From Gammaproteobacteria bacterium (GTDB lineage: Bacteria > Pseudomonadota > Gammaproteobacteria > GCA-001735895): 45,972 nucleotides of DNA. Positions 1-45,972 of this stretch are shown here, one piece after another. The first letter of the stretch is position 1, and the number at the start of each line of letters is the position of its first letter. The notes below the pieces were generated by a model. That model searched no databases and had not been told where the DNA came from. It worked only from the letters and a program-made list of their open reading frames with translations. The position numbers and the translations under genes were made by a program. The stretch lies in contig JAIBDO010000003.1 of the NCBI GenBank assembly GCA_024686195.1, positions 1-45,972 on the forward strand, written 5' to 3'.

Positions 1-2
1 AA

Positions 3-77
3 GACATTGACGGCAAAGACGTGGCGACCCACTTTCGAGATTATCTGGCGCAGCGCATCGTGGTGGCGGTGAAGTAA
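3..77 (+). CDS. C-terminal fragment of an unidentified protein (...DIDGKDVATHFRDYLAQRIVVAVK*), truncated by window start
   Basis: Open frame from the window edge to TAA at 75-77; not in the ORF track because it has no start. Confidence 0.5.
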   Translation, partial: DIDGKDVATHFRDYLAQRIVVAVK

Positions 78-115
78 AAGATCGTCAATGGGTTGTTGCC
101 GGTGACGACGATCGG

Positions 116-3100
116 TTACTCGGTCTTGCTGCCGAGTTTTACAGCCATCTTGACCGGTGCTCCGGGTTCACCGGTGACGGCCAGGTTATCCGCGATTGAC
201 ACTCGCTCCTGCAGGGATTTATCGATAGCGACCAAAGCCGTTTTGAGCGCCATGGCGCGTGCGCTCGCCAACGAGCTGAGGTCCTGTTCGGTGACGGACT
301 GCAGTGCGATGAGCTGGGCGCGTAACTCGTTTGCATAGGCGAGGTTGTCCAGGCTGGTGCCAGATTCGGTCTGGCCTTCAACTTCTGCCGGTGAGGTAAA
401 TTGCAGACGTAACTCATCCAGTTTCTGCGCCGCCATGCCCTCGGGCTGCTGTTCGCTGAACAGTTTTTCGAGCGTCATTCTGCGTAGCTCTGGATATTGA
501 ACTTCGGGATCGCTGCTGCTGGCCAGCTCGGTGATCTGCAATTCCAGGGTTTCATCAAACTGGGCAGTACGCAACGCGAGGCCATCCGCAGCGGAGTCAT
601 ATACACCGGTAATCATCAACTGCAGTCCAGGCCTGAGCGCCAGGGCCTCGGCCAGTTTGGCTGCTCTTTGCATTTCGGGCGGAGTCAAATCTGACCTGCC
701 ATCAAGAAAATTGATGGCCTCGAGTTCGCTGGCTTCGATGCCGAGCAAATTACCGAGAAAGGCAAAAGGCGAGGTGACGATCTTGACCAGTAATTTGCCA
801 AGCGCCCCCCAGATCACGCTGCCATAGCTGAACTCGGGATCGTCGACGTTACCGCGCACCGGCAGGTCAAGGTCGATCTTGCCATCCGCGTCTTTCAGCA
901 ATGCGACTGCAAGATCCAGGGGAAGGCTCATTGCGTCCGGGTAGGGGACCTCGGGGCCAAGTTCGAAGTCACGCAGTATGATGCTATTTTCGCCAACCAG
1001 TTCATTGTCTTTAACCTGGTAGCCGAGTTGCAGGTCGAGATTGCCACTGGCGACTTCACGGCCGGCAATGGGAATGCTGTAAGGAGTGAATTTCGGAATG
1101 TCGATGTTTTCAAACGACAACACAAGATCGGTGTTGCGGGCAGGCTCCAGCGGCGTGACGTTCCCGCTGATACGGGCAAAGCCAAATTCATCGACCTTGC
1201 CTTCAAATGTTACTTCGGAAGGCTCGTTGCTGTCGGTGGAGATGGTGGTTATTTTTCCGTTCAGCGAACTCACTTTCACCGCGAAAGGCAAGGGCAGGGA
1301 TAAGTCTTCAAAATCGGCCGAAGCGTCTGCGATAACTATTCTGCCAATGTTGACCTTAAATTCGCTATCCCCGTCGTCAACTGCAACTTCTGCTTTTGCT
1401 TTTGCTTTTGCTTCAGGTTCAGGTTCAGGTTCAGGTTCAGGTTCAGGTTCAGGTTCAGGTTCAGGTTCAGGTTCAGGTTCAGGTTCTACAGGTTCCGTTG
1501 GGCCAGATTTCTGCGCAGCAGATTCCTCCGCGGACGAGTCGACCTTTGCGATTTGACCGATGTTGAGGCTGCGATCCTCGGCGATAAGGATGTCACCATA
1601 GAGCTGGTCAAAATAGAAGGTGGAGATATCAAGTTGGCGTTTGGCAATGCTCAAAGCGATCTTGTCAGCGCGGAAACTCTTCCAGCTGGCGAGCGGCTCG
1701 TTGTGAATGGATTCGGCGATGTCTAGATCGATGATCTCGAGATCACCCTTGAATGCAAAAGGCTCTTCGCTGGAGCCGCGAATCTGTCCATCCAGGTTGA
1801 TCGCGCCTGAATTCATTTCCAGGTTTGCCTGCTGTTTGATATAGGGCTGGGTGCCGGCGAGTTGCAATGCATCGATATTTACCTCGAACTCGAACCGGGG
1901 TTCGGGTAGCACGACCAAATCACCTTCAAGTGACAGCGTTCCGCCGCTTAGCAATTGCAGGCTGAGACTAGTGGGGAAAATGCTGTCCGGTTGATTGTTG
2001 ATGTCGCTGATATTCAGATCAAACCCGGTGATGCCGAGCTGTGCCGCAGGGTCGACAGATTGATCCTGAAGATTCAACACCAGATCATTGACGGCCAGAT
2101 TACCGATAGACAGCTGCCATTCATTCTCCGCTTCGCTTTCATCATTGTCTTGGACCGCTGCACCCTCTGCTGCGACATTTTGCTGGCGGGGTTCGATATT
2201 GAAAACGCCATCTTCGGCACGAGATAAATCAATTTGCGGATTATTGAACGAGATCGAGCCCAGGGAAACGGTTTGTTGCGGCCAGTGGAACTGACCACCG
2301 GTCAGTCGTGCTTCAGGCAGTTTCAGAATTTGCTGGTCCGGGCCAGCCAGGTCGATTCCGGTGCCGTCGGCAAAACTATTGACTATGATGTCCTTGAAAG
2401 TCAGATCGAGATTTTCGATGCTGGCTTCAATCTGGCCACTATCGGTCCTGTAGACTTCGTAATCCAGTTCGACATCCGCCGAGCCATTGACAATTTCGAT
2501 TCCGGTTTGATGACGGATATAAGCCGAGAGCACCGGAAAGTGCGAATCGTCAATCCGGGCACGACCCGAAGAGCGCAATGGATTCAGTTGCAAATCTCCA
2601 CTCCAGCTCAAGGTTCCACTTTTCTCCGTGGCGAATACAACGGTTTGCTGGCCAGCCTTGTTGGGTAGTGTATTCAATTCCTCGATAACGATATTGACAG
2701 GTCCAAAACGGCTTTTCAGCGGTTCAGCCTGAAATTCATCGGACCAGTTGATAAACCAGTCCTCGATGGTAAACGTGAACACCAGAGCCTGTATCAATGA
2801 CGATCCTTCTTCATCCGCAACATTGTCATCGAGTTGATCCTGTGGATCTGGCAGCAGGTAAGCAAAGTCCATGGCGCCGGTTTCGTCGCGTGTGACAAAC
2901 AGTTCAGGTGCAGTCAGTCGCACCTCGTCGAAGGTCAGCGCCAGCCTGAATAGAGAGCTGAGCTGGAAGTTGGTGAAAATCTCCTGAACCCGGATAGTCG
3001 GCGCGCCTTCAGGGTTGTCGAGTTCCAGCCCGGTGATTCGCAGGCTCAAAACAAAAGGATTAATGTCGATTTTTTCGATGTGCAGCTCCGCATCAAAGTC

Positions 3101-3238
3101 CTGCTGCATCGTTCCTGTCAGGCTTCTTTCGAGGAGATAGGGGGCGAGGAAGAAACCCAGCAGGGCATAGATCGCGACTGCAGCGACGACTGATGCATAG
3201 CGCGGGTGCTTCTTGCTATAGAAAATGAGTGCTTTTAT
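116..3238 (-). CDS. DUF748/AsmA-like large envelope protein with an (EP)n low-complexity segment; N-terminal TM helix
   Basis: Long ORF 116-3109. The same frame continues upstream to a stop at 3251-3253 and encodes TIKALIFYSKKHPRYASVVAAVAIYALLGFFLAPYLLERSLTGT-M, a typical N-terminal TM segment, so the true start is probably upstream of 3109. Confidence 0.8.
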   Translation of the reverse strand: MKALIFYSKKHPRYASVVAAVAIYALLGFFLAPYLLERSLTGTMQQDFDAELHIEKIDINPFVLSLRITGLELDNPEGAPTIRVQEIFTNFQLSSLFRLALTFDEVRLTAPELFVTRDETGAMDFAYLLPDPQDQLDDNVADEEGSSLIQALVFTFTIEDWFINWSDEFQAEPLKSRFGPVNIVIEELNTLPNKAGQQTVVFATEKSGTLSWSGDLQLNPLRSSGRARIDDSHFPVLSAYIRHQTGIEIVNGSADVELDYEVYRTDSGQIEASIENLDLTFKDIIVNSFADGTGIDLAGPDQQILKLPEARLTGGQFHWPQQTVSLGSISFNNPQIDLSRAEDGVFNIEPRQQNVAAEGAAVQDNDESEAENEWQLSIGNLAVNDLVLNLQDQSVDPAAQLGITGFDLNISDINNQPDSIFPTSLSLQLLSGGTLSLEGDLVVLPEPRFEFEVNIDALQLAGTQPYIKQQANLEMNSGAINLDGQIRGSSEEPFAFKGDLEIIDLDIAESIHNEPLASWKSFRADKIALSIAKRQLDISTFYFDQLYGDILIAEDRSLNIGQIAKVDSSAEESAAQKSGPTEPVEPEPEPEPEPEPEPEPEPEPEPEPEAKAKAKAEVAVDDGDSEFKVNIGRIVIADASADFEDLSLPLPFAVKVSSLNGKITTISTDSNEPSEVTFEGKVDEFGFARISGNVTPLEPARNTDLVLSFENIDIPKFTPYSIPIAGREVASGNLDLQLGYQVKDNELVGENSIILRDFELGPEVPYPDAMSLPLDLAVALLKDADGKIDLDLPVRGNVDDPEFSYGSVIWGALGKLLVKIVTSPFAFLGNLLGIEASELEAINFLDGRSDLTPPEMQRAAKLAEALALRPGLQLMITGVYDSAADGLALRTAQFDETLELQITELASSSDPEVQYPELRRMTLEKLFSEQQPEGMAAQKLDELRLQFTSPAEVEGQTESGTSLDNLAYANELRAQLIALQSVTEQDLSSLASARAMALKTALVAIDKSLQERVSIADNLAVTGEPGAPVKMAVKLGSKTE
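1412..1483. repeat. Perfect hexanucleotide tandem repeat (TTCAGG)x12 inside the DUF748 CDS, encoding (EP)n
   Basis: 12 perfect units counted, 1412-1483; an adjacent (TGCTTT)-like run at ~1390-1411 encodes AKAKAK. Confidence 0.95.
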
Positions 3239-3460
3239 GGTCCTGCTTCCTTAGTCGAGCTGTGAAAACCTATATCTTCGCTGGCCTTCGGTAACCATTG
3301 CATACAAAGCCAGTAATGGTTTCACAATTAGTTGCGTCGACAGACTTTACTATTGCCATTCCCTGATCACAAGGCATTGGCTCCCCTGTGTTGCGGGAGA
3401 AGTTTCGTAAACCTGCCGGAGCGGCTGCTCATCGGCAGCAAAGTGGTGGATCGCCTGGGC

Positions 3461-4567
3461 TCAGGGGGTAGGGCTGTTCGGCGGTTCATTCCCGTTGAAT
3501 GCAGTCAGGTGCATGACTCTGCGATCCTCTTGCGACAATTTGCCGGTGGCTGAATGCCAGACGGAACGATTGTGCCAGATCACCAGATCGCCGGGTTGCC
3601 AGGCATGCACGTAAACGAGTTCCGGGGCGATCGCGGGACGCATCCAGGCTTCGACCAGATGCCTTGATTCGATCACACCCAGGAAGCGGTTAGCCGATTC
3701 GCTCTGTTGTTCGAGCGCGTGCATACAGCGGGGTTGGGGCATCAGTGCCCGTTGACGGGTAACCGGGCAGGTCCACACCAGTGGGTAAATCTGGGCGTCC
3801 GGATCGTCAATCGCCGCGGCTTGAATGTCGTCACCCAGCGCATAGCGTTGCTCTGCCGCCGGATCAATGAGCCTCAGGCCATTGGCACTGTTCCCCAGTT
3901 CATAACTTGCCTCGAACGGGTGACTGGCATAATGCACCTGCATCTGCAGGCTCAGCTGCCGGGCGCTCGCCGGCAGTTTGTCGAATGCCAGTCGACCACT
4001 GGCAAAGGCGGTGGAGCCGGCGGCGCACCATAAGCGGTCTTCGCTGTTATCCTCGTAGGCCAGCCAGTGGCCACTGCCAAGCGGAGCTTCAATGCAACGC
4101 ATCTGCGTGTAGTGGCAGGGAGCCTTTGCGTAGAATGTACCATCAATGTGCCACTGTAGCGCACCGCCGCCCAGCACCTGCGAACCCTGGTCCTTGCCAT
4201 AGGCTCCTCGCTCACCACCAAGGGTTACCTTTAAGCCGTAGTGGTCAATATCGCCTTTACCCAGCACCAGTACCCCGGGTTCTTCTGGTATCTGGTAGGT
4301 CCCGGCTTTATTTCCCTGCGCGACTTTGAACACTTCCCAGGGATTGTTGGTCTGGTCGCGCCAGATGCCTTCACCCTGTAAATCGATTGACCGATAAAAC
4401 GCAACTTCCTGTTGTGGTGTCAGCTGTTGTTGCCCGGGAAATATCAGCAGTTGGTGGTGATGCAATGCCAGGCGCAATTCATCCGCTGCCGCGCTATCCA
4501 GGACGGCACAGTTGTAATTGGTAACTCTCGCGCCAAAGGGACTGTCGTTGATGGGTTCTATGATCAT
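3461..4567 (-). CDS. TauD/TfdA family Fe(II)/2-oxoglutarate-dependent dioxygenase
   Basis: 368 aa; HIDGTFY (HxD motif), HAWQPGDLVIWHNRSVWHSAT C-terminal motif. Confidence 0.85.
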   Translation of the reverse strand: MIIEPINDSPFGARVTNYNCAVLDSAAADELRLALHHHQLLIFPGQQQLTPQQEVAFYRSIDLQGEGIWRDQTNNPWEVFKVAQGNKAGTYQIPEEPGVLVLGKGDIDHYGLKVTLGGERGAYGKDQGSQVLGGGALQWHIDGTFYAKAPCHYTQMRCIEAPLGSGHWLAYEDNSEDRLWCAAGSTAFASGRLAFDKLPASARQLSLQMQVHYASHPFEASYELGNSANGLRLIDPAAEQRYALGDDIQAAAIDDPDAQIYPLVWTCPVTRQRALMPQPRCMHALEQQSESANRFLGVIESRHLVEAWMRPAIAPELVYVHAWQPGDLVIWHNRSVWHSATGKLSQEDRRVMHLTAFNGNEPPNSPTP

Positions 4568-4754
4568 GGCGTTATGGTAACGCTTTTTGCCGTCAGGTAC
4601 TCATGGACACCAGGCGGACCCTGGTCGGGCACCGGGAAGGCTTTTACGCAGGGAGATTCGAAGATTTCTGTGACCTGCTATATGGAGCCGGTCGGCTGAA
4701 ATCGCGACATGCCAGGGATTACGGAGATCTGCAGTGAGTCGACTGCCGCTACCA

Positions 4755-5648
4755 TTATCTGATGTCGAATAGCTGACGGGCGTTGTCGAGCGTTAGCCTG
4801 CGCTGAGCCGCCGCTGGCAACGCGGCTATCCAGTGACGGTGGTAGGCCAGCAATTGTGCGAAATAATCCCAGCCGTCATCCGTCTGGTCCCAGGTCTGCG
4901 TTCGCGTGACCTTCCATACCGGATCGGTACCGACCAGGAAACGATGTGGATATTCGATTATCAGCTCGCGCCAGGCGGGCAACAGCAAGCCATCATCGCC
5001 GGTCAGCCCACCGTAACGCCACGGATCGCGTGCCGAGAGCTCGATCATCACCCGTCCGCACTGTTCGATGATGGGACGGATCTGGCTGGCGTGCAGGTTG
5101 CCACCGGCGTGGGCGAAGATAAATCGGATGGCGGGATTTTGTCGGCAGACATCGGCGAATTTCTGCTCGCTACCGGCATCGACGTGAATCAGCACCGGGA
5201 CCGCATATTGGTGCGCCAGTGCCAGCAAGCGGATAAATATCGGGTTGTCGGTTTTCGGTCGAAAACCGGCCATGAAATGCACCTCGCCGATGCCCTGATA
5301 CTGCCCGCTGCGCAAACCCTTCTCGGCCAGCAGCACAGTGCGTTCATTTAGATACCAGTCGCGCTTTCCCAGTGTGTGCGTGTACGGTGAAAAGAAAGGA
5401 ATAATCATTTCTCCACCTGCCCGCTTCAGTTCCAGCGCAAGCTCCGACGGGGTCGCGCTTACCACGGCAAAAGCGATGTTTGCGCGTTTCAGCCGGGTAA
5501 CGATCTGCTCGGCGCTGATGATTTCCTTTTGATCCCAGTTGAAGTGCACATGCACATCGGCGAAGGGTTGCTGGGACCAGCCGGGAGTCACCACGAAAGC
5601 CAGCAACAGGAGTAACAGCAAAGCGCCAGCGTGGTTTCGGTTGCACAT
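4755..5648 (-). CDS. Exported amidohydrolase-family (TIM-barrel metal hydrolase) protein
   Basis: 297 aa; N-terminal signal peptide, DVHVHFN, FIFAHAGGN, FLVGTDPVW. Confidence 0.75.
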   Translation of the reverse strand: MCNRNHAGALLLLLLLAFVVTPGWSQQPFADVHVHFNWDQKEIISAEQIVTRLKRANIAFAVVSATPSELALELKRAGGEMIIPFFSPYTHTLGKRDWYLNERTVLLAEKGLRSGQYQGIGEVHFMAGFRPKTDNPIFIRLLALAHQYAVPVLIHVDAGSEQKFADVCRQNPAIRFIFAHAGGNLHASQIRPIIEQCGRVMIELSARDPWRYGGLTGDDGLLLPAWRELIIEYPHRFLVGTDPVWKVTRTQTWDQTDDGWDYFAQLLAYHRHWIAALPAAAQRRLTLDNARQLFDIR

Positions 5649-5858
5649 GTTTTTTATTCCTCTAATCGAGTAAATCTAACATACGAGCGCTATCGATTCA
5701 CGCCTGCCTTTGCAGCCCTTGTCCCGTTCAACAGGGACCAGCCGTGCGTGTGAAGAATCACCTCGCCTGTCCTTATCTGGAGTGGTTGAGGTACAACGTG
5801 CTAGCATCGCAGCTACAAAGTACTTCGGATCTTTCAGCAAATTACAATTCAGGCTTCC

Positions 5859-6902
5859 ATGCAAGACAAACTGCAGCCACTTCTGAGTGCAGTCCAGCGT
5901 AACTGCCATATCTCCGATGCGCGTCACGCTGGAGATTACACCCTGTGCATCTACCTGCTGAAGATGCGCGAATATTTCCGCTGGGAGCGGCGCTTTACCT
6001 TCAAGGATAAGCTGCCTGAGAGTGATGTTGGTGACTGGCTTACGCAGCGGGAAAACTTCTGGGAAAGCATAGAAGATGAGCCTTTTATCGAGCTCCCGCT
6101 TGACGGTGAGTACTATGATCCTTTCGACAGCGAGGCGCTGAATGCGGCGTTGAACCCTTATGATCTGGTTTACAGTGGTGGGCTCGGCAACCGCAGCACG
6201 CCACATTTTTTTCTGGGCAAGCTCGGGCATAAGGACGAGCAGGCAGATTTCACAGTGCTGGTTGCGGAAAATGAGTATGCCCGCGATTTGACGGCGCCCC
6301 CGGCGATGGCGCTCGGTAGCACGATCTTTATCCGGCGCGAGTCGCTGCGCAGGATGATCTGGGAAAAGATCGAGGAATGGCAGTGGAGTAAGCTGGACAA
6401 CGCCATGGGTCGCGCTATTCAGAGTTTTAACCTCGAAGATGATATCGAGGCCACACTTGATGACTTAACTGATACTTTTGTCGAATCCGTACTGTTACAC
6501 GAAAAGGGCGAAGTGTTTGCCGGAAAAATATTAGGGCCGGAGTGGGAGGAGATGCTTGCCGGTCTGCCGCACTGCAAAGCTGAAATCATGATTCGCGCCC
6601 TGCGTGATCACCTGGCAGATTCCTTGACGACTCTCCCTGGTTTACTTGGTAGTGGGAAGGACAGTTCCCTGCATTTCTATATCGCCAATCTACCGAACAT
6701 GCATAAAAACATTTCCCCCACACTCATTCGGGCTTACGAGTCCTGGGTCATGACCGGTAAACGTAAAGTTATCGAGGAACTGCTGCCGGCGAGTAAATCT
6801 CACTGGGCAGCGCTAGCTAATGAGATGCTCGATATTTATCGAAGGCATCCCGACGACTATGCCGGCAGGCTGCAGATCCTGATTGAAAACAGTAAATTCT
6901 AG
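5859..6902 (+). CDS. Uncharacterised conserved protein (possibly Sfum_1244-like family)
   Basis: 347 aa intact ORF; resembles the remembered pattern NCHISDARHAG-YTLC-YLLKMREYFRWE. Family assignment is from memory. Confidence 0.55.
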   Translation: MQDKLQPLLSAVQRNCHISDARHAGDYTLCIYLLKMREYFRWERRFTFKDKLPESDVGDWLTQRENFWESIEDEPFIELPLDGEYYDPFDSEALNAALNPYDLVYSGGLGNRSTPHFFLGKLGHKDEQADFTVLVAENEYARDLTAPPAMALGSTIFIRRESLRRMIWEKIEEWQWSKLDNAMGRAIQSFNLEDDIEATLDDLTDTFVESVLLHEKGEVFAGKILGPEWEEMLAGLPHCKAEIMIRALRDHLADSLTTLPGLLGSGKDSSLHFYIANLPNMHKNISPTLIRAYESWVMTGKRKVIEELLPASKSHWAALANEMLDIYRRHPDDYAGRLQILIENSKF

Positions 6903-6918
6903 AACCAGTCAGGGGACA

Positions 6919-9231
6919 ATGACCATTAAATCCGAACTACCATTAACCAGTACGCATTGGGGTACCTACCGCGTTGAAACCGATGACGGTGTTATAAAAG
7001 CACTGCATGGTTTTGAAGAAGACGATGATGTGTCGCCCATTGGTACCGGCATAGTGGATGTGCTCGATGCACCGTCGCGAATAAAAGCGCCGATGATCAG
7101 GAAAAGCTGGCTCGAATCGGGCCCCGGAAGTAATAATCATTTGCGCGCTGCCGACCCATTTGTCGAAGTGTCCTGGGAACAGGCGGAGAAGCTGGTTGGC
7201 CACGAACTTTCCAGGGTCGTTAAGCAGTTCGGTAATCAGTCTATCTATGCCGGTTCCTACGGCTGGTCGAGTGCCGGACGGTTCCATCATGCGCAGAGCC
7301 AGATACACCGCTTTCTGAATTGTATCGGCGGCTATACCCGTTCGCTGAATACCTACAGCTTCGCCAGCGCCGAAGTGATTCTGCCGCATGTCATGGGTGA
7401 TCTTTTCGCCCTGTTACTGGAAACCACCAGCTGGCGTTCGCTGATTGATCACAGCCAATTACTGGTCGCCTTTGGTGGTATGCCACTCAAGAACGGGCAG
7501 ATCAATTCCGGGGGTGTCGGTCGCCATGTGCAACGCGAGCAAATGATTGAGGCACACGAGGCGGGCATTGAATTTGTCAACGTCGGTCCCATTCGCACTG
7601 ACATTGACGATTCGCTGAATGCCGACTGGATAGCCATCAGGCCCGGAACGGACACGGCGCTGCTGATAGCGATTGCGAAAACGCTGGTCGATGAGGAGCT
7701 GGCTGACAAAGATTTCATCGAGCAATACACCGTCGGCATAGAAGAGTTCCAGACATATCTGCATGGGATCGACGACGGGATCGAGAAGGATGCCGTATGG
7801 GCGTCCAAAATCTGTGCTGTTCCTGCCGAGCGAATCCGCCAGCTGGCACGTCAAATGGCCGCCGCCAGGACCATGATGTCGATCAGCTGGTCTTTAACCC
7901 GCCAGCATCATGGGGAGCATGCTTACTGGGCCGCCATTACCGTAGCCGCCATGTTGGGGCAGATAGGCTTGCCCGGTGGTGGCATTGCTTTCGGTTATTC
8001 GGCTACCAACGGCATCGGTGGCCACAACACCAGGGTACCGGGTGCCTCATTGCCACAGGGAGACAATGCGGTTTCCAGTTTCATCCCGGTGGCGCGCATC
8101 AGCGACATGCTGCTGCATCCCGGCGAGCAGTTCGAATACAACGGCAGCAGCTACGAGTATCCCGATATTCACCTGGTTTACTGGGCCGGCGGTAATCCGT
8201 TTCATCATCACCAGGATCTGAATAAAATGCTCGAGGCCTGGCAAAAGCCCGACACGATTGTTGTGCATGAATGGTGCTGGAATGCCATGGCGAAACATGC
8301 AGATATTGTTCTGCCATGCACTACTGCGCTGGAACGAAATGACATCGCCATATCGCCGCGAGATCCGTATGTGATCGATATGCAGCAGGCGATAGCACCG
8401 GTCGCTTCAAGCCGCAACGATTACGCTATTTTTTCGGGTATCGCGCGCGCGATGGGTGTCGAGGAGGAGTTCACTGAAGGGCGCAGTGAGCAACAGTGGA
8501 TAGAGTGGATTTATCAGTCGACAGCGGAGCGCGCGCGAGCGAAGGGTATGGAGATGCCGGCCTACGCCGAATTCAGGAAATCCGGCTGGTTCAAGCCCGC
8601 AGCACCCGAAAAACCTGTGGTCATGTTGCAAGCGTTTCGTGATGATCCGCTGGCGAATCCGTTGTCGACGCCATCGGGCAAGATTGAAATTTTCTCAACT
8701 GTTGTGGATGGTTTTGACTATAGCGACTGTCCCGGCCATGCCACCTGGATGGAGCCGCTGGAATGGCTCGGTGGCGATATCAGTGAATTCCCCCTGCATT
8801 TGATTTCAAATCAGCCGAAAACCAAACTTCACTCGCAGCTTGATCATGGCAGCCATAGTCGAGCCGCCAAGATTAAACAGCGTGAAGCCATCATGCTGCA
8901 TCCCGAAGATGCTGAAGCCAGGAGCCTGACCAATGGCGACATTGTGCGTGTGTTCAATCATCGCGGTGCCTGTCTCGGCGGTGTGACAATCGACGATCAG
9001 GTGATGCGCGGCGTGGTGCAAATGAGTGCCGGTGCCTGGTTCGACCCGCAGCAGCCCGCGAGCCCGGGCAGTTTGTGCAAGCACGGAAATCCGAATGTGC
9101 TTACACCCGATATCGGTACCTCCCGGCTCGCGCAAGGGCCGATTGCGCATACCTGCATGGTTGAGGTTGAAGTATTTACCGGGCAACTGCCAGAGCTGAG
9201 CGCATTTGATGCGCCGCAAACAGTCGGGTGA
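6919..9231 (+). CDS. Molybdopterin-dependent oxidoreductase, DMSO reductase/BisC-like family
   Basis: ~770 aa; YGWSSAGRFHHAQSQIHRFLN, SLTRQHHGEHAYWAAITVAAMLGQIGLPGGG, WAGGNPFHHHQD. ATG 6919 follows AGGGGAC and is preferred to 6883, which overlaps the upstream CDS. Confidence 0.85.
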   Translation: MTIKSELPLTSTHWGTYRVETDDGVIKALHGFEEDDDVSPIGTGIVDVLDAPSRIKAPMIRKSWLESGPGSNNHLRAADPFVEVSWEQAEKLVGHELSRVVKQFGNQSIYAGSYGWSSAGRFHHAQSQIHRFLNCIGGYTRSLNTYSFASAEVILPHVMGDLFALLLETTSWRSLIDHSQLLVAFGGMPLKNGQINSGGVGRHVQREQMIEAHEAGIEFVNVGPIRTDIDDSLNADWIAIRPGTDTALLIAIAKTLVDEELADKDFIEQYTVGIEEFQTYLHGIDDGIEKDAVWASKICAVPAERIRQLARQMAAARTMMSISWSLTRQHHGEHAYWAAITVAAMLGQIGLPGGGIAFGYSATNGIGGHNTRVPGASLPQGDNAVSSFIPVARISDMLLHPGEQFEYNGSSYEYPDIHLVYWAGGNPFHHHQDLNKMLEAWQKPDTIVVHEWCWNAMAKHADIVLPCTTALERNDIAISPRDPYVIDMQQAIAPVASSRNDYAIFSGIARAMGVEEEFTEGRSEQQWIEWIYQSTAERARAKGMEMPAYAEFRKSGWFKPAAPEKPVVMLQAFRDDPLANPLSTPSGKIEIFSTVVDGFDYSDCPGHATWMEPLEWLGGDISEFPLHLISNQPKTKLHSQLDHGSHSRAAKIKQREAIMLHPEDAEARSLTNGDIVRVFNHRGACLGGVTIDDQVMRGVVQMSAGAWFDPQQPASPGSLCKHGNPNVLTPDIGTSRLAQGPIAHTCMVEVEVFTGQLPELSAFDAPQTVG

Positions 9232-9687
9232 ATCAGACGGGCCTTGCGCTTTGGTGTCATTTGATCGGCGGGTAGATCCAGTTCATAAAACGCTGCGCCT
9301 CGAAAAAAACTGCGCCTCGAACTTGTCTGCGGCGGTTTTTTGCAGGCGCTCGATAAAGCCTGACCAGAACCGATTCCCGGTGCGAACCTGTTTCGCTCAA
9401 ATTCGATTTGACAACTACCTACCAAAAACCGGTAGAATTGCGCCGATTTTGAATATGGCCCGACCGACAGCTGTCTGCAGTGCAGCAATTACCGGTTTCT
9501 GGTTCAACTTCATAACCTGATTCATTATTCCAGCTGGAAAAAGGAAGTGGGGATTGGCTTTAGTCCCTTCAGGGAGCCTTTTGGCCATGCAAAACTCCGC
9601 TGCTGGAAACCAGTGACAAACCTCTTGCCTGCGTCTGTGGGTGCTGCAAGGTGGTTTCGAAACCTTTAGATATTTTGTGAGTGATGT

Positions 9688-10527
9688 ATGACACGACCGA
9701 TGGCTGATGCCAGAAACATGGTTAATCTGAACCGCTACCCGATGCTTGATCTCGAGTCGGCTGAGGGCGCCGCTTTTGCTCGCAGCTGTCGCGAGGAATA
9801 TCTGCAAACCGGTTTATGCATGTTGAAGGAATTTATTCTGCCGCATGCCCTGCTGGACCTGGCCGAAGAAGCTGCCGGAATCGCGGATGAGGCCTATTTT
9901 TGCAAAAGCGCACACAATGCTTATTTAACCGCGGACGACGCGGACCGGACTGATGATGATATCGAGCGTCGGCAGGAAAAAACCTTTGTCGGCTCGGTCC
10001 CCTATGATCGAATCGATCAGGGCGGTCAGCTCAATGGCCTTTACCAATGGGACCCGTTAAAGAACTTTATCGGCTACGTGTTGGGCAAGGAAACCCTGTA
10101 CCGTTCGGCCGACCCTTTTGGCGCCTGTTCGATAAACGTGTTTGTCGATGGGGGTGAACATGGCTGGCATTTCGATGAATCCGAATTTACCGTCACGCTG
10201 ATGCTGCAACCGCCGGAAGTCGGTGGGGCCTTTGAGTATTTGCCGCTGATCCGCGGGCGCGATGATGAAAAGGAATTGGTTACCGGTTTACTGGATGGCA
10301 AACGGGATGGTGTGGTAGAGCTGCCATTCAGCGCCGGCACCTTGCTGATTTTTGGTGGCAATCAAACCATTCACCGCGTCACGCGCGTCCAGGGCGAACA
10401 GCCGAGGCTGGTGCCGGTATTGTGTTATAGCGAGACCCCGGGTCAGGTGAACAGTGAGTCAGTGCGCCAGTTATTCTGGGGGCGCAGCGGCCCCGCGGCG
10501 GACCTCCCGACATTGCTGTCTGCCTAG
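9688..10527 (+). CDS. 2OG-Fe(II) oxygenase of the HalD/BesD-like family with an intact HxD motif (predicted hydroxylase)
   Basis: 279 aa; GWHFDESEFTVTLMLQPPEVGGAFEY, GTLLIFGGNQTIHRVTRV. Confidence 0.75.
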   Translation: MTRPMADARNMVNLNRYPMLDLESAEGAAFARSCREEYLQTGLCMLKEFILPHALLDLAEEAAGIADEAYFCKSAHNAYLTADDADRTDDDIERRQEKTFVGSVPYDRIDQGGQLNGLYQWDPLKNFIGYVLGKETLYRSADPFGACSINVFVDGGEHGWHFDESEFTVTLMLQPPEVGGAFEYLPLIRGRDDEKELVTGLLDGKRDGVVELPFSAGTLLIFGGNQTIHRVTRVQGEQPRLVPVLCYSETPGQVNSESVRQLFWGRSGPAADLPTLLSA

Positions 10528-10742
10528 CTCCGCAAGCAAACAAAGTCGCAGTGTTTAATCTCAATTGAAGCGCCGTTGTTCAATCTGGATATTTTCAGGT
10601 CGATATTAGCTTTCCCCGAACCTTAATATCGGCATTTTGATAACCGCTTGATTTCATAGTCAGTTCATCGCAGGCTTCGCGCGGGCCGGCTCATTCCTGG
10701 GCGCTGTGCCTGGCATCACGAAGCGGATAGACGAGAGATTAT

Positions 10743-11615
10743 GTGAATACTACACCTGTCAATAATTTGCGCGGCATTGCGTTCCTGGTGGCCGCCGGTT
10801 TGTTTTTGACGACGAATGACGGCATCTCCAAATGGCTGGTGCCGCATTATCCTGTTGGCCAGCTACTATTCGTGCAGGCGGCTCTGATTACGCTCATTAC
10901 CGCCATCGTGATGCGTCTGCGAGGTGAAGCACCGCTCGCCGCGAGACGCTGGCGACCGCATTTCTATCGCGGCGGTCTGTATGTCATTGGTTCTTTTGCC
11001 TTTGTATTCGCGCTGCGCTATCTGCCGTTTGCCGAGGTCGTGGCGATCGCCTTTGCCGGACCGATGTTCATGACTTTGTTCGGCCGCTTTTTCCTCGCAG
11101 AATCGGTCGGCTGGCATCGGCTGGGTGCCGTAGTGGTCGGTTTCGTCGGGGTCCTGTTCGTGATTCGACCGGGCACCGAGGCCATGCACTGGGCCGTTGT
11201 TCTGCCATTGATCGTTGCCCTGGCCGATGCCGCACGCGACCTGGTCACGCGCAAAATGGCGGGTGGAGAATCCAGCCTGCGGATTGTTTTTACCACCGGC
11301 AGTATGCTGGCAATCGCTGGTCTGTTTACCGCCGGCTGGGGGTGGCAGGCCCTGCGTTTGCAGGATCTCGTCTGGTTCGCCATCAGTGCGAGTGCCTTTG
11401 TGGTCGCGCACTTTCTGATGGTGGAAGCGTTTCGTCACGGGCAGCTGGTTGCCGTCGCGCCGTTTCGCTACGTACAGATCATCTGGACAATTCTGGCTGG
11501 AATGCTGTTCTGGGGAGAGATCCCGACTCCGGCTGTTTTTGTGGGCATCGGCATTATCTGCGCCTCGGGTATTTATATCGCCTGGCGTGAAGCCACTGTC
11601 GGGAGAGTCAGGTAA
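10743..11615 (+). CDS. DMT-family (EamA) transporter
   Basis: 290 aa, ~10 hydrophobic segments, two EamA-like halves; GTG start. Confidence 0.8.
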   Translation: MNTTPVNNLRGIAFLVAAGLFLTTNDGISKWLVPHYPVGQLLFVQAALITLITAIVMRLRGEAPLAARRWRPHFYRGGLYVIGSFAFVFALRYLPFAEVVAIAFAGPMFMTLFGRFFLAESVGWHRLGAVVVGFVGVLFVIRPGTEAMHWAVVLPLIVALADAARDLVTRKMAGGESSLRIVFTTGSMLAIAGLFTAGWGWQALRLQDLVWFAISASAFVVAHFLMVEAFRHGQLVAVAPFRYVQIIWTILAGMLFWGEIPTPAVFVGIGIICASGIYIAWREATVGRVR

Positions 11616-11631
11616 AGCTGCAGGGGTTCCA

Positions 11632-11676
11632 TTGCCGAGCTCATTCTCGAGTTTCACTTGATACTGAGCTCGGCAA
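11632..11676. terminator. Candidate (possibly bidirectional) terminator hairpin between convergent genes
   Basis: Perfect 11-bp inverted repeat TTGCCGAGCTC ... GAGCTCGGCAA followed by AGTTTCTTTCT. Confidence 0.6.
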
Positions 11677-11727
11677 AGTTTCTTTCTGTCATGATTGAAT
11701 GACGCTCATGCCCGGCTCGATAAACGT

Positions 11728-12900
11728 CTAGTCGATTACCGGCACACTGCGTGGAAATCTCGTCAGGCATTCGGCTCCCGATTGCGTAACGGCCACGGTT
11801 TCGCTCATTTCCATACCCCAGTCATCCAGCCACATACCGAGCATGACGTGCACAACCATGTTCTGTTCGATCACGGTTTCTTCACCCGCTCGCAAACTCA
11901 CGGTGTGCTCACCCCAGTCCGGCGAATAGCCGACACCAATGCTGTAACCGATACGACTTTCCTTAACCAGCCCGTGTTTATCCAGCACGGTTTGCCAGGC
12001 ACGATGCACGTCGCCTGCCAGAACCCCGGGCTTTATAGATTCAAGCACCGCATCGAGGCCTTCTTCCACGGCAGTGGCCGTATCGAAAACAGTTTGCGGG
12101 CCCTTGCCCAGTTGTACGGTGCGTGCCAGGCCCGCATTGTAACGTTTGCGGGTTCCACCCAGTTCCAGCGCTACCGTCTGGCCATCGATGAACTTTTCAT
12201 CCGTCCACATGGGGTGTGCGGTGGTCGCCGCTTCACCAGCCAGGATTAATGGTGACAGGGCAGTCAGATCACCGCCGAACTGTTCATTCCCGCCGACCTG
12301 GGCAGCCACGATTTTCGACATCAGGTCGCATTGCCTAACACCCGGTGCAATCGTTTCATAGGCGACTGTCATCGCATCTTCGACCAGGCGCGCCGCCTGG
12401 CGCATTACGTCAATCTCGGCGCTGCTTTTTATGGCACGGCACCAGTTAACCAGCAAGTCAGCATCTATCCATTGCACTCCATCGACTCCACGTTGCAGGC
12501 AAGCGAGTGATTTGGGTGAGAAGAAATAGGTGTCGCTCTCGTAACCGATGCGTTTTCCCTGCAGCGACAAATCGCAGAGATATCCGGCAACAACCTCCAT
12601 CGGATGCACGCCCGCGCGTTGCACGTAATCTTCTGCATAAGGTTTGATCGAAGCCTGCTGGAGATAGGTCGTTAGTGAGACCGCGCCTGCATCCATCTTG
12701 CGTCCCATCCAGATGGGGTCGTGATCGTGCAGCACCAACATTACCTGCGGCACATAGAAAGACCAGGCATCAAAGCCGGTCAGCCAGTTCATGTTGGCGG
12801 GGTCACCAATCAGCATGGCGTCCAGATCTCTTTCTGACATGCTGTCGCGAACCTTTTTCAGGCGTGACTGGTATTCTTCTCTGGCAAAGGCGGCCGGCAT
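11728..12900 (-). CDS. M24-family metallopeptidase (creatinase/ectoine-hydrolase DoeA-like)
   Basis: 390 aa; NMNWLTGFDAWSFYVPQ, VALELGGTRKRYNAGLARTV, GIGYSIGVGYSPDWGE, EQNMVVHVMLG. Confidence 0.8.
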   Translation of the reverse strand: MPAAFAREEYQSRLKKVRDSMSERDLDAMLIGDPANMNWLTGFDAWSFYVPQVMLVLHDHDPIWMGRKMDAGAVSLTTYLQQASIKPYAEDYVQRAGVHPMEVVAGYLCDLSLQGKRIGYESDTYFFSPKSLACLQRGVDGVQWIDADLLVNWCRAIKSSAEIDVMRQAARLVEDAMTVAYETIAPGVRQCDLMSKIVAAQVGGNEQFGGDLTALSPLILAGEAATTAHPMWTDEKFIDGQTVALELGGTRKRYNAGLARTVQLGKGPQTVFDTATAVEEGLDAVLESIKPGVLAGDVHRAWQTVLDKHGLVKESRIGYSIGVGYSPDWGEHTVSLRAGEETVIEQNMVVHVMLGMWLDDWGMEMSETVAVTQSGAECLTRFPRSVPVID

Positions 12901-13173
12901 TTGTTCTCTCGCTTTAAGTATTTGTGGATTGACGGATCAGAAACTAATTTGAGTAGAAAGACAATAGGCGAGTGAGTCGGATTAACTACTTTCTCAAGCC
13001 TTGTGCAATAGCGACGATATTTGCCCGGGGCATACGCAGGAGGGGGCAGACAAAACCTGTCAATGTGTCACTGGGGCGATCCTGAAACTCGGGGGACAAG
13101 TCGCCCGAACCAGACCGAAGAGTAGGTCAAACCAGGCGTAATTTTGATCTACCCAAGTGTTTCCAGTGAGCGG

Positions 13174-13785
13174 TTAATCGGCAGTCATCAGGCTGTCGAA
13201 ACCGGGCAGCTGCTCGAGGAATTCGTCGTGAGTCTCACGACTGGCCTGGTAATACAGGAAGTCGATAAAGTCCCCCTGTGGAAAATTGCGCAGCAGTTGC
13301 GATTCACTACAAGGATCAAGTTTGTTGGCGCATTGCAGTAGGCGGGCGAGAAAAAGACGCGGATCGGCATCACCGATTTCGATCTGAATGGATGAACTGC
13401 TCGAGTTCATTATCTCGAATTGCGTTACCTGTATCGAACGCACTTCTTCCCGGTACCAGTGTTGCAATTCCCGAACCAGTTCGGCTGCTTCGATTTCACC
13501 TTTGCCGATGGGTAGCGTGATCACCAGGCCGGAAGAAGACAGCGTAGATGAAGCCAGGCTAGAACTCCGGGCAATCTGAATCTGCGCATGCGCCTTGCAT
13601 ATATCGCGCAATACGCGGCGGTTGATGCGTCGCTGCATCGCCAGCAGATTTTCAGTTTGAGGGAGTTGTTGCAGCTGTGCCTGCGCCTGGCCAACCAGTG
13701 ACAGGTGTCGAGTGGTACTCGATGTAATCGCTTTCATAAATGGCCTCCGCAAACTATCTGGCAGTATAGAGAAGTCATCGCGCAA
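13174..13785 (-). CDS. Hypothetical protein (likely start MKAITSS, ~13737)
   Basis: Intact ORF opposite the Lrp gene; no recognised motif. Confidence 0.5.
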   Translation of the reverse strand: MRDDFSILPDSLRRPFMKAITSSTTRHLSLVGQAQAQLQQLPQTENLLAMQRRINRRVLRDICKAHAQIQIARSSSLASSTLSSSGLVITLPIGKGEIEAAELVRELQHWYREEVRSIQVTQFEIMNSSSSSIQIEIGDADPRLFLARLLQCANKLDPCSESQLLRNFPQGDFIDFLYYQASRETHDEFLEQLPGFDSLMTAD

Positions 13786-13799
13786 TTAACGGTCGTAAA

Positions 13800-14309
13800 T
13801 TGCTGTATAAATATTATAATTTGGCAGAATCTATCAATGCAGGTGTAATTTTGGATCAAATTGACCGAAAAATTATTGCCGAGCTGCAAAAGAACGGACG
13901 ACTGAATAATCAGGAGTTGAGCGAGAAGGTGGCATTGTCACCATCGCCATGTTTGCGTCGGGTACGCCAGCTTGAAAATAAAAAAATCATCCACGGATAT
14001 ACCGCGATCGTCGACCAGGATGCCTGTGGCTTGCCTATCACCGCTTTTGTCTCGGTTCGTCTGGAAAAGCAGAATCAGGAAAGCATCGAAATTCTCGAGC
14101 GTGGCATCGTCGACCTGGATGAAGTAATCGCTTGCTACCTGATGTCTGGCACTTCAGATTATTTGCTGCACGTGCTGAGCGCTTCGCTGAAAGACTACGA
14201 ATCGTTCATTCGCGACAAGCTCACCCGTATACCGGGCATGGGCACAGTGGAAACTCATTTTGCCTTCGGCCAGGTCAAACGCACCCAGGTATTCCCCGGT
14301 TTCACCTGA
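13800..14309 (+). CDS. Lrp/AsnC-family transcriptional regulator
   Basis: LDQIDRKIIAELQKNGRLNNQELSEKVALSPSPCLRRVRQLE HTH plus ligand-binding domain; exact start uncertain. Confidence 0.88.
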   Translation: MLYKYYNLAESINAGVILDQIDRKIIAELQKNGRLNNQELSEKVALSPSPCLRRVRQLENKKIIHGYTAIVDQDACGLPITAFVSVRLEKQNQESIEILERGIVDLDEVIACYLMSGTSDYLLHVLSASLKDYESFIRDKLTRIPGMGTVETHFAFGQVKRTQVFPGFT

Positions 14310-14442
14310 TCTGCTTGCGCGTCGGGTTGCAATTTATTCAGTTATTCAACTAGACCGGGAGGTCGCAGCGATCATTATTTGATATCAGGTAAGGGAGCGT
14401 GTCACGATAGCGCCACAAATATTTTCAGATAGAGAACCTGCA

Positions 14443-14913
14443 ATGAAATTTGAAGGGCAATTGCTAAGCATTCACATCGCCGCAACGGGCGGCGAGGCCA
14501 TGACGGAACTGGGCGAAGCCACCTTGATCGAGGGCGTTGGCATCGAAGGTGATCGCTACGCTACGGGCAGAGGTTACTACTCGGACAGGCCGGATATACG
14601 CGAAGTAACCCTGATCGATGAGGAAACGTTAATCGCGATTGAAAGAGATCACGGTATCGAGCTGTTACCCGCCGAGCATCGCAGAAACCTGACGACACGC
14701 GATGTGCCTCTCAATCATCTGGTTGGGCGGCGCTTCAAGATTGGGGAAACCATCCTGGAAGGTGGAAGGTTGAATGTTCCCTGTAAATATCTACAAACCT
14801 TGTTGAACAAGAAGGTATTCGTGCCACTTCTGAATCGATCCGGCCTGAATTGCCGGATCATTGAGGGCGGTAAGATATTTTGCGGCGACCTGATAACCGA
14901 TATTGATCATTAA
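14443..14913 (+). CDS. MOSC-domain protein
   Basis: 156 aa; GVGIEGDRYATGRGYYSD, EVTLIDEETL, EHRRNLTTRDVPLNHLVGRRFKIGE. Confidence 0.82.
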   Translation: MKFEGQLLSIHIAATGGEAMTELGEATLIEGVGIEGDRYATGRGYYSDRPDIREVTLIDEETLIAIERDHGIELLPAEHRRNLTTRDVPLNHLVGRRFKIGETILEGGRLNVPCKYLQTLLNKKVFVPLLNRSGLNCRIIEGGKIFCGDLITDIDH

Positions 14914-15016
14914 CAACCGCAGGCAAAGGCGGTTTGGAAACGGCGATGATGAATGGATCGGTTTCTCGGCACGCGAATTTAACGCCTCGGTCGGCTAAAG
15001 TTCGCGCGCAGAATGG

Positions 15017-16183
15017 CTACCTGCCATGGCGAATCACAGTTTCAACAATGGACTCAATCTCCGCTACCGTGGCCCTGCGCGGGTTGGTTGCCGCGGCGCT
15101 ATCCTGGATCGCTTTTTCGGCGATCGCGGTGATGCAATCGTCCGGTATGCCGATGTCTGCCAGGTTCCTGGGGATATCCAGTTGGTCGAGCAGGTCGCAA
15201 ACCCGGCGATAAAATGCTTCGAATGAATGGTCCCCGATATTCATCGCATCGCAGATCTGCGGTATCTTGTCGGCGATCGATTCGGCATTAAATTTTAGTA
15301 CCGCGGGCAATACGATTGCATTGGTCAGGCCGTGATGGGTGTCATACTCGGCACCGACCATGTGGCTGATCGCATGCACCATCCCCAGGCCTTTGAGAAA
15401 AGCGATACCGGCGAGACAGGAGCCCGTCAGCATGCCGCCACGAGCTTCGATGTTAGCAGGATCATTAACCGCCGTGGGCAACCAGGTATTGATCAGCCGC
15501 AAGCCCTCGAGCGCGATACCGTCGCACAGCGGATGAAAGCCCGGTACGCAGTAAGCCTCGATTGCGTGCACCATCGCATCACAACCGGTCCAGGCCGTCA
15601 GGTTTGCCGGAAGGCCGGCCGTGATTTCGGGGTCGAGCAGCGCCAGCGCCGGTTTCAGCTGCGGATGCCAGGTGCAGAATTTCATCATGCGTTCGACCTC
15701 GGTGATCATCGCGGTACCCTCGGTCTCGGCACCGGTGCCTGCCGTCGTGGGGATGCAGATTAAAGGAGGGAAGGCTGCCTCGTTAGTCATGTCCGGTGGG
15801 GTCTGTTCGAACTCGAAGGCCCACAGGTCGATGTCGTTGTTAGCCACGACCGCAATCGCCTTGCCGCCATCCATGCCAGAGCCCCCACCCACGGCGACAA
15901 TGCCGTCATGCCCGCCCTGGCGGAACATTTCGCGTCCGGCGGCGATTTCATCTCCGCGCGGATTGGGAGAGATGCCGGCATAGAGAGCGCAGGGCAGGTC
16001 GTTATCCTCGAGCGTGTGCATGATGCTGGCGATGAAAGGCAGCTCGCGGCTGCCGCGATCGGTTACCAGCAAAGGTTTTGTCATACCGGCATTGCGGCAG
16101 AAGTCGGCAATTTCGGCGATTCGTCCGGGGCCATAGGCAATCGGTACCGGAAAATTCCAGTCCTGGGCTTCGAGCATGGTCAT
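15017..16183 (-). CDS. Iron-containing alcohol dehydrogenase
   Basis: 388 aa; VAVGGGSGMDGGKAIA, IPTTAGTGAETEG, MVHAISHMVGAEYDTHHGLTNAIVLP. Confidence 0.88.
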   Translation of the reverse strand: MTMLEAQDWNFPVPIAYGPGRIAEIADFCRNAGMTKPLLVTDRGSRELPFIASIMHTLEDNDLPCALYAGISPNPRGDEIAAGREMFRQGGHDGIVAVGGGSGMDGGKAIAVVANNDIDLWAFEFEQTPPDMTNEAAFPPLICIPTTAGTGAETEGTAMITEVERMMKFCTWHPQLKPALALLDPEITAGLPANLTAWTGCDAMVHAIEAYCVPGFHPLCDGIALEGLRLINTWLPTAVNDPANIEARGGMLTGSCLAGIAFLKGLGMVHAISHMVGAEYDTHHGLTNAIVLPAVLKFNAESIADKIPQICDAMNIGDHSFEAFYRRVCDLLDQLDIPRNLADIGIPDDCITAIAEKAIQDSAAATNPRRATVAEIESIVETVIRHGR

Positions 16184-16265
16184 TTTGGTGGATTCTCCTG
16201 GTTCTCTTTACAATCGCCGAGGCGGCTTTGGGCCATAACTAACAAAATCGTATGATTCATTCTCT

Positions 16266-17393
16266 TCATTCCAGGCCTCGCGGGATACGCTTTTCGATAT
16301 CGTAGAAAGGCAGTTCTACAATTTCACAGAGGGCTGTCACACCGCCATCGGTCTCCACCGTCAATGTTCGCCCAATCCAGTCCGCTGGACTATCGAATCT
16401 GGCATAGCCAATGCCCAGGTCCAGCGTTGGCGACCACACGGCTGCTGTAATTTGACCGACAACCGTCGAGGCTTCAAGTATTGCGCCATGATCAGCGGGG
16501 GTCGCAGTTTCACACTTAAGGCCGAGCAGCCGAGATCGCCTGTCCGCTGCCAGCAGCGCCTCTCTGCCAATAAAGCCTTCCTTGTCGAGGTCGATGAATT
16601 TACCCAGCCCGGTCGCAAATGGTGTCATGGAATGATCAAAATCGGAAAGGTTGTCCAGAATGCCCGCTTCGATCCGGCGCATAATCATGGAAGCCATACA
16701 GCCGTATACCATGCCATGCGCAGCACCTGCTTCCATTACATCACTCCAGAGTCGCTTATGATCGGTCTTTTTGCCTGCGCAGTAGATTTCATAACCCCGT
16801 TCCCCAGTCCAGCCCGTGCGCGAAACATACAGCTCCTGCCCGCCGATATCGAAAAAACCTGAATGGAAATACTTCATGTTTTCATCGATGGCACCGTTGG
16901 TCGCGTCGGCCATGATCTTCATCGAATTCGGACCCTGAATCTGTAGTACCCGGGAATTCGGATTTGATACCTTTATATCGAAACCGTCACTGTGTGCGAT
17001 GAACCAGGTCTCGAGGTCACCGTCAGCTTGCACATACCAGAATCGGTCTTCAGCCATTCTGAACAGAATGCCGTCCATGAACATGCCGCCAGCAGCGGTG
17101 CAGGCAATCGTATAACGGCCACGCCCCGGGGGCAGATTGCAGATCCTCCGTGCGAAAATTCTTTCCAGGAAAGGCACTGCATCCGGTCCCTCGATCTGCC
17201 AGGGTTTTTCCGGTACGTCATAGAGCACCGCTGCCTGCCTCAGCTTCCAGTAAGTTTCCAGCGGATCCTGACCATTGGCAGACTCGTAGTAGCGTCCTGC
17301 AGCCACACCGAGAACGGATTCCGGGCTGGCATAGCAATCGAAATAGGGTGACTGCTCGAAACGCCGCGCACTGAGTCGAATCAGTTTGCTCAT
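16266..17393 (-). CDS. Aminomethyltransferase (GcvT)-like protein, possible THF-dependent demethylase
   Basis: 375 aa; VLQIQGPNSMKIM, SRTGWTGERGYEIYC, RRIEAGILDN, ATGLGKFIDLDKEGFIGREAL. Confidence 0.8.
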   Translation of the reverse strand: MSKLIRLSARRFEQSPYFDCYASPESVLGVAAGRYYESANGQDPLETYWKLRQAAVLYDVPEKPWQIEGPDAVPFLERIFARRICNLPPGRGRYTIACTAAGGMFMDGILFRMAEDRFWYVQADGDLETWFIAHSDGFDIKVSNPNSRVLQIQGPNSMKIMADATNGAIDENMKYFHSGFFDIGGQELYVSRTGWTGERGYEIYCAGKKTDHKRLWSDVMEAGAAHGMVYGCMASMIMRRIEAGILDNLSDFDHSMTPFATGLGKFIDLDKEGFIGREALLAADRRSRLLGLKCETATPADHGAILEASTVVGQITAAVWSPTLDLGIGYARFDSPADWIGRTLTVETDGGVTALCEIVELPFYDIEKRIPRGLE

Positions 17394-17436
17394 TTTTATT
17401 TGATATCCTGAGAATTGTATTTAGGCATCGATACCC

Positions 17437-18381
17437 TCAGCCATAGATGGAATGAACCGGTTCCTGTTTCCTGCTGTGGCCAAATAACACTTCGATAAGT
17501 CCGGCGAGTACGATAGCGGCTGCCCCCGCCCACTGTATCCACAACATGGTTTCCTCTGGCACCAGGATGGCGGCGCTGATAATCGCGACAATCACTTCCG
17601 ACATGGTCAGGATGCCGACGCGACCCGGGAACAATAATTGTGACACTCTGAAAATAATACAGAAGCAGGGTAGCAGGATAAAAATAGACCAGAAGGCGGC
17701 CGTGGGAAAAGCCGCTTGCATCATCGTAAAGTCGGGTAGCGGGTCTACATAAAGAACCCCGGCGAACAGGGCGGAAATTACGGTCGTTGAAATGAAGATA
17801 AAAGCGGCCAGAGGAAGGATGGGAATATTCGACCAACGATTGAGTGTGGCCACGCCGATGGCCCAGAAGATTCCTGACAGAAAACTATAGAGATCCCCGA
17901 TGTTAAGCGGGTAGTCCGATGACTCTCCGTCTGATAGTAATAGAAATAATCCCAGGAATGCTACGCCGATGGCAATGATGCGGGCTCTGGTTAAAGGTTC
18001 GGATAGCCATATTACGCCGATCAGGGTGGACCAGACCGGCGTCAGATAGTAGAGCATCGTGGCCCTGACAATGGTAGTTTCTACCAACCCGTTTGCGTAT
18101 AGCGTAAAAGCCATGCCGATCATAATCGCAGCGAGCAGCGTTGGACCGGCGATACCGATTAGCTTCCTGTAATGCAACACGAGCCAGGGCAGTAACACGA
18201 TCAACGGGCATGCGTTAAAAAAGACGACACTCCAGGAGCCCGATAGTCCTGCGTTTTCGATGGCCCTGAGGGGGAACCAGTAAAGCCCCCATGCCGCGGC
18301 ACTCAGGAAGAGTGCCAGACTGAGGGTTTTGTCGGAATTTTTATCTGAAAGCATGGCGTTTCTTAAGTTGCCCTGATGCAA
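17437..18381 (-). CDS. DMT-family (EamA) transporter
   Basis: 314 aa, ~10 hydrophobic segments, EamA-like halves (TMLYYLTPVWSTLIGVIWLSEPLTRARIIAIGVAFLGL). Confidence 0.8.
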   Translation of the reverse strand: MHQGNLRNAMLSDKNSDKTLSLALFLSAAAWGLYWFPLRAIENAGLSGSWSVVFFNACPLIVLLPWLVLHYRKLIGIAGPTLLAAIMIGMAFTLYANGLVETTIVRATMLYYLTPVWSTLIGVIWLSEPLTRARIIAIGVAFLGLFLLLSDGESSDYPLNIGDLYSFLSGIFWAIGVATLNRWSNIPILPLAAFIFISTTVISALFAGVLYVDPLPDFTMMQAAFPTAAFWSIFILLPCFCIIFRVSQLLFPGRVGILTMSEVIVAIISAAILVPEETMLWIQWAGAAAIVLAGLIEVLFGHSRKQEPVHSIYG

Positions 18382-18416
18382 ACCATTCAGGCATAAATCT
18401 GCAGCTATGATGAAGC

Positions 18417-18824
18417 TTAACTGTCATCAAAATCAGCTGGGTACTCGTCATTTTGCGGCAGATTATCCCCGATTTCTATCCACGGTGCCTTCGAGCCAAC
18501 GAAGATGTGTTGATCTGGATGAACTTCCGGATCACCTTCCATCGAGCCGAACGTGACCTGGCAAACTTTGCCTTTCCAGGACCCGGCAACATTCGATCCG
18601 CACTGACTGCAGAAAAGAAATCCACCATCGCCCGGTGCATAGGTCTTGACCAACGCTTCCCCGGAGGTCCATTTGAAGTTCTCCGGCTCGAATCCCGCGT
18701 AGGACCCGAATGCCGCACCGTGAGCCCTGCGGCATTGCGAGCAATGGCAATGCCAGGCCGTAGGGTAGGGGCCGCTAACTTCATAAGAAACTTCGCCGCA
18801 TAAACAACTGCCTCGAATTGTCAT
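18417..18824 (-). CDS. GFA-family (Gfa/CENP-V-like) zinc-binding protein
   Basis: GSCLCGEVSYEV, AWHCHCSQCRRAHGAAF, FLFCSQCGS. ORF track gives an upstream extension to 18884. Confidence 0.85.
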   Translation of the reverse strand: MTIRGSCLCGEVSYEVSGPYPTAWHCHCSQCRRAHGAAFGSYAGFEPENFKWTSGEALVKTYAPGDGGFLFCSQCGSNVAGSWKGKVCQVTFGSMEGDPEVHPDQHIFVGSKAPWIEIGDNLPQNDEYPADFDDS

Positions 18825-19197
18825 ACTTTCTCCATCACCAGGATTAGTTTTTTGATTACCACGGCAAATCCACAAGTTCGCCACGAGTTACCGACTAGAA
18901 CTTTTTCTGGGCATTACTTCCGTCTACACCCGCGACATTACCAGAAGATAGGAAATGGTACCGCTCGTTTATCTGGCGCTTTGAATTAATACTCAATTGA
19001 CATCCAAATCCACTAAAAGTAAGTTTCCCGAAGCACGAGTTTTTACGCAATTTTGAAGCCCGTTTTGGTGCAACTTCGATTAGCATGGCGTATCTAAAGC
19101 TGCGCACCGATGCTGCAGGCTCCGGGATGGTGCCGTTACTGAATCAACATGGCGATTCGGTGTGGACTGAATTTGAAAAGCAGGAAACAGACTAAGC

Positions 19198-20355
19198 ATG
19201 AATTATGAACTTGATCATGAAGATATCAGAGACAGTTTGCGTCGCTTATGCGCGGACTTCGAAGGACCCTACTGGCGTAAATGCGATCGCGAGCAGGCTT
19301 ACCCCGGCGAATTTGTGCAGGCCCTGACCGATGCCGGCTACCTCGCCGCGTTGATACCCGAAGAATATGGCGGCTCGGGACTGCCGATTTCGGCCGCGGC
19401 AGCGATTCTTGAAACCATCCATCATGCAGGCAGTAACGCGGCTGCCTGCCATGCGCAGATGTACACCATGGGTACGGTGTTGCGCCACGGTTCGGAACAA
19501 CAGAAGCAGCAGTATTTACCCGCCATAGCCGACGGCAGTCTGCGCCTGCAGGCGTTCGGCGTGACCGAACCCGGCAGCGGCACCGACACCACCGCGTTGC
19601 GCACCACCGCACGCCGCGACGGTGATGACTATATTGTGAACGGTCAGAAAATATGGACGTCGCGGGCCGAGCATTCGGACCTTATGTTGCTGCTGTGTCG
19701 CACCACGGCACGTGATCAGGTCGAGAAAAAGACCGATGGATTGTCGGTATTGCTGGTAGACATGCGTGATTGCGATGAAAAATCGCTGACTATCCGCCCG
19801 ATCCGCACCATGATGAACCACGCTACCACCGAAGTGTTCTTCGACAACATGCGCGTGCCCGCTGAGAATCTTATCGGTGAGGAAGGTAAGGGTTTTCGAT
19901 ACATTCTTTCCGGCATGAATGCCGAGCGTATTCTGATTTCCGCCGAATGTATCGGTGATGCCAAATGGTTCACCGATACCTCCAGCCGCTACGCCAGCGA
20001 GCGTAAGGTCTTTGGTCGCGCCATCGGCCAGAATCAGGGTGTCCAGTTTCCTATCGCCAAAGCCTATGCGCAAATGCGCGCGGCGGAACTGGTGCTGCGT
20101 GAGGCGGTTCGACTCTACGAAGCCGGTGGCAACCCCGGCGAAGAGGCAAACATGGCGAAAATGCTGGCGGCGGATGCCTCCTGGGCGGCGGCAGAAGCTT
20201 GTGTGCAAACCCACGGTGGTTTCGGTTTTGCCGAGGAATACGATATCGAACGCAAGTTTCGCGAGGCGCGCCTCTACCAGGTGGCACCCATTTCGACCAA
20301 TCTGATCCTGAGCTACATCGCAGAACATGTCCTTGGCATGCCCAGATCCTACTGA
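19198..20355 (+). CDS. Acyl-CoA dehydrogenase family protein
   Basis: 385 aa; FGVTEPGSGTDTTALRTTARRDGDDYIVNGQKIWTSRAEHSDLM, QTHGGFGFAEEYDIERKFREARLYQVAPISTNLI. Confidence 0.88.
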   Translation: MNYELDHEDIRDSLRRLCADFEGPYWRKCDREQAYPGEFVQALTDAGYLAALIPEEYGGSGLPISAAAAILETIHHAGSNAAACHAQMYTMGTVLRHGSEQQKQQYLPAIADGSLRLQAFGVTEPGSGTDTTALRTTARRDGDDYIVNGQKIWTSRAEHSDLMLLLCRTTARDQVEKKTDGLSVLLVDMRDCDEKSLTIRPIRTMMNHATTEVFFDNMRVPAENLIGEEGKGFRYILSGMNAERILISAECIGDAKWFTDTSSRYASERKVFGRAIGQNQGVQFPIAKAYAQMRAAELVLREAVRLYEAGGNPGEEANMAKMLAADASWAAAEACVQTHGGFGFAEEYDIERKFREARLYQVAPISTNLILSYIAEHVLGMPRSY

Positions 20356-20383
20356 TTGGGATACTGGGTATAGGGACAAAGGA

Positions 20384-20540
20384 GAATGTCACCAAGTTAA
20401 GGCTATTCACAAGGTCATCCCGGCCTTGAGCCGATACGTCCGACCACGGGATCCAGAGGGTGCTGGATTGCGCGGTCCGACGTTTCGGCTCGGAGGCCGC
20501 AATGACGAGGGCTTTGGGCTTAAGTAAGTGCGAGACGGGA
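20384..20540. repeat. MITE/REPIN-like element copy 1: inverted ends flanking an internal palindrome
   Basis: Left GAATGTCACCAAGTTAAGGC; right GGGCTTAAGTAAGTGCGAGACGGGA; internal GTCATCCCGG...GAGCCGATACGTCCGACC ... GGTCCGACGTTTCGGCTC...GCAATGAC. Confidence 0.6.
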
Positions 20541-20692
20541 CAATGAGATCGGCCGCCAAATCGCCGCCAGATTACCAGGGTTGCGATCAGCACAGAGTCA
20601 GCTTCGATCGCGCAAAAGTGCTCTCGTCGTATCCCGATTGTCGCTGCTCGACTGGAGCGCAGTGCGTTAGTGGGTTGTGACGAAGCTGTCAG

Positions 20693-21871
20693 TCAAACTG
20701 TTTCGTCGGCAGTTGCATCCAGTGCGTCGATGACCGCTTTGGCTACGATGCGATTAAAGCAGTGCGCGGGTTGATCCATTCCAGGTGACAGGGCGCCACC
20801 CTGGAATGCCGGGGATTGTCGACCACGCTGCATACCTTCGATCATATCCCGGTCTTCCTCAAAAATATTCAGCATGCGATCGCGGTTTTTACTGCGCAGG
20901 TCTTTGTATATCGGGCTGGTCGCACCGTCACCAAAGTAATACAGGTCCATGCGTTCGAAGGTTTTGCATTCAGACAGTGGAATCAAATGGACCGTCCACA
21001 CATGGTCGGCATGCACGCCCATCATTATGTTGGGGAAGATACTCAAAAATTCGGCCCGGCCTTGCTGGAAGGGCTCGCTCAAATGGGGATTGTAAGGAAG
21101 GCGTGTTTCTCCGATCGCGCCGGCGTGATGTTGGCCCAGCGAAATCTGGCCCGAGGCCGAGCCCTCGATCAGCAGAGGGCGATGGTCGCGCAGGGGCGAG
21201 TAACTATTCAGATCGGGATGTACGAAGGGTAAGTGATATCCGTCAACGTGATTTTCCTGGGCGAACTTCCAGTTACCCTGTAATTCGAGTTCCCAGCAGG
21301 AATCTGTGCCTCCATGGGTGTAAGCGTCGAAATCAAATTCATGCCAGTGACGGGTGACAGGCTCGATAAAGCTGGCGAAATCGGGTGCTTGCCCGTCGAT
21401 GTTGACGAAGATCATTCCAGCGAAAATATGGCTGCGCACTTGCTGCAGTCCATGCAGCGTATTATCGAAGTTATCGTCACTATGAACGCCTTCACCGTTA
21501 ATGTGGGGTGTGGCTTTCAGTTCGCCGCATGCACTGTAGCACCAGCCATGGTAGCGACAGGTGATCAGTTGTTTGATCGGTCCGGGTTGTTCCACCAGCT
21601 TCATCCCGCGGTGTGAGCAGACATTGTGAAAAACCCGGATGGTGCTATCTCGGTCGCGAACTAGCAGCAGGGGAAGGTCGATAATGTCGACAGGATGAAC
21701 CCAGCCGTCGCCGGACAGTTGTGCGAGAGTCGCGATGCAATACCAGGTTTTTGCCAGCACCTGGTCACGCTCAAACTTGGCGTATGTCGATGAGTTGTAT
21801 GCCAGATTCGGCAAGCCGGTCAAAGTCTCCAGGGGCTGGCGAAAAACATCAGCGTCGAATACCTTATCCAT
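20693..21871 (-). CDS. Aromatic ring-hydroxylating dioxygenase alpha subunit (Rieske non-heme iron)
   Basis: 392 aa; CSHRGMKL-(N)-CRYHGWCY Rieske motif; NWKFAQENHVDGYHLPFVH iron site. Confidence 0.88.
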   Translation of the reverse strand: MDKVFDADVFRQPLETLTGLPNLAYNSSTYAKFERDQVLAKTWYCIATLAQLSGDGWVHPVDIIDLPLLLVRDRDSTIRVFHNVCSHRGMKLVEQPGPIKQLITCRYHGWCYSACGELKATPHINGEGVHSDDNFDNTLHGLQQVRSHIFAGMIFVNIDGQAPDFASFIEPVTRHWHEFDFDAYTHGGTDSCWELELQGNWKFAQENHVDGYHLPFVHPDLNSYSPLRDHRPLLIEGSASGQISLGQHHAGAIGETRLPYNPHLSEPFQQGRAEFLSIFPNIMMGVHADHVWTVHLIPLSECKTFERMDLYYFGDGATSPIYKDLRSKNRDRMLNIFEEDRDMIEGMQRGRQSPAFQGGALSPGMDQPAHCFNRIVAKAVIDALDATADETV

Positions 21872-21992
21872 ATTCTTCAGTCTTCCGGTTACTCATCAGT
21901 GGATCGCGCGGCGAAGTCTTTTTCATGCTCGCTGATTATATCGCCAGCTATTCTCCAAATCCCAGTTAAATCTGGCTTCTGTCCTGCTGTTG

Positions 21993-22652
21993 CTATCTGG
22001 GTGTTACCAGCGGGAGAAAAAATTCGCTGATAAAACTGTGGGCTTCCTGCAGGGTGAAGAGTTGGCGCTGGGCAGGGTGCTCTGCTTGCCATTTGTCGGC
22101 AAGCACCTGGTTACCGATAAACAGCATTTCCGTGCAAAGTGACGCTGAACAGGACTGGCTATTATCTGCTGCGGACCAGTCGATTGCGGCTATCACCGTG
22201 CTGTCGGTCTCGAGTTTTTTGCCATCCTGCTGGATAGTAATGGCCTTTTCACTGAGTCGGCAGGTGGCATCAATACGTGTTGGCAACTTGAACATCGAGC
22301 TGATGGCCAACGCATCGAATGCACAAACCGCCTCGACCTGGCCATGTACCGAAGTGACGTGGTAGCCGCGATCCCCTGCAGAAAATGGATAGGCGATGGA
22401 AATACTGCCGCTATCCAGCACGATGAGGCCGGCAGCTTCAAGTTGTTGCAAAGCTGCAATCCACTCCAGCTCACTCGGTATATCGTCGTGTGTTGGTGCG
22501 CGCCCTTGCTTGAGAAAAAAGTGGAGGATATTCAGGTGTGTGAAGCGTCGCGCTGCGCAAAGCTGATTCTGGCCCGCTGCTAGTGGCAGTATCGAGCGCA
22601 GTTGCTTCAAAGCCATTGCGATATCAACCATATCTGCGTGTATCCCGGTCAT
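21993..22652 (-). CDS. Alkylmercury lyase (MerB)-like family protein
   Basis: YHVTSVHGQVEAVCAFDALAISSMF (CxxD as in MerB), RIDATCRLSEKAITI, SCSASLCTEMLFIGNQVLADKWQAEHP; frame can extend to 22793. Confidence 0.65.
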   Translation of the reverse strand: MTGIHADMVDIAMALKQLRSILPLAAGQNQLCAARRFTHLNILHFFLKQGRAPTHDDIPSELEWIAALQQLEAAGLIVLDSGSISIAYPFSAGDRGYHVTSVHGQVEAVCAFDALAISSMFKLPTRIDATCRLSEKAITIQQDGKKLETDSTVIAAIDWSAADNSQSCSASLCTEMLFIGNQVLADKWQAEHPAQRQLFTLQEAHSFISEFFLPLVTPR

Positions 22653-22747
22653 GAACCTGGTGGGGCATTGTACATTCCTTTGCAGAGATGTTGCTGCAAG
22701 CTCATGACTAAATTCTGCAATCAGGTAAGTGAAGTGGAGTTGAGTAA

Positions 22748-23641
22748 TTAATCCGGGATAGTCTGTTTCTGTTTTGCCAGGTGTTCGCGCCAACTGATGA
22801 ATATGCCGCCGCTGATTATCAGCAGGATGCCGAGACCGCTTGGCGTAGAGATGATCTGGCTGAAGGCCAGATAGTCATAGATGGCGGCAAACGCCGGCGT
22901 CGCAAACCAGAAGGGGGCGACGAAGCTCGCGTCACCGCGTTGCATGGCAAGGATGTTGGTGGCCTGCACACCGATCATCAGAAAGCCAATCACAATGATA
23001 AGCAGCCATTGCGCTGCCGTGGGTGCCTGCCAGACGAAACCGATAACGGCTGCAGAGATGATGGCGCCAATCATATTGTTGATGATGAGGATGCGAAGTA
23101 CCGGTTCTCGTCCGCTGAGTTGTTTGATAAAGATGATTTCGAAGCCGATGAAGACAGCGGCCAACAGGGCGATCAGTGCCACCGGCTGAAATGCCGAGGT
23201 GCCGGGTCGGGTGATCAGCAAGGCGCCGATAAGGGCGATTATGGCAGCCCCCCAGCGCCTTGGTCCGGCGCGTTCTTTCAGCATGAAAACCGACAACCCC
23301 AGGGTGACGATGATGCTGAGAAAGCTGATGGCGGTGGCGTCCGCCAGCGGCATAACAATTGCGGCAGTGAACAGGCAGGTAACACCACACCAGCCTGCGA
23401 TACCGCGCCGTAGATGCAGCCCCCAGGGAACCTGGTCGAAAGACACCGGTTTGATGAGAACAACCGTGCTCAGGAATAGCAGGGCGACAATGAAGCGCGC
23501 CGCGGAGATTTGCATCGGGTGCAGCGGCGGACCCAGTGTATCCGTGCCCAGCAGCTTGGCCACCAGCGACAGCAGCGCGAACAGGGCCACCGAAACCAGG
23601 ACCAGGACAATGCTTTGTGTTGTCGGTTGCAGGCGTGGCAT
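22748..23641 (-). CDS. DMT-family (EamA) transporter
   Basis: 297 aa, ~10 hydrophobic segments, EamA-like halves. Confidence 0.8.
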   Translation of the reverse strand: MPRLQPTTQSIVLVLVSVALFALLSLVAKLLGTDTLGPPLHPMQISAARFIVALLFLSTVVLIKPVSFDQVPWGLHLRRGIAGWCGVTCLFTAAIVMPLADATAISFLSIIVTLGLSVFMLKERAGPRRWGAAIIALIGALLITRPGTSAFQPVALIALLAAVFIGFEIIFIKQLSGREPVLRILIINNMIGAIISAAVIGFVWQAPTAAQWLLIIVIGFLMIGVQATNILAMQRGDASFVAPFWFATPAFAAIYDYLAFSQIISTPSGLGILLIISGGIFISWREHLAKQKQTIPD

Positions 23642-24172
23642 CAGGGTTTGCGAAACAGGTCAGTAGGGCGCCAGTTTGAAGATCTGTTCGAATTTAATGT
23701 CGACAACATGTGTTCTATTGTTTCGGCCAATTAGTGGGTGAACGGAGATTAATGAGTCAGCAGGCCTGATGCAATCGGAATAGCCTTTAATCAGGCGGCC
23801 CGGCAGCAGAACAGTTGTGCTCGGCAATGATCTGTTTTTAGTCACTTCCACTTTCTTCAATCTTCTCGCGCCTGGCTGGAACAATACCGGGTAAGGGAAT
23901 ACAACTTCCGCTAGCAAAAGACAAGGCTGTCTATTTGATAAATTCAGTCTGACTTCAGTAACGGCGTTCGTGTTTATTTTGAGTCAATAATATTGATCCA
24001 GAAACGCGGAAAAGATTATTTTATTAAATCTGAGTATCAGGGCAATATACGCAATCGGTACTTTGATTCAGCGCGCGCCAGTCTGGCGCAGACGGGTCCT
24101 AAAACGAGGGTTAATGAATGATTCGCACTGGTGAGCAGAACAAAAATTCCATGCCTTTGCAGGGAGTTGTCC

Positions 24173-25426
24173 ATGTCGATTGAACAAGTAGAAACACTCG
24201 TGGTTGGTGCCGGCCAGGCAGGAGTAGCCATGAGCGAGCACCTGAGCAACTGCGGTGTGCCTCACCTCATCCTGGAGCGTCATCGTATTGCAGAGCGCTG
24301 GCGCTCGGAACGATGGGACTCGCTGGTTGCCAATGGCCCGGCCTGGCATGATCGATTCCCGGGAATGGAATTTGCCGATTTCGATGCAGAGGCTTTTGCC
24401 CCCAAAGAGCGCGTGGCCGATTATTTCGTCGATTATGCGGCTAAAATCGATGCACCCATCCGCTGCGGTGTCGAGGTCAGCGAAGTGCGCCGCAATGTGG
24501 GTCGCCCTGGTTTCCATGTCGAAACCTCGGAGGGTGTCATCGAAGCCAACAGCGTGGTTGCTGCTACCGGGCCTTTTCAAAAACCGCTAATACCAGCCCT
24601 GGTGCCTGATGATTCCGGGATCATGCAGATTCATTCCAATGCTTATCGCAATCCCGAGCAGTTGCCCGAGGGTGCGGTGTTGGTGGTCGGAGCGGGGTCT
24701 TCCGGGGCGCAGATTGCGGATGAACTGCTGCGCTCGGGAAAGTCTGTCTATCTTTCGATCGGTCCACATGATCTGCCGCCGCGCCGCTACCGTGGACGAG
24801 ACTTTGTCTGGTGGCTTGGCGTCCTCGGCAAGTGGGATGTTCCGGCACTCGAACCCGGCACGGAACATGTCACCATCGCGGTGAGCGGAGCCCATGGTGG
24901 GCACACGGTCGACTTCCGGCGTCTTGCCGGTGAGGGTCTCACTCTCGTTGGGCGAACAGAATCCTGCAAAGATGGTGTGATGCGTTTCGCCACGGATCTT
25001 GCGGAAAATATTGCAAAAGGTAATGCAAACACGCTGTCGGTGCTGGACGAAGCCGATGCCTATATTGTGCGCAATGGTCTCGACTTTGTGGAAGAACCTG
25101 AAGCGCGCAAAGTCGGAGCAGATCCGCAATGCGTTGCGGACCCCATTCTGGAGTTGAATCTGGCAGAGGCCGGAATCACGTCGATCATCTGGGCTACCGG
25201 CTTTGCGCTCGATTACAGCTGGTTGAAGGTTGACGCCTTTGATGAAAAAGGCAAGCCGAAGCATCAACGCGGTGTTTCAGCGGAGCCCGGAATATATTTC
25301 CTGGGATTGCCCTGGCAATCGCGGCGCGGTTCCTCCTTCATCTGGGGTGTCTGGCATGATGCCAGGTATGTGGCGGATCAGATTTCCATACAGTGCCAGT
25401 ACCGGGCCTACCGTCCGCCCGCGTAG
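24173..25426 (+). CDS. FAD/NAD(P)-binding flavin monooxygenase-like oxidoreductase
   Basis: VETLVVGAGQAGVAMSEHL (GxGxxG), LVVGAGSSGAQIADELL (second Rossmann), IIWATGFALDYSWL. ORF track start at 24131; ATG 24173 preferred. Confidence 0.85.
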   Translation: MSIEQVETLVVGAGQAGVAMSEHLSNCGVPHLILERHRIAERWRSERWDSLVANGPAWHDRFPGMEFADFDAEAFAPKERVADYFVDYAAKIDAPIRCGVEVSEVRRNVGRPGFHVETSEGVIEANSVVAATGPFQKPLIPALVPDDSGIMQIHSNAYRNPEQLPEGAVLVVGAGSSGAQIADELLRSGKSVYLSIGPHDLPPRRYRGRDFVWWLGVLGKWDVPALEPGTEHVTIAVSGAHGGHTVDFRRLAGEGLTLVGRTESCKDGVMRFATDLAENIAKGNANTLSVLDEADAYIVRNGLDFVEEPEARKVGADPQCVADPILELNLAEAGITSIIWATGFALDYSWLKVDAFDEKGKPKHQRGVSAEPGIYFLGLPWQSRRGSSFIWGVWHDARYVADQISIQCQYRAYRPPA

Positions 25427-25479
25427 CTCAAGACTGTGCGACGATCGCGACTATGGTGAGCTCAGACTCTGGGCCATCT

Positions 25480-26151
25480 TTAATCCGCGCCGGGCCAAAC
25501 CCGACGAGCGATTACCGGGCCTCCGGCAGGGTAATCGAGATAGTCCGATACCTGTGCTGACCAATCACTTGATGAGGCATCCGCTATTGTAGTCAGTGTC
25601 ATTGCAATCAGTGGAGCGTCAGGCGGCTTCATTTCGTGCACAACGGCGTGCCGGACTGACCCGGTGGAAGCGAGCAATTTACGGGTGACGCCCGCAGCGG
25701 CAGAATTGATGAGATAGTCCTGTACCAGCCACGCACCCAGATTCTCGTCGTTTCCATTCGCGTTGAACAGCGCAAGGCTGATGCTTTCCGCATTGATACA
25801 TGGGCTGGTTTCCAGTGATCCGCTATCACCATCAAAAACCCACTCCTCAGAGAGAATCAACATATTGCTATTTGACCGGTAACTCATCATCTGGCGAGTT
25901 TCAGGTGGCTGACCGGGCTTGATCTGGGCGGGACTTGGATTGTAAAAGACGCTGCTGTCGGTTCCGCCGAAAAGCGCGATATATCGCGAATCGGCAGCAT
26001 CATCATCGGCAACGATTTTATAGTGTGCGGCCCAGGTGTAACCCGGTCGAGCGAGCTTTTCCGGAATATGCACCTCGTTGAACCACTGCAGGTATCGATC
26101 GGAATGCGCTCGATCAAGGTCGTAAATGATCATCCAGATAGCTGCGGCCAT
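25480..26151 (-). CDS. Hypothetical protein, possible EthD-like dimeric alpha-beta barrel
   Basis: 223 aa; start MAAAIWMIIYDLDRAHSDRYLQWFNEVHIPEKLARPGY resembles EthD-type N-termini. Confidence 0.5.
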   Translation of the reverse strand: MAAAIWMIIYDLDRAHSDRYLQWFNEVHIPEKLARPGYTWAAHYKIVADDDAADSRYIALFGGTDSSVFYNPSPAQIKPGQPPETRQMMSYRSNSNMLILSEEWVFDGDSGSLETSPCINAESISLALFNANGNDENLGAWLVQDYLINSAAAGVTRKLLASTGSVRHAVVHEMKPPDAPLIAMTLTTIADASSSDWSAQVSDYLDYPAGGPVIARRVWPGAD

Positions 26152-26377
26152 ACTCGTTCCTCCCTTTGTCTGTCGCGCCGAACGGCTTCAACGGAACCGC
26201 AATCTACCATTGACGCCTGCTGTTATGAAAGCGGTTTTGCTATGCTACGGGCAAGCAACCCGCGGTCAACAGGACGCCTGTCCAGCACGTTGAGTCAGCA
26301 GTAAAGTTTTCCGCCCGGGATCATCAGGTTTGCAGGGTGTGCTCCCTTGCACGGTTTATCAGTGAGAAGAAGAGGCT

Positions 26378-27004
26378 ATGGCAAAAGATTCCAGCGAGAT
26401 CCTTGGGCGCGTTAGCAACCTTGAGCAGGATGATAGTTCGCGCGATATTTATGATGACTGGTCGGAGGACTACGACGCTCATTTACAGAGTGAGTTTGGT
26501 TATATCTCTCCGTTTGTCGCCGCCACTGAGCTGGCTCAACGACTGCAGCATCGTGATCTCGAGATCATCGATTTCGGCTGCGGGACTGGACTGGTCGGCG
26601 AGGCCTTGCGTCAGCAGGGGTTTGTCACTATCGACGGAGCGGATATTTCCACCGGTATGTTGGAGCAGGCGCGCGCCAAGCGGGTTTATCGTAATTTGTT
26701 AAGCGCTGACCTTACTGCGCGAATACCACTGGACGATGATTGTTACGGGGCGGGCCTGTGTGTGGGTTCATTAGGTGCGGGTCACGTCGGCGCGCAGCAT
26801 GTGGCGGAAATGTTGCGGCCGATCAGGCGCGACGGTCTGTTCGTGCTGACCATGAATGGTAGCTACTTCGAATCGGGCAACTTCGAGCAAACCTTCTGGC
26901 AAATGCAGGACGATGGCCTGTGGTCAATCCTGAAGCTTGAGGAATTCAACTACATGACGGAGTTGGTGCGCCCCGGTTGGTTGCTGGTTGCCGTCAAGCA
27001 ATGA
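26378..27004 (+). CDS. Class I SAM-dependent methyltransferase
   Basis: 208 aa; LEIIDFGCGTGLVGEALRQQGF motif I, DGADISTGMLEQA. Confidence 0.85.
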   Translation: MAKDSSEILGRVSNLEQDDSSRDIYDDWSEDYDAHLQSEFGYISPFVAATELAQRLQHRDLEIIDFGCGTGLVGEALRQQGFVTIDGADISTGMLEQARAKRVYRNLLSADLTARIPLDDDCYGAGLCVGSLGAGHVGAQHVAEMLRPIRRDGLFVLTMNGSYFESGNFEQTFWQMQDDGLWSILKLEEFNYMTELVRPGWLLVAVKQ

Positions 27005-27180
27005 ACTGCGGCGCAGGTCAATGAGCCGGATACGATCCGTTCAGTTCGATGCAAGGTAACAGTTAACTTAACCAGCGGCGTGCCATAGTTCAGCTGACTG
27101 TGATCTGTACTCAGTGTCGGCGAGATCAATTCGAGCAAGGTATCAGCATCCTTCCCTGCAGGTGCAGTTTAGAGGGGGCA

Positions 27181-27411
27181 AGACTCAATGGCACTTGCTT
27201 GAGCTCACCACTATCGTCATAAAATTCCAGGTACGACCAGATAATCGGTAAAAGTTTTCGCAAATGCCTCGGCGGCTACGCCGCCTGCGGTTTACTTCGC
27301 GAAAACTTTTACCGACTATCCGGTCTTAAGCATTATTTGGCATTTTCATTTTGGATGTATTGTGAGAATCCATACTCGCGGGCCTATGTAAGTGTTATTC
27401 GGGTCAAGACT
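27181..27411. repeat. MITE/REPIN-like element copy 2
   Basis: Inverted ends AGACTCAATGGCACTTGCTTGAGC / GGCCTATGTAAGTGTTATTCGGGTCAAGACT around a 27-bp inverted repeat (27235-27261 / 27299-27325). Confidence 0.55.
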
Positions 27412-27454
27412 GGAATTTGCAGATAGAATAGCGGGACTTTGATACTGAACGAGA

Positions 27455-27682
27455 TTGAGTGATATGCGCTGGCGAGAAGGACAGGAAGTCGATCCAAACA
27501 ATCCCTATGCCGAGAGCACCCACATGATGCTGGACATGGCTTACTGGATGTCCATACCCATTGGCCTGGTGTTATTGTGGATGGGCATCAAGGGGCGCGT
27601 GATGTGGCTTAAAGTGTGGAGCGTCGGCCTGATGTTTCTTGGCGTTGGCATTCTGCTAAACGATTATTTCGATCTGCTCTAG
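27455..27682 (+). CDS. Small membrane protein
   Basis: 75 aa, two TM segments; TTG 27455 or ATG 27464 start. Confidence 0.5.
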   Translation: MSDMRWREGQEVDPNNPYAESTHMMLDMAYWMSIPIGLVLLWMGIKGRVMWLKVWSVGLMFLGVGILLNDYFDLL

Positions 27683-27738
27683 CCGGCTGTGATGCCTGTC
27701 AATCCCGGCCGACCTCGATCATAGCCCTGTTTTTAGGT

Positions 27739-28554
27739 TCACCTGTCGTCAAGATCGCCCATAAGAAATTTGCTGATGCTCCGGTAAGCCATAGGGTCGT
27801 GGTCGTAAAAGTCGTGGCCACCCTGGAAAAACTGTATGCGGGAATGCTCGATCTGCTGCTGGATGGCTTCAAGGTTTTGCGGCGGTGCGATACCGTCGTA
27901 GGCACCACCGGCGATAAAAACCGGCAGCTTGACCTGGGTCAATCGAGCGCAGGTATCGTGATCGATACGCGCTTCGAGTTGGCGTAAGGCGCCGGTTTCC
28001 CGCCCGGGTTCGTCGGCGCCGGCATTGCGCGCATTGCGCAGCGCCAATATTGCCCGGTACTGATCAGGGTTTTGCTGCTGCCACTGGCTATCGTGACGGC
28101 TGTCATTGATCGCGATCGATAACGAATTCATCTCATCTTCGGGCAAATCAGGCATTTCATGAAAGGGGTAGGAATGTCCACCTGCTCCGCCACTGCTGGT
28201 GCAGCAAAGCACCATACGATCGATACAATCGGCATGACGCAGGGCGAGTTCCTGAGCCACCATGCCGCCAAACGAAATACCCACCACGTGGCAGTGGTCC
28301 CAACCGAGCGCCTTTAATAATTCCGCGGCATCGTCGGCATAGTCTTCCATGGTATAGCGAATATCCGGTCGTCCGCTTTGCCCGAGACCACGCTGGTCAA
28401 AGGCCAGAATCTCAAAGTGATCGGCCAGTGGCGAGTCAAAAATATTCGGTTTATTGCGCAGGTCGGCCCCGGTGCCGCTGATGTAGAGTAAGCGTGGCCC
28501 TTTGCCCGAGGTTTCATAATAAATTTGAATATCGCGTACGCTGATGAAAGGCAT
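27739..28554 (-). CDS. Alpha/beta hydrolase
   Basis: MPFISVRDIQIYYETSGKGP, VVGISFGGMVAQELAL nucleophile elbow, GGHDFYDHDP; ORF open to 28611. Confidence 0.85.
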   Translation of the reverse strand: MPFISVRDIQIYYETSGKGPRLLYISGTGADLRNKPNIFDSPLADHFEILAFDQRGLGQSGRPDIRYTMEDYADDAAELLKALGWDHCHVVGISFGGMVAQELALRHADCIDRMVLCCTSSGGAGGHSYPFHEMPDLPEDEMNSLSIAINDSRHDSQWQQQNPDQYRAILALRNARNAGADEPGRETGALRQLEARIDHDTCARLTQVKLPVFIAGGAYDGIAPPQNLEAIQQQIEHSRIQFFQGGHDFYDHDPMAYRSISKFLMGDLDDR

Positions 28555-28810
28555 GGCGGTTCTGTTTGGAAAGAGGAGCGTAAGTGTATCGAGAAAATCA
28601 GACGAGTACATGAAATCTCACACGCTTTCCAGCTATCTGCGAACATTGCGGGTATCTATGGCCAGACTGTCAGATGCGTGCTACCAGTTGCATGGGCAGG
28701 GTCAACTGGGTTGACTACTTTGTGTTTCGAACCAATTCACATCAAGGCCCGGAAACTCTTATTCGTCATGCAGATTGTTAGTGTTCTGTTATGATGCGCC
28801 ACCCGCAGTA

Positions 28811-30205
28811 ATGAGCCCGGAAATGACAACAAGCGCATTCGCATCACTACCCATCAAGACTGAACTACTCACCAGTATTGCGTCGCTGGGCTACGAGCAG
28901 ATGACGCCGATACAGGCTCAGGCTTTGCCAGTATTACTCAAACGGCAGGATTTACTGGCACAGGCGAAAACCGGCAGTGGTAAAACGGCGGCCTTCGCGA
29001 TCGGCTTGCTTGAAAAACTCGATGTGCAGTCTTATCAGACCCAGGCCCTGGTGTTGTGCCCGACACGCGAACTGGCCGATCAGGTGAGCAAGGAAATCCG
29101 GCAGCTGGCAAAAACGATTGCCAATATCAAGATACTGACACTTTGCGGTGGGCAGCCGATGAGTGGACAACTTGCGTCACTTGAGCGCCACCCGCATGTG
29201 GTTGTCGGCACCCCGGGTCGTATTCTCAAGCACGTGCAAAAGGGCAGTCTGCAATTCGGTGGGCTCGAAACCCTGGTGCTGGACGAAGCAGATCGCATGC
29301 TCGATATGGGATTTCATGAGGACATTATGCTGATCCTCGATTCGATACCTCGCAAGCGCCAAACCCTGCTGTTCTCGGCAACTTATCCCGACGAAATCAG
29401 GGCGGTCAGTGATCTGATTCAACATGAGCCGATAGAGATTCGCATCGAAGCCACGCACGACAACAAAAAGATAAAACAGGTTTTTTATCAGTTCAATAAA
29501 GGTGAGCGAAGTAAAACACTGGTCGCCCTGTTGCAACACTACCGGCCCGAATCCAGCCTGATATTTTGTAACCGTAAACAACAGTGCCAGGAATTGGCGG
29601 ACGATCTATGGCAGCAGGGATTCCACGTGCTGGCTTTGCATGGTGACCTCGAACAATTTGAACGCGATCAGGTGCTGGTGCAATTTTCCAATCAGAGCAG
29701 TTCGATTCTTGTCGCGACTGATGTGGCTGCACGCGGGCTGGATATCAAGGAACTGGCGGCGGTGATCAACTATGACCTGAGCACGGATGCCGAAGCGCAT
29801 ATACATCGGATCGGGCGCACCGGGCGCGCCGGCAACGTGGGCCTTGCACTCAGTCTTTTTCTGCAAAGCGAGCAATGGAGGGTTGATGGCATTGGCAAAT
29901 TCCAGGGCAAGGCCGTTACTATTGAATCCACAAATTCACTAAAAACCCGGGAAAATTTCAAACTGATTCCACCGATGGCAACCTTGTTCATCAACGGCGG
30001 ACGTAAGGACAAGGTGCGCGCCGGCGACATACTCGGTGCCTTGACGGCAAGCCAGAAACTGCAGGGAAAAGACATCGGCAGGATCGATATCTTTGATAAA
30101 ATTTCATACGTGGCAGTCGCGCGACCGCTGGTAAAGCAGGCGTTGAAAATTCTGACCGAAGGCAAGATCAAGGGCCGCAAATTCCGCGTGCGTAAATTGC
30201 GTTAG
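28811..30205 (+). CDS. dbpA: ATP-dependent RNA helicase DbpA
   Basis: DEAD-box: AKTGSGKTAAF, PTRELADQV, DEADRMLDMGF, SATYP, HRIGRTGRAG; C-terminal domain FINGGRKDKVRAGDILGALTASQKLQGKDIGRIDI typical of DbpA. Confidence 0.9.
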   Translation: MSPEMTTSAFASLPIKTELLTSIASLGYEQMTPIQAQALPVLLKRQDLLAQAKTGSGKTAAFAIGLLEKLDVQSYQTQALVLCPTRELADQVSKEIRQLAKTIANIKILTLCGGQPMSGQLASLERHPHVVVGTPGRILKHVQKGSLQFGGLETLVLDEADRMLDMGFHEDIMLILDSIPRKRQTLLFSATYPDEIRAVSDLIQHEPIEIRIEATHDNKKIKQVFYQFNKGERSKTLVALLQHYRPESSLIFCNRKQQCQELADDLWQQGFHVLALHGDLEQFERDQVLVQFSNQSSSILVATDVAARGLDIKELAAVINYDLSTDAEAHIHRIGRTGRAGNVGLALSLFLQSEQWRVDGIGKFQGKAVTIESTNSLKTRENFKLIPPMATLFINGGRKDKVRAGDILGALTASQKLQGKDIGRIDIFDKISYVAVARPLVKQALKILTEGKIKGRKFRVRKLR

Positions 30206-30379
30206 GGAGCAGTTTCCTTCCGAGTTCATCATCGACGCGCAGATCAAGCAGCGCGAGATGCTACCTTTTGACGACGAGCCTGACTTCGAGGGAGCCGTAA
30301 AGAGCTTCATTGCCGCGCCGGATTACATATGCTGATGAGCTTCGATGTCGGATTTGAGTTATTACCCGGTACCGGTGCA

Positions 30380-30517
30380 AAAGATCTGACCCGAATGGCA
30401 CTTATTTAAGGCGTAAATATCCAGTGAAACCAACAGATTCGTCATCCCGGGTCAAGCCGATACGTCGGACCGCCGGGATGACGATAGTTTCGGGCTTAAG
30501 CAGGTGCTATTCGGGTA
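30380..30517. repeat. MITE/REPIN-like element copy 3
   Basis: Inverted ends TCTGACCCGAATGGCACTTATTTAAGGC / GGGCTTAAGCAGGTGCTATTCGGGTAACG around palindrome GTCATCCCGG (30441-30450)...CCGGGATGAC (30473-30482). Confidence 0.65.
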
Positions 30518-30617
30518 ACGCCTCTTAGATACTCGCCCACAGAACAAAAGGGGATATAACTGTGGTCAGCGAGCGGTTTTCGCAGGCCTCGAGTAGAGAG
30601 GTGAAACGTTGTTAATT

Positions 30618-31898
30618 TCAGTAATCAGGGATCGATTCGATAAACTCGCAACGCTCTCTTACTTCTTCCTGCCCATGATCCTGACCGAATCCGGAAACCA
30701 GCATTTTCAGCACCCGACTATCGACTTCATAATCGGAATGAGCCGCCAGGGGATTGGCCACTTCGCTGGTACCCAGCAGGAAACTCCTGACCTGGGCTAC
30801 CTGAATAGTCACGTTGGAAACGGCCGGGCATAATCGAGAGTCCATATAGCGGTTAGCATAATCCGGACTAACGGCATAGCTGAAGAGATCATTTGGATCG
30901 CTAAAAGCCACGATCTGCAGCTTTTCAAAAAACCGATCATTGTATTTATCACCTTCTGCGTTACAAACAGACTTCGTCTGGCCGTGCACTTGCGGTAAGT
31001 CCTGTCCGAGCTGTAACAAGGGCAGCTGATTGGACAGCATGTAAAGATACATGGGTTTGTTTTTAAACCTTTCGATAATGTCCTCATAGCCTGGCCGCTC
31101 CGATGTTAGCCGCATCGACTCCTGCAGGGCATCCAGGCTGATACGGCTACCCAGGCTATGACTAATGATGGCGAAATTACTGTCGTCAAACTCCGACATG
31201 TAGTTTGGATTGCTTTCGCTGCACTGACTTTCCTGATTGTTCGGCAGATTTTCCCAGTTCTCACTTAAGATCCAGCAAATAGCCTGTACCACCGATACTT
31301 GAATCGGCACCCGGTACTTGGTGTTGTACATCAGCGCGTCGGGGACCGTGTTGTTGATGAAGGTTTTCAAGGTGTGGTTGAACGGGGCGCGTTTGACCGA
31401 TGCCTCGGTTGAGTAATCAAAACTCAACAACTGTTTTTCCTGCTCGACGATCGAATCCCAGGTCAGTTCATAAAACAGCATTTCGCGCGAGCTCTCAAGA
31501 TCCATGTAGCGATGAACCCTTAGTACGCCCAGGCCATCCGAGATTGACGGATGGCTCAACGCTATCGTCTTTATCGTTTCATCCATGCTTTCGAAACCAA
31601 ACTCTTCGACCAGTCCATCCTGCAGGCGGCGTGAATAACCGGGAGCATGATTGCCGATCCCGTGTACCATCAATATCTTGAGCTTGTCCGATCCATTTGT
31701 TGCTGCAGTCGGCTCATTTCCAACCTGAACCAGGCCGTCGAGTCCGTCAAACTCGCGACCGCTAATCCAGCACTGACGGGTATCTTCGGTTTCCTGTTCC
31801 AGATAGGCCTGGGTAATGCCTTTCGAGATACTGGTGCAGCCGGATAACAGCACAATGGTCAATACCAGCCAATAGGTGGTTAACTGCTTTGTGGACAT
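30618..31898 (-). CDS. Predicted lipoprotein with alpha/beta-hydrolase-like motifs
   Basis: 426 aa; lipobox LLSGC, LMVHGIGNHAPGYSRRL, ISHSLGSRISLDAL. Confidence 0.65.
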   Translation of the reverse strand: MSTKQLTTYWLVLTIVLLSGCTSISKGITQAYLEQETEDTRQCWISGREFDGLDGLVQVGNEPTAATNGSDKLKILMVHGIGNHAPGYSRRLQDGLVEEFGFESMDETIKTIALSHPSISDGLGVLRVHRYMDLESSREMLFYELTWDSIVEQEKQLLSFDYSTEASVKRAPFNHTLKTFINNTVPDALMYNTKYRVPIQVSVVQAICWILSENWENLPNNQESQCSESNPNYMSEFDDSNFAIISHSLGSRISLDALQESMRLTSERPGYEDIIERFKNKPMYLYMLSNQLPLLQLGQDLPQVHGQTKSVCNAEGDKYNDRFFEKLQIVAFSDPNDLFSYAVSPDYANRYMDSRLCPAVSNVTIQVAQVRSFLLGTSEVANPLAAHSDYEVDSRVLKMLVSGFGQDHGQEEVRERCEFIESIPDY

Positions 31899-32221
31899 CT
31901 CTAAATTGCCTCCTGCGAGAATCTACCTGAACTGCTATGCCCCTTCCACCTGGCCAGCTTTTTCAGACTTAAGCGTCGGTTGTAGATTCGACCCTTTTGT
32001 AATTGATTTACCTGTAATCCGTCATCGTTATCCCGTTCCAGATCAGGGTTGTTCAGCAGTGTACCGAAATCATGGATGACGATCACTGCTAAGCATCATT
32101 CACCCCGCAGTGCAGCCTCGGGGAGGCTAAGGTCAGAGTCATTGCGCCGCCCGAGCTTCCATTAACAAGCCTTGGATTCAGGTACATCCGCGCGCATGGG
32201 TTTTGGGTGCATGGAAAGTAT

Positions 32222-33658
32222 TTAAAAATGGTACTGCAAATAAACTGAATTGTAGTTGCTGCCACCCTTGATACGTCCAAACGTTGAATTTGATTCAAAG
32301 ATAGACGATCGATGGTGTACACCGACACCAAAATACAAATTTTTCATTTCCTGATAACTGAAGGCATCCCCCAGGCTGAAATCCAGTGTGACGTCAAGAT
32401 AGTTCATCAGTTTACTCGAGCGATAGCCCTTGCGGTCCATTTCTTTCTGTTCAATATTACTGACATCTTCTATGTATGAAATACCTTCTGCAAAACCCAG
32501 GCGCCAGTGAACCGGTCGGTAGAGATTGTAATAAACCTTAATGCCAAGGACATACTCGTTGGTCGGTTGGCTGTCATAAGAGATCGTGCAGGAGGAGGTG
32601 CCATCACAGGAATTTCCTTTCAGGTCACTGTCCTTGACGGTATTAATGCCCTGTCCAACATCAAGCGTTTGGTTAGAGGATCCTGCATTCTCGTGATAGA
32701 CATAACCTACGGTCATGTAAATATCGATTTCTTCGATTCCAAACAGGCTATCGGCAACAGGATGGCCATAAAATATGGAAGTCAGCTGGTTGTTCTGGCT
32801 ATCACTCTCGGTTTTCCCCTCAAAAATCTCGCCAATGTTCGATGGTGTTGCCCAACCATGGGCAAGTCGGAAATAGGGTTTGGCATCGAGCCGAGAAGAC
32901 TTCTTTTTGGTTTTGTCATTAAAGAAGGCGACGCCCAGATAAGCTTCGCCATACGTCTGATCTTTGATGGTTGGTGAATCATGAGTATCTTCATCCAGCG
33001 CTGTGACCTGGGCGCGCCCCAGCAGGTAAAGGTTGCTGGTGACATGGTAACGAAATTCACTACCGACGGTGAAATCAAAGCCACTGCCAATTTTGTTACC
33101 AAGTTCCTGCGTTGAGTCATCAGGATCTGTGTAGCCATCCAGCCCATAGTAGCGATCGTTGAAATCTGCGCTTTTATAGCGCAAGGAGGCGTAAGGAAAG
33201 AGTTCCCATGAGCCCGATTCCCAGAGGTAACGAGCGCCGAGAGAAGAGTAGTATCGACTATCGTCGTCACTCATCATCTCAAGGCTGGTTTCAAAATTAT
33301 TTTTGAAAAAGTATCTGACTTCTCCGCCAACATCAAACTCGTTGCCCTGTACCCGATTTTGATATTCTTCTGGAATATCCAGGTAACGATAACGACCCAG
33401 GAGACTGAATTGCCAGGGACCTTCGCGATAGAGTTTTGCACCAACGGTCAGTCCGCGAACGAAAAACAAGTCACTGTCATAAAACAGCAGGGGAATGAAA
33501 TCATCGACATGTCCATCCTTTGCCGGATACGGGATATCTGCAATCCTGTAACCAATAGCAATGCCCCAGTTCCCCTCTTCCAGGCTGTCTGCCGAGGCCG
33601 TAAACGCAAGGCTTAAAAAGGCCAGAACGAGGGATAGTTTTAATGTTGGGTGGAAAAT
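32222..33658 (-). CDS. MipA/OmpV-like outer-membrane beta-barrel protein
   Basis: ORF track starts at TTG 33469. The frame extends to 33658 and encodes FHPTLKLSLVLAFLSLAFTASADSLEEGNWGIAIGYR (signal peptide plus strand 1), preceded by AGGAGAG. Alternating beta strands, C-terminal YLQYHF. Confidence 0.7.
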   Translation of the reverse strand: MFHPTLKLSLVLAFLSLAFTASADSLEEGNWGIAIGYRIADIPYPAKDGHVDDFIPLLFYDSDLFFVRGLTVGAKLYREGPWQFSLLGRYRYLDIPEEYQNRVQGNEFDVGGEVRYFFKNNFETSLEMMSDDDSRYYSSLGARYLWESGSWELFPYASLRYKSADFNDRYYGLDGYTDPDDSTQELGNKIGSGFDFTVGSEFRYHVTSNLYLLGRAQVTALDEDTHDSPTIKDQTYGEAYLGVAFFNDKTKKKSSRLDAKPYFRLAHGWATPSNIGEIFEGKTESDSQNNQLTSIFYGHPVADSLFGIEEIDIYMTVGYVYHENAGSSNQTLDVGQGINTVKDSDLKGNSCDGTSSCTISYDSQPTNEYVLGIKVYYNLYRPVHWRLGFAEGISYIEDVSNIEQKEMDRKGYRSSKLMNYLDVTLDFSLGDAFSYQEMKNLYFGVGVHHRSSIFESNSTFGRIKGGSNYNSVYLQYHF

Positions 33659-34352
33659 TAAATCTCTCCTGTATCAGGCGATTATGGACATCATCAGGGC
33701 CAGCACTATTTAGACTGCCAGTTTAACAATCGGGGCTCCAATCGCCTGTCTGCCACGCGGCCCACCTGTATGGTGCGAACTTGTCTCCCGTTTGCGCTTC
33801 AGCCAATTCGACTGCCGCTTCGACCATTTCAACACTACTCTCGGGAATGTTCATTGTCGAGGGTATATGACCGCCTGGCACTGCGACTGACATTTTTCTG
33901 AAAAGGTCAGTGCGGATAATCAGAACGCAGGCAGCGAGAATGCTGATTGGAAGAGCGCCCCCCCCCCATGATTTCACTTAATCATCATTACGGTGAACGG
34001 CCCGGCAATCGATCCCGTGGAGTAGGTTACCAGAAGCGAGGTTTAGATATCAATCATCGAGCGTCCCTGTGGTGATCTCGGCATTCGAGGCCTGAACCTG
34101 AAACGACACCGCCATCAGCGGGGAAAGTTCGCCGAGGTTCTCGCGCAGGTCTTGTCATGTCGACAGTGATTGCTGATGATTGCCGGCTCTGACGAGAATG
34201 CGCTACGGGGAGACTGGGGGAGAAATTCTGCTAGCCAGACTTCGATAAAGTCGCCTGAAGCCGTCGAGTAAAGAGCCGCTGTAGTACGACTGTTGTTTCG
34301 CGGATGTGTATCTTCAGGTTGCTTTTATCGAGGTAAATTTCCGCGAATTCTC

Positions 34353-35366
34353 TCAAGCAATCAATCTAACCTGCTGCTGACGGTAGCTACTCGGCGTCAT
34401 GCCATACCAGCGTTTAAAGGCGCGGGTAAAGTTAGCCTGATTGGCAAAGCCCAGCAAGTAAGTAATTTCATTGAGCGATAGCTGGCTGTTGGCCAGGTAT
34501 TGTTCGGCCAACTGTTTTCGAATCTCCTCGAGTAGTTGCGTAAAGCTCTGTTGCTGTTTAGACAACTGGCGCTGCATGGTTCGCAAACTGACCCCTAGCG
34601 AAACGGCGATATCTTTTTCATACACCTCACCGGTGGGTAATTCCTTGTTGATCGCCTGGGTGACGCGGGTAACCATGCAGGTCCGATCCAGTTGGTGCAT
34701 TTTTTCCAATAGCAGGTCTTCATTAATTTTTTGTAGCTCGGCGTTAGCGCTAGCCAATCGTCTTTGCAGGTCCGCATTATCAAAAAGTATTTTGTTGGCG
34801 GGCATATCGTAGAGAATCGGGCAGCGCAGGTCGTGTTCAAAACGAATGGCCGTGGCAGGGCGGGCGTAGAAACAATGGATTTCCATCGGGCTATAGGATT
34901 CTCCCATTAACATTCTCAACATCGTCATTAACGCGCCTAGTGCCGCATCATGCGCTCCCTGGTGAATACTAAACTTGTGGTACTGGACATCAATAATGAG
35001 CTCGCCACTACTGCCACCTTGTTGAAACGAAATATCAACACCGCTATTTACGACGCGTGAGTAGCGCGCCATTCGCTTCAAACCATCAGCCAATGTGGTA
35101 CAGGCGAGCCAGGTATATCCCAGTGCGTGAAAAGTCGTAGGCTGCCACTGACGCCCCACCTTGTAAGCAAAATTATCATCACCACTGGTTTCAATGGCGA
35201 GTGCCCAGAGTTTTTGCATGGCAGCCACGGAATAGCGCGCATTGGCATCCCCAAGTCGATCGGGTCTGAGGCCAGCTTGCCTGAATATTGCGCGCGCATC
35301 GCAGCCACTCTGGTTGAGCTCATCCCAGACTAATAATGCCCAGGAGGTCAACACCATGGGTGGCAT
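34353..35366 (-). CDS. AraC-family transcriptional regulator (N-terminal ligand-binding domain)
   Basis: 337 aa; C-terminal AEQYLANSQLSLNEITYLLGFANQANFTRAFKRWYGMTPSSYR. Confidence 0.9.
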   Translation of the reverse strand: MPPMVLTSWALLVWDELNQSGCDARAIFRQAGLRPDRLGDANARYSVAAMQKLWALAIETSGDDNFAYKVGRQWQPTTFHALGYTWLACTTLADGLKRMARYSRVVNSGVDISFQQGGSSGELIIDVQYHKFSIHQGAHDAALGALMTMLRMLMGESYSPMEIHCFYARPATAIRFEHDLRCPILYDMPANKILFDNADLQRRLASANAELQKINEDLLLEKMHQLDRTCMVTRVTQAINKELPTGEVYEKDIAVSLGVSLRTMQRQLSKQQQSFTQLLEEIRKQLAEQYLANSQLSLNEITYLLGFANQANFTRAFKRWYGMTPSSYRQQQVRLIA

Positions 35367-35511
35367 CTAGTTCTTACTCATAGACTGTTGCCGCATAGGA
35401 AAGCATTACAGCGGTAGCTAATCCCGGGACAAGACTTAGGCACCGCAGGACAAAAATACTGACAAAAAGATCGATACCGTAGGGCTACTTTTTGGAAAAA
35501 GGAGCTGTCAA

Positions 35512-36450
35512 ATGTTAAGCAATAGCCAGTATTCAGCATCAGATTACCAGCATACATTAAAGGATTCCGTCACCATCATTGGTCGAGGTTTACATTCCGG
35601 TTTGCGGGTGATAATGACATTGATGCCCGCCGAAGCCAATAGCGGTTATGTGTTTATGCGCCGCGATGTTACCCCATTGCGCGCTGAAGTGCCGGCGCGC
35701 TGGAACACTGTGGTCGACACGCGTTTGTCCACGACAGTAGCCAACGCATTCGGTACTCGAGTGAGCACTATTGAACACCTGTTAGCGGCGCTATCGACTT
35801 GCGGTGTGCACAATGCCCGTATCGTCCTGGATGCGCCAGAAGTGCCTATTATGGATGGCAGCGCAGCACCCTTTGTCGGTTTGATTGACATGGTGGGGCG
35901 AGAAAGTCAAGCCGCACTGATACAGGCCATTATTATTGATAAACCGCTGATCGTTGTCGGCCAGGGTAAACACGCCAGCCTGTTGCCTGCCGCCGAGTTC
36001 AGCGTCGATATGTCGATCGATTTCGATGACTCTGTAATCGGTCAACAGACCATGGATATCAAGGTTGATGAGGCGATCTTTAGTGAACAATTGGCCGCGG
36101 CGCGCACCTTTGGTTTTCAGGAGCAATTAGACACTTTGCATAAACTCGATCTGGCCAAGGGAGGCGGATTGAATAACGCGGTGCTGATTAAAGATAACAA
36201 GGTGCTTAACGAAGAGGGGCTGCGTTTCAAGGATGAATTTGTGCGCCATAAAATTCTGGATGCGCTGGGTGACATCTCGCTGGTCGGTGCCAGCATCATC
36301 GGCAAATTCATCGGCAGGCGCAGCGGTCACCAACTCAATAATCAATTGATCCGCACTCTGATGAATAACGAGGAATGCTGGCACTGTGTTCCGCTGGTAG
36401 AACATCGTCGCCAAAACCAACAAATGCAATGGTTTGCGTCAGATTCTTGA
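35512..36450 (+). CDS. lpxC: UDP-3-O-acyl-N-acetylglucosamine deacetylase (LpxC homologue)
   Basis: 312 aa; IGRGLHSG, STIEHLLAAL, VPIMDGSAAPFV, HKILDALGD (Zn ligands), SGHQLNN. Confidence 0.9.
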   Translation: MLSNSQYSASDYQHTLKDSVTIIGRGLHSGLRVIMTLMPAEANSGYVFMRRDVTPLRAEVPARWNTVVDTRLSTTVANAFGTRVSTIEHLLAALSTCGVHNARIVLDAPEVPIMDGSAAPFVGLIDMVGRESQAALIQAIIIDKPLIVVGQGKHASLLPAAEFSVDMSIDFDDSVIGQQTMDIKVDEAIFSEQLAAARTFGFQEQLDTLHKLDLAKGGGLNNAVLIKDNKVLNEEGLRFKDEFVRHKILDALGDISLVGASIIGKFIGRRSGHQLNNQLIRTLMNNEECWHCVPLVEHRRQNQQMQWFASDS

Positions 36451-36806
36451 ACAAGCCGATGGTAACCAGCCAAGCACCGCTAGCGCTGTATTGGGAGGCC
36501 CCTGGTTTTAATGTCTCCCAGGGTGCATTCTATATTGTGAGGCCACTGGAGATTCCCAGGTTGCGCTGAATAACTTATGACGCATTTTGGGGGGCAGACC
36601 ACTATATAATTGATTGTTCCCCGCAATAAGTTTTTGTTGCTGGCAATTTACCTGTCAACATGTCCATCCGAAAGGGCAGTAGTTGCGTATTCTTGAATGT
36701 GATGGTTGGCACTCATACCCGGGGGAGTTCTTACAACCTGCACAGACTGGAGTGCAGTATCGCTTTCGTACCGGCTTCCACGACCAACCGATTTCACTGA
36801 GGACAA

Positions 36807-37592
36807 ATGAAATTCCCGATTAGCCTGGCACTGTTATTACTCGCAACTGATGCATTGGCTGTGGAGCCGTTACCAACCCTGGAACTCGGTGCCGGGATAT
36901 CCGCGTTTAGCCTGCCGGACTATCGCGGTTCGGAGAACTCGTCAACCTACGTACTGCCAGTTCCGTATATCAAATATCGCAGCGAACGCCTGCGTCTCGA
37001 TGGCGGTGTCAAGGGTATTTTTTTTGAGTCCGAAGATGTGCTGTTCACCCTGAGTGCCGATCTCACCTTGTCGTCGGACGACGATAGCGATGACCGTAAG
37101 GGCATGGATGATCTCGATACCATTCTAGAGATCGGGCCCGCACTCAACTATCGCTTTTACCCGATGCAGAACGGCGCCCTGTGGGCCGATGTGGCAGTGC
37201 GGTTCGGTCATACGCTGAATAGTGATTTTGACAATGTCGGCTATGTATTCGCCCCAAGACTTTCATGGCGCAAGCCGGTTAACCGGCCTGGTGACTCGAA
37301 AATTCGTCTCAGCATCGGACCTTTATTTGGCGATAATCGCTACCATGATTATTTTTATGGAGTTGACGATGCCGATGCGACTGTCGCGCGGCCAGCTTAC
37401 GACGCTGATAGTGGCTATAGCGGGATGCGCAGTGAATTCACCTATAGCAAGGGGATCGGTAACTATCGGTTGGGTGGATTCGTTCGCTATGACAATATGA
37501 ACGGGGCTGTCATCGATGATAGCCCGCTGGTTTCGGATGACGAAACCTGGACAGTTGGCGTTGCGCTGGCCTGGGTTTTCTATCAGAGATAG
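36807..37592 (+). CDS. MipA/OmpV-family outer-membrane protein
   Basis: 261 aa; signal peptide; GAGISAFSLPDYRGSENSSTYVLPVPYIKYRSERLRLDGGVKG; ends WTVGVALAWVFYQR. Confidence 0.8.
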   Translation: MKFPISLALLLLATDALAVEPLPTLELGAGISAFSLPDYRGSENSSTYVLPVPYIKYRSERLRLDGGVKGIFFESEDVLFTLSADLTLSSDDDSDDRKGMDDLDTILEIGPALNYRFYPMQNGALWADVAVRFGHTLNSDFDNVGYVFAPRLSWRKPVNRPGDSKIRLSIGPLFGDNRYHDYFYGVDDADATVARPAYDADSGYSGMRSEFTYSKGIGNYRLGGFVRYDNMNGAVIDDSPLVSDDETWTVGVALAWVFYQR

Positions 37593-37709
37593 GGTGTCGG
37601 CATGCTCAAGCAATTCGAAGTTGAAACAATCCGCCGCGGTATCGAAGTTCATGTTTGCGGAGCTACGTGTGTCCCGCTGGTTTCCGGCTGGTTTTGGACC
37701 TCGACTCAG

Positions 37710-38402
37710 TTACTGCTGCGCCACGCCCGACATCGGTGCTGACCCGGCACGACCGCAAAAGTATAGCCAGAGTGATGCACCGACAAATTTGCATCCCTCT
37801 TCGAGCAGTTGAACATGCGCGTAATCGAAGGGAATATGACGCTGCTCCATGTCGATGATGATCGACGACGCGAGTAACATGCCGGCTAGCCCGAAGCTGA
37901 AGCCGTCGATTTCAATAATGCGCCGAAAATGGCGCGCTAGTAGCGTGAGCGCACACAGTGCATAAAACAGGAAAATGCCTTTCTGATAGACATAGCGCTC
38001 ATGCAGCAGAAAGAAATCATCGACCGCCAACAGTAGCGACAGCAGCGCCAGCAAAACTATTAACTCCGCACGGCCGCGGGTCATGTCCGTGGGCCGGGTG
38101 ATCAGGCTGTAGCAGCAAATGGCAAACGACGACACCCACAGCCATACGCCGATGTTGGAGACGAAACCAAGAAAGCTCGATGCACCGCTTTGCTGTGCAG
38201 GATCACGCAGAATTTCCATCAGCGAAAACCCCGAATTCTGCAGCACCAGCACCGCAGCGCCATAGAACACCAGCGCCGGCAGCGCCACCGCTGACACGCT
38301 GATCAACATCCTTCGTCCATTGAGTATCTGTTTTAACACGACTGCAGGCCCTGACCGGTTGTAATACACGGATGATAAATCCTTGGCGTCTAAATGTCGC
38401 AC
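37710..38402 (-). CDS. Hypothetical integral membrane protein
   Basis: 230 aa, ~6 hydrophobic segments. Confidence 0.6.
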   Translation of the reverse strand: MRHLDAKDLSSVYYNRSGPAVVLKQILNGRRMLISVSAVALPALVFYGAAVLVLQNSGFSLMEILRDPAQQSGASSFLGFVSNIGVWLWVSSFAICCYSLITRPTDMTRGRAELIVLLALLSLLLAVDDFFLLHERYVYQKGIFLFYALCALTLLARHFRRIIEIDGFSFGLAGMLLASSIIIDMEQRHIPFDYAHVQLLEEGCKFVGASLWLYFCGRAGSAPMSGVAQQ

Positions 38403-38588
38403 AATTCCGTACGATCTGAAGCGCTTTCAATTAACGTGTAGCGCCCTGGACTGGTCATCGCTATGCGCTCAGGTTGTATCCATGGTCGATGCGATGAATG
38501 GTTTGTCTTTGACTGATGACAGTCAGTTATTCAGAGCAATCTGCCTGACCCTGCGTGACAAAATAATGAATGATGGGAATGGAATGGG

Positions 38589-38663
38589 AATGATGGGACA
38601 GACGCTCTGTAAATGGGACAGCGCGCAAAATGAAAAATGATGGGACAGACACTCTGCAATTGG
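38589..38663. repeat. Short direct repeat, two copies with a partial third between them
   Basis: AATGATGGGACAGACGCTCTGTAAATGG (from 38589) and AATGATGGGACAGACACTCTGCAATTGG (38636-38663); partial AATGGGACAG at 38612. Confidence 0.85.
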
Positions 38664-38837
38664 CTTTTCGGGTATAGAAAACCGTTCCTTAAGGTCCTTT
38701 ACCTTTCTTCCAGGTGGGAAGGGTGATGACCCACTCGAATTGTTGAATTCGGCGGTTAGGGTGTGTGTCCCTCGATATCTTGCCCATATCTTGATGAATT
38801 CGATAATTCAAGTCTGCGTATCGGGATTCTATAAAGC

Positions 38838-39152
38838 TTTATATAACAAGGTTAACTACCGATAAAAATTTATATAAACGGCTCTTTGAAATTCATCTGT
38901 TTATGTGCTTTAGCTATTAACGTGGCATATAGATTGTTTATAAGGCAATATAGGCTTATATAAACCGGTTTGAGTGCGTGAGTCGATCCACGGTTGTGAA
39001 AAATTGCACGTTATATAGAGCGCTTATATCAATAAATTGTTTTATATAAATGGAATTTAAGATGTGAGTCGACTAATGTGCATAAGAATTGCGTACCCGT
39101 TCAACCTTTTTCGTTTATATAGATTGATAAGTATTGATTATCGTACTATATA
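38838..39152. promoter_or_regulatory. Iterated TATATA operator/promoter-like array upstream of hipBA
   Basis: Four pairs of TATATA-type cores, each pair exactly 31 bp centre to centre: 38840/38871, 38926/38957, 39012/39043, 39116/39147 (core starts). Confidence 0.75.
39124..39152 (+). promoter_or_regulatory. Candidate sigma70-type promoter for hipBA
   Basis: TTGATA (39124-39129) - 17 bp - TATATA (39147-39152), ~25 bp before ATG 39177. Confidence 0.45.
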
Positions 39153-39164
39153 GCTGTTTTAAAC

Positions 39165-39527
39165 GTGATTCGCACTATGCCGAGAAGCTCACTCTCCTAT
39201 GACTTGATCAGCGATGCAGCCCTGGGTTCGTTGGCCGGTCTGGGCGCGCGCCTGAAAGAAGCCCGCTTGCTCAGAAACTGGACCCAGGCGGACGCCGCGA
39301 GCAAAGCCGGGCTGTCCGAGAGCTCAATCAGAAAAGTCGAGGGCGGTTCACCGCACATTACGGTCGGCGCCTACGCTGCGCTGCTCGACGTGTTCGGACT
39401 GCCGACAGCGTTCGATCGGGTCATCGCCCGGGGTGATGATACTCTGGGTGAGGCGCTCGGCCGGGACGCCGTGCGCAAGCGTGCGCGCGCACCGGGTGCG
39501 ACGGCTGCCGACGAGTTTGACATCTGA
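39165..39527 (+). CDS. hipB: HipB-like antitoxin, Xre-family HTH regulator
   Basis: LGARLKEARLLRNWTQADAASKAGLSESSIRKVEGGSPHITVGAYAALLDVFGL; TGATG overlap with the downstream toxin. GTG 39165 or ATG 39177 start. Confidence 0.85.
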   Translation: MIRTMPRSSLSYDLISDAALGSLAGLGARLKEARLLRNWTQADAASKAGLSESSIRKVEGGSPHITVGAYAALLDVFGLPTAFDRVIARGDDTLGEALGRDAVRKRARAPGATAADEFDI

Positions 39528-40774
39528 TGCCGGAGAAGCTCTATATCCACGTGGACCTTGGCGAAGGCAAGACCATGCTTGCCGGTCAATTGATTGTCGA
39601 CGACAGGCTCGGCCGTTTCAAATATGCGAAGGCCTATATCAACCATCCCCAGGCATTTGCCCTGGACCCGATCAACCTGCCCCTGACCGCTGACATCCAC
39701 GTCAAACAGCGTACCCGCGACACACCCGCGATGTTCGGCGTTTTGATCGACGCGGGGCCCGACGAGTGGGGCAGGCGCTGTCTCACCAAAACCCGCCAGC
39801 CGCCGCCGGTCACCCAGGTCGAATTCCTGCTCGCCGCCTCGGGCGAAGGCGTGGGCGCATTGCACTTCACCGCGAATCTCGGCGACCCGGTGCGGCCGCC
39901 GCCTGAGCGACCGTTCGCTAACCTGATACATTTGCAGCATATTGCCGGTGATATCGAGGCCGGTAAGGAAGTGGACCGTGCACTGGAACCTTATTTCTTT
40001 CACGGCAGCGGTCTCGGTGGTGCACGGCCCAAGTCACTGATCGAACACGACGGTCGCGAATGGATCGCGAAATTCAACCGCCCCTCGGATCTGGTCGACA
40101 TGTGCCGGGTCGAGCTCGCATCGATGCGCATGGCGCGCGAAGCCGGCATCGAGGCGCCGGATGTGGCCCTCACGGAAACCGATCGTGGGCCGGTGCTATT
40201 GGTAGAACGCTTCGACCAGGGCCCCGACGAACAGCATCATCTGGTCTCGGTAGCGAGTCTCATCAATAAATTTGACATCACCGAGATCGACGAATCGACG
40301 ATGTCTTATCCGGGCATTACCCAGCTCGGCAAGCGCATTGGGCATCTAACCAGCGACCTCGGCGAGGTCGTGTTTCGGCGCATGCTATTCAACATTGCGA
40401 TCGGCAACACCGATGACCATCTGCGCAATCACGCCTTCATGAAACGATCGACTGCTTCAGACTACTCGCTGTCTCCCGCCTACGATATCGTGCCCCAGAT
40501 CAGCCTGCAGGGGTCCCATGCCATCGCGATCGGTCCCTTCGGCAGCAGTCCAACCGTCGATAATATCCAGGCGGCCCTAAAGCGTATGGGTGTGGCCGAT
40601 GACCTCGGCCATGAAATCGCCGACGCGGTGCTCGAGGTGACGGCACCCTGGCGCGACTACATGACCGATGCGGGCATCGGAGCATCCGATCTGGCCGTGC
40701 TCGAACGCTGCTTTGCATTGCGTGATGTCGTCGAGCGTTGGCACAACAGAGGTGCCAGGTCCACAGGCGTTTAG
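39527..40774 (+). CDS. hipA: HipA-family serine/threonine kinase toxin
   Basis: 415 aa; GVLIDAGPDEWGRR, SGLGGARPKSLI, IAIGNTDDHLRNHAFM, YSLSPAYDIVP. Confidence 0.88.
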   Translation: MPEKLYIHVDLGEGKTMLAGQLIVDDRLGRFKYAKAYINHPQAFALDPINLPLTADIHVKQRTRDTPAMFGVLIDAGPDEWGRRCLTKTRQPPPVTQVEFLLAASGEGVGALHFTANLGDPVRPPPERPFANLIHLQHIAGDIEAGKEVDRALEPYFFHGSGLGGARPKSLIEHDGREWIAKFNRPSDLVDMCRVELASMRMAREAGIEAPDVALTETDRGPVLLVERFDQGPDEQHHLVSVASLINKFDITEIDESTMSYPGITQLGKRIGHLTSDLGEVVFRRMLFNIAIGNTDDHLRNHAFMKRSTASDYSLSPAYDIVPQISLQGSHAIAIGPFGSSPTVDNIQAALKRMGVADDLGHEIADAVLEVTAPWRDYMTDAGIGASDLAVLERCFALRDVVERWHNRGARSTGV

Positions 40775-41275
40775 CAGACTTCTCCCGAGACTGTGGAATG
40801 GAGAGTTTGTGCAGGAAGAGGGCATACAATCAAACCGACGAAAACTCAGATGCCAGCGACTGCAAGTAGGGGATTTTGGTATTTACACACTTGATCCATT
40901 CGATGTTAGAACCCGTACTGATCACGGCTTCAGGAACAGGGTGGTTTACATCAGCAAATGTTGCTCCAGGGATTCCACCCTGGACCGGAAAACAATCTGG
41001 CAATGCAAAATTTTTGCTGGAAGGGATTGGCTGAATGCCGCTTCGCTAGTGAGGATGATATACCCGGGAGCGTGAAGACCCGACAGGATTTACGTGGTAC
41101 TCCGTGGTGAAACCTGACGGGTAATGTACAAAGTGCGACATGTGATAATATCGGCTGACTTTGGTTCCGTTTGGACTATCAATGGAAAAGAATAGTCTAT
41201 CCAGGCAGTTTGCTTTACCGAACGATCGCCGATCGAGATCGTTCGAAGATTCCCGCCAATGCAGGTCGACTTCAC

Positions 41276-44083
41276 ATGACGGAAAAATTTAACCTCGCGG
41301 AGCAAGAAGAGGGCCGCCTGAAGCGGGCAGCGTTTGTGACGTTGTTCTGTCTGCTGGCTGGGCATGCGCTTCTCGAGACGGCACGAGATGCGCTGTTTCT
41401 GACACACGTCCCCGCAGAGCAGCTACCCTGGATGTATCTGTCGATCGCCGCAGTAGTCGTGTTGTTCGCGCTGTTTCGGTCACGTTCGTATGGCGCTGCC
41501 GATCATCGCCGGGAGTTGATGGCTCTGCAGATACTTGCCGCCATCGGCACCCTTGGATTCTGGATCCTGTTGCCCGGCGAGGCACGATGGCTCTACTACG
41601 CACTTTATATCTGGTCTGGAGTGATCGGCGGGCTATTGGTCGTAACCTTCTGGTTGGTGCTCGGGGATCTCTTCACGATTACCCAGGGTAAGCGAATCTA
41701 TGCTGCAGTCGGAACCGGGGGAGCGGTCGGGGCGATCGGAGGTTTCGGCCTCGCCTCTGGACTGACTGCGATCCTTCCGCCGGAGTTTTTACTCCCCGTG
41801 AGCGCCCTCGCGTTTGGTTTGAGCGTCCTGGGGCCGTGGAAGTTGCGGCGCACGAGCGATCCCGAGCTGCTGGCTGAGCCAGAGCCAGGTTCGTCTCTTT
41901 CGAGGGAACGTGATCTTGCGAATGTAGGTTCCAGCCTGATCTCAATCCTCGGCCATCCCTATGCCTGTCGTATTGCCCTGTTGGTGGTCGTGTCCTCGAT
42001 GACCCTTACCATGGGCGATTACCTGTTCAAGAGTGTTCTTGCGCAAACCGTACCCGCGGAATCCCTGCCGGGGTGGCTCGCTCGTATCTACTTCGCTTTC
42101 AATGCCGCTTCCCTGCTGATCTTGATGTTTGGCGTGACGCGCGTGATTCATCGATTGACCGTTCATCGTACCCTGGCGATACTTCCTGTTTGCATCATTG
42201 CGGCAGCACTCGGAATCCTGGCCGGGGGCGTCCTGCTGCCGGTGCTGCTTCTCAAGTCTGCGGATGGATCGCTGCGCTACTCTCTGCACAAGACTGCAGT
42301 TGAGTTGTTGTACCTGCCGATGCCCGCTGAGATGAGAGCAAAGGTCAAGCGTGCGATCGACATCGTCGGGCAACGAAGTGCAAACGCCCTCGGCGCGCTC
42401 GTCATCCTGTTCGCACTGACCATGGGCGCGCCGACGCTGATCATCGCCGGGTCGATTTTCATCCTCGCCGCCATCTGGATCTATCTTGCGCTGGATTTGC
42501 GCGGGGCTTATCTCGACGTATTTCGAGAAGCACTCGCCGAGAAGACGATCGCAACCCGAGTCGCTGTTCCGGAGCTCGATCTGGCTTCACTCGAGACACT
42601 GATTCGAACGCTGAACCATTCCGATGATGGACATGTATTGGGCGCTCTCGAAATGCTCGATGCGCAGGGGAAAGTGGATCTGATTCCGAGCCTCATTCTT
42701 TATCACCCTTCGTCGGCCGTTGTGATTCGGGCGCTCGATCTGTTCGCCAAATCGGGGCGACGAGACTTTACGACCTTTGCCGACCGTCTCCTGGAGAATG
42801 ACGATCCTGACGTTCGTGCGGCAGTCGTGCGAGCAATCTGGGCAGTCAAACCCGACCGCCAGCAGCTCGAAGCTCTGCTCGAGGCTGCATGCTCCTGCGT
42901 ACACATTAGCGCGGTGATTGGCCTCTGGGTCAATCAATGGATGGATCCCGATCTCGCCCAGAAGGAGATCGAGCAAACGCTTCGATATCCTGCTCATAAT
43001 TGCCGGCTCGCTCTGGCCAATGCCATCAAGTTGCGGCATCTCCCCGCGTTTCGCAGAACGCTCGAGATACTCGTTCGAGATTCCAGTCCTGAGGTTCGAC
43101 GCGAAGCACTCAGCGCTATTCGAGTAAGCGCTGATGACTACTATATCCCGCTGCTCGTGCAATTATTAGACGATCGGGAAATACGCGACCAGGTTCGCAC
43201 GGCCCTCAACGAGCGGGGTGATGCCGCCCTCATCGAGCTGTCGAAGGTGCTGGCTGGGAAAAATACCGCGCCGGGCCTGCTGCGTCATGTTCCTCGTGCA
43301 ATTTCCCGGTTTCAAAGCGTCGACGCGGCAAACATCCTGCTCCAGCAACTGATTGCTGATCAAGGGGGCGATGTTGAATCTCGGGGTGAATCTCGGGATC
43401 GACACTCCGGAATGGTTCGATACAAAATATTACGCGCACTTGGGCCACTGTTGTCGGGTCCGGTTGGAGGTCAAGTCGACAAGACCCCGTTGTTGTTGGC
43501 CGTCACGCGCACGATTCGACGTGTGATTCTGAATCTGCACTGGCAAACATGGCTCGAACAGGGAAGGGAGTCGGAACCAGCGCGACAGACCTGCGGTAGC
43601 GAACTGCTGTTACAACTGCTCAAGGACAAGGAAAGGCTCGCGCTACAACGAATTTTCAGGATGTTATTCCTGATTCAGCCCGAGGAAAACTTTCGCGACA
43701 TCTGGATGGGGTTGCAAAGTACGAGTCGGCGCGATCGCGCGAGTAGTATCGAACTGCTCGACAATATTTTAGGTTCGGAGCAACGACTCACCGTCGGTGC
43801 ACTGGTAGGTTCGGGCTCTGTTGGCGAGCGCCTGAGGAAAAGTGGAAGCAACCTGGCTGATGTCAGGCTGGAGTACTCTGAACTCCTCGCTCAGATCGAG
43901 GGTGAACAGAGCCTGGTACTTAGTGGTCTTGCGATGTATCACGCTGGGGAGATCGAAGTTGCTCTGTCGGGAGCAGATGTTTTGTTGATGCGTGAGCAAG
44001 CCCTGGCAATGATCGAGGAGATGCCAGAGATTCGGCCTGGTAAATTCTCGGTGTCGTCCGACCTGGAAACTCAGGGTGCCTGA
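41276..44083 (+). CDS. NTT (Npt1/Npt2)-like MFS transporter domain fused to HEAT repeats
   Basis: ~12 TM N-terminal half (ETARDALFLTHVPAEQLPWMYL, FLVLGDLFTITQGKRIYAAVGTGGAVGAIGG, SLHKTAVELLYLPMP), then alpha-helical HEAT-like repeats (DDPDVRAAVVRAIWAV, SSPEVRREALSAIRVS). ATG 41276; ORF open from 41171. Confidence 0.78.
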   Translation: MTEKFNLAEQEEGRLKRAAFVTLFCLLAGHALLETARDALFLTHVPAEQLPWMYLSIAAVVVLFALFRSRSYGAADHRRELMALQILAAIGTLGFWILLPGEARWLYYALYIWSGVIGGLLVVTFWLVLGDLFTITQGKRIYAAVGTGGAVGAIGGFGLASGLTAILPPEFLLPVSALAFGLSVLGPWKLRRTSDPELLAEPEPGSSLSRERDLANVGSSLISILGHPYACRIALLVVVSSMTLTMGDYLFKSVLAQTVPAESLPGWLARIYFAFNAASLLILMFGVTRVIHRLTVHRTLAILPVCIIAAALGILAGGVLLPVLLLKSADGSLRYSLHKTAVELLYLPMPAEMRAKVKRAIDIVGQRSANALGALVILFALTMGAPTLIIAGSIFILAAIWIYLALDLRGAYLDVFREALAEKTIATRVAVPELDLASLETLIRTLNHSDDGHVLGALEMLDAQGKVDLIPSLILYHPSSAVVIRALDLFAKSGRRDFTTFADRLLENDDPDVRAAVVRAIWAVKPDRQQLEALLEAACSCVHISAVIGLWVNQWMDPDLAQKEIEQTLRYPAHNCRLALANAIKLRHLPAFRRTLEILVRDSSPEVRREALSAIRVSADDYYIPLLVQLLDDREIRDQVRTALNERGDAALIELSKVLAGKNTAPGLLRHVPRAISRFQSVDAANILLQQLIADQGGDVESRGESRDRHSGMVRYKILRALGPLLSGPVGGQVDKTPLLLAVTRTIRRVILNLHWQTWLEQGRESEPARQTCGSELLLQLLKDKERLALQRIFRMLFLIQPEENFRDIWMGLQSTSRRDRASSIELLDNILGSEQRLTVGALVGSGSVGERLRKSGSNLADVRLEYSELLAQIEGEQSLVLSGLAMYHAGEIEVALSGADVLLMREQALAMIEEMPEIRPGKFSVSSDLETQGA

Positions 44084-45017
44084 GCTACCGTTCCTTTCAC
44101 CTCTGGACCGGCTGCTGTTCCTCAGGAATAGCCCGGATTTCAGCATGCTCGACCCTCCCGTTCTCATTGCAATCGCGAGCCACACTGATGAACTGAGTTA
44201 CCGCGCAGGCGAGGTGATTTACGCTGAGTCCAATTCGAATCGATATCTTCACTTTGTCGTCGAAGGCACCGTGCGTGCGACCCTGGCTGGCAAGACTCAA
44301 TTCGATATCACTTCGCCTGGTGCTGTGGGGCTGATGCGAGTACTCGCGAGAAGTCCTGAACCAGGCGCCGCGATCGCGCTGACCGACGTTGTTACGCTGC
44401 GCATCGAGATCGACAACTTCCTGCAGGTCATGGAAGATCATTTTCATCTGGTGCTCGGTCTCATCAGGAACTTTACGTCCCTGGTTGCGGACGTTGAAGC
44501 GCGGCTCGAGATCGCACCTGGTAGAGAAGTTTGCATCGAATGTATCGAGCCTGACACCAACAGCTCACTTGATCTGGTGCAGCGGCTATCGCGGGCACGC
44601 CAGTCCACTCTGTTCAAGACGGCCAATTTGACGATGTTGAGCGAACTCTTGCACGGGGTGTCCGAGAGTCATGTTGAGCCAGGAGAGTGGCTGTTCCGTG
44701 CAGGGCAGCGGCCAGATACGCTTCATCTGGTTTTTGAGGGGGTGGTGCGAATCGAGAATCCCTCGGGCAGCCGGGTCGCATACGCGGGCCAGGGTGATCT
44801 GGTCGCATTGTCCGAATACTGTTGTGACGCGCCGCATTCTTATGGTGCAGTAACTGAAACGGCAGTTCAGCTATTGAGGATCGACAGGGCGCATTACCTT
44901 GATTTGTTGGAGGACCACTTCGATCATGCCCTGGACCTGCTTTCTGTTCTCGCGCAGCGTTACCTGGAATTGAGGGAGCGCGAGCACGCGAGCAGTCAGT
45001 CCGAGCAACCCGAGTAA
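44076..45017 (+). CDS. Protein with two cyclic-nucleotide-binding-like (CNBD) domains, no HTH
   Basis: 313 aa; YRAGEVIYAESNSNRYLHFVVEGTVRATL and VEPGEWLFRAGQRPDTLHLVFEGVVRIENPSG; GTG start overlaps the upstream stop by 8 bp. Confidence 0.78.
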   Translation: MPELPFLSPLDRLLFLRNSPDFSMLDPPVLIAIASHTDELSYRAGEVIYAESNSNRYLHFVVEGTVRATLAGKTQFDITSPGAVGLMRVLARSPEPGAAIALTDVVTLRIEIDNFLQVMEDHFHLVLGLIRNFTSLVADVEARLEIAPGREVCIECIEPDTNSSLDLVQRLSRARQSTLFKTANLTMLSELLHGVSESHVEPGEWLFRAGQRPDTLHLVFEGVVRIENPSGSRVAYAGQGDLVALSEYCCDAPHSYGAVTETAVQLLRIDRAHYLDLLEDHFDHALDLLSVLAQRYLELREREHASSQSEQPE

Positions 45018-45048
45018 ATGAGAACGAGAATGACAGGAAAGTCATCGT

Positions 45049-45972
45049 CTATGCTGCATCGCTCGCCGAACGCGCTTTCGCCGATGCCAACTCAGGATTC
45101 AACCCTGGCAGTGCACTGGCGTCGAACTGTCGTTGTTTCCGAGCCTGTCGCCAGTTCCGGCGTGCGGATGATAAGACATTGAGCAACTTTTCAGGATCTG
45201 GCAGTTGTTCTCCCACAGCCACGCTATGCAAGAGTTGATCGACTACTTCCTTTGAACGGGAATCGCCATAGCGGCTTATAAATACATCCAGCTGTGCTGG
45301 ATCACGCGCATCATTAATCCGATCAAGCCAACGCATGATGTTTCGCAGCGCTGCTGCAGGTTTTTCAGAGCGGATCGATTTCACCACCAGCTGGAAATAC
45401 GCTTTCTCTGATTCCCTCCTGCTTTTCCAGCGCATATCCCAGCGCTTTAGCAACGCTTTACGAAAAAAGTAGAGAGCATAAACGAGCAATAGAAAGATGA
45501 TGAGCAACGGTACAAGGTAACGATATTCCAGTTGCTTCAACGGCAAGGTCCTGGCACCCGACACGCCCCCGGCACCTGCCACCACGTGAATAAGTCGTCC
45601 TGGCAATAGCACCTGCTCAAGCTCGTTACTGGCAAGATTCCACCAGCTAAACTCGATATCCGGAATCTGCACTTCGCCTGCCTGCTCGAAGACATAAGTC
45701 ACGACTTCGATGCGCGATCCGCTCAGGCTTCCCCGAGCACTGGTGTCCTCTACTGCAGGCTGTGCCGGATAGCTACCGACGCCCGCAATGTCTTCATGCG
45801 CCAATGGCGTGAAGGCCATGCCGGAGACATCGACGGCCTGCAAGCTGATCGTACGTTCAAGAGCATCGCCAACTTCCAGAGTTTCATCTGACGACTGCCA
45901 GTTTTGCTCCGCGGTTAACTGGGTAGTGCTCACCAGGCCCCGAATATTCTCCGCGCCAGCCGGGATACTTGA
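45049..45972 (-). CDS. BatD-like (oxygen-tolerance) protein, C-terminal part; continues past the window end
   Basis: YRYLVPLLIIFLLLVYALYFFRKALLKRW TM, preceding beta-rich domain; frame still open at 45972. Confidence 0.6.
   Translation of the reverse strand, partial: SSIPAGAENIRGLVSTTQLTAEQNWQSSDETLEVGDALERTISLQAVDVSGMAFTPLAHEDIAGVGSYPAQPAVEDTSARGSLSGSRIEVVTYVFEQAGEVQIPDIEFSWWNLASNELEQVLLPGRLIHVVAGAGGVSGARTLPLKQLEYRYLVPLLIIFLLLVYALYFFRKALLKRWDMRWKSRRESEKAYFQLVVKSIRSEKPAAALRNIMRWLDRINDARDPAQLDVFISRYGDSRSKEVVDQLLHSVAVGEQLPDPEKLLNVLSSARRNWRQARKQRQFDASALPGLNPELASAKARSASDAA

Follow-up and report, generated by a model that had tools for sequence, protein, structure and literature searches.

An array of eight TATATA or CATATA cores, grouped into four pairs, lies directly 5' of an intact hipBA operon in the window (the whole 45,972-nucleotide stretch of DNA analyzed here). 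These cores very probably mark eight HipB operators that would autorepress hipBA, forming an expanded version of the O1-O4 operators of E. coli. HipBA is the founding module of persistence. It has been argued, on the evidence of E. coli only, that the geometry of its paired operators determines whether HipA is kept in an inactive state on DNA. Paired HipB operators are known already, and what provisionally appears to be new is their expansion to as many as five pairs at a pitch of 31 bp.

The array begins with the distal pair 1, made up of operator 1 (38834-38851; core TATATA at 38840-38845, on which the dyad is centered) and operator 2 (38865-38882; core 38871-38876). Pair 2 comprises operator 3 (38920-38937; core CATATA at 38926-38931) and operator 4 (38951-38968; core 38957-38962), and pair 3 comprises operator 5 (39006-39023; core 39012-39017) and operator 6 (39037-39054; core 39043-39048). 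The proximal pair is formed by operator 7 (39110-39127; core 39116-39121) and operator 8 (39141-39158; core 39147-39152). All eight are given without strand, and we infer their 18-bp extents from a 5-N8-5 frame. In each of the four pairs the cores stand 31 bp apart, and successive pairs step by 86, 86, and 104 bp, exactly as described by the sequence-only reading that preceded this analysis. The array contains seven of the eight exact TATATA sequences of the whole 46-kb window, and its G+C content is 32% versus 53.5% for the window. When the region 38800-39165 was subjected to 2000 dinucleotide-preserving shuffles, only 0.05% yielded at least eight sites and none yielded even three pairs at one common spacing, of which the real sequence has four, so the pairing is beyond chance. 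Similarly, eight randomly placed sites would share one spacing four times with P ~2e-4. A pattern search of the 2.84-Mb assembly found this array to be the sole place with pairs at 31-bp spacing. The steps between pairs showed no convincing helical period of ~10.5 bp (coherence 0.39, no peak).

The operon itself consists of hipB (39177-39527, + strand), encoding a 116-aa XRE-type antitoxin whose ATG start at 39177 is fixed by conservation, followed by hipA (39527-40774, + strand), encoding a 415-aa HipA-family kinase that is the predicted toxin. The hipA start and the hipB stop share one base. An HTH antitoxin gene followed directly by a HipA-family kinase gene constitutes a hipBA type II toxin-antitoxin module, and the HTH_31/HTH_3, HipA_C, and Couple_hipA domains all score above their Pfam cut-offs. 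By both sequence and fold, the nearest match of the antitoxin is the HipB of Pseudomonas fluorescens (9u9g; E 1.7e-9; Foldseek probability 1.00), with those of Shewanella, E. coli, and Legionella lower among the fold matches. The predicted model has a mean pLDDT of 66, which is low confidence overall, and is good over the HTH. At 43 bits, the protein falls below the 72-bit cut-off of the NCBIfam Y4mF/HipB family (TIGR03070). Its modeled XRE fold, being nearest to a solved HipB, nevertheless qualifies the window antitoxin as a predicted HipB.

The operators are imperfect dyads with an AT-rich center, in which the conserved TTATATAA forms the N8 of a 5-N8-5 arrangement. In a profile of 42 pairs, the two best dyad centers are the middles of the two cores, and the strongest columns outside the cores are a G at +10 and a T at +12, with weaker mirror columns at -5 (C) and -7 (A). 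The best individual operator copies are near-perfect palindromes, and one same-genus locus carries a perfect 18-bp palindrome, GCATGTTATATAACATGC (L012). Points against the operator reading are that the dyads have weak left halves and that one of the eight cores reads CATATA. In addition, when a matrix was built from the window by itself, searching with it recovered only one of the four window pairs. A half-site of TGATA with N12 was also considered and dropped in favor of the 5-N8-5 frame, which is common to E. coli and to distant loci. Within the proximal pair lies a probable sigma-70 promoter (39124-39152, + strand), with a -35 TTGATA at 39124-39129 and a -10 TATATA at 39147-39152 separated by a 17-bp spacer. 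A generic promoter scan did not pick it up, and the two hexamers are its whole basis; both are conserved in the profile of proximal pairs from the genus.

The nearest known counterparts of this arrangement share some of its features and lack others. Four perfect TATCC-N8-GGATA operators stand at -134, -106, -67, and -39 from hipB in the E. coli K-12 sequence, forming two pairs at 28 bp with a step of 67 bp. HipB of E. coli binds its four operators cooperatively and bends them by 70 degrees (PMC3376134). As in the window, several paired 5-N8-5 dyads lie 5' of hipB, with the proximal pair beside the gene start (PMC3376134). The two arrays differ in pitch (28 versus 31 bp here), in the number of pairs (two versus four), in step (67 versus 86-104 bp), and in half-site, which is TATCC/GGATA in E. 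coli and about NNTGA around the TTATATAA center here. The earlier contention that the window differs from E. coli hipBA thus stands for sequence and pitch and fails for paired geometry, which K-12 also has. Dyads 5' of hipB in fixed-pitch pairs place the window within the HipB paired-operator architecture; the sequence type of O1-O4 (TATCC-N8-GGATA at 28-bp pitch) is absent. Because half-site and pitch differ, the array would represent a variant architecture rather than an E. coli-type operator. In the three-gene HipBST system of Legionella pneumophila, HipB binds multiple 18-nt imperfect inverted repeats 5' of the operon (PMC10653801). The spacing of these repeats is likewise conserved across species, but they are three single, unpaired sites with 53-bp gaps (PMC10653801). 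The hipBA1 and hipBA2 promoters of Caulobacter crescentus also carry a series of inverted repeats, whose intervals are described as compatible with the higher-order complex of E. coli, although the main text gives no spacing and binding there is speculative (PMC7029023).

The array is also conserved across the genus. A hipA ortholog with at least 82% identity is present in 15 of 31 same-genus genomes, the window's included, and the named records among these are uncultured Gammaproteobacteria, including the Olavius algarvensis Gamma 3 endosymbiont. Thirteen of the 15 carry the array at the locus, and the remaining two have a contig end within hipB or immediately ahead of it. A comparison of upstream regions, of the kind proposed earlier as a check, revealed one to five TATATA-type pairs at exactly 31 bp in all 13 same-genus hipBA loci with sequenced upstream DNA (the window among them; HipB 80-92% identical; locus L047 is cut by a contig end). 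Within 450 nt 5' of these loci there are 31 exact TATATA-N25-TATATA matches, compared with a mean of 0.017 and a maximum of 2 in shuffles. When at most one mismatch over the two cores is allowed, the genus loci hold 44 pairs at 31 bp, 41 at 29 bp, and 45 at 33 bp, the latter two counts arising from a two-base register slip inside TATATA; the even spacings around these values hold zero pairs. Across the 31 genomes, exact pairs occur 33 times at hipBA loci and 4 times elsewhere, with 9 for a reversed-pattern control, and a single stray pair match is found in one of the 16 genomes that have no hipA ortholog. Thus, the suggestion that the sites form a cooperative HipB operator array is well supported at the level of sequence, since the cores coincide with dyad centers, track hipBA through the genus, and occur elsewhere at the control level.

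Genus comparisons also bear on an alternative in which the proximal pair alone is the working operator and promoter, and the distal pairs are functionless, decayed remnants of tandem duplication. The pair number varies between species from 1 to 5, and GTGAGTCGA occurs in two spacers, at 38978 and 39064, exactly 86 bp apart, which suggests local duplication. This motif bears out part of the proposal that flanks recur in register; the other two that were cited are each one base out, with AATTGC at 39002 and 39087 (85 bp apart) and ATGTGC at 38903 and 39076 (173 bp apart). However, the ~86-bp tandem unit envisaged in the sequence-only reading is not a conserved feature. Inter-pair steps in the genus span 86-189 bp and are most often 104; the value of 86 is confined to the window, congeners having 98-189. 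In distal units, cross-genome identity is 51% for operator arms outside the core, 26% (about chance) for the left spacer, and 29% for the middle. Because arms have been kept while spacers have drifted, selection acts on the operators and their pitch rather than on a tandem unit. Furthermore, 20 exact distal pairs hold 31 bp across congeners, although decay would be expected to blur the pitch as well, and the remnant explanation is consequently unlikely. In 11 genus loci, the proximal pair is followed by the hipB ATG after 60-64 nt. A GTGC-N2-CGG-like element, ~25 nt 5' of the proximal left core, is conserved in most proximal inter-pair spacers (for example in L008 and L034), unlike the distal spacers, which are near random.

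The same pitch extends well beyond the genus. In three distant homologues (L027, L028, and L059), a different dyad, GCTCTTAAGAGC, is likewise paired at 31 bp 5' of hipB, and for this reason spacing was surveyed across 73 hipBA loci. Most came from a class-wide search and have HipA proteins mostly 27-38% identical to that of the window; the sample also takes in a few same-genus paralogues and E. coli, and the three prompting loci, re-fetched, are included. Two similar 18-bp dyads were scored at every spacing from 19 to 60 bp and compared with shuffles. In 25 of the 73 loci, against an expected 1.7, the top-scoring spacing was 31 bp (binomial p ~2e-22, a value that treats loci as independent; most are from different families and a few are close, such as L101 and L102). 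A best spacing of 31 was seen once each in shuffled sequence, in hipB coding sequence, and in DNA 540-800 nt upstream. The 31-bp spacing had a mean z of 2.62, as against 0.88 for the next. Operator sequences vary widely among the surveyed loci, as illustrated by TGATCGATATATAGATCA, TGTATACTATTATATACA, and TATGCTCTTAAGAGCATA. Other gammaproteobacterial loci (such as L118, L126, L128, and L162) thus resemble the window in having dyad pairs at exactly 31 bp and differ in operator sequence and in copy number, since the 24 surveyed loci examined for this have one or two pairs and never more, versus up to five in the genus of the window. Some surveyed loci have a best spacing of 41 or 45-47 bp, several of these with 31 second best, and the survey does not prove a 31-bp pitch for every hipBA locus. 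As secondary values, dyad spacings of 45-47 bp, which fall between pairs, and of ~41 bp recur in loci L114, L162, L096, and L094 and in L139, L155, L157, and L159, and ~41 bp is perhaps a second pitch class of four helical turns. The open-licence papers searched contained no general 31-bp rule, and the novelty of such a rule is therefore provisional.

These loci also help to evaluate the explanation that the 31-bp pitch arises as a side effect of promoter geometry. With the -35 TTGATA placed in one operator's arm and the -10 TATATA serving as the core of the neighboring operator, the 17-bp promoter spacing would fix the distance at 31, and proximal pairs do match TTGATA-N17-TATATA. Yet distal pairs, which drive no gene, are also spaced by exactly 31 bp with poorer -35-like arms, and pairs of the GCTCTTAAGAGC type keep this pitch with no TATATA core, which makes this explanation quite improbable. 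Another suggestion carried over from the sequence-only reading is that the array serves as a platform for a different protein, as an iteron, a centromere-like element, or a nucleoid-protein site, and lies 5' of hipBA by happenstance. Repeated sites this rich in A+T could attract nucleoid proteins. However, the array follows the hipBA promoter through different gene neighborhoods and occurs nowhere else in the genomes above the control level, and the same pitch is held by hipBA loci that have other sequences. Membership in an iteron or parS-like class is further contradicted by the lack of adjacent rep or par genes, none of which appeared among the Pfam matches of the five neighboring proteins scanned. 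A platform for another protein is accordingly very unlikely. A search of a plasmid collection gave no DNA match to the array, and the HipB relatives found there are all below 42% identity. The chance that TATATA merely clustered in a region that is indeed AT-rich is negligible, being refuted by the shuffle tests and by exact conservation in 13 genomes.

We infer from these sequence comparisons that HipB binds the array, and a mechanism for the paired HipB operators can be outlined. A HipB dimer, either free or within a HipA2HipB2 complex, would occupy each operator, and a pitch of 31 bp (~3 helical turns) would align the two dimers of each pair along one face of the DNA. Dimers positioned in this way might let their bound HipA subunits touch, through a presumed HipA bridge like that of the O1/O2 model for E. 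coli. In the 2015 model of Schumacher for E. coli, HipA subunits on adjacent operators are said to contact each other. The 31-bp step seems to be of greater importance than the sequence of the sites, and a pitch that stays fixed despite free operator sequence fits a protein-protein constraint. HipB on the proximal pair, which covers the probable -35 and -10 elements, would block RNA polymerase and so repress directly, and the likely contribution of the three distal pairs is additional cooperativity and a greater local capacity for HipB and HipA. With more pairs, autorepression should become steeper and a larger number of HipBA complexes should reside on the DNA. A broader and more tentative proposal, which we consider possible but doubtful, is that the 31-bp pair is a rule that holds widely for hipBA promoters regardless of operator sequence (with the 28 bp of E. 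coli as an exception) and is set by HipA-HipA contact, and that the genus arrays, with as many as ten operators, both store inactive HipA on DNA and serve as a steep dormancy switch. A pitch that persists even where the operator sequence has changed completely offers an evolutionary test of the E. coli model of DNA-held HipA. Likewise, naturally occurring promoters in which one pair is present in one to five copies provide a ready series for relating operator number to repression, toxin storage, and cell-to-cell variation.

Several additional observations concern the surroundings of the operon. Genes that neighbor hipBA in the window are absent beside it in congeners, and a mobile unit of hipBA plus array was considered and rejected. 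HipA averages 88% identity between species versus 92% for RecA, and because the two divergences track each other (r 0.87 among genus orthologs), recent horizontal spread is unsupported. HipA is unusually conserved for a toxin, both in the window and among its genus orthologs. The window proteins LpxC and TLC-HEAT were tried as vertical markers and proved unsuitable, having no close full-length homologues in congeners. The best full-length congener identities are 47% for the LpxC-like protein (35512-36447) and 27% for the TLC/HEAT protein (41276-44080), as against 82-89% for HipA, and one 80% LpxC fragment lies at a contig edge in genome G024. The window contig could be mis-binned or could be an unusual genomic region. 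Just 3' of the hipA stop, before the flanks diverge, a short tail of about CTCGTyCCGrATACTCCGA is conserved in six loci (L044, L045, L047, L049, L053, and L034). On the other side of the operon, at 38568-38660, the intergenic motif GATGGGACAGAC(A/G)CTCTG is repeated just 5' of the array.
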